DNA from: Galdieria sulphuraria
Lineage: Eukaryota > Rhodophyta > Bangiophyceae > Galdieriales > Galdieriaceae
Length of the DNA stretch: 64,000 nt
Direction: 5' to 3'
Assembly (NCBI RefSeq): GCF_000341285.1
Contig: NW_005178475.1
Span: 1-64,000, forward strand
Positions 1-64,000 of the stretch are shown here, piece by piece. A program made the position numbers and the translations under genes. Under the pieces are notes generated by a model that saw only the letters and a program-made list of their open reading frames with translations, was not told the origin of the DNA and ran no database searches. Position 1 is the stretch's first letter, and each line of letters begins with the position of its first letter.

Positions 1-4
1 GACC

Positions 5-1622
5 TTGAAGGACTGGTTATTGCCCTCAGATGGCTTGCAACATCGATTCGCAGAATTATTAAAAAAGAAGACAGGAGGTATTCCGTTGATTTTAAAGAAT
101 ACTTTAGTAGCCCTAGCAGAGAAAGCTGCAAACTTGTCGCAACCTGTTATCAACGATGACAATATGGAAAGTGTGTTAGATGATATTTTTCACTCTGTAG
201 TACGAAAGACAACAACGTTTATTGTTCCGGAGATATTAGATTCTGCAACCCTTCTTCGATATCAATTTGTTCTTTTCAATTATCAGCTCGGGACAGTTTT
301 TCCAATCAACTTTGCAATTACTCTATGTGGAACGACAACTTATTTGATGGATTTGGTTGCAACTTTTGGGTTTTACTCTGAAGTTTTGGGCGAGGAATTC
401 AAGATTGGTTGTTGTGAATTTATATTGCGAGCTCATAGCAACTATAAATTTTTCCGTGAGGCTACTGAACTTTTTCCTTTATCTCCGTTTAGTTATATTC
501 CCGACACTTCAACAGCAAAAGGAGTCTTCTTTGAATTTGTATTTATGAAGATCTTTCGTTTTCGCTTATTAGCTTTTCTTCATTCTAGTTCCTCGCAGAT
601 TGTACATTCTGCTATTCCAGGAATTTTCCAGGGTTCTTTTATTGAACAGGACAATGTTTCGTATTCTATAGAATCAACAAAATCTTATGATATACCCATC
701 TTGAGAAATGTCTCTGATTCATTTTCTGATCATTATAGAAAATATTTACAACATTGTGGTATTTTTGTTCCAAAGGAGGGCAATTCGAGTGGTCCTGATG
801 CATATGTTGTATTCCATAATGGACAAACACGTTATGTTGTTGGATTTTCATTCAAATTTTATCACAAAACTGAATTTTCGAAAACAAATATTGAGGAAGA
901 AGCCAAAAATTTTTTTAAGGGAGTTGTTTCCGTTTTGAATGACGAATCTTTTTCATCTGTTCAACTTCGTTTTCAGTTTGTGGTAGTATGTACTAGATAT
1001 GATCAATCTGTAGGTTTCTCTACCGAAGAACATAATATTGTTGAAGATGCAAGTCGTTTTGTGACTCAACATTCTTCGGGATCAACTTTGAATGAAAGTA
1101 GTCGATCATGTCTGCAATTGGTAATTGTTTCTCAAAGGAACCTTGAAATATATTTGGGAAGAGATAATGTCGAAACATTGAGGAAAATTGGGAAAGCAAA
1201 CCGAGGAGAGTTTTCTAAAAACTTTTCAGTANGGTGTAAAACTGTCTTTGAGTCGATGTCCAATGAATATGTTTCACCTTTGGGAGCAATCAAATGTTAC
1301 TTCAAGAGTGGCTCGAAATATAAGACCGAGAACCAATGAGGAGAATAGGATGCAAACGGAAGAGCTTCAAAGTGCTATGCAAGTGGAACGAAGTGTCGCA
1401 GCATCGAGTTCTTTGTCTTCGTCATTTGATTGGAATACTTTCTTAAGAGACCGTTGTGGTCTTTCTGAAGAGGATGTTGCCTATTGTTTGCCTAAGCTGT
1501 CCTTCATAGGAGTAAGAGATTTTGATGGCGTTACGACAGATTTTCTTTCCGATTGTGGTATCGATAATCCTTCACTAAGATTGCGAATTATGTTAGGAAT
1601 ACGACAGTTTTTAGCAAAGTAG
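5..1622 (+). CDS. Crinkler/RHS-like NTPase-nuclease-SAM protein, copy A (5' end outside window)
   Basis: This is the 3' part of a multicopy gene whose relatives lie at 51.5-61 kb. The visible part begins with the end of a STAND/AAA-like ATPase region (motif TGGIPLIL, compare TGGVPYYV and TGGVPGLL in the other copies). A central segment carries the conserved pattern NSSGPD followed by VGFSFK, which resembles a PD-(D/E)XK nuclease core. It ends with a SAM-like helical domain (about 1420-1620) containing FLRDRCGLSEEDV and a GID..LR.RI pattern. This order matches the Crinkler/RHS class of eukaryotic effector-like proteins; the function here is unknown. The copy includes an unresolved base and shows about one break or sequencing error, so whether it is a live gene cannot be decided from this window. 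Family assignment is inference from motifs. Confidence 0.6.
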
Positions 1623-2729
1623 CTTTTATGGACTAGTTTGTGGTATGCCCATGATTTCCCTGTAAAAGGTGATGGAAGCCTTATAGAAGTCGTAGTCCTA
1701 ATAAAGACATGTAATTTTTGTTTTTATCTCACTGCAAAGTCATTACGAGGTTAGTAACTTGAGATATCTTACCAATATGCTCGAATGCCAATGTTAGTTA
1801 CGCTTCGAGAGAAGAATGACTTTGACAAGGTCTTCTGCTTTAACATTGAAATACCAATCTATATAGAGAACCCTGAAAAGTTATTGATAAACTATTTAAG
1901 AGAAGACTATGAACTCGCTGGTATAATGCTAGGTTGTGGTGCCACAAGAATGTCGTGTCCCCTTTTCCATTCTTACCAGTTATCTCCACCACCACCTCGA
2001 CAGTTACGACGTTGAGAGAGTTGGGAGGAAAGACAAATCAGCAACACTTTTGAAGACGAAAGTACTTTTTCACAAGTCTCTTTGTATACCGTTGACACCG
2101 TCTCGCTTCTGCTACCCTCCTCTCCAACAATAGAACGTACCAAATAACAACTCCAAGCAGCCGTTTCTCAGAAATATCATCATCAGTAGTTTCACTATTA
2201 TCATTTCTACAACTAGTTACGGATTTTCCAACAGAATAACGTAAAGTGCCTTCTAAACGTTCTATTTCTGGTCTTTTTCGAATATTTGCATAGAATTTCA
2301 CAAATTGTAGCAACAACTTTCTTCAAAAAGTTAAAGGTACACCAAACTCTTAAAATAGTACAAGTCTCCTAAGATCTCCTTCCTGCTCTTTGTTTGCTTG
2401 AAAGTAGCCACACTCGGAATAAGATAGAAGAAAGCTTAAACTTGACAAAGAAAACAGCTTGCCAGAGAAGCTTAAGGAAAATATCTCTCTAAAGATAGAA
2501 TTTCTACACTGAACTATTTCATATGAAGATCAAAAAGACGTTTCACGTAATCCGTTTCACCTGGTCAACGCAGAAGAACATCACAATAAACCAAGGTTCA
2601 AACAGCCAAAGCATTGCCTAAAACTCTAACTTCTCAAGTAAGTCTACAGGCATTTATATTCCGAGAGCTTTTACTTTCTCATATTCCTGAAAGTAATAAC
2701 TTGCAATGAGCTGTGGATTCCCTTCATCT
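1623..2729. other. Intergenic region with a duplicated 3' flank
   Basis: The first 160 bases or so (to about 1781) are nearly identical to the flank of copy B at 53238-53395 and include a shared AATAAAGACATGTAA stretch, probably the 3' UTR. A short match (AATGTTAGTTACGCTTC) continues at 1788 and at about 53500, after an extra 100 bases or so in copy B. The rest shows no gene I can support. A minus-strand open frame at 2038-2316 has no ATG start and no recognised family. Confidence 0.6.
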
Positions 2730-2768
2730 GGGCGGTTGAGATCTGGCGGTTAGATTGTGGCGGTTAGA
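2730..2768 (+). promoter_or_regulatory. Three phased GGCGGTT elements upstream of formamidase
   Basis: GGCGGTT occurs at 2731, 2745 and 2759, spaced exactly 14 bases apart, about 105 bases before the formamidase ATG. The first is embedded in GGGCGGTTGA, which recurs in the promoters at 6901 and 10797. The reverse complement AACCG fits the AACNG core bound by R2R3-MYB factors; Cyanidioschyzon uses such a factor (CmMYB1) for nitrogen control. The role here is inferred. Confidence 0.55.
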
Positions 2769-2869
2769 ACCGGAATGAATGGTAATAATGGATATAGAAA
2801 CATTCGCATCATGCCAAGGTTACAATTTGTGGAATATTGTTCAACAGAATTTGTCTCAGCAACGAAACT

Positions 2870-4234
2870 ATGAACACTACGGAAAGAATACCCAATATTT
2901 TTCCTATTGATCCTAATCTGTCACCAACGCAACAGCCAAAGCCTCTACACAATAGATGGCATCCTGATATTCCACCAATTGCACAAGTCAAGGTGAATTC
3001 AGTATTTCGGGTGGATATGATTGACTTCACAGGTGGTCAAATTAAGAATGACGATAATGCAGAAGATGTAAAGTCTATTAATATCAATAAGAATCACCAT
3101 TTGTCTGGTCCTTTTAGTGTATGTGATGAAAACGGTAAACCAGCCAAACCAGGAGACCTTCTCGTTGTTGAATTGTGTGACCTTGGTGCTCTTCCTGGTC
3201 ATGAATGGGGATATACTGGAATTTTTGATCGAGAAAATGGTGGTGGCTTTCTTACAGACCATTTTCCAAATGCAGCAAAGGCTATTTGGGATCTTGAAGG
3301 AGTTTATGCTTCTTCACGTCACATACCAGGAGTACGGTTCGCTGGAAATATTCATCCAGGTCTCATTGGAACTGCTCCCAGTAAAGAACTTTTAGAAATA
3401 TGGAACGAAAGAGAACGCAAATTGTTAGAGGAAGACATCGAGAAGATGTCACTTGCCGCTGTGTTGCATCATCGTCCTATGGCTATGCTACCGGAACCAA
3501 AAGAAGCTCTATTAGGTGCAATAAGCCGGAAGAGTGCGGAATTTCAGCGGATTGCAAAGGAAGCTGCGCGTACCATTCCTGGAAGAGAAAACGGTGGAAA
3601 TTGTGACATTAAAAACTTGACAAGAGGAAGCAGGATTTATTTGCCAGTATTTGTTGAAGGTGCGAACTTTTCTATGGGCGATCTTCATTTTAGTCAAGGT
3701 GATGGCGAAGTGTCTTTCTGTGGTGCAATTGAAATGTCCGGATTTGCGATTATGCGTTGTCAAATTATTCGAAATGGAATGGATAAGTATCTATCTCCTA
3801 TGGGACCGACAAAGCTACATGTCAATCCTATCTTCGAAGTCAGTCCATTGGAACCAAGATATTCTGAGTTCTTAGTATTTGAAGGTGTGTCAGTGGATGA
3901 ATATGGAAAACAGTATTATATGGATGCATCAGTGGCGTACAAAAGAGCTGTTCTGAATTGTATCTACTACTTTACTAAATTTGGATATACTCCAGAACAA
4001 GTCTATCTTTTGCTGAGTTGTTGCCCGTGCGAAGGAAGAATTTCTGGAATAGTTGATGTTCCCAATGCATGTGCTACTTTGGCTGTTCCTACAGCTATTT
4101 TCGATATGGATGTTCGTCCAAAAGTAGCTACCCAACATGTTCATGTCAAAGTAATGAAGGTATCTCTACCACAATGCACGTATGATGGAAAGCTTCCCAC
4201 ATTTCCTCGAAAATCGCAAAATGACTTTGAATGA
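2870..4234 (+). CDS. Acetamidase/formamidase
   Basis: A 454-residue protein of the FmdA/AmdA family, which hydrolyses formamide (or short amides) to the acid and ammonia. Family hallmarks visible are the N-terminal block around FTGGQIKNDD, the metal-site region LVVELCDLGALPGHEWGYTGIFDRENGGGFLTDHF (broken here for reading as LVVELCDLG, GHEWGYTG and GGGFLTDH), VRFAGNIHPGLIGTAPS, and FSMGDLHFSQGDGEVSFCGAIE. The first ATG is at 2870; upstream in-frame codons have no ATG. The gene is a single exon. No targeting peptide is obvious, so it is probably cytosolic. With the neighbouring urea transporter it suggests a nitrogen-scavenging role, and its promoter carries the repeated GGCGGTT elements. Confidence 0.93.
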   Translation: MNTTERIPNIFPIDPNLSPTQQPKPLHNRWHPDIPPIAQVKVNSVFRVDMIDFTGGQIKNDDNAEDVKSININKNHHLSGPFSVCDENGKPAKPGDLLVVELCDLGALPGHEWGYTGIFDRENGGGFLTDHFPNAAKAIWDLEGVYASSRHIPGVRFAGNIHPGLIGTAPSKELLEIWNERERKLLEEDIEKMSLAAVLHHRPMAMLPEPKEALLGAISRKSAEFQRIAKEAARTIPGRENGGNCDIKNLTRGSRIYLPVFVEGANFSMGDLHFSQGDGEVSFCGAIEMSGFAIMRCQIIRNGMDKYLSPMGPTKLHVNPIFEVSPLEPRYSEFLVFEGVSVDEYGKQYYMDASVAYKRAVLNCIYYFTKFGYTPEQVYLLLSCCPCEGRISGIVDVPNACATLAVPTAIFDMDVRPKVATQHVHVKVMKVSLPQCTYDGKLPTFPRKSQNDFE

Positions 4235-4423
4235 TCTATTTGCAAGGGGCCTATAAAGAATTTGTTGCCTTGTGTGGTTTCTTTCTATATCCATGTTATA
4301 TTTGTATAGGAAGTGTTTTCTATCGTACATCATCGATGCTTTCATTCTCTTCCTCAGTTTCTCACCTTTTTAATAGTGCATTTCTCACTTACAGTAGGAT
4401 GGCATTGAAAAATTTTTCATTTA

Positions 4424-4466
<43 letters not shown>

Positions 4467-4715
4467 CTTAAAGCGACTCCATTTTTCCAATGTGGAATGA
4501 GCAATCTAAAGGGATACAGCTCCAGAAGAACAGTTGATAGAAAGAACAACAATGATATGAGACTAACGTATCAAAACTTGCAGACACAAATTTATTTTAG
4601 CCAACAACGTCGAATCAGCTAATATTGTTTTCTCAAAGTTGCTTTCCACTACTAAAACTATCACAAACAGATTATTCGAAAAAAAGGTCTTTAGACAGTA
4701 CAGGACTATAGCAGC
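4235..4715. other. Convergent intergenic spacer
   Basis: Spacer between the converging formamidase and urea transporter genes. It holds a CT microsatellite (4428-4463) and presumably both 3' UTRs. I see no gene in it. Confidence 0.6.
4428..4463. repeat. (CT)18 microsatellite
   Basis: An uninterrupted run of about 18 CT dinucleotides in the spacer downstream of the formamidase gene. Confidence 0.95.
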
Positions 4716-6806
4716 TTACAGCTTTCCAGAGCCTTCTAGCTTGCTTGCTTCTAACATAACATCTAAAGAGTTGACTTTAGATTCGCTGTCAGAAACATCT
4801 TTTACGTCTGTATCTTGTGAAGATTCCGTTTGGGAACTCTTATATTTGCCTGCAGGTCTATACTTTCCGAGAGTAAGAATCGTCAACAGCACTTTCCGTG
4901 ATTCCCAAAGAGGTAACAGTATAATGGTTACAGTTGCAGCAGTTCCCCAGATAAGAGATAGTATTACCCAAAAGGTGAAATAGCCCTTTGAAAAGACACC
5001 TGCTGGAATAGCCAAGACTGGCCACAAAATAATGATCAGAATAGTAAATCCAAAGGCCAATGAGTAAGTCCAAACTCGAGCTCGTCTCAGATTTTCTTGC
5101 AGTTTCTTATCTGTTTGCATCCTTTCAACTTCTTCATCTTTTTCGACCACTTGTATCTGCGTCATTTCTCGCCAATCAAAGTTTTGAGGACTAATGAATG
5201 CAGAAATACTACATATAATACCGGATACGCATATAGATACTAAATTCCCAGCAAGCATAGGATAATTCTCACCCAAGCTATCTACTGAAACTTTTCCATA
5301 TAGTCCCTTTGCAACGGAAAGCCATGTCATCACAGCTAAGAGTACTGAGGTAATGGAACCTCCTATTGCTCCCCATGCAGGCACATTCTTCCAAGTCAAT
5401 ACAAACGCCACTGGAAATACTGCGGCACCAATGACAATACCCATAAACAAGTAAACCCAATTCAGGTTCAATCCAATATGATGTAAAACGATACCAAATA
5501 CTCCCATTGTTAGCCCAAACACAATAATAACCATTCTCGAAACCCGAATAATTTGTTTCCCTGTTGCTTCAGGGTGTATATAAGTTCGATAAATATCATA
5601 GGAACAAAGAGTACTGACAGCAACCAATTCTCGTGAACCAGCAGATGTTACCGCAAGAAAGAGCATTATCGTCATGAGAACTGCACCTCCCTTTCCCATC
5701 ATTTGATAAGCTACAGCAGGTGGGACTAAACCAGAGCCTGCTTCCTGTGAAGTAACGGGCAAATCTAAAGCGAGACATCCCAAACCTAAAGAAGTAGACA
5801 GAGTAAATGGAATAGAAAACCAACAGATGCCAGCGAGTAGGTAACCCTTCCAAGATTCGTTTGGCTTAGCTGCAATTGCGCTTAACCAATAAGACTGATC
5901 CACAAAGACAGTACCAAAGTTACCAATGATGTTAATTACCCCGAATATCAAACCACCTCGGCTCAAAAATGTCAAAATAGATCCGTCCTTGTTGCCAGAA
6001 ATAGGAAGAACATTTGAAACTTTCATAAGATTATCATATACCTTGGAAGGGCTTCCCAAAAGAGGATACGTTGCGTATATCAGATATGAAAAAATACAAA
6101 GTACAATATAAATGATACAAGTGTGGATGTAATCTGCTAAAAAGGTAGCCTTTAAGCCTCCATGGAGGGTAAATACAATAATACCAAGTGGGATCAGAAA
6201 AGATGCAAGATCGATGTTCATACCAGTTAAAGCAGCAATAACTGCAGAACCTCCCAATAGCAACATGGAAGTCACGATAATATTTGTGCAGAAAGCAAAA
6301 CCCAGAAACACACAATGTGCGCTTTTTCCCCAACGTACTCGAATTATCTCTAAGAAGCTATGACATGAAGGAGCCTTTCTTTTCAACTCTACCGCTAACA
6401 CACTAAAGAGAAATATCTGAAGAGTAGCTCCAGCAGCGTACCAGAATGGACCGCTAATTCCATATTCATATGCAACATTAGAGCTTTGAAGAAGTGTAGC
6501 GGCCCAGGTCCAGGCAGATATCACGACTGCAGCAATAAAGCCCTTTTTTAAATTTCTTCCCGCAGTATTGAAATGCTCAGAGTTGATGACAAACCCAGCA
6601 ATTTTCACATCCAACCAAACAAGGAATGAAGTTAATACAGTAAAGAAAAACCCAAACCCGAGAACGATTCCATAACCGGCTCCAATAGGAAGAATGGACT
6701 GACTAGTAAAAAATTGCGTAACATTTTGATACTGTGGAAGATTGAATATATTCGAGCAATATTCACCTCCCTGACTAACAGGTATGCCATTACAATTTTG
6801 AACCAT
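4716..6806 (-). CDS. DUR3: Urea active transporter (DUR3-like, sodium:solute symporter family)
   Basis: A 696-residue protein with about 15 hydrophobic segments, matching the length and layout of fungal and plant DUR3 urea/H+ (or polyamine) symporters of the SSS superfamily. Recognisable stretches include VLGFGFFFTVLTSFLVW near the N-terminus, ISAWTWAATLLQSSNVAYEYG, GLKATFLADYIHT and FGTVFVDQSYW. The N-terminus (NGIPVSQGGEY) also fits DUR3. The ATG at 6806 gives the full-length protein in one exon. It is expected in the plasma membrane for high-affinity urea uptake. The divergent promoter it shares with the RING gene holds TCAACCGCCC, the reverse complement of the element at the formamidase gene. 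Confidence 0.93.
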   Translation of the reverse strand: MVQNCNGIPVSQGGEYCSNIFNLPQYQNVTQFFTSQSILPIGAGYGIVLGFGFFFTVLTSFLVWLDVKIAGFVINSEHFNTAGRNLKKGFIAAVVISAWTWAATLLQSSNVAYEYGISGPFWYAAGATLQIFLFSVLAVELKRKAPSCHSFLEIIRVRWGKSAHCVFLGFAFCTNIIVTSMLLLGGSAVIAALTGMNIDLASFLIPLGIIVFTLHGGLKATFLADYIHTCIIYIVLCIFSYLIYATYPLLGSPSKVYDNLMKVSNVLPISGNKDGSILTFLSRGGLIFGVINIIGNFGTVFVDQSYWLSAIAAKPNESWKGYLLAGICWFSIPFTLSTSLGLGCLALDLPVTSQEAGSGLVPPAVAYQMMGKGGAVLMTIMLFLAVTSAGSRELVAVSTLCSYDIYRTYIHPEATGKQIIRVSRMVIIVFGLTMGVFGIVLHHIGLNLNWVYLFMGIVIGAAVFPVAFVLTWKNVPAWGAIGGSITSVLLAVMTWLSVAKGLYGKVSVDSLGENYPMLAGNLVSICVSGIICSISAFISPQNFDWREMTQIQVVEKDEEVERMQTDKKLQENLRRARVWTYSLAFGFTILIIILWPVLAIPAGVFSKGYFTFWVILSLIWGTAATVTIILLPLWESRKVLLTILTLGKYRPAGKYKSSQTESSQDTDVKDVSDSESKVNSLDVMLEASKLEGSGKL

Positions 6807-6875
6807 CGTTAGTAATGCACTACGACTTTGTAGGGTTTCAAGTGATTTAATTTATTTAATGCATCCTCATTTAGT

Positions 6876-6910
6876 CAACCGTTCGATTTCCGTTTGGAAC
6901 TCAACCGCCC
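6876..6910 (-). promoter_or_regulatory. GGGCGGTTGA element in the DUR3-like promoter
   Basis: TCAACCGCCC at 6901-6910 reads GGGCGGTTGA on the coding strand of the urea transporter, about 95 bases before its ATG. A second AACCG core (CAACCG) lies at 6876-6881. The 10-mer is identical to the one at 2730 and to the reverse complement at 10797. Confidence 0.55.
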
Positions 6911-7035
6911 AGAGTCCGTTGGAATTTCGATCTCCATAATTCCACTCAATCAGATAAACCCTGTTCCCTCCATTCCCCTAGCGGCATATTTGAACTGCAA
7001 AGAAGCGAGCAAGAAATAGCTAATAAATAAGAGTA

Positions 7036-8178
7036 ATGAAAGGAGAGGTTTCTTCTACTTATAGTTCCGAAATTTGTGCCATTTGTTGGGATTTTCCTGC
7101 ACAAGTAGAGCTTAAACCATGTTGCCATAAAGTCATATGTAGAAAATGTATATGCCTTTTGGATGACAAAAAATGCCCAATATGTAGAGTAGAAATCTTA
7201 GAAGTTCATATTCGACTTCATGATAGTGCTCTTAGCACAGAGTGGTTTGACGAGAAACTCAACAGTATGTACAAACACGATTGCAATTCTATGTATGCAG
7301 AAGATCTAAAGGAGCCTGAAAACCTCCAACTGCTTTCTTCTGATGATGCTCAGATAACTTTTCAAAAACGAAGTGACTCACTATACTCAACAGAGGCTTG
7401 CATTTTCTCATTGGATTCTATAATAAAGAGCAGAAGAGCAAATGAAGAGCTAGTCAAACGGCAAGTATACCAAATAGTCTTGACGGGCTCCGAAGGTTTG
7501 GATACGCAGTCTCTGGTTTCTGAACTAAAGAAGCTCTTTCCAATCAAGCATAATTTGAAGATGCTTCAACATTCATCTTCAAGTTTGTACGATAACTTGC
7601 AGGCAAACGTTAATAAAGGGAACATCTACGCATTACAAGGCAAAGGTTCTTTTACGGAAATGAAGTTCGAATATTTAGTGGACACTCGGCAGTCTTTAGA
7701 ATTCTATCTTCCAAACATGCAAGTTGGTTCGTTTCCTGTAAACCTTCGGCAATTATCCATATGGGAACTTCTTTGTGTTCTTCGTTCCAAAACGGGAGGT
7801 GGTTTCGATATCATGGTGTTATGCTGTAACGCAATGCATCAAAGGTCATTTGAAGAATTGCTGAGTTTGGATGAGCTACTCCGGAATCGTTATGCTCCAG
7901 GAAAAGGAAGGATATGGGTAGTATTGAATCCTCAGGAAATGCAGGATTCTAATGGCAAAAATTCATTATCCTTTGACGCAATAGAAAAAGCATTTTATCT
8001 TATTCCTATGAATCAGCGGCCAGTTGATTTGCTCTTCATGCAAACAAAATCCTTGTGCAACTTTTGGCACAAAGAACTGATGCATAGAATTTTGATTCAT
8101 GCGAAAAGCTATCGAAAACTAACACCACTAGAATCAAAAGCCAACGTTGAGAAACATAAAGCTTGTTGTTACATGTAA
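7036..8178 (+). CDS. RING-finger protein with a degenerate Ras-like region and C-terminal CaaX-type tail
   Basis: A 380-residue single-exon protein. Residues 14-53 form a C3HC4 RING (CAICWDF...CCHKVICRKC...CPICRVE), so an E3 ubiquitin-ligase role is likely. From about residue 143 the pattern resembles a small GTPase: a strand and loop VLTGSEGLDTQSL where a P-loop would be (the usual GxxxxGK[ST] is not conserved), a strand FDIMVLCCNA, and IWVVLNPQEM where NKxD would sit. The last four residues are CCYM, compatible with a CaaX prenylation box. A RING joined to a pseudo-GTPase with a lipid anchor is unusual. The RING is certain; the Ras-like reading is inference from pattern only. Confidence 0.75.
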   Translation: MKGEVSSTYSSEICAICWDFPAQVELKPCCHKVICRKCICLLDDKKCPICRVEILEVHIRLHDSALSTEWFDEKLNSMYKHDCNSMYAEDLKEPENLQLLSSDDAQITFQKRSDSLYSTEACIFSLDSIIKSRRANEELVKRQVYQIVLTGSEGLDTQSLVSELKKLFPIKHNLKMLQHSSSSLYDNLQANVNKGNIYALQGKGSFTEMKFEYLVDTRQSLEFYLPNMQVGSFPVNLRQLSIWELLCVLRSKTGGGFDIMVLCCNAMHQRSFEELLSLDELLRNRYAPGKGRIWVVLNPQEMQDSNGKNSLSFDAIEKAFYLIPMNQRPVDLLFMQTKSLCNFWHKELMHRILIHAKSYRKLTPLESKANVEKHKACCYM

Positions 8179-9325
8179 TTCTTGAGACGCGATACCTTTT
8201 GCTGTGAATTGATATATAAAGGGTTATTTGGTTTTAAAAAGGCGACTGTGACAAGGATCCAACTTTCCTTGATGTAACAACTGGGACTGACGTCGTCCAA
8301 AAAAAATATGGCCAATATCAAATGTTGGGACTATAATTATACGTTAGAGAAACCAGCCTAGCGGAAAATGTTCTATAAGGAGATGGGTAACTCATCCATC
8401 CATTTAAATAGTAGGCAGCAGATAGTCGAGTTGGATTTGATTTTTATGAGTTGTTTGAAACCTTGGTTTGGCCTATTTGTAAACCTTTATGCAGCACACC
8501 CTCTGAGAGTTGTTACATCCAGCTTGACCAGGAGTTGGGAAATTTACCTATAGGATGAAATGCTCCTGATTGAAGATACTACTTAAAATAGCTGACTGTC
8601 ACTTTTCAAATACATTCGCTTAGGTCTAGCATGCAAAAATTGTAGATCTATTCAGAAGTGTCACCAGATGATACATATTTGAGGAGATTTCAAGTCTAAA
8701 TGAAAGACTAAATTTTGTGAGTTGAAAATGACATTGGAGGAACATAGAAAAAGACAAAAATCCTCAATTGATTTATATTTTTGAAACAATTTAATCCTTT
8801 CTCCGAAACATTGTCTTTTTTTTTGCTCTTTTCTAATTTTTTTTTGTCATAAATTTATAGTACGTCCCGTTCCCTGTTAAGATAACAAGCATCCTTCAGA
8901 GAGAAGGCTATAATTTAATTTTTAAAGCTCGTTTTACATTTATTATTTTTTATTTGCTGTGTTGCTGAAATAACAAAGGTAATTTTTCTTTTCATGGATG
9001 GTTGGTTTCGTTCGATTAGTTCTGGAATCGCTGAGAATTTTTCGATATCACTCCATGTGTATGTACTCTTTCTCAGATTGTCTCCTTTAATGTCTTTTGC
9101 TGGTTCAGAAATCGATCAAAGTATTCACATGTATTGGTTCTGGAGAGCTTTTGTTCTTTCAGTAAAGATGTATGAAATGTATCTTTTATGGAGATCCCTT
9201 GGTTGAGAATGATTATTTTATTTTTGACAAGGAAAATGGCCTAGAAGCGTTCACAAAAGGTCAAGAATCTGCTTTTATTAGGATTCACAGTATATGTAAA
9301 TTTCACTGTGTTTCTTCTAGAAGCC
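8179..9325. other. Intergenic region, no gene seen
   Basis: AT-rich DNA with T-runs near 8817-8850. Only short open frames occur (8368-8553, 8994-9206), without recognised motifs. I see no RNA gene or transposon. Confidence 0.5.
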
Positions 9326-10759
9326 TTATCCTTGTGAACAGCTAAATGGTACTCCACCTTCTTCTATGGCTTGAATCAAACTATAGATTGCACCATATCC
9401 TCCCAATACTGTAAGAACTGCGCCAAAGAGTATAATAAATAATGCTACACTGCCTTTCCATATCGGTATCTGCTTTCGAAACTGTAAGTAATAAAATAGA
9501 GAAGGAAATGTAAATGTGGTATTGGATGCAATGAGAGCAGCTGCTGTTCCAACCAAAGCCCCAAAAAAAGGAATCAATGAGGTAATCACATATCCCAATG
9601 CAACCACAATGAAAGACCACAGAGCCCACCAACCTCTATTTACGAAGGAAGTGTCTCTGAATTTTCTCCGTCCACAACGTTGAAGATAATATTGCGTATA
9701 TCTAGTCAGTATATTTTGACAAGTAGTGGCACCGATGATCATCGAAATAATTACTAAGACGTTGACGACATACAATGGAGCTCCGGATGGAGTACTTAAA
9801 GAAATGGGGTTCTGCAACAAAGAAGTGTTTCCCAAATAGGCATAACCAACAGAGCCAACTGATGTATAAAAGCAGAAAGCAAATGTCTGAGATGTCCAAA
9901 GTGCTTTTTTGAAATCCTCAATTGCTGTCATTTCCGCCATAAATGGAAAAAGGACAATGTGAATAGCATATGCAAAAACAAGATTGTCCATTCCAAGAAC
10001 ACCAGTCACAAAGCCAAACTTTCCAACTAGACTGGTGGAGGAGTTTGCAGCTTGTCCAAGCTGAGGGGCATATCCCATTACAAGTAACATTGCGACAAGA
10101 ATACTAGTCAATCCTACCGAAGCAACTAGAGAGACTCCACATAAACTACGAAGCTGACCAATGATATATATAATGCAAGCTGCTACAGCTATGAATATAG
10201 GCAAGCAGACACTTGGAGCCATGGAAGACAGTGATAAGGCTGCTGTAAGCATCATACTCATCATATTGAACATCATGTAAGTGTAAACAAGAAAACTACC
10301 CAGCAACAGTCCACCTTTGCCAAGATACTTTTGGAAGATGATAGGATAGCTGCGCACTGTAGGAAAGAGTTGATGCATATACATAAGATACAATCCAGTA
10401 ATTGTCGTAATAAGATAGACGGCGGTGTTGAGGATAATAGCTGGCAACCAACCGAGATATTCAAATGCTGATGGCACTGGAAGCACTCCTACTCCGACAA
10501 TGACATTGGCGTTCAGCATAGCACATTGAAGCCAGTGCATTTTACGAGGTGGGAAATATTCTTTTTCGGGATCATTCTCATTCTCTACAAAGTTCTGACT
10601 CGGTTCAATAGTTGAGTCTTCGTTATGTAGAGGGCTATTTTCTTTGTTTTTGCAGTCATCTTCCAAAACAGCTAAAATTTCATGATCTTCATATGTTAAG
10701 GAATCATGTTTCGACGATGTAGCCATCACCAGATAACAATTGACAAATACGATCTGCAT
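9326..10759 (-). CDS. Amino-acid transporter (AAAP/SLC32-36-38 family)
   Basis: A 477-residue protein with an acidic, hydrophilic N-terminus of about 70 residues and then about 11 membrane segments. The signature at the first segment, NANVIVGVGVLPVPSAFEYLG, is typical of the amino acid/auxin permease superfamily (vacuolar Avt and SLC38-like transporters). A further segment, MAEMTAIEDFKKALW, is also family-like. The substrate cannot be told from sequence, and both plasma and vacuolar membranes are possible. The start at 10759 is the first ATG; a second Met at residue 12 is possible. Its short divergent promoter with agmatine deiminase contains two GGGCGGTT elements, which suggests nitrogen-responsive control. 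Confidence 0.85.
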   Translation of the reverse strand: MQIVFVNCYLVMATSSKHDSLTYEDHEILAVLEDDCKNKENSPLHNEDSTIEPSQNFVENENDPEKEYFPPRKMHWLQCAMLNANVIVGVGVLPVPSAFEYLGWLPAIILNTAVYLITTITGLYLMYMHQLFPTVRSYPIIFQKYLGKGGLLLGSFLVYTYMMFNMMSMMLTAALSLSSMAPSVCLPIFIAVAACIIYIIGQLRSLCGVSLVASVGLTSILVAMLLVMGYAPQLGQAANSSTSLVGKFGFVTGVLGMDNLVFAYAIHIVLFPFMAEMTAIEDFKKALWTSQTFAFCFYTSVGSVGYAYLGNTSLLQNPISLSTPSGAPLYVVNVLVIISMIIGATTCQNILTRYTQYYLQRCGRRKFRDTSFVNRGWWALWSFIVVALGYVITSLIPFFGALVGTAAALIASNTTFTFPSLFYYLQFRKQIPIWKGSVALFIILFGAVLTVLGGYGAIYSLIQAIEEGGVPFSCSQG

Positions 10760-10796
10760 TCATCTCTTTAGAAAAAGAAAGGGCAAAGAGAATTAT

Positions 10797-10827
10797 TCAA
10801 CCGCCCATGAACGGTTAGGGCGGTTAA
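10797..10827. promoter_or_regulatory. Paired GGGCGGTTRA elements in a divergent promoter
   Basis: TCAACCGCCC (10797-10806, reverse complement of GGGCGGTTGA), AACGGTTA (10810-10817) and GGGCGGTTAA (10818-10827) lie between the amino-acid transporter and the agmatine deiminase start codons. The two GGGCGGTT copies face opposite ways, fitting a bidirectional promoter. MYB-type recognition is inferred. Confidence 0.55.
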
Positions 10828-10944
10828 TACGATTGATTCGTCAAAGATGTGCCACGCAAAGCGTTTCTGATCTGGAAAATGTTTTATAACAGTTTGGAAA
10901 ATAACAACTGCTTCAGAATTATTTTACCGACTTGACTGTTTCCA

Positions 10945-12267
10945 ATGACAACATTATATGCAAGGTGTGCGGAAGAACTGTTGAAGAAGTCAACTTTTCA
11001 GACTTGTAAGAAGTTTCTTTCTACTACTATTAACTATTCTGCTATCAGAAGAAAAAGGTTCAATGCCTCAGTGGATAATAACCAGAACAATATTAGACTG
11101 CTTTCTTTATCTATGAAGCAGTTTAGTTCGCAAGCTTTTGACCAGGAGATACCTGTAACCAACTATCCCAAATTGACCACTCCGAAGAAAGATGGTTACA
11201 TATTTCCAGCGGAATGGTCTTCACATAAGCAATGCTTTATTGGATGGCCCGATGTAGCTCCCAAATGGAGAGAAGGTGGCATACCAGCTCAAAGAGCAAT
11301 TGCTGAGATTGCCAAAGCAATATCACAGTTTGAACCAGTAACGGTGGTTGCTTCCAATCCTACTGGATGGAAAGCTGCAAGAAGTAGACTGCCACAATCC
11401 ATTCGTGTCATACAGATACCTAACAATGACTGTTGGCTTAGAGATTCGGGACCTATTTTTGTCAAGTCCACTAATCATGAAGTTGAAGAACTAGCTCGAG
11501 GAGTAGTTTTCAACTTTACTGCATGGGGAGGCCCAACCGAACCGGCCTATGGAGACTGGTCATTAGACTCACAGTTTGCAGAGAATTTACTGCAAGTGGA
11601 GAATGTATCTCAATATTATGCAGGTATGGTTCTTGAAGGAGGTTCCATCTCAGTGGATGGACAAGGAACACTAGTGACGACAGAAGAGTGCTTATTGAAT
11701 CCAAATAGAAACCCATCCATGTCTAAAGAAGAAATAGAGCATCGCCTCCAGGAATTCCTCGGAATTAAGAAAGTTATCTGGTTGCCTTATGGAGTCTATG
11801 GCGATGATGACACAAATGGACATGTGGATAACATGTGCCAGTTTACTCAGCCAGGAACCGTTGTGTTACATTGGACTGATGACCCAAAAGATCCTCAGTA
11901 TGAAAGGTCTCATGAAGCCTATGAACGACTTAACAGTACTACCGATGCGAAGGGAAGAAAGATTAAAGTGTTCAAGTTGCACCTTCCTGGCCCTTTATAC
12001 CGGACTGTTGAGGAACAGTTTCTCTTTGATGGTTGCAAATTACGACCAGCTGGACAAAGACTTCCTGCGTCCTATGTGAATTTCTACGTGACCAATGGAG
12101 GAGTTGTAGCTCCGAAATTCAACCACCCAAACGATGAACTTGCTAAGAAAACATTAGAAGAAGCCTTTCCAGGACGACGCATTGTTCAAGTATATGCCAG
12201 AGAAGTTTTACTTGGTGGAGGTTGTCTGGGTTGTATCCATTGTATGACTCAACAACAGCCACAATAA
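10945..12267 (+). CDS. Agmatine deiminase (agmatine iminohydrolase)
   Basis: A 440-residue protein of the PPDA deiminase family, which converts agmatine to N-carbamoylputrescine plus ammonia. Visible hallmarks are PAEWSSHKQCFIGWP, NDCWLRDSGPIF, VVFNFTAWGG, the substrate-site HVDNMCQF and the catalytic-cysteine end IHCMTQQQP. About 70 residues precede the domain, rich in Ser, Lys and Arg, and look like an organelle transit peptide. The catalytic loop reads GGGCLGCIHC where most family members have GGGNIHC, so three residues are added and the usual Asn is absent; no intron explains this. The gene shares a divergent promoter with the amino-acid transporter. Confidence 0.93.
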   Translation: MTTLYARCAEELLKKSTFQTCKKFLSTTINYSAIRRKRFNASVDNNQNNIRLLSLSMKQFSSQAFDQEIPVTNYPKLTTPKKDGYIFPAEWSSHKQCFIGWPDVAPKWREGGIPAQRAIAEIAKAISQFEPVTVVASNPTGWKAARSRLPQSIRVIQIPNNDCWLRDSGPIFVKSTNHEVEELARGVVFNFTAWGGPTEPAYGDWSLDSQFAENLLQVENVSQYYAGMVLEGGSISVDGQGTLVTTEECLLNPNRNPSMSKEEIEHRLQEFLGIKKVIWLPYGVYGDDDTNGHVDNMCQFTQPGTVVLHWTDDPKDPQYERSHEAYERLNSTTDAKGRKIKVFKLHLPGPLYRTVEEQFLFDGCKLRPAGQRLPASYVNFYVTNGGVVAPKFNHPNDELAKKTLEEAFPGRRIVQVYAREVLLGGGCLGCIHCMTQQQPQ

Positions 12268-14106
12268 GGGCTTTTATATGAAAGCTTTGTTCTTGTGTCT
12301 TTCTCTATAAAGGTATAATACGTTTTTGTTCAAAAATATTGGCAATGATTGGTTTGATCATCACCTTGTATTATTGGTTTGTGAAGTCCTTATATTGGAA
12401 ACTTGCAGCATTCTCTTCATTGAGAAACATAGCCTTGGAAATATTAAAGGAAAGAATCGAATCTCTTTGAATTATAGAAATAGGAAGACATAGAAATAGA
12501 ATCGATCCAATGGACATACTTTTTAAGTTTCGTGCCAGGACGTTATTACAGGTTATGATGTTGGCTTCAGCTTGCTATACTTTTTGTCTTGTTTATCTTA
12601 TTTCATGTTGATTTTACTGCCTTTTTCGTTATTTGTATCTTTGATTCTTGATGCAAGTCTGTGCAAGCTTGTTTCAGTGTTTTGAAGCAGCTCACAGGAT
12701 AATTGAAAGGAATCCATACTCTTTTAAAAACAAGAATGTGCTCAATTGTGAAGTGTGAAGAAAAGGAGAATTGTATGTACCTTGTTCATCAATTTTTTTA
12801 TAGCTGGAAAAAAACATGGACTATTTGGTTGTATATCAAATTCCTTTTTATAGCAATGACATTTTGTCAAGTATCTTTATAGCAGTTTATTCATCGTATC
12901 GCACACTTTTGAACTGTAGTGAAACTAAATACAAACTTACTAGAAACCATAAATGATTCAAAATAGAAGAAACAGCATGACTAGGGACAAAACCATTCAG
13001 AGTTTGACATTTATAACGAATACTTGTTCCAGAGAAGGAAAACCACATTCTGGTCTGAAAAAGTAAGGTCTAACAAACTTCTTTGAAATTGTGGCATCGA
13101 AGCTAATTCTACTATCAACTCCAAGCTTATTGTGAAACAAGATATTGTTTGCTGGTTTTTCAAGAAACTCTCATAACATATGTGTCAAGCTACACTTCTT
13201 AATTGTTAATTGTGATAGCGTAATCTTAGGAAGACACCTATCGTTTTCTCTTATCATACTAAATGTTTTCATCAATATTCGCTGTGAAGGCACTTTCAGT
13301 AACTTCCGTTGCATTATCTCCTCGTATATGCGGTTATAGGAAGCCACCAAACGGTCATAGTTGGAGGGGAAAAAAAGTGTCCGACCTGATGAGTTGGACT
13401 ACTTTATCTAAGGAGAGCTTTTGAAGTGTAATTTGTACAAGTTTCAGAATACCTTGTGGGGCTTTAGTCTAAAAAAGTTTAGTGTTAAGTACAGGACGTT
13501 ATTGGTGTGTAGTTAAATGATTTTCTAAAGCTTTCCAATAAGCTTTTTGGAGAACGTTCTTTTTTTCGAGGAATATTGGAAAAAATGGAACAAACTTTTC
13601 TTTAATTAAAGAATCCTAGTTTTACACTGAAGCTACCAAAATATCGAGCTCACAGTCGTTCAACAACTTCAAACATTCCAGGTCTCTAGATGGCAGGTTA
13701 CCTTGTCGGTAGTTATACTTTTGAAGCTTGAAAAAGGTGCTTCGTCAGAAAAAGACTTGGTGTTTTAGTGGAAGCTTGCTTTTGAATTTTCTTTCTGATG
13801 GAAAGATTACAGAGTTGCCATACTATGAGCTCTGCTGCAACGACGACTGTTATATTTGTTAAAGGAACAAGGCATGAACTATGAAGATAGATAATGATCC
13901 TGTTCCGATTTCCCGAAGACACTCATGTACCAGGGAGGCAAAAAACTGTAAGGTTTCGACGCTTCCGACGCTAAAATTACAACTTATCTGCACAGATCGC
14001 TGCGATTTGTAGAAATGGCCCTTTGTCGCGTAGACTATTCCATTCCATCTTCAATACATTCCGTAAAAAGAGTTTCTTCGACGTCTTTTTTTATTGTGGA
14101 TTCTTG
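12268..14106. other. Intergenic region, no gene seen
   Basis: About 1.8 kb of AT-rich DNA between the agmatine deiminase stop and the aquaporin ATG. Short open frames (13145-13339 plus strand, 13713-13922 minus strand) show no family motif. CGGTTA (13331) and AACGGT (13350) occur upstream of the aquaporin but lack the full 10-mer found in the other nitrogen promoters. Confidence 0.5.
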
Positions 14107-15222
14107 ATGGCAGTTGATCACCAAGAAGTTGATCCAGTTGCTACTAGCAGCCCAGTTGCTCCCATAAAACCCCCTCATTTACATATTGACTGGTCAAAGA
14201 TAGGACTTACACCCTCTAGACTACAGTTTCTTGCTGAACTGGTAGCAGAGTTTATTGGTATTTTTTTGCTTATTTTGGTTGGAGACAGTTGTTCGAGTAT
14301 GGCTTTGCTCTTCTCACCTAGTCCTTATTTGACATCCTATTGGGGAGTTTGTATCACATGGGGTTTAGCAGTCACTTTTGCTATTTATGGCACGGGTGGT
14401 GTCTCAGGCTGTCATATCAATCCTGCAGTCACTGTAAGCTTTGCACTATTCCGAGGTTTTCCATGGTGGAAAGTGGTGCCATATATTATTGCACAGTGGA
14501 TGGGTGCATTTGTAGGCGCTTTTTCTGTATACAATATGTATTTTCCCATATTTACAGCATATCTCAACAGCAACAATATTACCAAGCAAGATTCAGTCAC
14601 TAGCTCAGAATCTTTCTTTACTTCGGTCAATGAGCATCTCACCAATTATGATGGTTTTATTGGACAAATATATCAAACTGGCATTTTATTATATGGAATC
14701 TTTGCCGTTACTGACCCATTCAATCCCAACTCGTTTAGTCACAATGGATTGAAAGCATTGCTTATTGGTTATGTAGTTGCAATGGTTGGTGGTGGATTTG
14801 GCTTTCTTGAGGGTTTTGCTATCAATCCTGCAAGAGATTTTGGTCCAAGAGTGGCTGCTTATGCTCTCGGGTGGGGAAAGGCTGCCTTTCCTGGTTTCCA
14901 TAATTATTGGTGGGGTCCTATTTGTGGACCTTTTATTGGAGGTCCACTTGGTGCATTTATTTACGAAGCCTTTAATCGTCCTTTCATGCCAGGAGTTCAA
15001 ATACACGGAGATACCCCTCTGATGAAAGCTTGGAGTCGATTGATTATTTGGCTTTTCCCAAAGCTCGCAGTTTCTCAGGATGACTATGGTAGAACAGATA
15101 AGATGAATGTGATTCTTGAAGATCGTTTTCATAGTGACTATCATCATGCTATGATAGATGTGGGTCCAGGTGGGACAGTTCCACAAGAGTCCGGTATTGA
15201 GGGCCTTGATAAGAGTTTGTGA
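14107..15222 (+). CDS. Aquaglyceroporin (MIP family channel)
   Basis: A 371-residue channel with six membrane segments and two re-entrant NPA loops. The first is GCHINPAVTVSF and the second is AINPARDFGPR. The Asp directly after NPAR is typical of glycerol-conducting (GlpF-like) members, so glycerol, urea or other small neutral solutes are likely substrates along with water. The open frame extends upstream of 14107 without an ATG, so MAVDHQEVD at 14107 is taken as the start; a 5' exon cannot be excluded. A long polar C-terminal tail follows the last segment. It lies next to the urea and nitrogen genes, which fits a solute-uptake role but does not prove it. Confidence 0.9.
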   Translation: MAVDHQEVDPVATSSPVAPIKPPHLHIDWSKIGLTPSRLQFLAELVAEFIGIFLLILVGDSCSSMALLFSPSPYLTSYWGVCITWGLAVTFAIYGTGGVSGCHINPAVTVSFALFRGFPWWKVVPYIIAQWMGAFVGAFSVYNMYFPIFTAYLNSNNITKQDSVTSSESFFTSVNEHLTNYDGFIGQIYQTGILLYGIFAVTDPFNPNSFSHNGLKALLIGYVVAMVGGGFGFLEGFAINPARDFGPRVAAYALGWGKAAFPGFHNYWWGPICGPFIGGPLGAFIYEAFNRPFMPGVQIHGDTPLMKAWSRLIIWLFPKLAVSQDDYGRTDKMNVILEDRFHSDYHHAMIDVGPGGTVPQESGIEGLDKSL

Positions 15223-16430
15223 CGTGGTTTGCATTTTTGAGTTTTCAAACACAACAAGATTCGTAAAAGCTCATTGTATCGATGCAAAATAAAAAGTTGT
15301 TGAGGAACGTTTCATGATGTCTCAAGTCATCATGAGGTTACTCACATTATGTTTTAGAAACACAAAAAAACATTATCCAAACCAGAAAAAGAAAGCAGCT
15401 TTTGTATTCGTTTCACAAATATGCAACTAGAATGATAACCAAAGCTGGAGAGAGAGAGAATATTTCTTCACCACAGCTGTCCAACAGAATCTTGTCCACC
15501 CTCTCATGCTACTACAAACAGTAGTAATTGTACGCTAGTTACAGATTGTCGTTACGACGAACTTGTACTTTGACAGTCAGAGAAGATTAGGTTGAGTAAT
15601 TGAATGATAGAATCTCAGTTGATCATTCTCGTAAGGAATCCATAGTTATAACATTCAGAGTCTTTTGAAAACAAAATGGAGAGTCGTCATACATTATTCG
15701 ACTCAGTGCGACAAAAATAGCTGATCAAGAGAACTGTGCACAAGTATTCCAGATGAAGCCCGGTTATAAATCTTTCAGAATGTATCGCTAGTTTTTGAAT
15801 ACTTTACGAGATAATAACCGGAAACAAAACTTGAGCTATGATTTTCTATTTTTATGACTTTTCCAACGATCATAATCTTAACCATTTTTCGAATACACAA
15901 GTAGCCTGAAGAGTCAAAATGTTGGTTGTTAGTTTACAGCAGAATTTTCTAGTGTTCAGTGGATAGATATTTGGTTTTAAAAGGTTTTCATTTTCTACTC
16001 GTTCGCTTTTTATATTCACTCCTTTGCATGTTTCTTTGGCTTTTTTTTATGATACTAGACTAGTCATGCCATTCTTCCTCTGCATCTGATTCCTTCATGT
16101 GAATATTGAAGAGATGTGATTATAAAGTAAGTCCAAGTTTCAATATGGATAAAGCATTGGTTGTCAACTGAAAAATGAATCCAAGCTTTCATTCAAACAT
16201 CTCGATAAAGAAACCAACGCATAGATGTTGGAAATTCCAAGCATTGTGAAGGGCCTATATAAAAGAGTTGGAGAGTTCAACTTTTCATACTTTTTGTGGG
16301 AGGCGGGCGGGGAAAGTGTTGAGGAAAAAAATGCCTGTCTAGAAAAATGGCGCCATTTTCCACGGAGTTTGAACCATTTTTGTGGAAGATAAAGTCCTCT
16401 TCTTGTCAACCCACTATCCCTTTTATATGT
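15223..16430. other. Intergenic region, no gene seen
   Basis: Lies between the aquaglyceroporin and PsbP-like genes, which converge. It holds a GAGAGAGAG tract near 15450 and a 16-base perfect palindrome, AAAATGGCGCCATTTT, at about 16344-16359. No supported gene. Confidence 0.5.
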
Positions 16431-17322
16431 TTATAAACTTGGAACAAAAGATTCTACTACTGTTCTTAAAAGTTTTTCTCGATTGGACCAACGACTCTAT
16501 ACAACAAGGATGGAACCATCAAAACAAATTCCATAAACGTGTGACTTACCTCTGAACAAGTAGCCGTAACATTGAACAATTTGCTTTTGGATGCTGTTAA
16601 TAAAACCAGTTGATGAAGAGGATCTCCTTTCAATTCAATCTCATATGCAGGAATTCCTCCAGTTTCCTTTTCAGTTGCAGTAACCAGTTGCAACTTGCGG
16701 TTCTTGGCCAATTTTTCACCAATTTGCTATTTCAAGTTGTAAATTTCTAACAACCGAATGAATAAGCAATACTTACCATGGGAGAACCCAAATCCTTTAT
16801 GGATTTATTTTTTCCTATATCCACAGTAGCTATCATGACGACTTCCAAAGGTTGGATGATATCTTGCCACTTGATATCATATTGATTGCGTTGTCCACTG
16901 AATTCATTCCATCCTAACGGTCTCAATATTTTATAACCTTGTATCAAGTCTTTATAGGTTTCTACTTGATTGGCAACGGAGGCAGGAACACTTTGTTTTT
17001 CTTCTTTTGCCCAACTAGCACTATCACCAAGAAAACAACCAACACCAGTTAACAAGATACTAGTCCAAACCCAATCATTCAAAAAATTGCGCCTACTATA
17101 ATTATTCAAATTGCTTGTCAACTTGTGACAACAAACAACACAAGGAAAGAGAGGACGATGTGAAGAGCAACAAGGTTTTCTCACAAAGCTATCTTTAGAA
17201 TACTTTGGGGCAAGGAAAATAGAAAACTAGAGTATCATTGTATTCATTAGAATAAAGGAATAGCTACTGGAGAATTTTGTTACCTGAAGAGGAACAAACC
17301 CATTACGAGGACTACTTTTCAT
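16431..17322 (-). CDS. PsbP-domain thylakoid lumen protein
   Basis: Four exons on the minus strand: 17284-17322, 16777-17226, 16550-16726 and 16431-16496, with introns of 50-57 nt. The N-terminus is a plastid transit sequence followed by a thylakoid signal with a twin-arginine motif (SRRNFL), a hydrophobic stretch and a SASWA-like cleavage site, pointing to Tat import into the lumen. The mature part has PsbP-family features: YKILRPLGWNEF, the strand pair around VVMIATVDIG and DLGSPM, the GGIPAYEIEL segment and a C-terminal RWSNREKLLRTVVESF that appears only after splicing the last intron. It could be PsbP itself or a PsbP-like assembly factor; I cannot decide which. Confidence 0.87.
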
Positions 17323-17417
17323 GGCCTTATCACGAAATCTCGATGCAATTCTACAAAACTTTTCTCAGACGGCCATTTTATATAATGAGTCGCAACTCAA
17401 AATCTTTGTAAGGTTCT

Positions 17418-17973
17418 TTATTGAGGTGCTTTCAATACCAAAACCACCGAATCACCACGCAGAAACATTTTAGGAATAAACCTATCCTTATTTACTGGCC
17501 TAGCTTTCTTACTTTTGGGTATCTCTGTCCATATTTCTTTCACATTTTCAAGAATCTACACACGGCACTTAGTAACTCTATTCTATCTGGGGTACAGTTT
17601 CGAAAAATATCATCGCCCAACTTTCCTCCTCACTTACCATATTGAAATGACGATCAAACGCCTTTACTTTTCCAAGCAACTTTTTGCTATTTCTGACATT
17701 GATTAACACCTATTATACCCATCATCATTCGTATTGAAACTATTTTCACTTGAAACCTTTCTCTTTCTTACCGGAGTACCATCTTTCACACAATCTACCA
17801 ACAACGAAAGAGGACCTTGAGAAAACTCTTCCGACTTGACAGTGTCTACAATACCCAAAGGTTGGTTAGGATCGCCCATTCCCGAACGAGTGTCGGGAAC
17901 CTTGTTCCTATTATATTCAAGTTGGTGTATAAACTTGATAATATTGCAATGTTTCCTACTTAGTAGAAGGCAT
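17418..17973 (-). CDS. SNRPD2: Spliceosomal Sm protein D2
   Basis: Four short exons: 17960-17973, 17772-17907, 17638-17709 and 17418-17555, encoding about 119 residues. Frames join cleanly at GT..AG borders. The protein carries the Sm1 motif ([20 protein letters not shown], then [21 protein letters not shown]) and the Sm2 motif [12 protein letters not shown], and is collinear with SmD2 of animals and plants, including the ENVKE(I/M)WTE segment. It is part of the heptameric Sm ring on U1, U2, U4 and U5 snRNAs. The first exon contributes only five residues; an alternative start is the Met at 17879. Confidence 0.92.
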
Positions 17974-18133
17974 GAAATGTTGCGTTGAGTTTTCCAACAA
18001 TCACAACACGATAATTGTATTCACACTATCAACAGCTTGAGACAAAAAGTATTTTTCCCTCAACGACTTATTCCCACAAGAAACAATCCAATCATTCATC
18101 CACTTGGGTAACTCCGCCTGTTGTAGTAGAGAG

Positions 18134-19678
18134 ATGACTTATCATAGTGTTCCTATCCAAGTCAAGTGGCAAAAACAAAAGTTTTCAATCTCTATAGATA
18201 AGAATCAACCTATTCGGGTGTTTCAAGAGGAATTATATCGTTTGACGGTAAGTCTAGTCTAGTTTCTTTCATCCTTTTGATGAAGAGTTTCCTAGCAAGT
18301 CCCTCCCGAAAGACAAACCATATTGGGTTTCAAAGGTGGAAAACTTACCAAAGATAAAGATTGGGATAGTTGTGGATTGAAAGAGAATATGTCCATCGTT
18401 TTGATAGGTTCAGCTGACGAGGTGAGAATGGTTACTTGCGTAGTACACGTCCCTCTTATTATGTTGTTGAACTATTCTATTAGGTCCCTAAAGCACCCAC
18501 AAGTGTTCAATTTATAGAAGATGTAGCTCCTCATGGAGAAGATTCATTGCAGTTGTGGGATGGATTGCCTTGTGGTATGGTGAACGTAGGAAATACTTGT
18601 TATATGAACGCCACTGTACAGTGTCTTTCAACAGCAGATTATCTACTTCATAGTATTCGTGAATATTGTAAGCAACATCCCAGTCCAAGAACTGCAAGTG
18701 AAAAGCTTGTATCTGCACTCTTTCAAGTATTTGTGTCTTTGCATACCACACCTTGTATAGGTCCCGTTGTTCCTATGGAGTTGTTACAGCAATTAAGAAA
18801 TGTCAATCCTCAGTTTCAAGAGCGAAATAATCATGGAGTTTATTGTCAACAAGATGCGGAAGAATGTTGGTCTACTTTGCTTGCTCAATGTCATCAAGTA
18901 CTTGTCTCACCTAGTCTATTATCCATGTCTAGTTTTCCGTTGGGTGATTCAGTCATAGATTTCTTATTTGGTGTTGAGTTGGAAACCATCGATACCTGTT
19001 TGGAGAGTAGTGATGAGCAACCGAGAAAGAGAAAGGAAGTTGTTAGGTCTCTCAAGTGTCATATTTCACATAATACGAGTTATTTAGAACAAGGATTGAA
19101 GGAAGGTTTAGAGACGACCATTGAGTTGACTGCAGAGACATTGGGTAAGAGTGTTGGATGGAGTAGGAAAAGTAGAATATCTCGTATGCCTCCTTATTTG
19201 TGCATTCAATTTGTTCGTTTCTTTTGGAAAGCTACGGAACAAGTGAAAGCCAAAATATTGAGGAATGTTTCATTTCCTGTTCTTTTGAATTTGTATGATT
19301 TTGCTACAAATGAGTTGAAGCAGAATATAGAAAAGCAATCCGATTCACAGTTTTCTTGTGACAATCATGATGATGATGTAGGAAATGCGGTGGATTGGAA
19401 CACACAATCTCATTATGGTCATTATGAGTTAAGTGCAGTATTGACTCATCAAGGAAGAGCTGCGGATTCTGGACATTATGTAGCTTGGGTTAAACGAGAT
19501 AAATCTTGGTATAAATTAGATGATGACAAAGTAAGTCTAGACTAACCATCCCATTAGACTATTCCAACTTTTGTTTAGGTATGTTATTGTTCTGAAGAAG
19601 ATGTTAAAAAACTATCAGGAGGTGGAGACTGGCATATGGCATATTTGTGTTTATATCGTCAACGGTCTTTGAAAAGTA

Positions 19679-19698
<20 letters not shown>
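18134..19698 (+). CDS. USP14: Ubiquitin carboxyl-terminal hydrolase 14 / Ubp6 homologue
   Basis: Four exons: 18134-18247, 18296-18421, 18484-19530 and 19579-19698, giving about 468 residues. An N-terminal ubiquitin-like domain (to about residue 80, with GFKGGKLTKDKDW) binds the proteasome in this family. The USP catalytic domain follows, with the Cys box GMVNVGNTCYMNATVQC and the His box ADSGHYVAWVKRD. The domain order and the ED-GLPCG linker match USP14/Ubp6, which trims ubiquitin from proteasome-bound substrates. Its 3' end overlaps that of the converging ornithine carbamoyltransferase by 20 bases. The 160-base spacer upstream is shared with SmD2. Confidence 0.93.
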
Positions 19699-20905
<1,207 letters not shown>

Positions 20906-21053
20906 TCAAAAAAAAAAAGAGAGAAAGATGATGTGAAAATAAGAACGAATGGCAAAGGAATTTAATTCCAATATGCATAGATAGAAAAAGGAATTGTGTA
21001 GTTACAATAAAACTACAAACAGGAGAGAAAACAATATTTTACCTTTAGACTTT

Positions 21054-23913
21054 TCATGAATATACTTGTCGAATATGATGTGACCAAGGTAAGAGCTCTT
21101 CACTTAATACGATAGAAACTGGCCGTTGAGATTCGACTACTTCAACTTCTAGCAATAGCCAAGATAAATCACAAGGATAACTTCCTAACCAAGAAAGAGA
21201 CAGTTGAACAGCACTTTTCGTTGAGTAAAGAAAAGCTTTTAAACGCAATTCATTTTCTTCAGAGTAAGGACCATCATCTTCCACAAATATTTCTTCAGTG
21301 ACGGAATATTCAAGCCAAGGATCGGGATAGCAAACAACTAATCGACTCAAAAGAGTTTCCTCTCGATCTAAAATACCTGGTTGTCTGTTCTGATATATTA
21401 TGGCACCTGAACGAACGAATAGAGGGACTCCTTGTTCTACTAGTTGAACTTGAATAGTTTGTCCACCTTGAAACCACAGCTTTTTATAATAATCATACCA
21501 ATGACAGCTCTCTGGAAGATATACAAAAGTGGTCCTAAAAAAACTCTTTTAGTATGAGAATAGGTCTTGACACTGTCAATGGTTACCTTTCATTTGGTCG
21601 AGTGATGGGATGAACTAGTAACCAACTTCCCAATAAAAATGAAAATGACTCAGTTGCACAAGTCTTATCGCTTGGGAAATGATAAACCAATGGACGAACC
21701 ACCGGATGACCAGTTTCACTAGCAAGAATATGCAAATTGTACAAGTAGGGTATCAACTGTTGCCGAAAGGATAAGGCATGCCTAACTCTATCAAGCATAG
21801 TTGGATACATCCAAGGCTCATTGACTTTCCAACTGTGTTCATCCACTGAATTCCATCCAGAATGAATAACAAAACGAGGCATAAAAATATTCAATTGAAT
21901 CCATCTAATAAATAGTTCAGGATCAACTTTAGGGCCATAAAATCCTCCCGTATCATGACCAACGAAAGGAAAACCACTCAAACTCATTCCTAAACCTATC
22001 CACAAAATGAAAGTATACAATCAACCCAACGTGATATCGAACACACTCATGGGAATATTATACTGTAATGTCTTCCAACTGGTATGGTTATCTCCAGACC
22101 ACGACTGAGAAATGTAACGTTGCATACCCAAACAAGTGGAACGAGAAACTACAAATGGCCGATAAGAGGGACTAGAAACATTGATAATTCAATGGACATA
22201 TATAAAGGACTTACTTATATCGCAAAAGAGCATTTCTTGAGGCTTTAGCCATCCAAAGCGACTGAATGGGTCGACCTATCTGTTTCAAAGAATATCCCAA
22301 ATCTATGCAACTATTCCAATCACAAACATCCCATTCATTATTATCATTCCATATGCCATCGATACCAAAGGCTAAATAGTTTTCTCCTAACATGTGAATC
22401 CACCATTCCATAGTCGCTTCATTGGTAAAGTCTAAATAGGAACCGAATTCGCTGATACTTGCTTCCGATGACCACAATGGAAACAGACAAGGTTCCTTTA
22501 CTCCTTTTTCATTTAGATGATATACAAAGAGTTGCAAGTTCTTAGCAACTCCATAATGAGGATTGGAACAAAGAAGCCATGGCTTCACATTCGCAATTAA
22601 GTGCATGCCATTACGTTGAAAAAAATGAACCAAATCTGGAACGTTCGGTATCTAAAACATTGACATGATCAATTTCCTGATAGAAATAAGTATGCATATA
22701 TCCAAATGCATAATACCTTGTCTTTGTTCCAATAAAACATTTGTCTTCGTTTCATAGAGTCTGTAGAATATCCTGAAGATAAATGAAAACCAGTGCAGAC
22801 AATATCATATCGTCGACAATTTGAAACAAAATCTTTCAACTGTTGCTCTGCATCATTACTTTCTGTGTAAAACATCCCACTACCTAAATAGTACAAAGCC
22901 CATCTAAAAAACGGTTCCTAGTTCCATCTCAATGAACAAAACAAAAACGAACAAGATACCTTGGAATTCTGGGAGGAAAGCCGGTTAACTTGGCGAGCTT
23001 CTCCATTATTTCTACTATAGAGGGACCATAAATAACATAGTAATCGATATCTCCACCATTTACACTAAAATATCGATAGGAGCCATAAATTGCTTGAATT
23101 TCCTTGCCCATATCAAAAGTACAAGGCAACATTGTATCGTACAAAATTCCACAACCAACAGCTAAAATGATCGAGTAAAACTCAGAAATGAAGATATTCG
23201 ATATAAATGCATTTGTATTCATGGCTTACCTAATGCACTATTCCATGTAATATAGAATGGATGATGCTTATAGAGTGGGTCGCTGGTTTCTGCATCATAT
23301 CCCAACGCATCTCTAGGATCCATACGTATTCTGCTTCCGTATTTGTCTAGTTCTCCACTTGTTTCACCAAACCCATAATAATGCTCCGAATGTTTACGAG
23401 CTAGATAGTGATAAGTCTCGGTTTGCTCTTTTCCGCTCACGTAAGCTTCCATAGGACGATCCTCTAGAAATGCTCTTCCATCACTATCTTGCCAGTATAG
23501 TGCCACCGTGTTATGTATTTGAACTTTGATTTGTAATTTAGTTCCTTTCAAAGTCAGCATGGAACTGTCTAGATCTCTTTCCACTGTCACTTGAGGACAA
23601 GCAAACCTTGAAAGGTCATCTCTGCCAATACCTTGCAGAGGAACATCGTTATTTTCATCACACTGAGTATTGTGAACTTTTCAAATTCCATAGACTAACA
23701 AAAACTTACTCTAATCCAAGTTCTATCCAACAAAGGTTTCCCTTGTGGCAGAAAAGTCACCCTTACAATGTCTTCCTCTAAAAATTGTACGGAGAACTTT
23801 TCTTTATACCTTCCCACTATTTTAAGTTGGTTGCTCAAGTGAAAACTTGGAACAATTTCAGAGGAAGCTTCCACTTGCAACGGTATACGATGCTTCCAAC
23901 TCTCGGAGGACAT
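21054..23913 (-). CDS. Alpha-glucosidase, glycoside hydrolase family 31
   Basis: A gene of about nine or ten exons on the minus strand starting at the ATG at 23913. The exons carry in order the GH31 N-terminal domain (GKPLLDRTWIR; HYYGFGETSGELDK), the substrate region YDIVCTGFHLSSGY, the nucleophile motif GIWNDNNE (near 22340), the acid/base motif SWSGDN (near 22095), GFPFVGHDTGGFYG and RFVIHSGWN. The C-terminal beta domain has RSGAIIYQNRQP and ends at 21054. The WNDNNE motif fits hydrolysing alpha-glucosidases rather than the red-algal alpha-1,4-glucan lyases. Exon borders are approximate in the middle. No clear signal peptide is visible, so an intracellular glycan or floridean-starch role is possible. 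Confidence 0.88.
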
Positions 23914-24054
23914 TATATTCTAAAGTGAAAACATGAGAAGTGAATAGCTGATTCAAGTTGTTATTACAAATCCTGATTTTTTCTTTACATTTTGGCGCCA
24001 AGAGGAAAATAGGAAGTATTGTTAGAATCAAACCAAATAATGGCTCTTTAAAAT
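23914..24054. promoter_or_regulatory. Divergent promoter with an E2F-like palindrome
   Basis: A 141-base spacer between the GH31 and RNase HII start codons. It contains the palindrome TTGGCGCCAA (23992-24001) within TTTTGGCGCCAAG, a good match to the E2F consensus TTTSSCGC. Function is inferred. Confidence 0.4.
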
Positions 24055-25011
24055 ATGCGATGGTTGTATTATCCACGCTTTCGTAAACTTTCTCGTTTAC
24101 TTCATAACATGCCGAAAAGAAAATCAACTGTTACTAATCCACTTTCTTTCACAAGACCACCGGTTATTTGTAAAAATCCAGCTCCTCTCAGTTATCGCTG
24201 GATTGGTATAGATCGCTCAGAGAAGATGGTCAAGTTGAGTAACAGCATAGCTCATAAAATAGAGTTGGAGGACGACAATAGTGATATGAGAGACGAGTTT
24301 ACTAGAGTTTTAGAACTCACCGAAGAGGAAAGAAAATGGCGCGACAAGGGATATGAGGTTATTGTTGGAGTAGATGAAGCGGTAAGCACAAGTAGAAGAC
24401 AAATTTTCGTTCTCTGAACAAGTTGTTTTTAGGGCAGAGGTCCTCTTGCAGGGCCCGTTGTTGCTGCTGCTTGTATTCTACCTCCTGATGTGCTATTTGA
24501 GGGTTTAAATGATAGCAAAAAATTATCTCCAAGTCAACGAAATATACTGTACGAAAATATTCAGAAATATGCAATAGAATATGCTATTGGACAAGTTGAC
24601 CATCATACGATTGACCAAGTGAATATCTTTCAAGCCACAATGATGGCTGTACAAGATGCATTAAGACAATTGAGAACCAAACCTGATATGGTGATCGCAG
24701 ATGGTCCTCATTGGAAACTAACTTTGGATATTCCTTTAGTTGGAGTGATAAAAGGAGATAATACTATATTATCTGTCTGTGCGGCATCAATCTTGGCAAA
24801 GGAAACGAGAGACCGTTGGATGATAAAGGCTAGTCTGGACTATCCTGAATACGGATTTGAGAAACACAAAGGATATGGAACAGCATTTCATCTGAAAGCG
24901 ATTCAGACATTTGGACCATCAGCATTGCATCGTATGTCCTTTCGACCTTTATGTGAAAATGAGCCCCATTCGACCTCTAAAAGAAGAAGAAAGCCGTTGA
25001 ATACAAAATAA
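24055..25011 (+). CDS. Ribonuclease HII
   Basis: Two exons, 24055-24381 and 24433-25011, about 301 residues. The protein cleaves RNA in RNA-DNA hybrids, including single ribonucleotides. The catalytic motif VGVDEAGRGPLAGPVVAAA is rebuilt exactly across the 51-nt intron, and LNDSKKLS, IADG and AASILAKETRDRWM follow in family order. The compact single-chain form looks more like bacterial or organellar RnhB than eukaryotic RNASEH2A, and the extra N-terminal 100 residues may include a targeting peptide; this is inference. It converges with the OEP21-like gene. Confidence 0.93.
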
Positions 25012-25058
25012 TAATGACTGCAGAATCATTCTTCACTACTCATTATGCACTCTTTTCT

Positions 25059-25648
25059 TCAGATCCATTTTTCATCTATATTACGATGAAAGTGTAACTT
25101 CATTGCCCAAGAGCCCTCCATATCTGTGGAAACTGTCAAGTTATTATCTCTAAAAGCAGCCATTCTTCTTCCTTTGGTATCCGCTCCCAATCCTACCTTC
25201 AAAGATGGTTGTCCGCCTGGAATAGTATGGACAAAACCAATGCGACCTATTCTATCTCTTTTCCAATTTCTAAAGGAAAATTGATATCTCACAGTTAGTT
25301 CCGTTCGTTCATTTAATAACCACGTCTTGTATATCGATGAGGAAGCAATCGTCTTTTGAATAGGAACAATTTCTCCTCGCAAGTCCATCTTCCAAGGCCA
25401 ACTATTTCCGACTGTAAAAGAATGCTCGATGGCAGCTCTCGTCAAAAGCTCTGCATCTCCGTGATTGGCTGCAGTAGAAAGTATCACTTTGGTCTTGTTA
25501 CTTACTTGAAACTCCCTATGTACGTGCAAATCAAAACTTCCATCTGTCGAAGTAAAAACAAGACTCGTGTCTAAACGATTCTATAGAATCACTCAACAAA
25601 GTGAGGATACAATTACTTTGTACCACTTACTTTACTTGCATGGACCAT
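25059..25648 (-). CDS. OEP21-like chloroplast outer-envelope beta-barrel protein
   Basis: Two exons: 25631-25648 (MVHASK) and 25059-25580, about 179 residues. The sequence lines up along its whole length with plant outer envelope pore protein 21: DTSLVFTSTDGSFDLHVHREF near the start corresponds to TSLRYGG..KALKIHAKEKL, and the end FRDNNLTVSTDMEGSW resembles RENNWTFNADYKGRW. Alternating hydrophobic residues fit a beta-barrel. OEP21 forms an anion (phosphorylated sugar) channel in plants. Similarity is by eye and moderate, so the call is probable rather than certain. Confidence 0.6.
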
Positions 25649-25783
25649 GAAAGGTAAGAAAGATTTCACGATCTCAAACCACCACCACCACACCAACAGA
25701 AGATGAAATGAGAAGAAGATTTATCGTTTTCATTTATTGAAACCATTTTTCATTCGACTTTGATACAAATAACATTGACTCGC

Positions 25784-27256
25784 TCATATCTCTCTTGAAT
25801 CTTCCTGACCGAGCCAACGATATGGAACGGGTGGAATATAAGCAGCATTCTTTCTTATCCACGGGTGTTGTAATACCAAATGTAAAGGGAGTCTTCTTTC
25901 TGGCTCCTTCACAAGTAGTTTACTTATCAAGTTTCGAGCATCTTGACTCAACCAATCAGGAAAACGTATATCAACACGTGCTATCCTTCGATAGGTTTCC
26001 GTATGACCTTGTGCTTCAAATGGAGGACTTCCAACCAAAAACTCATACATCAAGACGCCTAAACTCCAAATATCCACATTCTCATCATGTTCTCGGCCTT
26101 CTACCATTTCCGGTGGTAAATAGTCAAGGGTACCACACATAGTCATTCTTCGTGAATGGGGAGCATGAACAGACCAACCAAAGTCTGCAATCTTCAACTC
26201 TCCTCGTATACCCAACAACAAATTTTCTGGTTTAATATCTCTATGTATCACATGTTTTTGATGACAATATAACAATGCATGAGCAAGAGATGCAATGTAA
26301 GTGGCTGCTCTAGACTCTGAAAATTTACCGCATTTTTGCAGCTCCTTATATAATTCACCTCCAGCAGCATATTCTAATATGAGGAATACTCGAGATTTAT
26401 CATAAAAATAACCATAAAGTTTCAGTATATTTGGATGTCGAAGATGGCTTTGTATTTCAATTTCTCTGCGCAGTTGATGTTCTACACCAGCTTTCACTAG
26501 TTGACTTTTGAACAAAATTTTGAGAGCAACTACAAATTTGGTCTTTTTCTCTCGTGCCAAATATACATTACCAAATTTTCCTCTTCCTAATGGTCTTCCT
26601 ATATCAAAGTCATCCAATGACCATCGCTTAATAGTCTTAGTGCGTTGTTGATGATCTACTTGAGATATTTCATCTGCTCTTTTCTCTTTTTCAGAATTAT
26701 CCTCTATATGAATAGAATTTACCAACTTGTGAGTAGATTGATGTTTACCATCTCGTATTTGAAGTCCTTCTGTGCCTTGAATGAGACTATGACAGTTGGT
26801 CAACTCTTCATTTCCTATATTGGTTGGATTGTTCTCATTTTTCTCCTGTAATACAATCAATATTTGCTCATTCACATAGTCTCCATATACTTACCTTTTT
26901 AGATGGTGATGGATGAAAAGGTGAATCTAATTCTTCTGTTATATACTATTTCCAAGTGGATATCCGTTGAACTACTTACCGTTGGTTCGAAGATACTCCG
27001 TAGAAACTACGTTGGGTGATCTATTCTCTTTGTTATCCCATAATTCCTTTCTATTGTCACGTTCCCATCTCAAAGACATTTGGTTATCGACACGAGTGTC
27101 ACACTGATCGATATTCTTGTTGCCAACAAGCTTCATATTTTTCTGGTAATTATTTGCCATGAGTAGAGAACGATTTTCATAACGAATTTGTTCAAGTTCT
27201 CCTAAACGAGAAGCTATTGAAAAGGAATCACTTTTCTGAAAACTTGCGTTGTTCAT
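25784..27256 (-). CDS. Aurora-type mitotic kinase
   Basis: Three exons; the short middle exon (about 26896-26947) encodes [14 protein letters not shown]. The N-terminal exon ends near 26981 and the kinase exon runs about 26846-25784. The kinase domain begins at [23 protein letters not shown] and has [19 protein letters not shown] and an activation loop [16 protein letters not shown], all typical of Aurora A/B; most Auroras have RRTTLCGT. The N-terminal region carries a KEN tripeptide (NKENRSP), a degradation signal used by APC/C in mitotic proteins. It should act in chromosome segregation with NUF2 and topoisomerase II encoded nearby. Confidence 0.92.
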
Positions 27257-27618
27257 AAAAGTAACGGTTCAGTGAAAGGCCCTTTTTCGAATGGTTTTCC
27301 CCCAAAAAATGGCTCTCATGAATTTTGAAAATAATGGGAAACGTTTAAAATGGACTTTACTAGTCCATATGAGAAAGCGAACTGAAAGAATATTGCAAGA
27401 TGGAATTCAGACAATTTGCCAAGGTCTCTAATACATGGAATTGTACAGCTGTTTTTATTTCGAAAAGAATCTGCCTGAAAGTTTTTCCAACTCGGAACCA
27501 CACTTGGGTTGTCCACAGTCAACTATTCTGCATATCCTCACAATCTGCAAGGGCTTCAACTCCAGTGAGAGGAATAATACATTTGTTTCTCAATCGTTTA
27601 CGACCAGAAACCTCGACT
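27257..27618. other. Spacer between the Aurora and STMP1-like genes
   Basis: About 360 bases upstream of Aurora and downstream of the small STMP1-like gene. Short frames on both strands lack recognised motifs. It presumably holds the Aurora promoter. Confidence 0.45.
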
Positions 27619-27786
27619 CTATTTTTCTACTTCGGACTTGCGAGCTTGTCTTTCCATTCTTCTCATAATATCGGCAGTTTGCTGCAACCACCATTGAACA
27701 TTGGGAACACGATAGTTTTGCGCTACATATACACCCACTCCGGTACCTACTGTAAAGGAAAACAATATAGGAAAGAATACTCCCAT
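27619..27786 (-). CDS. STMP1-like mitochondrial microprotein
   Basis: A 55-residue single-exon protein starting at the ATG at 27786. After a hydrophobic stretch FPILFSFTVGTGVGVYVAQ it reads QNYRVPNV and then an amphipathic, charged tail. This matches the short transmembrane mitochondrial protein 1 family (human STMP1 has [20 protein letters not shown]) and the plant DUF4535 proteins. Members sit in the inner mitochondrial membrane near respiratory complexes. The pattern G..YxAQNYxxPN is specific enough to trust despite the length. Confidence 0.8.
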   Translation of the reverse strand: MGVFFPILFSFTVGTGVGVYVAQNYRVPNVQWWLQQTADIMRRMERQARKSEVEK

Positions 27787-28151
27787 AAAACTATTTCAAG
27801 AAGAACGTACAACGGTCAATAATTTCCCCCACACAATCCAACTCCCCAATAATATCCATCACCTTGTGTAGCATATGTTATCTATTCTCCCATAATGAAA
27901 ACTCTCCAACTGTAATAGGTCCATTTCAATATATCTATATTACACCACGTAGCCTTCAAAGTTACTTACTACATAAACATTCACGTTTAGGTCTGTCGAT
28001 GGATTTATTATATTATGAATGGCGCCAAAAGCTCTTTGCATTTTTTCCTTGTAAGACTTTCATCTTTCCTCCCTCTTTTTTCAAGCTTTGGGCGATTTCA
28101 ACCAGAATTGCAAAATTTTCTTATTCTCTGTTATGAAAACTACCAGAGACA
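27787..28151. promoter_or_regulatory. Divergent upstream region of STMP1-like and SWIB genes
   Basis: A 365-base spacer between two divergent genes. GGCGCCAAAA (28021-28030), E2F-like on the minus strand, lies about 125 bases before the SWIB gene. No other feature seen. Confidence 0.4.
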
Positions 28152-29027
28152 ATGTCCAGTGTTCAACAAACCGTACAAGACACTATTCGCACTAGATTAC
28201 CCATATTACTTCAAACACATGACTGGGAGACAATGACCATCCGCAAATTGACTCAACTTCTTTTAACCGAAGTTGAAAAAAGCGAGGTTGAACTATTACC
28301 ACTTGTTAGACAAATCGTAGTGCAGTTGTTGAAAGATGCCAACCCTTCTGTAATTCCTTTAGACCGAGTAAAGGGCTTTTTCACAGGTCTGCGCAAACCA
28401 CTCAAAGTAGACAAACGATTACAAGAAATATTACAGTGTGGTTCAATTCTCCCAAGGACTCAAATTGTAAAGTATCTGAATCAGTATATCAAGAAGCATA
28501 ATTTACAGGATCCAGAACAAAAGAACAAAATAGTATTGGATAATGCATTGCGTTCTTTGTTTGGAGTAGAAACTGCCACTTTTTTCAGTTTAAACAAGCT
28601 GATTAGTCCTTTCTTAACCATACCGGAAGAACAAGAACAAGAGATGGTGCATCAATATATGAAAGAACATTTGAAAGAAGCCTTGTTGGCAGCAGAAGAG
28701 TCAAAAATGAAAAGGAAACAACAAAGCAAAGTTCAGTCGTTGAACAAAGGTACCACTTCGCATCGTGGTGAGAGTTTACAGAAGCCTCTGAAACTAAGTA
28801 ATCTACTTTCTCAAATATGTGGTGCTGAATATCTATCTCGGAGTCAAGTTGTCAAGAAAGTCTGGGAATATATCAAGTTACACAACTTACAAAAAGCAAG
28901 CGATAAGAGAAACATATCTTGTGATGCTTTGTTAAAACAACTGTTTGATGGAAAAGAAGAAATCAATTCTTTTCATATTTCCAAGTATTTAAGTCCTCAT
29001 CTACAAAAGCTGAATGGAGACGACTGA
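28152..29027 (+). CDS. DEK-C / double SWIB-domain protein
   Basis: A 291-residue single-exon protein. Residues 1-75 resemble a DEK C-terminal domain (RTRLPILLQTHDWETMTIRKLTQLL). Two SWIB/MDM2 domains follow, at about 80-165 (LRKPLKVDKRLQEIL...LFGVETATFFSLNKLISPFL) and 212-288 (LQKPLKLSNLLSQICGAEYLSR). DEK-C plus SWIB proteins resemble UAF30 and plant SWIB factors in chromatin remodelling or rRNA gene activation. A basic linker (MKRKQQSK) suggests nuclear location. Confidence 0.88.
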   Translation: MSSVQQTVQDTIRTRLPILLQTHDWETMTIRKLTQLLLTEVEKSEVELLPLVRQIVVQLLKDANPSVIPLDRVKGFFTGLRKPLKVDKRLQEILQCGSILPRTQIVKYLNQYIKKHNLQDPEQKNKIVLDNALRSLFGVETATFFSLNKLISPFLTIPEEQEQEMVHQYMKEHLKEALLAAEESKMKRKQQSKVQSLNKGTTSHRGESLQKPLKLSNLLSQICGAEYLSRSQVVKKVWEYIKLHNLQKASDKRNISCDALLKQLFDGKEEINSFHISKYLSPHLQKLNGDD

Positions 29028-29066
29028 CAGAAAGAGAGAGTTTTCCATTGTCTTTTGATTTTCATA

Positions 29067-29750
29067 ATGACACATTCTCATGGCTCTTCTTGTGGTTCAT
29101 CACATGATCACTCACATGATGAACAACAAGAAACTTTAGGAGAACAATGGTCCTTATATCGTTATGTGGACTTTGATAAAGCTACTTGTTTGAATGAGTT
29201 GGAGACTGATTCCCTAAGGAATGTCTTGAGACCTTTCCACTTGAGGAACGATACAAGTCTTCCCGTTTTAACTTCTGCTGTCGATGAGCAACTACTGTTA
29301 TGGATACCTTTCACTCAAATGGTGAAACTGAAAGCTTTTTCTGTTATTGGAGGGGGTCAAGACACAAGTCCTTCACAAGTGAAACTATTTACCAACAATG
29401 AGCAATTATTGGACTTTTCTTTAGTTGAAGGAGCTAATCCAGTACAGACAATACAACTGGCACAATCTACTTCAGAATGGATAGAATATCCAACAAAGTA
29501 TACAAAGTTTCAAAATGTACAATCCGTAAGTTGAGACTCTTGGAGTGTACGTTTCTAATGATATTTCTTCTAGTTGATCATGTTCTTTCCAACCAACTTT
29601 GGAGCAGAACATACCGTTATCCAATATATAGGATTGAAGGGACAAGCAACCAACTTTAGAAGAGAAGCAGTCCAAACTGTTTACGAAGCTAGGCCGTTGA
29701 GTAAGGGATCCACTAGTGAAGAGTGGACCAACTTTCGAGCCATACAGTAA
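29067..29750 (+). CDS. PITH-domain protein (PITHD1-like)
   Basis: Two exons, 29067-29525 and 29575-29750, joined across a short intron at VQS/LIMFFPTNFG. The N-terminus is His- and Ser-rich (THSHGSSCGSSHDHSHDE), as in PITHD1. The PITH fold follows, with LNELETDSLRNVLRPF, DEQLLLWIPF and HTVIQYIGLKG. PITH domains bind the 26S proteasome in TXNL1; PITHD1 has been linked to proteasome and transcription roles. The open frame reaches slightly upstream of 29067 but without an ATG. Confidence 0.88.
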
Positions 29751-29756
29751 ACTAAA

Positions 29757-30815
29757 TTATTTCAACTTGGAAGAACGCGAAGCCTTTTCTTCTATTCCAG
29801 ATTGACTTTCACGGCGGTTCAACTCTTCATAAACAGCTTGTGGAGTTATCTTACAAAATGCCCAATATACGCAAAGATGATACAACAAGTCCGCACTCTC
29901 TTTTACAAGTTGATGAGGATCATTCTCCAATCCTGCAATGACAGTCTCAACGGCTTCTTCTCCAAGTTTCTTTGCAATAGACGCTCTTCCTTGAGAAAAT
30001 AAGCGACTTGTCCATGACAAAGATGGATCTGTCTGACTGCGTTGAACGACACGCTGATACAACTTTTCGATAAAATCTGTGGACAAGGCATTCTGTACTG
30101 CAACGCTCTCTTCTTCTTTCATCAAAGTAGAGTCAGGTTGCAACAACACAAAGGCATGACAAGCGATGGACAAATTCTGTCCTAAACTGTCCACTTGTTC
30201 ATGTGTTTTGGCTTTCAAGTTCACTTTATCTCTCGAAAGTTTCAATAACTCACAAATATTCTCACAAATGGCGTTGTTATGGGAAGCAAGTTTAGGTCTC
30301 TCCAATATGACAGTAATATCCAAGTTGGCAATATCATAGCCTTTTTGCTTCATCAATTTCCTCGCCTCTTCCATAAATACTTTAGAAGCAACCCCTTTCC
30401 AGCGAGGTTCTTTATCTGAAAACAACTGACCAATATCCGGTAAGCCTAAACCACCGAGTATGGCATCCACTACACTATGAAATATAACGTCTCCATCCGA
30501 GTGACCGACACTACCTCGATCATGATCCAAAGTTATGCCTCCCACAATAAGTGGTAAGCCTGGTTCTAAGCGATGCAAATCAAAGCCATGTCCTATTCTG
30601 ACTGAAGCAATAGGAGAGAAACAAAACCTGTGACTCGGCAACGATAGATTGTGTCTACACTTCCTTGGCAATCCAAATGAATAACGACGAGTGGGAAAGA
30701 AAACTCTATTGGTGCTTGAGTAGAAAATCTTGTTCGAGCAACGTGCAACTGAAAGAAAAGTACAAAACGACAGCAACCTGACTTGATTTCTCTTTTCCAT
30801 GAAATGATTATTCAT
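29757..30815 (-). CDS. IspF-HisE fusion: MECDP synthase plus phosphoribosyl-ATP pyrophosphatase
   Basis: A 352-residue uninterrupted frame. Residues 1-70 form a basic, Ser-rich plastid transit peptide. Residues 72-228 are IspF of the MEP isoprenoid pathway: RIGHGFDLHRLE with metal ligands Asp79 and His81, VGGI, GHSDGDVIFH (His113) and a C-terminal KAKTHEQ..SLGQ...IACHAFVLL. Residues 246-336 are HisE, the second step of histidine synthesis: a MazG-like core with KKLGEEAVETVIAG, ESADLLYHL and a C-terminal EELNRR. No stop or intron separates the domains. In plants HisE is instead fused to HisI. The two pathways share no intermediate, so this pairing may only secure joint plastid import. Divergent with peptide deformylase. 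Confidence 0.92.
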   Translation of the reverse strand: MNNHFMEKRNQVRLLSFCTFLSVARCSNKIFYSSTNRVFFPTRRYSFGLPRKCRHNLSLPSHRFCFSPIASVRIGHGFDLHRLEPGLPLIVGGITLDHDRGSVGHSDGDVIFHSVVDAILGGLGLPDIGQLFSDKEPRWKGVASKVFMEEARKLMKQKGYDIANLDITVILERPKLASHNNAICENICELLKLSRDKVNLKAKTHEQVDSLGQNLSIACHAFVLLQPDSTLMKEEESVAVQNALSTDFIEKLYQRVVQRSQTDPSLSWTSRLFSQGRASIAKKLGEEAVETVIAGLENDPHQLVKESADLLYHLCVYWAFCKITPQAVYEELNRRESQSGIEEKASRSSKLK

Positions 30816-30843
30816 CCGATTGACGATTATTGATTGATTGTGG
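30816..30843. promoter_or_regulatory. 28-base divergent start-to-start spacer
   Basis: Only 28 bases separate the ATG of IspF-HisE from the ATG of peptide deformylase. Core promoters must overlap the opposite coding regions or use start sites inside them. Confidence 0.5.
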
Positions 30844-31708
30844 ATGGTCTTCTTAAGTCAAGTGACAGGACCCAGTTGGTATGCTCGAAATCCAACTGGG
30901 TTGAATGGTTTACGTGCAAACAACTGTGTAATGAGTAATGGAAGCTTTTTAGGTAAACCGGTATTTTATGGACGCATGAAAAAAATGTGGGTACCTCCTG
31001 GTCTCAGACCAAAAAGACCTTCTTTTCAACAACTTGGTCGTGAAGTTTCTCTTTTAGAAGTTGACGGAGAAGATTATCTACCGTGTGACGTGAATATGTC
31101 GGGGCTATATGAATTGCCTGTAAGTGCAACTTTGTTGTCGTGAAATGGTTTTGTGAACTCTTATTTGTTGACAGAAAACTCTGGAAGTTGTAAAGTATCC
31201 AGACCCACGTCTGAGAAAGGAGAACGAAGAAGTAGACCCTTGTCACCCTAGTGTTGGTGAGATTGCACGAAAGATGTTTCAAGTTATGTATGCAGATAGA
31301 GGTGTTGGGTTGGCAGCTCCTCAAGTGGGCATCAACCAACGGCTGATGGTATATAATCCTACGGGCAAACCATCATCTTTTTTATCCCAAGTGGTGATGG
31401 TCAATCCCAAGATTGTGGACTGTTCGGATAAAAAAGTGGTGGATTTGGAAGGTTGTTTGTCGTTTCCAGGGATAGCGGGTAAAGTAAGTAGACACGAATG
31501 GGTTCGAGTAGAAGCTTTCAAACCAGGTGGTAAGAAAATCAAGCTCAAATTAGAAGGTTGGCAAGCTAGAATATTTCAACATGAATATGATCATCTGGAT
31601 GGAATCCTTTTTATTGACCGAATGGAACCTGAAGAACGAGCAAGAGCTCAATTCGTGTTGGATCAGCTAGTCAACAACTACAAGGGGAATGGAATACCGC
31701 AATTGTAA
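30844..31708 (+). CDS. PDF: Peptide deformylase, organellar
   Basis: Two exons, 30844-31119 and 31175-31708, about 269 residues. The enzyme removes the formyl group from new organelle-made proteins. The three metal and catalytic motifs are intact: GVGLAAPQVG, EGCLSFPG and QHEYDHLDG. The 90-residue N-terminus looks like a targeting peptide. EGCLSFPG and the lack of a PDF1A-type insert favour a PDF1B-like plastid or dual-targeted form. The open frame starts upstream without an ATG, so 30844 is taken. Confidence 0.93.
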
Positions 31709-32837
31709 TAAACAGGGATATATAACAACATGCAAACTGAACATGCTTTTCCAATAGTTTCCTATGAAGATACAATCACATTTGAAAAGAAGTCATACAA
31801 GCTCTTTTCTCATGTTTCTTTCCATAACAACCTTGTCGAAAGTAGTTGATCTGAAAAGTATTCGATACCACAGAAAACCTTAACAAATAGTCTCTTCAAA
31901 AATGAAACGATTGAACTCATCAGAAATAAAAGTTGTTTCAATGTGTAATAAATTGAATCCAAAACAAAGAGAACCTAATAATGCATCTGAAGAAAAGCTA
32001 TTAAAGAAAGAAAAGAAAAAAAAATTTAATTTCCTTTAAAAAAATGGAAGAAACTGCTTATGTAGTAACAGTAAATGCCTTCCTACTAATATCCCTTTTT
32101 TCTAGACTAGTAGTTGTATAACATCGTAAAAAACAATTTGTAAGAAATAGACAAAAGTAAAAGTTTTCAAACGAATCTTTGTTTAATTTGAATCAAATTA
32201 TTATTTAAACAACCAAATAGTTGTGTAACATCGTAAAAAACAATTTGTAAGAAATAGACAAAAGTAAAAATTCTCAAACGTATCTTTGTTCAACTTGAAT
32301 CAAATTATTATTTAAACAACCAAACAAAAATTAATATTTATTTGACAAATATAATGAAACCTGAGAGAGGAGTACACTAAAAAATTGAACTTTTCGTAGA
32401 CATAGAAAACATTAAAATTTTTAAAATCGATACTATTGGAATAAATTTCTAATGCACAATAATTATGAAGAATCGCTTTCAATTATATCGCTATTAAAGG
32501 AAGAGAACAAATAAAATTATTTAATAAGAAGTTTATTTGTTTATTAAAAATCGAAAAGAAATTCAGTGTTAAGTTTTCTACATTTTGCAGGAATAAATTC
32601 CGCGAAGTCTATAGTTCGAGGTACGATTATTGGCTGCCATTCTCTTAAAGAATATATCAGTATGCAGACCTTACTTTTTACTGCTATGTCTTACCCTGTT
32701 TGATGAATAGAAAAAATGTAACCGATACAGCAAATACAGCCTTTGGCGAAAGAGTAAGATGTCTGGGTTATATATCCCACGAGTTTGCGCCCTTGCATCT
32801 TTGGAACATTGTTAATTATTTTCGACAAAGAACTTGT
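31709..32837. other. AT-rich intergenic region with a tandem repeat
   Basis: The longest spacer in the compact middle block, very AT-rich, with a 107-base tandem duplication at 32111-32324. A plus-strand open frame at 32700-32906 runs into the POP1 3' end and has no recognised motif. No RNA gene could be recognised. Confidence 0.5.
32111..32324 (+). repeat. Tandem direct duplication, 107-base unit
   Basis: Two adjacent copies, starting at 32111 and 32218, share TAACATCGTAAAAAACAATT, AAATAGACAAAAGTAAAA and AATCAAATTATTATTTAAAC with few differences. The copies look fairly recent. No coding function seen. Confidence 0.9.
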
Positions 32838-34571
32838 TCAACAAAAGCGTACCTGGGACGACTTTTTGAATGTAGAGAACAAAGACGCGTCTTGATCGCC
32901 TGGTAAAAAGAATGGTGCATAAGAGGAAACCTTGCCTTTCCCAATAAGTTCGATAAATACTGGAACAAGTGTTTCATAATCAAGGTTTCTTAAAATAGGA
33001 TTTTTCCAAAGGGCATCTTCTGACCAGTAGCTACATGACTTCAAATGCTGCATCAATGAAAGCGCTTGGCTAGAATCACAATAATTTGCTATTTGGAGAA
33101 GCCTATTTTTCATAGAGTGCCAAATTGGGACTGCTTCCATCGGAGATTTTCCGATTTGATTCCACAATGGGGGAAACACTGAAAAGGGCAATTGATTCGA
33201 ACCTCTCTTAGCGGGAGGTTTTTTGAACAAAGCTTCTAAATTTTCACAAGCATTCCTAACCACAATATCTTTAAAAAAAGTACTTTGTGGAAAGTCTTCA
33301 GGAAAATGCAATTTTTCACATTCGAAAAATATCTTACGATATTCTTTCAATCCTATAGCTTGTGCACCCATATGACGTGCAGCATGTAAAAAACTAGCAC
33401 CAAGACCACTAGGAATAAGAATGTCCCATCTACCAATCGAATTCCCGGAACTAGATTGAAAAGGACGAGAAATGAGGACGACAGGAATTTGACAACTTTC
33501 CTTGGCAACATTAGAATTCCAAGTCTCCTCTATCATCCATCGTTCAAAATCTTCCAACCAATCGCAACTAGCGTCCTTTTGTCGTTCTGAGAAAGGACAG
33601 AAATGTGGAAATCCCATATGAAATCCCTTGAGTATATGACAACTTTGGATGTTTATCCTACTGAGACAAGTTACCGGTGTATTATCCACTTGATTCGGCA
33701 TTCCATTCTCCTCTTTTCTTAGATATGACCCGTCTTCTTCTTTTATTTGAAAGCATCTACGAATCATTGCTAAACTCTTAGGTCCCAATACATGAAATCG
33801 ATTCAGAGCTAGTGTCTTTCTTTTAAACACTTGTCCAAACACAGAGTAGATAAAAGTATCTCGAGCTTCATGAGAACCCAAAAATGGAATACAAACAAGC
33901 ACTTTACATATCTCATTATCATTCAAACCATTCCTTGGAGCCCAAATAACTTGTAAGATGGTCGCCTCAGAGTTGTACTCGTTCCTTTCCACAAACGTAT
34001 GTAAAACAGCTTTCCCCAACAGAAACTCGGGTTGTTCAACCAACTTTTTCTCTTGTTCTGTTTCCAATACTTTGAATAGTCCCTTTACAATGTTCAGTTG
34101 AGTATCTTCCAACAATATCCAATCCACCAAAGACGCATCATATATTACTACTCTGTCACGCAACGCCCGATACGCCGAACGTTCTTTACGATCCACACTA
34201 CACCAAGGCACTTGATACCCAAAATATGGTATCATATGAAATCTTTTGGCAAACCAGAGATGGGTCTCCAAACGGTTCTGTCTTGAAAGGCGTGATTTCA
34301 AGTTTTCTCTCAAGTATTTCACTTTTCTTCTATATTTACGACATTTGTTCTTTCCAATACTAGGTTTATTTTCGATATCTTGTGTCTTTTTTTTCCATTT
34401 TTTGGGCAATCTACAAGTTTGATGGCTCATCGTCCTCCTCCGCAAGTGCCATGGTAAACTTTGGAAAAGTTGTTTTTTCCCTCCCAATGATTTCACTTGT
34501 TCACGAAGAAGTTTCAGTTCTTGTGCTCTTGCTGTAGCGAAGTCTACTACTCTAAATGAATTGGTTTCCAT
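32838..34571 (-). CDS. POP1: RNase P/MRP protein subunit POP1
   Basis: A 577-residue single-exon protein. The POP1 N-terminal domain shows RTMSHQTCRLPKKW, a basic RKYRRKVKYL stretch, and RLETHLWFAKRFHM, which is the strongest family hallmark. A POPLD domain follows with LIPSGLGASFLHAARHMGAQAIG. POP1 is the largest protein subunit of RNase P (tRNA 5' maturation) and RNase MRP (rRNA processing). It is shorter than the human protein (about 1000 residues). It is the last of three tandem minus-strand genes separated by only 13 and 31 bases. Confidence 0.92.
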   Translation of the reverse strand: METNSFRVVDFATARAQELKLLREQVKSLGGKKQLFQSLPWHLRRRTMSHQTCRLPKKWKKKTQDIENKPSIGKNKCRKYRRKVKYLRENLKSRLSRQNRLETHLWFAKRFHMIPYFGYQVPWCSVDRKERSAYRALRDRVVIYDASLVDWILLEDTQLNIVKGLFKVLETEQEKKLVEQPEFLLGKAVLHTFVERNEYNSEATILQVIWAPRNGLNDNEICKVLVCIPFLGSHEARDTFIYSVFGQVFKRKTLALNRFHVLGPKSLAMIRRCFQIKEEDGSYLRKEENGMPNQVDNTPVTCLSRINIQSCHILKGFHMGFPHFCPFSERQKDASCDWLEDFERWMIEETWNSNVAKESCQIPVVLISRPFQSSSGNSIGRWDILIPSGLGASFLHAARHMGAQAIGLKEYRKIFFECEKLHFPEDFPQSTFFKDIVVRNACENLEALFKKPPAKRGSNQLPFSVFPPLWNQIGKSPMEAVPIWHSMKNRLLQIANYCDSSQALSLMQHLKSCSYWSEDALWKNPILRNLDYETLVPVFIELIGKGKVSSYAPFFLPGDQDASLFSTFKKSSQVRFC

Positions 34572-34584
34572 ACCAAGTCCACAA

Positions 34585-35154
34585 CTAGAAGGAGGAATGG
34601 ATGGAATTGTTTGCTCCTCTTTCCATGCAGGAGAAACGAGCTTCGATGACTTGCTGAATCTGTTTCCAATCGCTCTCCAACTGCTTTATATGAGCATTGT
34701 ATTCCAACTTTTCCTTTTTACAGCGACTTTTGGCATGTATCAAATAGATGATCCATTGATGTATTCTTCTTTCCAACAATACAAGGTCGTGATGATTGGC
34801 TAGTGTAGGTATATTTTCTTGATAAAAACAAACAGTTTGTCGCAAACTATCAAGAGTTGAAATGGGTTGCCAACCCAATTGTCTCACTTGATTCAACAAC
34901 TGTTTACTCTTTTCGATCAATTGGTATTGGAATTGAAGGGCTTGTTGCTTGGTTTGTTGCTTCCACAACTGTAGTAACCAACCATCATTGAATAAAGAAG
35001 AGTTGGCCAGTTGGTTACCCAACTGTTGTAACAAGTGCTGATATTCTTTTTCTTCTATTTGTAACTGTTTCTCAAACTGTATATTTATGTAACGCCATTG
35101 TAAGTAACGCAACTCTAAAGATGGTATCGTATCCTCCTCCTTCTCTAAAACCAT
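34585..35154 (-). CDS. Coiled-coil protein, QWRF / augmin subunit 8-like
   Basis: A 189-residue, Gln- and Leu-rich coiled-coil protein with no intron. The segment ELRYLQWRYINIQFEKQL recalls the LLQWRFxNA motif of plant QWRF proteins (AUG8/EDE1, the HAUS8 counterpart). The later layout (a Trp-containing LLQLWKQ, a long coil, and then ENIPTLANHHDLVLLERRIHQW) recalls the LW, LE.W and DH blocks of that family. If right, it would link augmin to spindle microtubules. The similarity is short and seen by eye. The gene sits 13 bases upstream of POP1 and 31 bases downstream of the HAD gene, all on one strand. Confidence 0.5.
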   Translation of the reverse strand: MVLEKEEDTIPSLELRYLQWRYINIQFEKQLQIEEKEYQHLLQQLGNQLANSSLFNDGWLLQLWKQQTKQQALQFQYQLIEKSKQLLNQVRQLGWQPISTLDSLRQTVCFYQENIPTLANHHDLVLLERRIHQWIIYLIHAKSRCKKEKLEYNAHIKQLESDWKQIQQVIEARFSCMERGANNSIHSSF

Positions 35155-35185
35155 ATTATCATCACACTAAGAAAATCCCAAAACC

Positions 35186-35986
35186 CTATTCAAATCCAAG
35201 GCGGGCCATAAATAACTCCGCTCCTTTCATCAAATCGGGAATAATCAAATAAGGCTCTGCACTGGATAATATATGGGCTTGTGAACAACTTCCAGTCAAT
35301 ACTCCAATTCCTTTGACTTGTGCATACTGTGCAGCTTCCATATCCTCCAATGTATCTCCTACATGATATACTTCCCAAGGTATTTCATCACCAGTTGATC
35401 CACATTGCTGCATGATTCTCTGTTTTGCTAACAATATCAACTCTCCTCTACAAATATGATCGCTTCCAAAAGCACCCGTCATAAAAAAAGGTTTCAACTG
35501 TGCCCTTTCTATTTTTTTCCATCCAATCGTTTCCAAGTTACCAGAAACTACAGCCAAATAAACACCACGTTGTTTCAACGACTCCAATAGTGTCCGTACT
35601 CCTGGCAACACAGTAACCGTTTCACTATCGGAATAGGTTTTCCTATACAAAGTGGTTCAAAGGAAATCCCAAGGCTCAAGAAAAGTTGTGTTGTGTACCT
35701 ACTCAAAATGTTCAGTAGCTAATTGTACTGCGAGATTCATCTTTTGCCATATTTCTTGTTCCGTTTTGCCACACTGAAGTAACATATTTTGTATAATAAT
35801 GGGGTCAGTGAGACCACCGTGTTTCACTCCTTCGACACTGGTTTGTATACCCCATACTTGAGACACTGCCCACTCTATAGAACGTTTATGTCCAGTGTTG
35901 GCATTTTTACCTCCTTTCAACAAAGTTCCATCGATATCAAAGGTTACTAGAATTCTTTTGGAAACACAACGATGACTCTTCAACAT
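35186..35986 (-). CDS. HAD-superfamily phosphatase
   Basis: Two exons, 35703-35986 and 35186-35642, about 246 residues; the donor is GTAGGT, which joins ATEHFE to KTYSDSE in frame. Motif I is FDIDGTLL, motif II VVSGN, and motif IV lies at YHVGDTLEDMEAAQYAQ. The cap after motif I is helical, as in phosphoglycolate phosphatase-like (Gph) HADs. The substrate cannot be named. It is the first of a tight tandem of three minus-strand genes and shares a 95-base divergent spacer with the TALE homeobox gene. Confidence 0.85.
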
Positions 35987-36081
35987 GCTCTTCTCCTCTC
36001 TTCAAGGGTCATCCCAAAAGACACACAAATAGAAGAGGCAAAGGGTCATTCTTTCTTCTCTGGAATGCTCTCATTTTCTTG

Positions 36082-36966
36082 ATGGATTCTTCTCCTTTCC
36101 ACCGAAAACTATTCAACCATATTGTTTATTTAGAAAATATTCTATCTCATTGTCCTTTTTTACTACCCATCGAAAACGATGACAGCCATCTCGTCACGAC
36201 ATGGGATTCCTATAGCGCCATGCCATGTTCTTCAACTCATGACTCTACCAAGTTGTTGTTGTCGCTCGATAACCATCAAAGTGGAATGAGAAGAAGAAAC
36301 GATGACCAAGTTGCTCAAAACATGTCATCATCATTGACAAAATATGATTGGGATATTATCCAATCGATAGATAACAATGAGATGTTGTCTTTCACTCAAA
36401 AGGTCATGTGGAAGAATTGGTTGATTGATTTGAAAACAAGATGGAGTGATACTGTCCATCATTATATGAGTCTCATGTTGGAAGAGTTGAAACAACAACG
36501 TCGATTTCGTACCATAACGGAGGAAGAAGTACAATCATGGATACATCCGATGATGCAGACATTTGAAAATATTTGGAATATTATTCGTCAAATGATGAAT
36601 GATTGGAATAGAATGAAACCCCTTACAGCAATGGTGAGACAATCAGATGTGAAGACTATACTCTTCGACTGGTTTTTACAACATGCATTCGAACCTTATC
36701 CTTCAGAAGAAGAGAAAGTAAGTGAAAACCATTGTTTATATTCACACAAGTGATTATGTCTTTCAACAAGGAATGGTTGGCCATTCAAACGGGATGGACT
36801 GCACAACAAGTGAATCATTGGTAAGTCATGAGATCATGGAGAAAATAAAGTAAAGTCTCTATTTAGGTTTATCAACACTCGAGTACGCATTTGGAGACCT
36901 ATTATTGCTCAAGTTCAACAAGAAATGTCCAAACAAACGATGCCTTATCAGTTTGGTAATAAATAA
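36082..36966 (+). CDS. TALE-class homeodomain transcription factor
   Basis: Three exons, 36082-36717, 36771-36820 and 36867-36966, about 261 residues. The homeodomain lies at the C-terminus and is completed by splicing: LFDWFLQHAFEPYPSEEEK joins to EWLAIQTGWTAQQVNHW and then FINTRVRIWRP. The three-residue loop extension with PYP defines the TALE class (KNOX, BELL, PBC, MEIS). The N-terminal half has helices with IHPMMQTFENIW but no KNOX domain I recognise. In green algae and plants TALE pairs drive the diploid programme; whether this protein has such a role is open. The last intron splits the recognition helix. Confidence 0.9.
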
Positions 36967-36988
36967 GATGTGTGCAAACAAAAGCATT

Positions 36989-37982
36989 TTATATTTTCGC
37001 ATAGCCATTGTTCATCATCGTCTTTTGTAACATGGCAACCACCTTTTCAAAAGACTGATGTACCGAAGAATAACTTTTCAAACGCTTCATCCTATCCAAC
37101 CATTGACATATATGAGGATATTCGGATAACGAAAAGTAACATGCAGGAGAAGAAGAAAGATAACTATTGTTGCTTTTCGATTGGATAATATAATACAACA
37201 CATGGGATGGAAGTAAGCTAGATATGAATATCATCAATACACAAACACTATACAAATATATCCAACATGAAATAGAAACTTACCGTAAATTCTCTATTTC
37301 TACAAACAAGGAAAGGTCAGCAATACTAGGCTGCTCCATGCCCTTTATGACAAAAGGTCCATTTCCGAGAATGGACTCCAAAGTGCTCAAAGACTTTTTC
37401 ATTTGACCAACAGCAAACTCAACGACAGGTATGCTCACCGACTGAGGTTGATTCATAAATCTAACAAGTGATGAGATACGACGATGAGAGATCTCACTTC
37501 TACTTACTTGGCTACCATAACTGCATTCCAAACTGTCAACTTGGTACTCCATGATAAGCTAGAGTGGTGCCAATCCAACAGTTCTAATTATTTCAGTAAC
37601 TATACTTTATCCACACTTTGCAACCCTTACCATCTATCTTTGCTCTCTTTTGAGGATCTGAAGGATACCAGTGTTCTTGTATCATACTGGCACGAGTACG
37701 AAAAAGATATTTCAAAATAGCATGACTTTCAGCTAAAAAGAAACCATCTCCGTCTTGAATGGCAGGGACTTTTTGGAAAGGATTGATGGATTGGTATTCA
37801 GGTTTCCTACAAAAGTGAGCACGGTGTCAAGAGACCATTTCAAATACTTACAAGTGGTCCTTTTCAAACAATTTGATACGGTGTATTTTATGTGGTATGC
37901 CATTTTCTAAAAGAAACATAAGAACTGCTCTACAAGGAGGAGAGCCAGGTTCATAATACAACGTGAGTGCGTCGAAATTCAT
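36989..37982 (-). CDS. Glutathione S-transferase, theta-like
   Basis: About five exons on the minus strand starting at the ATG at 37982. The thioredoxin-like domain has LTLYYEPGSPPCRAVLMFL, with Ser in the theta-type catalytic position, and after splicing PEYQSINPFQKVPAIQDGDGFFLAESHAILKYL. The C-terminal helical domain has SLSTLESILGNGPFVIKGMEQPSIADLSLFVEI. Substrate unknown; such enzymes detoxify electrophiles or peroxides. The gene ends 22 bases from the TALE stop codon and starts 43 bases after the HCF173-like stop. Confidence 0.82.
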
Positions 37983-38025
37983 AACTTGTCCATTTCTTCT
38001 TCCCCTTTTGAAACCGAGTCTTTTA

Positions 38026-39735
38026 TCATGAATGAAAATTTCCCTGAGAGACTTGATCAGGTTGTAACTGAGAAAATAAACCAAAATAATCGACACAAGA
38101 ATTGGCTCCATTAGGGTTTTCAGATATTTGGAAAGTAGTTTTGCTCGTACGTTTACAGAAAAGAGTGTGAAAACAAACGTCAGCAACATCTTGTCTGCTA
38201 ATAGTTCCAGTCAGTCGACCTCCTCCTTGTTGATCAATACATAAATAGTTACAACCTTTACCTTTTCCATCATACATTGCACAAGGACGAACGATGGTGT
38301 ATCGAAGAGTGGATGAACGAATGACTTGCTCAGCGCGATATTTGCAGGATAAAAGATACTCCATCTGTGACTTGGCAGGTAGAGAAGAAGGCAACGACAT
38401 ATGATGGGTTAAATGACTTACTAATGCAGCACTCAAGTATACAAACTGTGGAGTTTTAGTACCCAATTCATTATGGCGATAGGCATAGATATCTTTCAAT
38501 TCTAGAGAAAATGGTCCTTCTTGAAAACTGGGATTCAACTTTTCATCATATTCAAATTTCGAATACATCAACTGAAAGGAATAAATGGTAGTGGGATCCA
38601 AAGGTGATATCGGAGTTATGGTTTTCGCACGAAAAACTGGACGAAATTGAGAAAATGGTAAATAGCATTCCTTCCATATTGAAGCAACAGTATCCATTGA
38701 ACAAATATAGGCAATGCCATCCCACTTTTTATCACACCGAATAATAAATTTGTAACGCCTTCCATCACCCAATAGACGTAAATAGATTCCATCATAGCCA
38801 CTCAAATCGAGTGGAGTTTCAAAAGGAATGGTCTTGACACTTGCAAAACCACCAAAGTTATCTGTAGACACCTGTCCACTAAATATGACAGAATCTCCAC
38901 TTGAAGACAATTCTATTTTGCTTTGACTTACACCTCCCATAACTACATCATCTACAGGACCCCATAACCGAGGAATATTTGATGCTGGAGGACGAAAAGG
39001 GAATATATCAAGATATTCCACATCCTGTTTCTCTACAGGCACTGCATCTTCCAAATATTGTTGCGCAAAACTAACGAGATTCTTTACTCCTTCGTATTCT
39101 ACTAGCTCTGTATAAAGTTTCCACTCTGCATTTGAATCAACAGAACTCATGGCATTGGGAGCAGAGCTAGTTGAAAAAGTATTGGGTTGTAGGGCAACAC
39201 CCATTACACAAAAGACTGCATAAACAAGACGAAAATGTTCAGGAACAAGACTATGTAGATCACCAGTTATCAACTCCAACTTGTCGACTTGTGCACCTTC
39301 TTCTTTTAGAATAGCAATAGCTCGATTTTCATCTCTTACCAAGGCTCGAACTTTACAACCACTGTGTTGTAACTTGACTATCAATTGACGACCTACACGA
39401 CCTGTTGCACCAATGACAAGTACAACTCTTCCAGATAAAGGTGACATATCTTTCTCTAAACGGGTCAATAATTGGAGTCGAAGAGAGCGTACTCGAACAC
39501 CAGGATCGGGTAGGCTTCCACTAACGGCAACTTCTTGTGAAAAAGCTCGGGCAATTGGGTTGAAAAACAGAAAAGTTTTCACAAAACGACCAAAAGGCCA
39601 AGGCTTTCGTGTAGTTTTCTTTTTGGTACCTTGTTTCTCTTCAGAGAAAATGATAACAGTGCAACGAGAACTTGGAACTCTTTTGTGCGAGTGTATACAA
39701 GTAACAAGCCATGAAGAATGCACAAAGTTCGACAT
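38026..39735 (-). CDS. HCF173-like plastid protein (atypical SDR with CIA30 insert)
   Basis: About 569 residues in one exon from the Met at 39735; the open frame extends further upstream, but this start gives a basic, plastid-like transit peptide. A Rossmann domain begins at VVLVIGATGRVGRQL (about residue 105) and resumes near the end with LRYTIVRPCAMY and TISRQDVADVCF. Between them, from about residue 256, lies a CIA30 domain (WGPVDDVVMGGVSQSK, FSGQVSTDNFGGFAS). This inserted arrangement defines HCF173, which in plants binds psbA mRNA to drive D1 synthesis and photosystem II repair. Confidence 0.87.
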   Translation of the reverse strand: MSNFVHSSWLVTCIHSHKRVPSSRCTVIIFSEEKQGTKKKTTRKPWPFGRFVKTFLFFNPIARAFSQEVAVSGSLPDPGVRVRSLRLQLLTRLEKDMSPLSGRVVLVIGATGRVGRQLIVKLQHSGCKVRALVRDENRAIAILKEEGAQVDKLELITGDLHSLVPEHFRLVYAVFCVMGVALQPNTFSTSSAPNAMSSVDSNAEWKLYTELVEYEGVKNLVSFAQQYLEDAVPVEKQDVEYLDIFPFRPPASNIPRLWGPVDDVVMGGVSQSKIELSSSGDSVIFSGQVSTDNFGGFASVKTIPFETPLDLSGYDGIYLRLLGDGRRYKFIIRCDKKWDGIAYICSMDTVASIWKECYLPFSQFRPVFRAKTITPISPLDPTTIYSFQLMYSKFEYDEKLNPSFQEGPFSLELKDIYAYRHNELGTKTPQFVYLSAALVSHLTHHMSLPSSLPAKSQMEYLLSCKYRAEQVIRSSTLRYTIVRPCAMYDGKGKGCNYLCIDQQGGGRLTGTISRQDVADVCFHTLFCKRTSKTTFQISENPNGANSCVDYFGLFSQLQPDQVSQGNFHS

Positions 39736-39814
39736 GTATCTCAAAAATAAAATGGATGGGGAGGTGATGAAGAACCTCACTTCCACAAAGTAGTCATCAA
39801 CAAATGCTTTTTCT

Positions 39815-42800
39815 TTATGGACTAAAATCGGTATCTTCCTCGTCATCAACCTGATATTCACTATCGTGGTCTTCTTCTTCAGAGTCACTCACTACATAAA
39901 CAGGGACTCTCTTGGACAACAAATCAGACTGTAACTTTCTCGTATGTCGAGTCTGGCTAGCTTCCTTTGCTTCGTTGTTGAATAACGACGACTGTTGCTG
40001 TGCTTGTGTATTCTCAACGCTTTTGTTGCTTGATTTTTGTGTTTCTTTTTTGGCCTGTGACTTTGTATTCTTCGACTGATTCGTAAAGGTGGTTGCTTTG
40101 GATGTTGTTATATTTTCTCGAGTTGACTTATGCAACGGCCGCAATTGCTTTGTTTTTTCTTTTCCTTGTTTTGTATGTAAGAATTGGTGGTTACCCAGTT
40201 GTATATTAGTTTCCAACCTTTTCCGTAAGCTTTCCACTTCCGCATCTTCCGTATCATTGATAGGTGGATTCTTGTACTTGAAGGGAGACGTAACTTTTGT
40301 TTGAGACATCGAAATATCCATGTCGTCCTGCCGGCCTCCTACCCAACTTATTCCTAGCGTGTCTTCTGAGACTTTTGGATAGGTGACGCTCAACTTTGAA
40401 TTTTTGCTCTGTTTCTTGGCTTGTGAAGCTTTTCTCGAGGAAGGTGGAGGAATTTCTTCCAAGTTTTTATCATCTTGTTCCGCGTTGGCAAGTAGAGACT
40501 GCATCAAAATATTCTTTTTGCCTTTAAGCTTCGTTTTTTGTTGTTTCTTTGCTTCCATTGCTGCCTGTTTCAAAGACAATGACTCTTCTTCTTCCCAACT
40601 TAAGCTTTCATCCAATATTTGCTCCAGTTTCTCTAGGTCCTGTAACCAAAGGTCTGATGGCGCGGTTTGCTCCAATCTTTTCATTTCTTCTATCTTCTTA
40701 TCTCGTTCTTCGGTAAGTTTGGTGATTCTTTCTTGGGTAAGACTCCAAATGGGCATAGATAGCAAATAGTCATAGCCACTGCCAGTTTCACTATCATTTT
40801 CTTTTTCCTCTTCTTCGTCTTTGTTGTCCGAGACAGTATTATTGTTGTAAATTTTCTTAAAATGATGCTTGGTCAATGTGACAATGAGGTCTTTTCTTTT
40901 CACATTGGCTACTTTGATTTCGCCTTGAATAACTTGGAGAATAAAGCGAACACGATTTTCTAGTTTCTCAACCTGAACTGTGAGTTCTTGAAGAAGATAC
41001 TGCTTGCGGGATTCATATAGCCGTAGGCGAATATGGAAGAATTCTTTCAACATATCGATGGGATCGTCGTATTTCTGAATCTTACCTTCTGCATTGAATA
41101 AGACCATATTGGAAGTTGATAGAGTTGAGCCCAATTTGAATTTTTTGTGAAAGCCTTGTGTTTCACATTGTTTATAGGCTTCTTCATGTAAGTTGATGAG
41201 AAAGTCGACCAACCTTTCCGTACTTCTGTCGAACAATTCTTTTATAAAACTTGTTTCTCCAGATTTATGTTGTTCTGAAGACAACATGATGCTTTCTAAC
41301 CATTCTTTATAGGGCGTCGTCCATGTCTTCAATGGAAGCTCAGTTATGCGGACCAAATGATCACGCACTCGATATACTTTTCCATAAATATCATAAGTAC
41401 TAGAACCCGAGAAACAAATGGATCCACGGAAGCCTCTATACCAAGGATGCATTGTATGAGGCTCGTGTCCATGAATAAGTCGACGAATATTTTCAATGAC
41501 ATCTTTTGGGTTGTAACAAGGAACGTTAGTAGACCATCCAGTACCGATACCTTCAGCACCGTTCACTAAAACGAGAGGAATAATAGGACAATAATAATTG
41601 GGTTCAATCGATAGTCCATCTTCTTCTAAATAGTGAAGTACGGCATCATCTGCTTCTGGAAAGAGATAACGTGTAATGGGAGCAAGTCTGGTAAATATAT
41701 AACGAGCAGAAGCAGCGTCTTTTCCGCCTTGTAAACGAGTACCAAACTGACCGGAAGGAACCAAAAGATTGATATTACACGCACCTACAAAATTTTGTGC
41801 CAATCCTACAATCGTTGCCATGAGAGACATTTCTCCATGATGATAAGCTGCATTTTCTGCTATATAACCGGCCAATTGCGCAACTTTGATATCTCTCGTC
41901 AACTTCTTTTTAAAGCAGCCAAATAAAACTTTACGTTGACTAGGTTTCAAACCATCAATAACCGAGGGTATAGAGCGAGCATTATCAGAAAGTGAAAATA
42001 AAATAAGTTCTTTGTTGACAAAATTCGAATAAGTAAGATCATCCGCGATATGGTCAAAGTATGTATCAGGATCAACATCAGCCAGCCATTCCTTTCGTTC
42101 TTGCACTCGCTGCTTCGAGAATGCCATGTCGATAGCAACCATATCGTGTTCTCCAGACCATATAAAATCAATAACATGAAGATCTAAATGAGAAAAGTAT
42201 TCTTTTGCTTCCGCAGCAGTTGAAGTACCAAGACCTTTATAATACTTGATGGTCCAACCCTTTAAGGTTTCCTGCTCTAAAGACGTCCTCCAAGTTTTGT
42301 ATTCTGGTATAGTAAAAAAGGTGACAACTTGATTTCCTTTGGAAGCCTTGACAATCGGAGTAATGAATTCTTGAAGGAAGCCCTTCACTTCTAACAAACT
42401 CGGCCAGAAGTGATGGAAAAAATTGATAAGCAAACCCTGCAATCAATATTAATGAAAAATATTCGAAACAATAAATGATAAGCTACCTTGATATGACTTC
42501 CATCATTATCCTGATCCGTCATGATCAACACATGACCATATCGTAGAGTCTTTATAGTTTCATCGTCATATACTTTCCCATGTTGTAAACCCAATATCTT
42601 CTTCAAATTGTTAATTTCGGCATTTTCCTAAGTCGATATGAATTCTTTTTCATTCATAAACGTTTCTGTACTCTACCATTATTTGCTTGTGAGAAGCTTC
42701 TCTTACATTCAACAACTTGCCTCGTAGCGGAAAAACACCATAGTAGTCACGACCTACTACTGATAAACCCGAAACTGCCAGTGCTTTCGCAGAATCTCCT

Positions 42801-44205
42801 TCTGTCAGAATCAAAGTACAGTAAAAGGATTCCTTTGTTCCAGCATAATTCGCATCATCCAACTTTGGTATACCTAAAATCTTCTTCGCTTTGCCTCCAT
42901 CAGTCTTCTTCAACTCTGAAGTCTGCTTCATTTTTGCAAAGGAAAGAACATTTTCCAGTATGCTAGATTTCATAACTTTCTTCATAAACTCCTCAGATAA
43001 GGGACAAGATGAACCAAAAGTGTTGGGTCGCGAAGTCATGTTTTCTTTGGTCTGCGAATCAAAGGCTGGATTTTCAATGAGGCACTTGACGAACACCCAG
43101 AGATGATTCTTGATTTGAAAAGGTTTCAGTTTTAAGCCTTTATGCTTCTTTTCAATATGTTCATTCACTTTGGAAATAATTTGATCCACAATATGATTGA
43201 CATGCGTGCCACCTTTCATTGTCCAAATTGAGTTTACAAAGCTGACTTGAGTAAACTGTCCTTCACTGACGGACAACATCACCTCCCATCTAGATCCATT
43301 ACACTCATAAATGCGAGGCACATCAGCCTTATCTATCAAATAGAGTTCACAATAGTCACGGAATGACTTGATAGGAAGATGTTCCCCATTGAAATAAACC
43401 TTGACTGTGGGATTGCAACCGGCTACATCGAATACTCTCTTCTGAAACAAGGCTAAAATATCTTCGTCTAAATGAGTCATGGAGAATTTTTCCAAGTCTG
43501 GAACAAAAGTGATTTTCGTCCAGTCATCTTTCTTATTAGACATTATCTTGGGATCTTTTCTACTGGACATGTTATTACTAAACTCTTGACGGTATGTCAG
43601 CCCTCTCTGGGAGTCTGCAGTCTCCACAATAAATGACTTGGAAAAAATATTGGTCAACTTTGCACCATAACCATTTCTTCCTCCTACAACTTTCTTTTCA
43701 CTGTCATCATAGTTGGATGATGTGAGAAGATGGCCAAAAATCATTTCTGGAACATAGATATTTTCTTTTTTGTGTATCTGCAATAGACAATGTTGGAAGC
43801 AATTTTCCTGTTTTACATACATCTCTTACCTCTACGGGGATGCCCTTCCCATTGTTATATATGGATATTTTGTTATCCTCCTTGTGAATATCAACACGAA
43901 TCGTATTCATGGAAGGGTCACGTTGCTTATGATCAGCTGCATTGACTAAGATTTCATCAAAAATTTTGTACAGCGCAGGGACGAATGATACTTCACGAAA
44001 GCTCATCCGTTGGTCTTTTCTATCGTATACCCATAAGGTTTGAGTTGTCCGTTCCACCGAGCCTCGACGGAAGAGTAAGTAAGAAAAAAGACTTTTCTTG
44101 TATTGACATACCAATATATGTATCTGGTCGCAACAATACATGCTCTCTTGGAGTCAGCTTTTGGTATGTGTCCTCCACCGTCTTGTAAGAGCTCGTTGCG
44201 TCCAT
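39815..44205 (-). CDS. TOP2: DNA topoisomerase II
   Basis: About five exons: N-terminus to about 44108 (MDATSSYKTVEDTYQKLTPREHVLLRPDTYIG), then about 44072-43832, 43780-42680, 42630-42486 and 42438-39815. ATPase motifs include KIFDEILVNAADHK, NNGKGIPVE and GRNGYGAKLTNIFS. The TOPRIM domain has LTEGDSAKALA and DQDNDGSHIKGLLINFFHHFWP. The cleavage domain has SARYIFTRLAP with the active-site Tyr. A long charged C-terminal tail ends in acidic repeats. It decatenates sister chromatids, and it diverges from NUF2 across 157 bases containing TTGGGCGCGCAA. Exon edges are approximate. Confidence 0.93.
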
Positions 44206-44362
44206 TTCGTTGTTTCTGTTGGCACCAAAAAGGAAATGTCAAAACCCAATTTTGAATGAACAAATTTGAATAGCAATTGGGCGCGCAATCAACCGTTTTG
44301 GATTTTTTTCCTCCTTCCCTCTCTCTTCTAATCTTTCCTATTCTTGAAAAGTTCGATATTGA
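44206..44362. promoter_or_regulatory. Divergent TOP2/NUF2 promoter
   Basis: A 157-base spacer between two mitotic genes. TTGGGCGCGCAA (44277-44288) resembles an E2F site, and CAACCG lies just after it. Cell-cycle control is plausible but inferred. Confidence 0.4.
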
Positions 44363-45803
44363 ATGTATACGCCTTCTAAAAGTCCCAAAGTGAAGGGTCC
44401 ACAATACTCTTTTCCTATTCTCAATGCTGAAGAAATAGTACAGTGCTTGAAGGAACTTCAAATTCCGTTTTCCGAAGAACAACTGAAGAAACCTACCTCG
44501 GAAGGCATTCGAGCAACTTATGAACAGATTTTGGAACTTCTTCTTGGAATATCACGAGACGAGTTACAACAACCGGTTTTTCAAGCGCTCGATGTGTTAT
44601 CTTACCCTGAACTTCACGAATACTCGGTAGGACAGCTGAACTTTCACCGAAATTTGCAAAAGCTATTAGAAGCTTGTGGTTATCACGAATTTTCTATGAA
44701 AGACTATTTAAAACCTGAGTACGCTAGAACAAAGAAAATATTAAGTGCTATAATAAACTTTGCCAAATTCCGGGAAGAGCGGTTGGTGACTTTTCTGGAA
44801 TTACAAGGACGCTCAGAAGAGATAACAACGAGAAAGCAACAAACAGAAGAAGAGTTGAACGAATTGAGGGAAAAAGTGAAGAAATTGAGGTAAGTAATAA
44901 CGTTTGTTGGTTACAAAAACGGTATCGAGTCCTTTGGATAGATGTGAAGACGAGGAGATGGCACCTTACGCCCAATCTTTACAAGAGCAAGCCGAAGAAT
45001 TGGTGGGGGACATTGCCCAATATAACAAATCTCAAGCTTCTCTTCAGAAGCAAATCAAAGAAATGAAAGCAGAAGTTGCATCAAGAAGCGATAAAATATC
45101 TAGTACTAAATTTAATATTTTAAATGAAAAGCAAGAGTGTAATAAGTTGCAAGAAATGGTAGTACCTAGTCCTGAAAAGGCTAAGAAGGAGATTGAAGAT
45201 ATGAGTGAACAACTGGAGAATGACAAGCAGACCACTCAAAGTATAGAAAGGAGAACCAAGGATCTCAAGTTAAGAATCAGCGGCTTGGAAGATTGTGAAA
45301 GGGAACTTCGACAAACGTTCAAGTTGATGCAAGAATGCGAAGAGCAAATGAATGAATGGCGGATACTTCAAGATGGGTTATCTGAGAAGAGACAACGGAT
45401 AGTTGACTACGAAGAAGAGTTGAAACGACTGAAATCTTCCGAGTCGCATTATCGGAGACAGTTGTCCAATGTTGAAGAGCGAATATCACGACTACAGATG
45501 CAAGCTGAAGAGAAGAAGCGATATGCAGATGAATCCTATGATCAAGTTTGTCAAGATCGTTCTGAAGTAAATAGAGAAAGGGAAGAAGTTGAAAGACGCA
45601 TTGATAGAACCAACGTACTTATTCAAACCACCAAAGACAAAATACAAGAAATGCTGAATGAACACGAAAGGGAAGTGGACAAAGTGCGAGAAAAGTATCG
45701 TACATTAGAAGCGAGCGTGGTGAAGTATCATCGTGAACTTTTCTCTGTGATGCAGTCATTATCATCTTATCAAGGCAAATTCGAAGTTTCTACGAATTGG
45801 TAA
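44363..45803 (+). CDS. NUF2: Kinetochore protein NUF2
   Basis: Two exons, 44363-44889 and 44942-45803, about 462 residues. The N-terminal calponin-homology domain has YSFPILNAEEIVQCLKELQIP, LKKPTSEGIRATYEQILELL and FSMKDYLKPEYARTKKILSAIINFAKFRE, all NUF2 hallmarks. The rest is a long coiled coil of Glu, Lys and Arg heptads. NUF2 pairs with NDC80 to attach kinetochores to microtubules. Length matches animal and plant NUF2 (about 440-465). Confidence 0.93.
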
Positions 45804-46007
45804 AACTTGTGTAAGGATAACAAATCCCTCCATATAGTATCCGATGTTGACATAGTAAATAGATATCCCATTGTTTCTACTGTTTGTAGAGGAATACAAT
45901 TTGACTCTTTTATAGCAATCCGTTCTCTGAACCTCCAATCGATGGAATATCGAGCATTCTCATTCGAACCCCACAAAAAACCACACTTTATTGGTTTCCA
46001 AATGTTC

Positions 46008-47468
46008 TTAAGCATCATCCAAAGCAGCGACACCTGGAAGAACACGACCCTCGATCAACTCCAAAGAAGCACCTCCTCCTGTGGAGATATGAGACATTTT
46101 ATCAGCCAAGTTTGCTTTTTCAACTGCTGCAACCGAGTCTCCACCTCCAATAATAGTTATTGCGCCTTGTTCTGTTAACTTTGCTAATATTCGAGCAACT
46201 TGAAAGGTCCCTCTAGCAAAATTTTCCATTTCAAAAACTCCCATAGGTCCATTCCATAGTATGGTTTTACATTTGGCAAGAGCTGACTCGATCATTTCTA
46301 TAGTAGCCGGACCAATATCCAGTCCCATCCAACCTTCCTCAATTTGAGAGAAAGACACTGTTTTGACATTTGCATGGTTATCAAATTTGTCTGCAACAAG
46401 TAGGTCAAGTGGAAATATAAGTTCCACCTTTTTTTGTGCCGCCATTTGTTCTATTTCTTTTGCCAAATACAACTTGTCTTCTTCTACCAAAGAAGAACCT
46501 ACTGATAGTCCTCTTGCTTTTAGAAAAGTGAAAACCATACCACCTCCAATAATAATTACGTCACACTTTTCGATAAGTGATTTTAAAACACCAATTTTGG
46601 AAGATACTTTGGAACCTCCGATGATAGCAGCAAATGGTCTCTCAGGATTTTGTATAGCATTCTGTAAGTATTCCAATTCCTTTTCCAACAGGAAACCAGC
46701 GACTGCTGGACGAATGAACTGTGTGACTCCTTCTGTGGAAGCGTGCGCTCGATGTGCTGAACCAAAAGCATCGTTGACGTAAAGATCCATATTCATGCTC
46801 AGTTTGCGACTGAAATCCGGATCATTGTCAGTTTCTTCGGTGTAAAAACGAACGTTTTCCAACAGAATGATATCTCCATCATTCATAGCAAGAACCATAT
46901 TATTTACTTGGTCACCAATACAATCAGGAGCCATTCTGACACTCTTTCCGAGTAACTGACCGAGTCTTTCTGCCACTGGAGCTAAAGAGTAGCGATCTTC
47001 AAAACCACCCTTTGGTCTTCCGAGATGAGAAGATAAGATGACTTTTGCTCCGTGATTTATTAGATACTGAATAGTAGGAAGAGATGCCTTAATTCGGGTA
47101 TCATCCGTGATACTTTTACCATCTAGCGGCACATTCAGATCACATCTGACCAGAACCCTTTTACCCTTGAGATCTGCTGCAGAAAGATCCTTTAAAGATT
47201 TCTTTTTGCTAGAAGTTGCAGTAGTCATATGAAGATTCAGTATGTTACTTTGAAACTTGTTAGCCTTGGGTGGAAAGAAAGATGACCATGTCTTGTTTGT
47301 AGTTGTTGGATTGTAAACAAGTGTTTTACCATTGAAATAGGAAACATGTTTCCAACGGTTATAAGAGCAGATATGGAACCGAAAACTACAAGTTACGAAC
47401 AACAAGTGCATAAAAGGAAAAGTTCCCAATTCTCCAAAATGCAACTGTTTAGTCGATCTCCGAGGCAT
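46008..47468 (-). CDS. PGK: Phosphoglycerate kinase, plastid-targeted
   Basis: A 486-residue single-exon protein. About 85 residues of presequence precede the enzyme, which begins at [27 protein letters not shown]. Further hallmarks are [52 protein letters not shown] and the nucleotide loop [10 protein letters not shown]. It interconverts 1,3-bisphosphoglycerate and 3-phosphoglycerate. The presequence suggests the plastid (Calvin cycle) form; a start at the internal [10 protein letters not shown] would give a cytosolic enzyme, so dual use is possible. Confidence 0.93.
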
Positions 47469-47702
47469 TCCTTTTTTTTGTGGTGAGAAAACATCGATGC
47501 CTGTTTTGAACTATTGTGTGCAAGTTTTTCGTTATGATATTATATTCTCTATGAAATGGAGATTATCTGCCAACGACGTTCACTCCTATTTTCCTTTTGA
47601 CGCATACAATATTCTATAAATACAAGTATATATCTAAGTTTGTGTTTCACTTTTCCCCAAACCAGCTTTCTACTGAACAAAAGTTTAATCCTTAAAAGAC
47701 CT

Positions 47703-48104
47703 TTATTGAGCTTCTCTTGCTCGCAACCTGGCACGTGCGTTGGTAACTTTAATGTTCAACTCTGCGGCTCGTTCCAGAATTTCCTTTCTCTTCTTGGCCG
47801 ACACTCCGTGGGCTATTTCAGCTGCATACTTTCGATTCAGCATAAGAAGAGCTTCCAATTCTTTCACGTTGTTGACCAAGAACTTGTAGAAACCATTTGG
47901 CAACAAATATCTCGTCCTTTTGTCCGATCCATACCCAATATTGGGCATCAAAGTGGAGCCTTTAAACCGTCTACGTACTCTGCAGTCTATACCCTTTGGT
48001 TTTCTCCAGTTTTCTTTGACCCTTTTAAACCTATCCGACTGAAAACGCTTGAACTTTTTGGTTCTCTTTTTCAAAGACTTGCGACGAATCAAAGGAGTCG
48101 GCAT
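47703..48104 (-). CDS. RPL32: 60S ribosomal protein L32 (eL32)
   Basis: A 133-residue single-exon basic protein collinear with eL32: [53 protein letters not shown] and the helical C-terminus. It is a component of the cytosolic large ribosomal subunit. The lack of introns is notable beside its spliced neighbours. Confidence 0.95.
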
Positions 48105-48457
48105 TTTCCAATTGCCAATAACAACAATCGACGACGCGTAGAGAATCCCGTTTTAGGGATTTACAAGAGACTCGAGAGTTTTAGGAAGTTCTCCAACAAA
48201 CATAATACAATGTGTCTATTTGGTCTTTAGGAATACCTCCAAATAGGAATCCATGCTTTTTCCACCACAATGCTCTATTAACTAATTGTTTCCATTCTTC
48301 CTCACCCTAGAACCATTCTCAATATACAAGACAAGGCACTCTTATAGATACGAACCAGCTTTCTGTATGTTTCCATATTCCACAATTCTTTCTTGTCGTT
48401 TTCTACCTCAGCCAAAGAGTCCAAATGTTGTGAGTTATCTCGTAAGTTTGCTACATT
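48105..48457. other. Spacer between eL32 and CCDC174-like genes
   Basis: About 350 bases upstream of eL32 and downstream of the CCDC174-like gene. No gene is seen; it presumably holds the eL32 promoter. Confidence 0.45.
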
Positions 48458-48948
48458 TCACAAGTTAGCCAAGTCTCTTGTATAATACAATGAGCATGTA
48501 CCGGTCCATCCAACCATCCCATCTGAAACATTCTCTAAAGTATTTGCTTGTTCATCAAACAACGACTTGTGTTGGAAATCAACCATATATTCGGATTCCT
48601 CATCAACTCCAGCTATGATGAAGAGGTTAGTTGGTAGTTGAAAACGAAAACTTTACAACCTTCACAAAGTTGTTCATACAACGCTGCCTTTTTCTCCAAA
48701 CTATTTGTCACGTCCACTGCCATAGCATTAATATCTTTGGCTGCTCTTTGTTCGACACCTGGGTTTTTGGTTTCGTCCCATTTTCTTCTTCTAGTACGAC
48801 GTTTCCAACGAAATTTGGAAGCTTCCTCTTCCTTATAGAGTGCTGCTCTTAATCCGAACAAGGAACGACCAGAAACTTTGTTAATATAGTGCCGTTTTTT
48901 AGGTAAAACGGAAGAACCTGTTAACCAACCCAAATCCGTAGAAGACAT
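48458..48948 (-). CDS. CCDC174-like nuclear coiled-coil protein
   Basis: Two exons, 48660-48948 and 48458-48612, about 147 residues. The protein resembles the plant CCDC174 type: FGLRAALYKEEEASKF, NPGVEQRAAKDINAMAVDV, SLEKKAALYEQLCE and, after splicing, ESEYMVDFQHKSL, which corresponds to a KYCVDFFRK-like block in plant proteins. Human CCDC174 is associated with the exon junction complex. The intron donor is GTTGTA, which is less common than the GTAAGT of its neighbours. The basic run KRRTRRRKW suggests nuclear location. Confidence 0.7.
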
Positions 48949-49137
48949 TTGAGAAAAAGAAATTTTTCAAGATATTTCATCGTTATTGAATAGATAGATC
49001 AAGAAGATGATCACATTGACAGTAGAAAAAGCAACTTGATATTTATATGTATGAATATGTGTATGTGTATTATAGCGTCCAATTTAAAAAGACGGTACTA
49101 GAATACAAATCTTGTCATACACGAGAACTGTCAACTT

Positions 49138-49681
49138 TCAACTTTTAGGAGCACTTAACATGGCTCGAATAAAACTAGATGCAAGAGTCATCATACCAAT
49201 CACTCGTGAATAGTCAACAAACATACCAATAGAGATAAGTAACAAAGGTTAAAAGGAAAAATCCCATTTTCAGTTCATAATATCTTTGTACCTGCGCTGC
49301 TATACGAAAAACCCTTGTGTTATCCAACAAGTGTTCATTGCGTACATATTTCTGAATATGAAACGCTATCAAAGGAGTATTTAGTAATCCAACAAACCAA
49401 TGGCCACCCAAAAATAGAAGCAAAGTCAAGAAAAAGTGAATACCAAACCTGAATAGATGGCCATTCTCGTATGTGGGTATCGTTACCTAACTAGCTAAAA
49501 CAAGGAACCATACTTACTCGGGATAAATAAGAAAGTTGACCTTGTCACATAACTCCACAGGATTCAAGTGATCCATGAGTAGATCTGAGAATAGAATGAG
49601 ACTATAAATGTCCATGAATAATAAAACAGCAGTTATAAGAAACACAATAATCCAGTAGGCTACTTCAAGACCCAATCCCAT
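49138..49681 (-). CDS. Cornichon / ERV14 cargo receptor
   Basis: Three exons; the last is 49138-49174 and the first starts at the ATG at 49681. The product is about 140 residues with three membrane segments. Hallmarks are the first helix AYWIIVFLITAVLLFM, SLILFSDLLMDHLNPVELCDKVN, FGIHFFLTLLLFLGGHWFVGLLNTPLIAFH and a tail ending YLYCFIRAMLSA. Cornichon proteins select membrane cargo for COPII vesicles leaving the ER. Confidence 0.92.
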
Positions 49682-50688
49682 ATTATCAAGGCAACTATAC
49701 TATGTTTCTTTCCTCTTTCCCTCCCAACACACACTTTGGCATGCGATGTCCAAAAAGAAAACAAAAGATGGGAGAAAAGGATTTCTAAAGCTTTCCAATT
49801 TAGACACAATGAAGAACTTGCTCAACTAAAATAGAGACTTTGTTATTTTTCACTTTCAAGAATACTAATCAAATGATCTTCCAGGAAAGTGGCTTTCAAG
49901 AAGAATAGAGATTCGTAACAAAATGACTCGATTCATTTGCTTTCAATAGCTTATTCTAAAACATTTTTAAGTGAAAGCTTCAAAAGGACTACTCATATCA
50001 TAAGAAAACTTTGAGCAATCAACCAAAGGAGAGAAGCTCTAAAGAAATGACAAGTAACATTATTTCTTAATCAGAGGCATTGATGAATATATCTCAATCT
50101 CTTTCAACTAATCTTATATATTGCGTGTCAAATCTTTATTCTCCACATTGCATCTTCTTTATATTGAAAAAAAAGAGTAGGCGATTACTATGCAACACAG
50201 GCTTCTTTGGAACTGAATTCCTTAGAGAGAACAAGGGACATACATTTTCAACTTACTTTGCAACTCTCATGACTCTCAATATGAGTATGTAAGGCTTGGA
50301 AGGAATCTTCAACTTGAATGAAAGCATCTTCAAAGATATCTTTCAATCACTTGTAATAAAACCTCTGATCCATTTTGTTCCGATCAATTGACTCATTGTA
50401 AATGAGAGAAAGAGAGATTATAGAAACTCCTTCCTATTGATCGTTTGAATAAGTCATCACCAATTGTGAGACCATTGCCACTTCACTGAATTTTTCTATA
50501 TGACTTCTTTACAGCGCTAATTTGTATCGTTTTATATGTTGAAAGGAGAAGGACACGATTGGTTATTCCAAAGTAGATAAAACTCTCTTGTAATTTCTAG
50601 TGAATAGAATAACATGGCTCCATCATTTACATTTCATAAGGATGATCGAGTAACTATTGTGTGACGTGGTTGAGCTTTCTACTTTTTG
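49682..50688. other. Intergenic region, no firm gene
   Basis: About 1 kb between cornichon and the QueE-like gene. Minus-strand fragments near 50280-50480 look weakly coding (for example EDAFIQVEDSFQALHTH) with possible splice sites, but no start, end or family could be fixed. Confidence 0.4.
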
Positions 50689-51433
50689 ATGCAAAGAATA
50701 AGTGGTATTCCAAAGCGTCTATTCTCAGTATCTATGGAGAAGACGCCTGCTTTACTTCGAGTGTCCGAAATTTTTGCTTCTGTTCAAGGAGAAGGACCTT
50801 TTGTTGGTAGACCCAGCGTGTTTCTTCGACTAGCATTGTGCAACTTGCAGTGTGCTTATTGTGATACCAAATATACAGTAAGTAGTGGGGAGACATATAT
50901 ATATATCCATATATATTTTGTGAACTTGTCGTAGTGGCTATTTGAAGAAGAGAAACAACAACAAGTATTGACACGTATACGTGAGAAGCAGAGAGATAAA
51001 TTTGACTTGAAGGTTTACCAGAAATCTTCTGAAGTTCGGAACTTGTCCATACCTGATGTTGCCAAAACGGTGTTGAATTTATCACAAGGTCGTATTCGTG
51101 CTATGGTATTGACAGGAGGAGAACCTCTTATACAGCGAGCTGCATTGTCGTCGTTATTAAAGTCCATATTAAGTGAAGGTTATCACGTAGAGATTGAAAC
51201 CAACGGAACTATAAGGCCAGAAAGACTTCCCGTAGAAGGTATTCGTTTCAACGTGAGTCCAAAACTGAGCAATTCGTTTCAGCCGTTTGAAAAACGTATT
51301 CACCGCCAAGTCCTACAAGAGTTCTTGAACAGAGACGCCATATTTAAGGTAAGTTTCCAGTTTGTTCGTTTGAGTTGCTATACATAAGGTTTTTTAGTTT
51401 GTTATTACTCAAGAAAAGGATATCACAGAAGTG
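50689..51433 (+). CDS. QueE-like radical SAM enzyme (7-carboxy-7-deazaguanine synthase type), 3' end lost in assembly gap
   Basis: Three exons seen: 50689-50877, 50935-51348 and 51398 to the gap. The N-terminal VSEIFASVQGEGPFVGRPSVFLRLALCNLQCAYCDTKYT holds the radical SAM iron-sulfur motif CNLQCAYC and the family's Q-G-E-G substrate region. MVLTGGEPLIQ, EIETNGT and NVSPKL follow in QueE order. In bacteria QueE makes the 7-deazaguanine core of queuosine. Eukaryotes normally salvage queuine, so a spliced nuclear copy is unexpected. The start MQRISGIPKRLFS may be an organelle signal. The gene runs into the Ns at 51434. Confidence 0.82.
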
Positions 51434-51455
51434 NNNNNNNNNNNNNNNNNNNNAN
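51434..51455. other. Assembly gap (run of Ns)
   Basis: Twenty Ns, one A and another N. On the left the QueE-like gene is cut, and on the right a Crinkler/RHS-like gene begins in mid-domain, so sequence of unknown length is missing or two contigs were joined here. Confidence 0.95.
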
Positions 51456-53237
51456 AGTTATACTGGTGGTGTTCCTTATTACGTTGTTTATGTTTTAAAG
51501 AAATTGTGCGAGACTTGTAGAATTGTTTCGAGATCCATTGATCCTTCAGAGGATGAAATCCAAAGTAGAATAGAGCAAATTCCTCCTGACTCTTCGCTTT
51601 CGGTGAGACCTTCTCATAGGACACCAGAGGCAATGACTACTTTCACTGCTATGCTTCTCGCGAGTATGTTAGAATTTCGTATTCCTATGGAAGAGACTCT
51701 GTTGGGTAGTGTATCTATGGGACTTGATTCCAAATATGTTCTGGATATTGCTAATCATTTTGGTTTTTATTACGAAAATTGTTCTAAGAATGAACACGGT
51801 GAAGAGATTGAAGCAAGTCTCAACCCAATAGAACAAACATTTGTCAAGTTGGTTTTTCCAAAAATTGCTTTAAAGTATATCGAAATTGAATGCTGGGATG
51901 TTCCTCCTATTCGTTTTATTTGTAGTTTGTTTTCATCCATTAGTCGCTTTGACTCACCTTCTAGTCGTGGTTTCAAGTTTGAAATTATATTTACTCTTAT
52001 TCTTTATGTTCGATGGTGTTTTTGTTCCAGATTGGGTGAATTGAGTCTATTTCGGCATAGTCTTGTAGAAGATATTCCTATAAAAGTTGGGCGGAGAGTG
52101 GTAGGAGAATTCGAAAAGGATCCTATTCTCAAGTATGTTCCAGCATTGAGTTCCACAGTTGTTGGTATTCATAGTGCCAGCGAAGAAACTTATCATGTGA
52201 GTGCTTGGAAGCCGTTGTTTGAAACTTGGTTATCAAATGATGGAATATTTATTCCTACAAGGCAAAACTCCAGTGGACCTGATGTTCTTATTCGAGTAAC
52301 ACAAACTAGCGACAATTCTATTCTTATTGGACAAGATGCATCTTCTGTAGAGCAAATATCCATGGAAACTGAAACCAGTGCAAGTGATATTTTGAACAAA
52401 CGGAGGATCTATTTGATTGGGATTGCATTGAAGTGTTATCAAATGTCAAGTCCTGGTGTTGGACGTTCTATGATTAAAGCAGAATGTGCTAAATTTTTAC
52501 ATCCAGTTGCGTCACAATTGGACTTGGAGAATCATAATATAATGGCAATTCAGCTTATTGTAAGCAACAAGTATACTGCAGAAGTATCCAAACAGCTGAA
52601 AGACAACCAAAATTGGGTATTGGATAGTGGAATTTATTATGAAGACCATAACAATCATATTGTCTCTAGTCCTATCAATTCTGCGACAAAACCACAGAAT
52701 ACAAGGGAAGAATGGCTATGGATTCCTCCTCATTGTCAAGTTGTAGTATGTTCTACCAGCTCTCTCAAATCCTTTTTAGGTTGCAAGGCTAGTGAAGATC
52801 TAGATAGAGTTTTTGGAGACCATCCATTATGGTTGGACCAACTCAGACCACTTTCAAATCTGTTGGAAAATTCATTGATAGACCTGTTGAGCCGTGCACC
52901 ATTTGAGCAGTCTTCTGAGAGGAATATTCAATCCATGGAGAGGGGTAACCCAGTTATGAATTGGAATGTTATGCAAGTGGAAGAAGAAGATACACGAGGC
53001 GAACAAAGGGTTGCAGCATCGAGTTCTTTGTCTTCGTCATTTGATTGGAATACTTTCCTAAGAGACCGTTGTGGTCTTTCTGAAGAAGATGTTGCCTATT
53101 GTTTGCCCAAGCTGTCCTTCATAGGAATGATAGATTTGAGTGGCGTGACAACAGAGTTTCTTTTGAAGTGCGGTATCGATAGTCCTTCACTAAGATTGCG
53201 AATTATGTTAGGAATACGACAGCTTTTAGCAAAGTAG
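51456..53237 (+). CDS. Crinkler/RHS-like NTPase-nuclease-SAM protein, copy B (5' end lost in gap)
   Basis: About 590 residues in a single frame after the gap. It begins at the end of the ATPase region (YTGGVPYYV), has a variable middle, then the nuclease-like block GIFIPTRQNSSGPD ... LIGIALKCY, a segment LDSGIYYEDHNNHIV that recurs in the decayed copy at 57-58 kb, and a C-terminal SAM-like domain (about 53030-53237). It is the best-preserved member here and looks whole from the gap to its stop. The SAM part and about 160 bases of 3' flank are nearly identical to copy A. Family members elsewhere in eukaryotes are secreted effectors or act at chromatin; no function is known here. Confidence 0.62.
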   Translation, partial: SYTGGVPYYVVYVLKKLCETCRIVSRSIDPSEDEIQSRIEQIPPDSSLSVRPSHRTPEAMTTFTAMLLASMLEFRIPMEETLLGSVSMGLDSKYVLDIANHFGFYYENCSKNEHGEEIEASLNPIEQTFVKLVFPKIALKYIEIECWDVPPIRFICSLFSSISRFDSPSSRGFKFEIIFTLILYVRWCFCSRLGELSLFRHSLVEDIPIKVGRRVVGEFEKDPILKYVPALSSTVVGIHSASEETYHVSAWKPLFETWLSNDGIFIPTRQNSSGPDVLIRVTQTSDNSILIGQDASSVEQISMETETSASDILNKRRIYLIGIALKCYQMSSPGVGRSMIKAECAKFLHPVASQLDLENHNIMAIQLIVSNKYTAEVSKQLKDNQNWVLDSGIYYEDHNNHIVSSPINSATKPQNTREEWLWIPPHCQVVVCSTSSLKSFLGCKASEDLDRVFGDHPLWLDQLRPLSNLLENSLIDLLSRAPFEQSSERNIQSMERGNPVMNWNVMQVEEEDTRGEQRVAASSSLSSSFDWNTFLRDRCGLSEEDVAYCLPKLSFIGMIDLSGVTTEFLLKCGIDSPSLRLRIMLGIRQLLAK

Positions 53238-53980
53238 CTTTTATGGACTAGTTTGTGGTATGCCCATGATTTCCCTGTAGAAGATGATGGAAGCCTTATA
53301 GAAGTCGTAGTCCTAATAAAGACATGTAATTTTTGTTTTTATCTCACTGCAAAGTCATTACGTGCTTAGTAACTTGAGATATCTTGCCAATATGCTGAGG
53401 AAGCAAAAAGCTTCTGTTTAGTTGTTCTTTATTCAGATTCATCTACAAAAGTGTTGGCAATCTATTTAGATAAACTTGCACTTCTTTTACCGTTTGCAAA
53501 TGTTAGTTACGCTTCCGTAGATATGGATTTCAATTTCCTTATCGCGTTTTGGCAGGATTGTTATTGAAAAATGTTCTTGACATAACTGACGAGGATGAAA
53601 GCATATAATGTCATCAAGATAAGTATATTCATTTTTCAGAGATCACAAGGCCAAACAAAGTTCACTGAAAGAGTTCAAATGTTCTGATACGCAGTAGGCT
53701 GAATTTGCATCTGTTGAAACACGAACCAGCACGCTGTTCATTGCCACACTTGAACTTCAAGTGAACTCGACTTTGAGGTAACTTCTTTAAGGAAGATGTT
53801 CTGAAATAACACTAAATATGAATAACATGACCCAAAGTATTATAGCTCACAAAAGAGCTTAAGGTTCCCTCTTTGTTATTTTAAACTTATTTTTCAATAC
53901 TACTTATCCTTAGATAATGAAGAATCTGTTTCAAGCCATCTAAAAGCAAAAATTCCCAACTTTTCATACTTAAGAAGACG
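53238..53980. other. Flank of copy B, no gene seen
   Basis: Bases 53238-53395 match the copy A flank. The match resumes briefly near 53500 after about 100 extra bases. The rest has no supported gene. Confidence 0.5.
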
Positions 53981-56035
53981 ATGGTTGAGTGTAATGTTTC
54001 AAACCGATACAACCCATATGTAGTAAACCGTGAAAGGGATGTTTTTCGAGTGACAGAAGAACTGTATGATCTTCGTAACAGTCGAAAGCAACTCAGGGGT
54101 TTAACATGTCCCCCATCTTTTTGGCTCTCGCAAAACTACGTTTTGTTAAACCTATTTGGAGTTGGTTCGAAGGTTTGCCGAAACTTCCCTGTCGACTTTT
54201 GCTTCGGACCTTTCGAGCAGAATCTTTTTGGAGAAGCTGAAAAAGGCTTCGTTGCTTTATGTAGATCAAAGGGAGTTGGAGCCCACACTTGAGTGGGCTT
54301 TGTACTTTTTATTGTACCGATCAGCTTGTAATCAGATGGGTCTACAGTTTATGAAGCCTACAGACACATTCCTCCTTGTTCAAAGTTTCTAATTCCAGAG
54401 CGACGGAAGACTTTGGGCATTCCTTCTGATCAATATCTTGTTATAGCTTTTGATGAAGTTGGTGTCCTAGACGAAAGTCTCGACGAATTTCATTTCAAAA
54501 GAACCCATGACGGTAGAGTTCGACCATACAACGACTTTATCGGTATCATTAGTCAATTGTGCAAAGAACCCGACTTGTTTTTTATAGTTGTTGGGAAAAG
54601 TAAAGGCTTAAATATATACAATTACGTAGCTTCAGTCTCAAGAGTTCAGTTAGTATTTATTCCTCTTGCGCCGCTTGAGAAACATAGTATCGTGGAACAT
54701 TTGGAGAAAAGTTCATCCTTTTTATTCACTAGGAGCCCAAAGGTTTCAGAAATTCTTTGTCACGAAGACTTCTCAACTAGTGAACTTGCAGAATTGTTGT
54801 TGGAATTGACTGGTGGTGTTCCTGGTTTACTTGTTCGAGCAATCAGTTACCTTTTGCTGTATAAAGCATCCAACAACAATTTCTCATTATCAAAGGAAAC
54901 CTTCTTGATCATAATGAATAACCTTCCAGTAACAAATTATTGTGTTGCGACATTCTTACCTCGTCTGATAAGTCTCAGTGAGCAGCGTAAGCGCTTGTTA
55001 AGAATGCTTACGTTATTATCTTTGTATCGTATTCGATTTGATTTTGATGAAACTGTGCAAATAAGCTCAAATTCTGATGTGTTTTTGTTTGATCTAGTTA
55101 CAGATATGTATCTCTATCGTCGATTGGTTATAGAACCAGACCACAACGAACGCTATGAAGTGTTGATTCCCAAGTTACTGATTGAATATATTAACCAAGG
55201 CTTAAAGGATGATCGTTTAGAATGGTTACTTTTACAAACTCTCAAGTCTCAATCTATGGAATTCTTTTATGAGTCGAAATGTCGAATTTTGGAAGGTCTT
55301 ATTGCTACACTGTTTTATTTACATTTTTCCCGGCGTCCTACAAACAGCTCAATGTTTTCTACTCTTGGTCAATTATCTCGTGTTTGGAATGAAATGAATT
55401 TACAATTTTCTTCCGAATCTGCTGCTTATTATATGAAATCTATACATTATACCAGAGCTGTATCAGGAACAGAGAGAATGACATTTGGAAGCAATGATGA
55501 ATGGGAAAGGATAATGAAAGAAATGTTAGAACTTGAAAAGATATATATTCCATTTCATTCAACATCCCATAGTCCAGATATACTATTCAAGTTGCATGGA
55601 AGAACGAATGAGAAGAACTTGATGATTGTGGGTATTGCTTGTAAAGGCCGATGGAGTCGTAATGGTATTCGATGGAATGAAATTTTGGAAGAAGCTCACA
55701 AGTTTTAAAAACCAGTGCATGATCAAGTATTGACTAGTCATCCTACATGGCATTGTATGTTGATTATTATGAGTACTCAGTTAACAACCAACGTATCTGA
55801 GGACTTGAATCATTCTAGTCGTTGTTATTCATCCGGCGATAGTGTTGAAGATTTCGTGATTCCTCACAACTGTGAATTGGTTATTCTTTCTGAAGCTGAC
55901 GTAGAAAACTTTATTGGCAAAGACATTTTATCAAATTTAAGGAACGCTTTCAAATCTGTGGATAATCCACATTCGAGAAATATTGGCATTTCAACACTAC
56001 AAGAAATAGTTTCATCTCTTTCCAAAAATATTTAG
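53981..56035 (+). pseudogene. Crinkler/RHS-like family, copy C (broken fossil)
   Basis: Recognisable parts in order are an N-terminal segment with FLEKLKKASLLYVDQRELEPT, the ATPase Walker B region YLVIAFDEVGVLDESLDEF, a sensor-like FIVVGKSKGL, ELTGGVPGLL, and the nuclease-like block IYIPFHSTSHSPD ... IVGIACKG. No SAM-like tail is visible. The copy is broken, with a small number of breaks (roughly three or more), although some could be unrecognised introns. It gives the best view of the family's ATPase half. Moderately old: motifs are clear but divergent from A and B. Confidence 0.6.
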
Positions 56036-57130
56036 GAATATATCGTTATTGTTCTCTAATGAATATCTGAGAAGGTTCCCCAAGAAACAATTTTAAAAGT
56101 TGTTATAAATCAGACTATTCTATGAAATACTGTCAACCATATCAAACTGCAGCAAATTTATTCCTCTAACCACAATTGTGTGATTTGGATGACATACTCC
56201 ATTGTCACGTGCTGTATAATGCATAAATGAAGCTTATAACAACAAAGCTGAGCTCTGACTTTAAAGTTCATCTTCCTTTCCATTGAAATCGACGAGGTAG
56301 AATGGACTTTAGCCAATCTTCAAAACTTGACAACTTGTTGCTACATATATTCACGTTCTGTGAAAAAAGTCTCCTTCTATTTGTCGCTAGAAAGAATTTT
56401 ACGTTCTCTTTTCCCAACCAGAAGAGCTTGCCGAAAGGGCCTCTAATTCCAAGTTTGTTATTCTTGCGATACATGCATTTCAACTTGTTGTTCTCAGGGT
56501 CTCATCATCAAATGAAGATGGTAGAGTGTATATAGTAAGGAAAGTTGAGAAATCACACCATATTAACCTTACTCCATGCTATAGTTTAGAAAAAGTATTT
56601 TCTCCGTACTGAAGAATCGAATAAGAAAGCACTAGACGAGTTTTAGAGTCTATTAGTAAAACGAATGAAAAAACTTAGAACCAACCAAACATTTGCCGTC
56701 ATTGATATAACATATGAATTTTTTCTGAAAAGATTCACGTTTCCAAAGTTTCAAAACCTGTATATACTATGGAAGGACTTTTTCAAACTCACTTGGCGCT
56801 GTTATCAATTCAATTATAACAACATTTTGGAAGATAGATAGTACAAATAAGAATCTGCCTACAAAATATGGAAACAACCTCCAGAAAGCACAGAATATTT
56901 GAAATTGTTTTGTCATTTCAAAAGTTTTTATGGTCATCTGGTCAAATATGACAAAGTACAAGATGCGAGTAAATCACACCCAATGGTTTTTGGTGCCATT
57001 TCATCTTTCATTATTATCCAGGCAAATCATATTTGTCTGGAATTTTTAAACAAACTTCATATAGCCTGTAGAGATTGACATGTCATTGAGGCTCTATGGG
57101 GAGATTCGCTTCGACTACGAGATATTGCCT
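56036..57130. other. Gene-poor stretch between fossil copies
   Basis: No open frame with a recognised family. AT-rich throughout. Confidence 0.45.
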
Positions 57131-57255
57131 TTTACACATGTATGAACTTTATGGAAGCTTCGTCATCAACTAGAGAAACTGATGAAGAAGGAAATATTAT
57201 GTCATTTATGTCTTCATATTTCGATTGGACTTTTTTCCTATGGAAGAGATGAGAT
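57131..57255 (+). pseudogene. SAM-like tail remnant of the Crinkler/RHS-like family
   Basis: A short piece reading SSYFDWTFFLW resembles the start of the SAM-like domain SSSFDWNTFLRD of copies A and B. Only this fragment is visible, so it is an old, truncated fossil. Confidence 0.4.
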
Positions 57256-57359
57256 TCTTTTACTATTTTCAAATCTATCTCTGATTGGATGCAGTAAATA
57301 CGCAACTTACAAATTGCGTAATGTACAGACCAAATGCAATGCAAAAATGTTTATGAAAA

Positions 57360-58445
57360 GGCACAACATTATTTGTTACACGAAACACTTCCAGTTTGTC
57401 GACAGTTTTTGGACCACAATGGAAAGATTTATCAGAAGAAGAACTAAGGAACAAGGTAGAAAGCATTCCTATGCTTGAAAGTCTTTCTGTGAGAGTGGAG
57501 AGAATGGAACTTAAAGGATATGCTGTGTTCTCTACGCTGCTTTTTGCTAGCATCTGTAAAATTCCTCTTCATTGCAGAGAAACATACTTTGGTCGTTTGC
57601 AGTTGAGAGAATACATTTGAATCCCTCTAATGATCACATAATTCGTGCATTGCAATCTCATTAAAGTTTTAAGACATAACAGGTAAAGGAGAGATTGGCA
57701 TTCTGATATTCGAGCTGAAGCAGAAAAATATCTGTTTGCAGTATCACAACAAATTGACTTGGAGCGAACAGTATTTTTGTTATTCAGCCTATTGTGAGTA
57801 CGAAATATAACAATCAAGTTTCAAAGGAGTTTAGAAATAACAAGAACTGGATATTGAATAGTGGAGAATACTATGAAGACGTTCATGGACAAGTACTTTT
57901 TAGATCAGTTGCTTCTAGACCTGTGCGTGGCTCCACTAGCGAATGGTGTATGATTTTTTCTCATTGTCAATAGGTTTTTTGTTCCACCACTAGTTTGAAA
58001 CAATCTCTTGGGTTGAAGAGCTATGACCAATTGGAAAGGATTTTTGTAAAGGATGCTAGCACTTCAACAGATTCTGATTTAGTCTTCTTGAGTTCTGCAT
58101 TTACATACTTGTTACAGGAAATATCAGGAGATCAAACAAAACAAAATGCAGAACAAGTTCCGTAGCAGAAGTAGAACGAGAAAGAATTATTCTTCCAAGG
58201 AACGATACGAATATTGTCCAAATAGAAGATATGAAAAGTGGAGCAAATGTCACTGCATCAAGTAGTTCGCTCTCCTCATTGGATTGGAACTTTTCCCTTC
58301 CTCTAGTGGGACTTGTGACAATCAAGTAGATGGATATGTTTCAAAGCTTACGCGTCTTCCGGTATCGACTCTAAAATACATTTTTCCTTTGAAGACTTGA
58401 TGGATGCAGGAATTAGAGAGAAAGATATCGTGAAAATTTTGTTTT
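57360..58445 (+). pseudogene. Crinkler/RHS-like family, copy D (heavily decayed fossil)
   Basis: Pieces matching copy B occur in order: ESIPMLESLSVRVER near 57460 (B: EQIPPDSSLSVRPS), NWILNSGEYYEDVHGQV near 57850 (B: NWVLDSGIYYEDHNNHI), and the SAM-like start ASSSSLSSLDWN near 58260. The copy has many breaks and is clearly not functional. It is older than copies A to C. Confidence 0.6.
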
Positions 58446-60430
58446 GGTTGCAAGATGTTTCCACAGAATAGAGGTAATCCCATTTTATTACTCGTGCTTG
58501 TCTTGTAAAGTTAGTCTTTGTGGTCGTTGTTATTATATACTTGTACCTTTTATTGTGCAAAGACCATTTGGCTTGTTCTCTACCTTTCAAAATTTCTACA
58601 ATTATTTTTCTCTAGCTACTTGGCACAAGTTTGTCTAGTAAACTCAAGCTTTTCTTAATATGCCAAACATTCCAAAACTTTCACCCATTTTGATCATGAA
58701 TGGATATGTCCTTCCTGTTCAAATAATTGAGTATAAAAGATACTGATTGTTATACTTCTCCTAAATGCTCATATAAATGTTAATGAGCCTTTTGGAGTTT
58801 AAAGTCTCGTTTGCATCCTGTTATGTGTGAAATTACGCAACGTCATTATGCTCAGTGCCACTCTACTGAATATCTCGACAACTTTGACGCAAGAAATTTC
58901 TTCAAAGAAACTTATTTTCTATAATACTAATGACTTGCACAAAAGAGAACAGTTTGCTTTTGAGTTTCAAAGACAACCCAAACGTCAAGTTGTCTTTTTG
59001 TTGACTCCAACACTTTCAAGCCAATATGCAAGTGTTTTTTGTAGAAGCTTAAATATTTATTTCTATGAGGCTTCCTTTATTATTGGAACCTTTCTTTTAT
59101 GGCTTTCGTGACAATTATCTTGTGGACTGGAGCTGTCATCTAGTTTATGGTGGGATGTTTTCGTATTTTACTATATCAAAAGCTCTTGAAATATAATATC
59201 AATAGCTGTGAAAACAAGTAAAATTTATGGTAAGAGCTAATAAAGTTTTTATGCAGCCTGCAATACAGATTGACACTTTTCCGGAGTTCAATAACTAAAC
59301 TGAGAATGGCAAGCACTCTTGTGACAGTTGTGAAGAAGTAGTTGTATATTCCTTCGGGGATTGACAATTCAAGACTTGAGTTTGGTTGGAAAAGATGGAA
59401 ATTTTTGAATTTTCTCACTTGAATCTAACATCGGCAAATATTTGAAAATAGCAACTTGTACAGGAAACTCTTGCATTGTAAAATTACGTTGGCTTGATAG
59501 GGTGCAATCGGTTTTATTTTCTGGTAGCTCTTTTGTTCCAATTGTACAAGTTCTATCTGTTATATTCACAAACTATCCAAATCGTACACTAGATTGGGCA
59601 AGTCTTTCCTTGTATCAAAATGAATAGTTTCAATCTCCTTATTATCCCAATCTGAACAAATGTTACTCGTGAAACAAGTAAAGATTTATTTTCAAAACTT
59701 CAAAGGTCACTTTGAGATTTATTGATAATCAAGTATGACTCTCTCTTTTTGAATAGAAAAGTCAGTTTTATTATGCAAAGATATACTTCTACAGCCATAT
59801 TCGAGTTTTCCAAACATTCTTTAGATTGTGTGCGTTAGCAGACCATGCACTTCATTTTCTTTTGTCTATCATACAGAGGAAGAGCCAAATACTTAAGAAG
59901 AAATCCATAAATCATTATTTGGAATCCAATAGAAATACAACTTTGTCTTGAGCTAAAAGCCTCAATGTGTATTTGAATGGCCAGTCACTCTACTACAGAG
60001 CGTCAAACTTTATATTAAACGGTATTCGATAAGTTGTGTGTTTTGATACACTTTTTGAAATAATTCGTTCATTTATTCTTTAACAACATTGTGTGTCGAG
60101 AAATACTAGAAAAGCTTTGTATCGCTTTACAACAAAGATACGGAATTTAGTTGAAGCCAAACAAAGAACTGTTCTGATTTTTTTTGAAGATAAAATTGTC
60201 TGTAAAGATACTCAGGCGTGCGTCAATAGATTACTTCACTAATTATTGCGATTTGGATTTATCTTTCTTGGAGAAGTTCATTATAGACATTTTATCCGTG
60301 AACTGAGCCTGGCTACCTATAATCGTGTAGCTGTAGGTCGTGTCCAAGATGTCACGAAATAGTTGTATCAGCTGAATCGAGAGCAAAAAGCATAGGATAT
60401 TTCTTGGACTGTTGACGGGGCAAGTAACTA
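58446..60430. other. Gene-poor stretch, possible further fossils
   Basis: AT-rich DNA with short open frames (58827-59111, 59442-59627) and no recognised motif. It lies between two fossil copies, so it may contain family remnants too decayed to see. Confidence 0.4.
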
Positions 60431-61130
60431 TTTGCTATGTTCCACATCTTTTTGATACTGTGAAAGAGCAAATCTGCCTTGAATTAACTGAATTTACAGC
60501 AAAGGATGGTGATGAGGCTGCTTTAGAGGCTCTTCCTTGGATCCTCAAGTCAAGGACTTTTTGGAAAAGTTGAAAAGGGCTACCCGTCTTTTTGTCGATC
60601 TGAGAAGCTTTGATCAGGTGCCTCCTGAAGAAAGAAACTTCAAGTGGATAGCTCATCATTTGATGTTGTCTGTTGCCTATTGTACAGTGAAGAAGCCAGA
60701 ACCGGATCCATCCCAGCCGCAACCAAGACCTGAAGTGGTGCTTGGAAAATTCGAGATTTGTTGAGTACGAATATCTTTTTGTCATTTTTGACGCACTTGA
60801 TGCATTTGAGAGAATGAACGATTTATTTGATCTTAGAGATACTACGGGTGGTTATATTGCGATATACAATGACTTTCTCTTTATCATTCGCGAACTCTGT
60901 CAGCAATTCAATTTCGTTTTTCTGATAGTTGGGAAAAGCAGATTTTACCTATACGCAACATCCTATTATTCCCTTATACTTTTTCTTTACTCCTCCTATT
61001 ACTTCTATCCATACACAACACATTAACATACTTATATTGGCTTCTTCAAATGTCCGATTGGAGTTGTCACTTTCATCTCTAGAAAAGAACGACACTTTTG
61101 AATGGTATCCTTTTCATTTCTCCTAGAAGA
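60431..61130 (+). pseudogene. Crinkler/RHS-like family, copy E (N-terminal fossil fragment)
   Basis: Carries DPQVKDFLEKLKRATRLFVDLRSF (split here as DPQVKDFLEKL and KRATRLFVDLRS), matching the N-terminal segment of copy C, then the Walker B region YLFVIFDALDAFERM and FLIVGKSRF. The C-terminal half is absent. Broken, with several breaks. Confidence 0.55.
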
Positions 61131-63328
61131 CGAAGTACACGCCAACATTCAACTCATAAAATTCCAACATACTACTCAAAGTAATAAACTTACTTAGAAA
61201 GATTCAATTTATAGCTAAAAATGAATAAATACTGCGTCTGTAACACTGCAAGAAGGATTGCAAAGATCATTTGGCTAGACCTTATTCAATATTTTCATAA
61301 AGAGTTTGGCTCCACGGTTGAAGACATTATTGATGTATTTCAGTATCTAAAATCCTCATTGTTCTGCATGACTTTGTAAATTTCGTTCCAGAGCCTTTAC
61401 TTGAATAAAGAGGTTGTCCTGCATTTAATATCTATTTTTCTACAGAGCATATGAGAACTGACAACTCAAATGCTGCTATGAAAGGATTCAAAGTAGCGAT
61501 TCTTTCTCACTGTCTTACAAAACAGTCTTCATATTTTTGTGATTTTTTCTATAATCTTTTACAACATAAGATGACAATATCATGCTTTATTGTAGAAATC
61601 AGGATACAATTTTTCGGCACATGGAGAACGACTCATTAGTACACATAATTGATGTAGAAGACTGTCGTTTTTTGTTACAAAAATGAATAGAGTAAAACAA
61701 AAAGCATTGTGTACAGAAGGTATGGCAAGAAATTGTAATGATCGAGATGTAAATTTCTCGTAGTTGAGAATAATGAGGTATGGAATAAAGAACATTGAAT
61801 GAAGCTGTCTTATAGACAATTTTGCAAGGGAGACAGCCTACATTTTAACAATTTTTCGTTTTTCTACTTCAAATAAGTAGCTTTCAAATATTTATCTAAA
61901 GGTTTCAACTCTCGTTTCATCTTGGAATGCTTCCAAGGTCATAGCATTTATCCTTTGAATGAATTGGGCTAATTTCAGCTTTCTATCAAGAAAGAAATGT
62001 TCTACTTCATCGGTAACATTATTTTACTGCTTCGTCTTCATTTTGTGAATCTTGCAAGTCTTCAATGAAATGCTGCTTACTCTTGTATTGTTAAGATCCT
62101 CTCCCCTAAGACCAGCGTGAGAAGATCCAACTTTCATTATCAACATCAAAATGTCCTTTCGTATCTCATTTTGTCTCTTTCGGGGTCATGGCCTCTTTCA
62201 ATTCACTATCATGTCGAAAATTTCAAACCTCTTGCCATGACATAATTTTACATTTTTCGAAATCCTTCAAGGAGATAGGAGATTTACTTCTCACTCCAAT
62301 GCTATTAAATAGTATCTTTTCTAGTGTTTGATGGTCTTCATTTCAATTTTTCAATTTAACGTTAACTTTCAAGGAAAAGATGGCTTGAGGCTTTTCTTCT
62401 CTTTCCATGTTGGAAGGAATTTTTTTCACGAAGTTTATGTATCCGCGCAATCGAAAACTCACCAACCAGCTTCATTGGTGTTGGAAAGCAAGCAAGTATC
62501 TGCCTTCGAGTAACATTCGTACTAAGGGAACTTTTTCATTTGACGGATTCAAAATAAACATCTACTGAATTAGCCATACCGTTGATAGTCTCATAAACAA
62601 GTTGATAAGAAAAGTGGCATGCTCTTCGGTTGAAGTATTCGTTTATAACCATTATCCTGTTCCATTTGACGTTAGATAGTACCCTCAGAAAAAGTGATCA
62701 AATGTTGGCATGTAAGAACAGCAAGTTGCCACTGAACACTTCTTATCTTTGATTGATTGAATAGGCTTTGAATCAACAAGACACTTCGCATAAGAATTCA
62801 ATGAATTACGACATCTAGTGCTTTTCTACAAGAAAAATGTGCACACTTGAAAAATTATGGCAATTGACAATAGAGTGGATCTTTACTGATGTACAATTAT
62901 TCCCAAATATTTTCAACGGAGCAGAAAAGCAACCACCGCTAATAACAACGAAGCCGGCAGTCACGCTTTCGACATTTCAAGCTTGTCCGCTATCTTGATT
63001 CCAAATGCCACGTTCTTCTACAAAGATTTCGACTTGGAAAACCATAAATAAGTACGTTCAGTGATTCTCTATGTCATCCACTAGATACAGCATACATGTC
63101 TTTTTTCGAACATACAAAAATAAACAACGCCAGTTCTCTATCTTTCACGAATTTCTTTATTTTCTTTAGTATGAGAGGTCTTTGCAAAGCTTGTACATTC
63201 TTCATTAGCTCAGTACGCAATTACAGAACAAAGTATTTTCATTCAAGAGAATTGGTCATGTTACAAAACAAAATGGAATACAAAAACTATTCAAAAACTC
63301 GTCCAGGCTGAGTGTCTTGAAAGTGGTT
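61131..63328. other. Gene-poor region, nothing recognised
   Basis: About 2.2 kb without a supported gene on either strand; only short frames (61451-61639, 61580-61819, 62328-62513, 63096-63311) without motifs. It separates the fossil cluster from the RPC34 gene. Confidence 0.45.
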
Positions 63329-64000
63329 TTAAAATTCTAAACTTTCTTCCCATTTTCGAAGATATACACAATTGACAGGAGATATAACACCATCAATGGA
63401 ACAACTCTAAAATATTTATGACATTCAAGTTTTCCTTCGAGAAGCTCTCGAACTTACCTTATATACAGGACAGATACCACAAGGGACCTCTCCAAGTGTT
63501 GCAAAGGGTGAGGTATGACTAAATTCCTTTATCAAACTTGTCTGTTTCGAGGCTTTATCACTTACTGACAGTAACGATATACTGTAGTTGATTTTTCAAG
63601 GTCGGTACCTTTACATATCCTTTCTATAACTCCATCATAAATCATGGTTTGTAAGAGACTTTCAAAGTCTTTGATCTAAAAGTGATCGTGATATTTATAT
63701 GTAGCTTAGCGGAACAAATAATACAACAAACCTCTAGTTTTTCTTTGGATATACCCAAAGATGTGATATAATTCGCTACTTCCTCAACTGCAACACCTGT
63801 GGAACTTCCACGAATAAACCGCAAAGACTGTTGATACAACACATCGAAAAATTCTGCATCGAATTCCTGATTGTAATACCAAGGACCACCCGTAACATCA
63901 ATCGAAGGTTCTAAGTCAAAGAGCATATAAAGCTAAAAAGGCTTGAAATGTTACTCTCGGTATTTGAAGATAATAATACCCTACCTTCTTGTTCTTCGAC
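63329..64000 (-). CDS. POLR3F: RNA polymerase III subunit RPC34/RPC6 (5' end outside window)
   Basis: The last five exons are visible: 63985-64000 and beyond, 63732-63932, 63566-63675, then about 63481-63506 to 63530, and the last ending at the stop at 63329. Spliced, they read KNKKLYMLFDLEPSIDVTGG, PWYYNQEFDAEFFDVLYQQ, LGISKEKLEIKDFESLLQTMIYDG, a VPCGICPVY cysteine block and SPVNCVYLRKWEESLEF. Human RPC34 has YMLYNLQPDRSVTGGAWY, the PCGLCPV block and the SPSNCIYM..WLEF end. It bridges Pol III and TFIIIB and carries an iron-sulfur site in the C-terminal cysteines. Introns are about 50-65 nt. Confidence 0.9.

Follow-up and report, generated by a model that had tools for sequence, protein, structure and literature searches.

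One Open Frame Encodes IspF and HisE

Why should an enzyme of isoprenoid biosynthesis be made as one polypeptide with an enzyme of histidine biosynthesis? The question is posed by a gene of the red alga Galdieria sulphuraria located at 29757..30815 on the minus strand of the window (the whole stretch of DNA analyzed here, 64,000 nucleotides of contig NW_005178475.1). According to the list of open frames, this ispF-hisE fusion gene comprises 352 codons, begins with an ATG and is free of internal stops, and the ATG is preceded, 15 codons upstream, by a stop in the same frame. The true start of the protein may be M1 or M6, because the database entry for the window's own protein (P0001) begins at M6 of the 352-residue frame.

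Profile searches confirmed the claim of an earlier note that both enzymes are complete within one uninterrupted frame. Pfam places YgbB/IspF (PF02542) at residues 72-225 (30141..30602, minus strand), covering profile positions 1-154 of 155 with an E-value of 3.7e-56 and 190.2 bits against a curated cut-off of 26.7. PRA-PH/HisE is matched at residues 251-335 (29811-30065), covering profile positions 3-85 of 86 with an E-value of 2.9e-18 and 66.5 bits against a curated cut-off of 21.3; the HisE domain as a whole is taken as residues 250-352 (29760..30068, minus strand). The NCBIfam models agree, with 180.6 bits for TIGR00151 (ispF; cut-off 116.45) and 90.9 bits for TIGR03188 (HisE; cut-off 42.7). 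Between the two domains lies a linker of residues 227-249 (30069..30137, minus strand), and the junction that the earlier note had put near 30090 falls within it. Pfam detects no PRA-CH domain in the fusion protein, which therefore does not qualify as a HisIE or HISN2 enzyme.

The protein is 82% identical to GpartN1_g6595 of Galdieria partita. SWIB, PITH, peptide deformylase, and POP1 domains are encoded by the neighboring frames, which makes the locus a eukaryotic and nuclear one. The PITH-domain frame (29055-29534, plus strand) matches only positions 3-135 of a 176-position profile and the peptide deformylase frame (31274-31708, plus strand) only positions 34-155 of 156, and because of these partial matches both genes probably have further exons.

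The Fusion Is Found across Red Algae

The earlier note knew of no IspF-HisE protein, but the idea that the fusion is peculiar to this sequence is not supported: among the best 120 of 1,466 whole-protein matches, 79 contain both domains (P0001-P0078 and P0090) and 41 contain IspF alone. A species label is legible in 11 of the 79 fusions, and all 11 belong to red algae, namely Galdieria partita, G. phlegrea (read from the label Galph1/Gphleg), Purpureofilum apyrenoidigerum, Cyanidiococcus yangmingshanensis, Rhodosorus marinus, Porphyridium purpureum, Gracilaria domingensis, Agarophyton chilense, Chondrus crispus, Pyropia vietnamensis, and P. yezoensis. Membership of the Rhodophyta was confirmed in the taxonomy for 7 of the 11 species; the other 4 we take to be red algae. 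No alga with a secondary red plastid occurs among the 11 labeled species, and a bifunctional PRA-PH/PRA-CH enzyme has been described in diatoms (PMC3901274).

Because other red algae carry the same fusion in the same order, a frameshift or assembly error is a very unlikely source of the joint. A sequencing error that removed a stop between the domains, one of two refutations envisaged in the earlier note, could not explain 79 fused proteins. The other, two separate mRNAs, is also unlikely, given that P0006 and P0010, which carry MMETSP labels, have both domains in one frame. The same is true of P0024, whose accession is styled like that of a transcript assembly. We assume that the labels of P0006 and P0010 refer to the MMETSP transcriptome collection and that the accession style of P0024 does denote a transcript assembly; the three proteins then count against separate mRNAs for the two domains in the species concerned.

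A tree was built from all 79 fusions and 10 IspF-only rows of the same match list (7 from named plants or green algae and 3 unnamed). The fusions form one side of this tree with a support of 97, and within them Galdieria branches off before Cyanidiococcus and its kin, followed by Stylonematophyceae, Porphyridium, and then Pyropia and the florideophytes. This branching order resembles that expected from vertical descent from a red-algal ancestor, and the fusion seems to date back roughly to the origin of the red algae.

Single Matches for IspF and HisE in the Genome

Six-frame profile searches were made of the assembly of 12,045,016 bases in 102 contigs; they ignore introns, so that copies split into tiny exons could escape them. 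Within these 12.0 Mb, IspF and HisE each gave a single match, in both cases the fusion gene. A separate HisI gene, for which the earlier note had proposed looking, is present as the single HisI match of the assembly on contig C7, in a frame of 167 residues with PRA-CH as its sole domain and a basic N-terminal extension (2 acidic and 10 basic among 65 residues). Profile searches for IspD, IspG, HisD, and HisG also returned matches, which adds to the enzymes of both pathways in this genome. The IspG/GcpE profile matches two adjoining stretches at G000:C22:29264-30428 (L087 and L088) with one stop inside each (TGA and TAG), probably because introns are present.

Catalytic Residues Are Retained in Both Domains

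Residue conservation was followed in all 79 fusions and in an alignment of 44, to which the window contributed its own frame and the remaining 78 fusions contributed 43. All 44 aligned fusions match both Pfam models in a common domain order. The Chondrus crispus model P0073, left out of the alignment, lacks the front of HisE (gap at W268), perhaps through a missed exon.

IspF binds its metal through an Asp and two His residues (PMC5821942), which we mapped to D79, H81, and H113 of the window protein, where all three are present. The metal site of the PRA-PH domain of MtHISN2 consists of Glu214, Glu234, and Asp237 (PMC8102479), corresponding by our motif-based mapping to E287, E306, and D309. 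Across the 79 fusions H81, H113, E286, E287, E290, E306, and D309 are invariant, and D79 is kept in 78 (44 of 44 in the aligned set). The one departure at D79 is an Ala in P0037, a single case and possibly a sequence error. The position equivalent to Glu220 of plant HISN2 is occupied by I293 in the window protein; Glu220 is described as a ligand of MBS1, a site whose metal is absent from some subunits (PMC8102479). Judged by the residues retained, both enzymes of the fusion look active.

A Presequence-like N-Terminus

Residues 1-71 (30603..30815, minus strand), which are modeled with low pLDDT, contain 1% acidic residues, 17% Lys plus Arg, and an early Phe, in keeping with the presequence that the earlier note had read there. 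N-terminal extensions of at least 30 residues occur in 30 of the 44 aligned fusions; on average, acidic residues make up 3% of them and basic residues 14%, as against approximately 12-17% acidic residues in the rest of the proteins, a comparison made without a control set. An early Phe marks the transit peptides of red algae, and Phe occurs within the first 25 residues in 26 of these 30 extensions. The N-terminus thus fits a predicted plastid transit peptide on the basis of its composition. The extension is shorter than 30 residues in 33 of the 79 fusions (14 of the 44 aligned) and only 7 residues long in P0006 and P0007; such proteins may be truncated models, or the fusion may be made without a transit peptide in some species.

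A Probable Pair of Tethered Modules

The linker varies from 23 to 89 residues in the 79 fusions, with a median of 54 (53 in the aligned 44), and is hardly conserved in the alignment; its shortest form, 23 residues, is that of this genome and two close relatives. A single-chain AlphaFold2 model (mean pLDDT 81.9, pTM 0.55) contains two confident domains, the N-terminus, linker, and tail being of low confidence. A fold search of the PDB with the whole model found Arabidopsis IspF 2pmp (TMt 0.94, single chain), and the best 50 rows listed contain IspF or IspDF only. Support for the HisE fold comes instead from solved HisE chains matched by sequence. The variable linker, itself modeled with low confidence, speaks for two tethered modules and against channeling or a fixed interface, and it weakens the suggestion in the earlier note that the geometry of the IspF trimer presents HisE precisely.

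IspF is described as a trimer (PMC5821942) and PRA-PH as an obligate intertwined dimer, its monomeric state being termed "highly improbable" (PMC8102479). Given these two oligomeric states, we predict that the fusion protein probably assembles from at least six chains.

Origin of the HisE Domain

Among the best 120 of 4,917 stand-alone HisE matches, the organism is given for three: Rhodospirillaceae, Rhizomicrobium, and Stellaceae. We take all three to be alphaproteobacteria. Bacterial hisE loci were examined in 80 of 586 relatives with flanks of up to 3 kb, and 69 of these 80 nonfused loci, which had been chosen by their similarity to the red-algal HisE, are labeled Alphaproteobacteria (identities 41-57%). 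A tblastn search with the IspF domain found no match in any of the 80 loci within the flanks examined, and for these loci a ready-made bacterial adjacency of ispF and hisE was accordingly rejected as the source of the fusion. A profile of red-algal HisE scored 97.7 bits against the stand-alone HisE 2a7w and 84.1 against another stand-alone chain, compared with 55.0 against Medicago HISN2; a further stand-alone chain, 1yxb, scored 54.9 and hence not above HISN2. By these comparisons the red HisE resembles alphaproteobacterial stand-alone HisE more closely than plant HISN2.

Two HisE trees, of 143 and 56 rows, were each built from 103 columns with short searches, using bacterial rows chosen for their likeness to red-algal HisE, and are poorly resolved. 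The larger one groups 21 of 23 red rows with a support of 86, three unnamed proteins adjoining them, and pairs the other two, both from Pyropia, with an alphaproteobacterial row (support 80). In this tree the branch to plant HISN2 is 3.55 long, so its distance says little. On the smaller tree the red label takes 3 changes, and the AU test does not reject a single clade of red rows (p-AU 0.493). Both trees place the red rows among alphaproteobacterial ones and do not separate descent from the mitochondrion from a later transfer.

Since cyanobacteria are reported to have fused HisIE in 100% of cases (PMC1963479), HisE is unlikely to have come from the ancestor of the plastid. Plant HISN2 has been linked to the Deltaproteobacteria (PMC8102479). 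Taken together, these two observations make it likely that red algae acquired their HisE separately.

Why Are the Two Enzymes Joined?

In our judgment the fusion is probably a case of import hitchhiking, in which hisE was captured behind a plastid-targeted ispF and locked in there, the domains working independently and without channeling. Shared import had been among the explanations offered in the earlier note, and it is the one that we too prefer. In the order of events that we infer, a stand-alone hisE, proteobacterial and probably alphaproteobacterial in type, would have landed in frame behind ispF before the red-algal classes split. The recipient ispF would have been a nuclear gene with its plastid transit peptide already in place, and HisE would thereby have obtained import and expression together. 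The fusion would then have been locked in because the other source of HisE was gone and splitting the gene would demand a new transit peptide. Linked by a flexible tether, the two domains would each act on their own in the stroma, with neither a common substrate nor channeling between them. The long retention of the fusion could also mark a selected link rather than lock-in alone.

One such link would be regulatory: isoprenoid diphosphates, which the trimer cavity of IspF is reported to hold, or adenylate or PRATP sensed by HisE, might tune the other activity and so match the outputs of the two pathways. We think this unlikely, although named red algae are absent from the 41 IspF-only proteins among the best 120 of 1,466 matches, so that the fusion seems to be stably kept, and although isoprenoid density has been reported in some IspF trimer cavities (PMC5821942) and AMP binding to the PRA-PH domain of plant HISN2 (PMC8102479). 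Set against this are the poorly conserved linker of 23-89 residues and the low confidence with which linker and tail are modeled (pTM 0.55), so that a fixed interface is not seen, and the regulatory role of the cavity is itself called undetermined (PMC5821942). We also doubt that the fusion is there as an assembly device, the threefold symmetry of IspF and the twofold symmetry of HisE combining into a hexamer, a larger cage, or a lattice that stabilizes or clusters the enzymes in the stroma. The IspDF assembly is reportedly hexameric. IspF itself is a trimer and IspDF a working bifunctional precedent (PMC5821942), and the obligate intertwined dimer of PRA-PH (PMC8102479) would supply the second axis; however, the IspD/E/F complex once reported has since been rejected, PMC5821942 itself finding no complex, and an assembly may result from a fusion without being its reason. 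Bolder, and rather improbable in our view, is a combination of the two in which the fusion is a defining trait of red algae and forms a stromal hexamer or cage of C3 and C2 parts where isoprenoid end products set the activity of HisE through the IspF cavity. If it were true, one protein would couple pigment and terpenoid supply to the use of histidine and adenylate.

That one domain has degenerated, leaving the fusion in effect monofunctional, is very improbable. The Ala of P0037 at a metal-ligand position would be expected of such decay, but all 79 fusions retain every other residue checked, and this genome holds no second match to IspF or HisE while matching HisI, IspD, IspG, HisD, and HisG. 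There is hardly any chance that annotation, assembly, or contamination created the fusion: the gene does have a single exon, while other genes of this genome give fragmented matches, but 79 database proteins are fused, two of them with transcriptome labels, and its neighbors are eukaryotic, with SWIB, PITH, and POP1 domains.

Relation to Known Fusions

Plant HISN2 and bacterial HisIE resemble the red-algal protein in being bifunctional, with PRA-PH as the C-terminal domain; the plant protein is targeted to plastids (PMC8102479). Their partner is HisI, the enzyme of the next step, whereas the red-algal partner is IspF of another pathway and HisI is separate in this genome. The IspDF proteins of Campylobacter, Helicobacter, and rhizobia likewise join IspF to an enzyme of a nonconsecutive step (PMC5821942), but their IspF is C-terminal (209-373 of 381 in 8xhu), whereas in the red-algal fusion it is N-terminal and its partner comes from a different pathway. 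Fungal HIS4 (HisI-HisE-HisD) is another multifunctional protein of eukaryotes that includes HisE (PMC1963479), although every part of it serves histidine synthesis; here HisE stands apart from HisI and HisD. HisE tolerates fusion, as HisF-HisE, HIT-HisE, and HisE-HisE proteins exist in which its partner is not IspF. Among our matches, the partner of HisE in P0124, P0125, P0128, P0133, and P0138 is a domain of either the HIT or the PF00977 (HisA/HisF) family, and HisE seems to fuse readily with other genes. The 218-219-residue proteins P0121, P0122, and P0123 consist of tandem HisE-like halves, the second with GSDG for the conserved ESAD, and this half may be an inactive duplicate.

Fused, bifunctional hisIE was said in 2007 to have been found in all eukaryotes (PMC1963479), and a PRA-PH/PRA-CH protein is listed for an oomycete (PMC2705460). 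The G. sulphuraria genome breaks that rule, and red algae generally probably do so too. We found no description of an IspF-HisE fusion in the literature searched, a scope to which preprints and most subscription papers do not belong. In the searchable text of that literature, hisE and ispF co-occur as whole words only in a study of a beetle symbiont. PMC4010437 and PMC10624901 were discarded as mentions of hisE because the "hise" in their matched text is the start of HiSeq.

Implications

From Galdieria to Chondrus, red algae have a seemingly undescribed bifunctional enzyme that links two pathways without a common substrate, and they seem to have rebuilt the HisE step with a different HisE. 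Being a rare change, the fusion can serve as a marker of red algae and perhaps also of plastids derived from them. It also offers a clean case in which to ask whether fusions of unrelated enzymes last through import lock-in, assembly, or regulation. If both enzymes prove to be single copy in other red algae as well, a knockout or inhibitor directed against one pathway would hit both.
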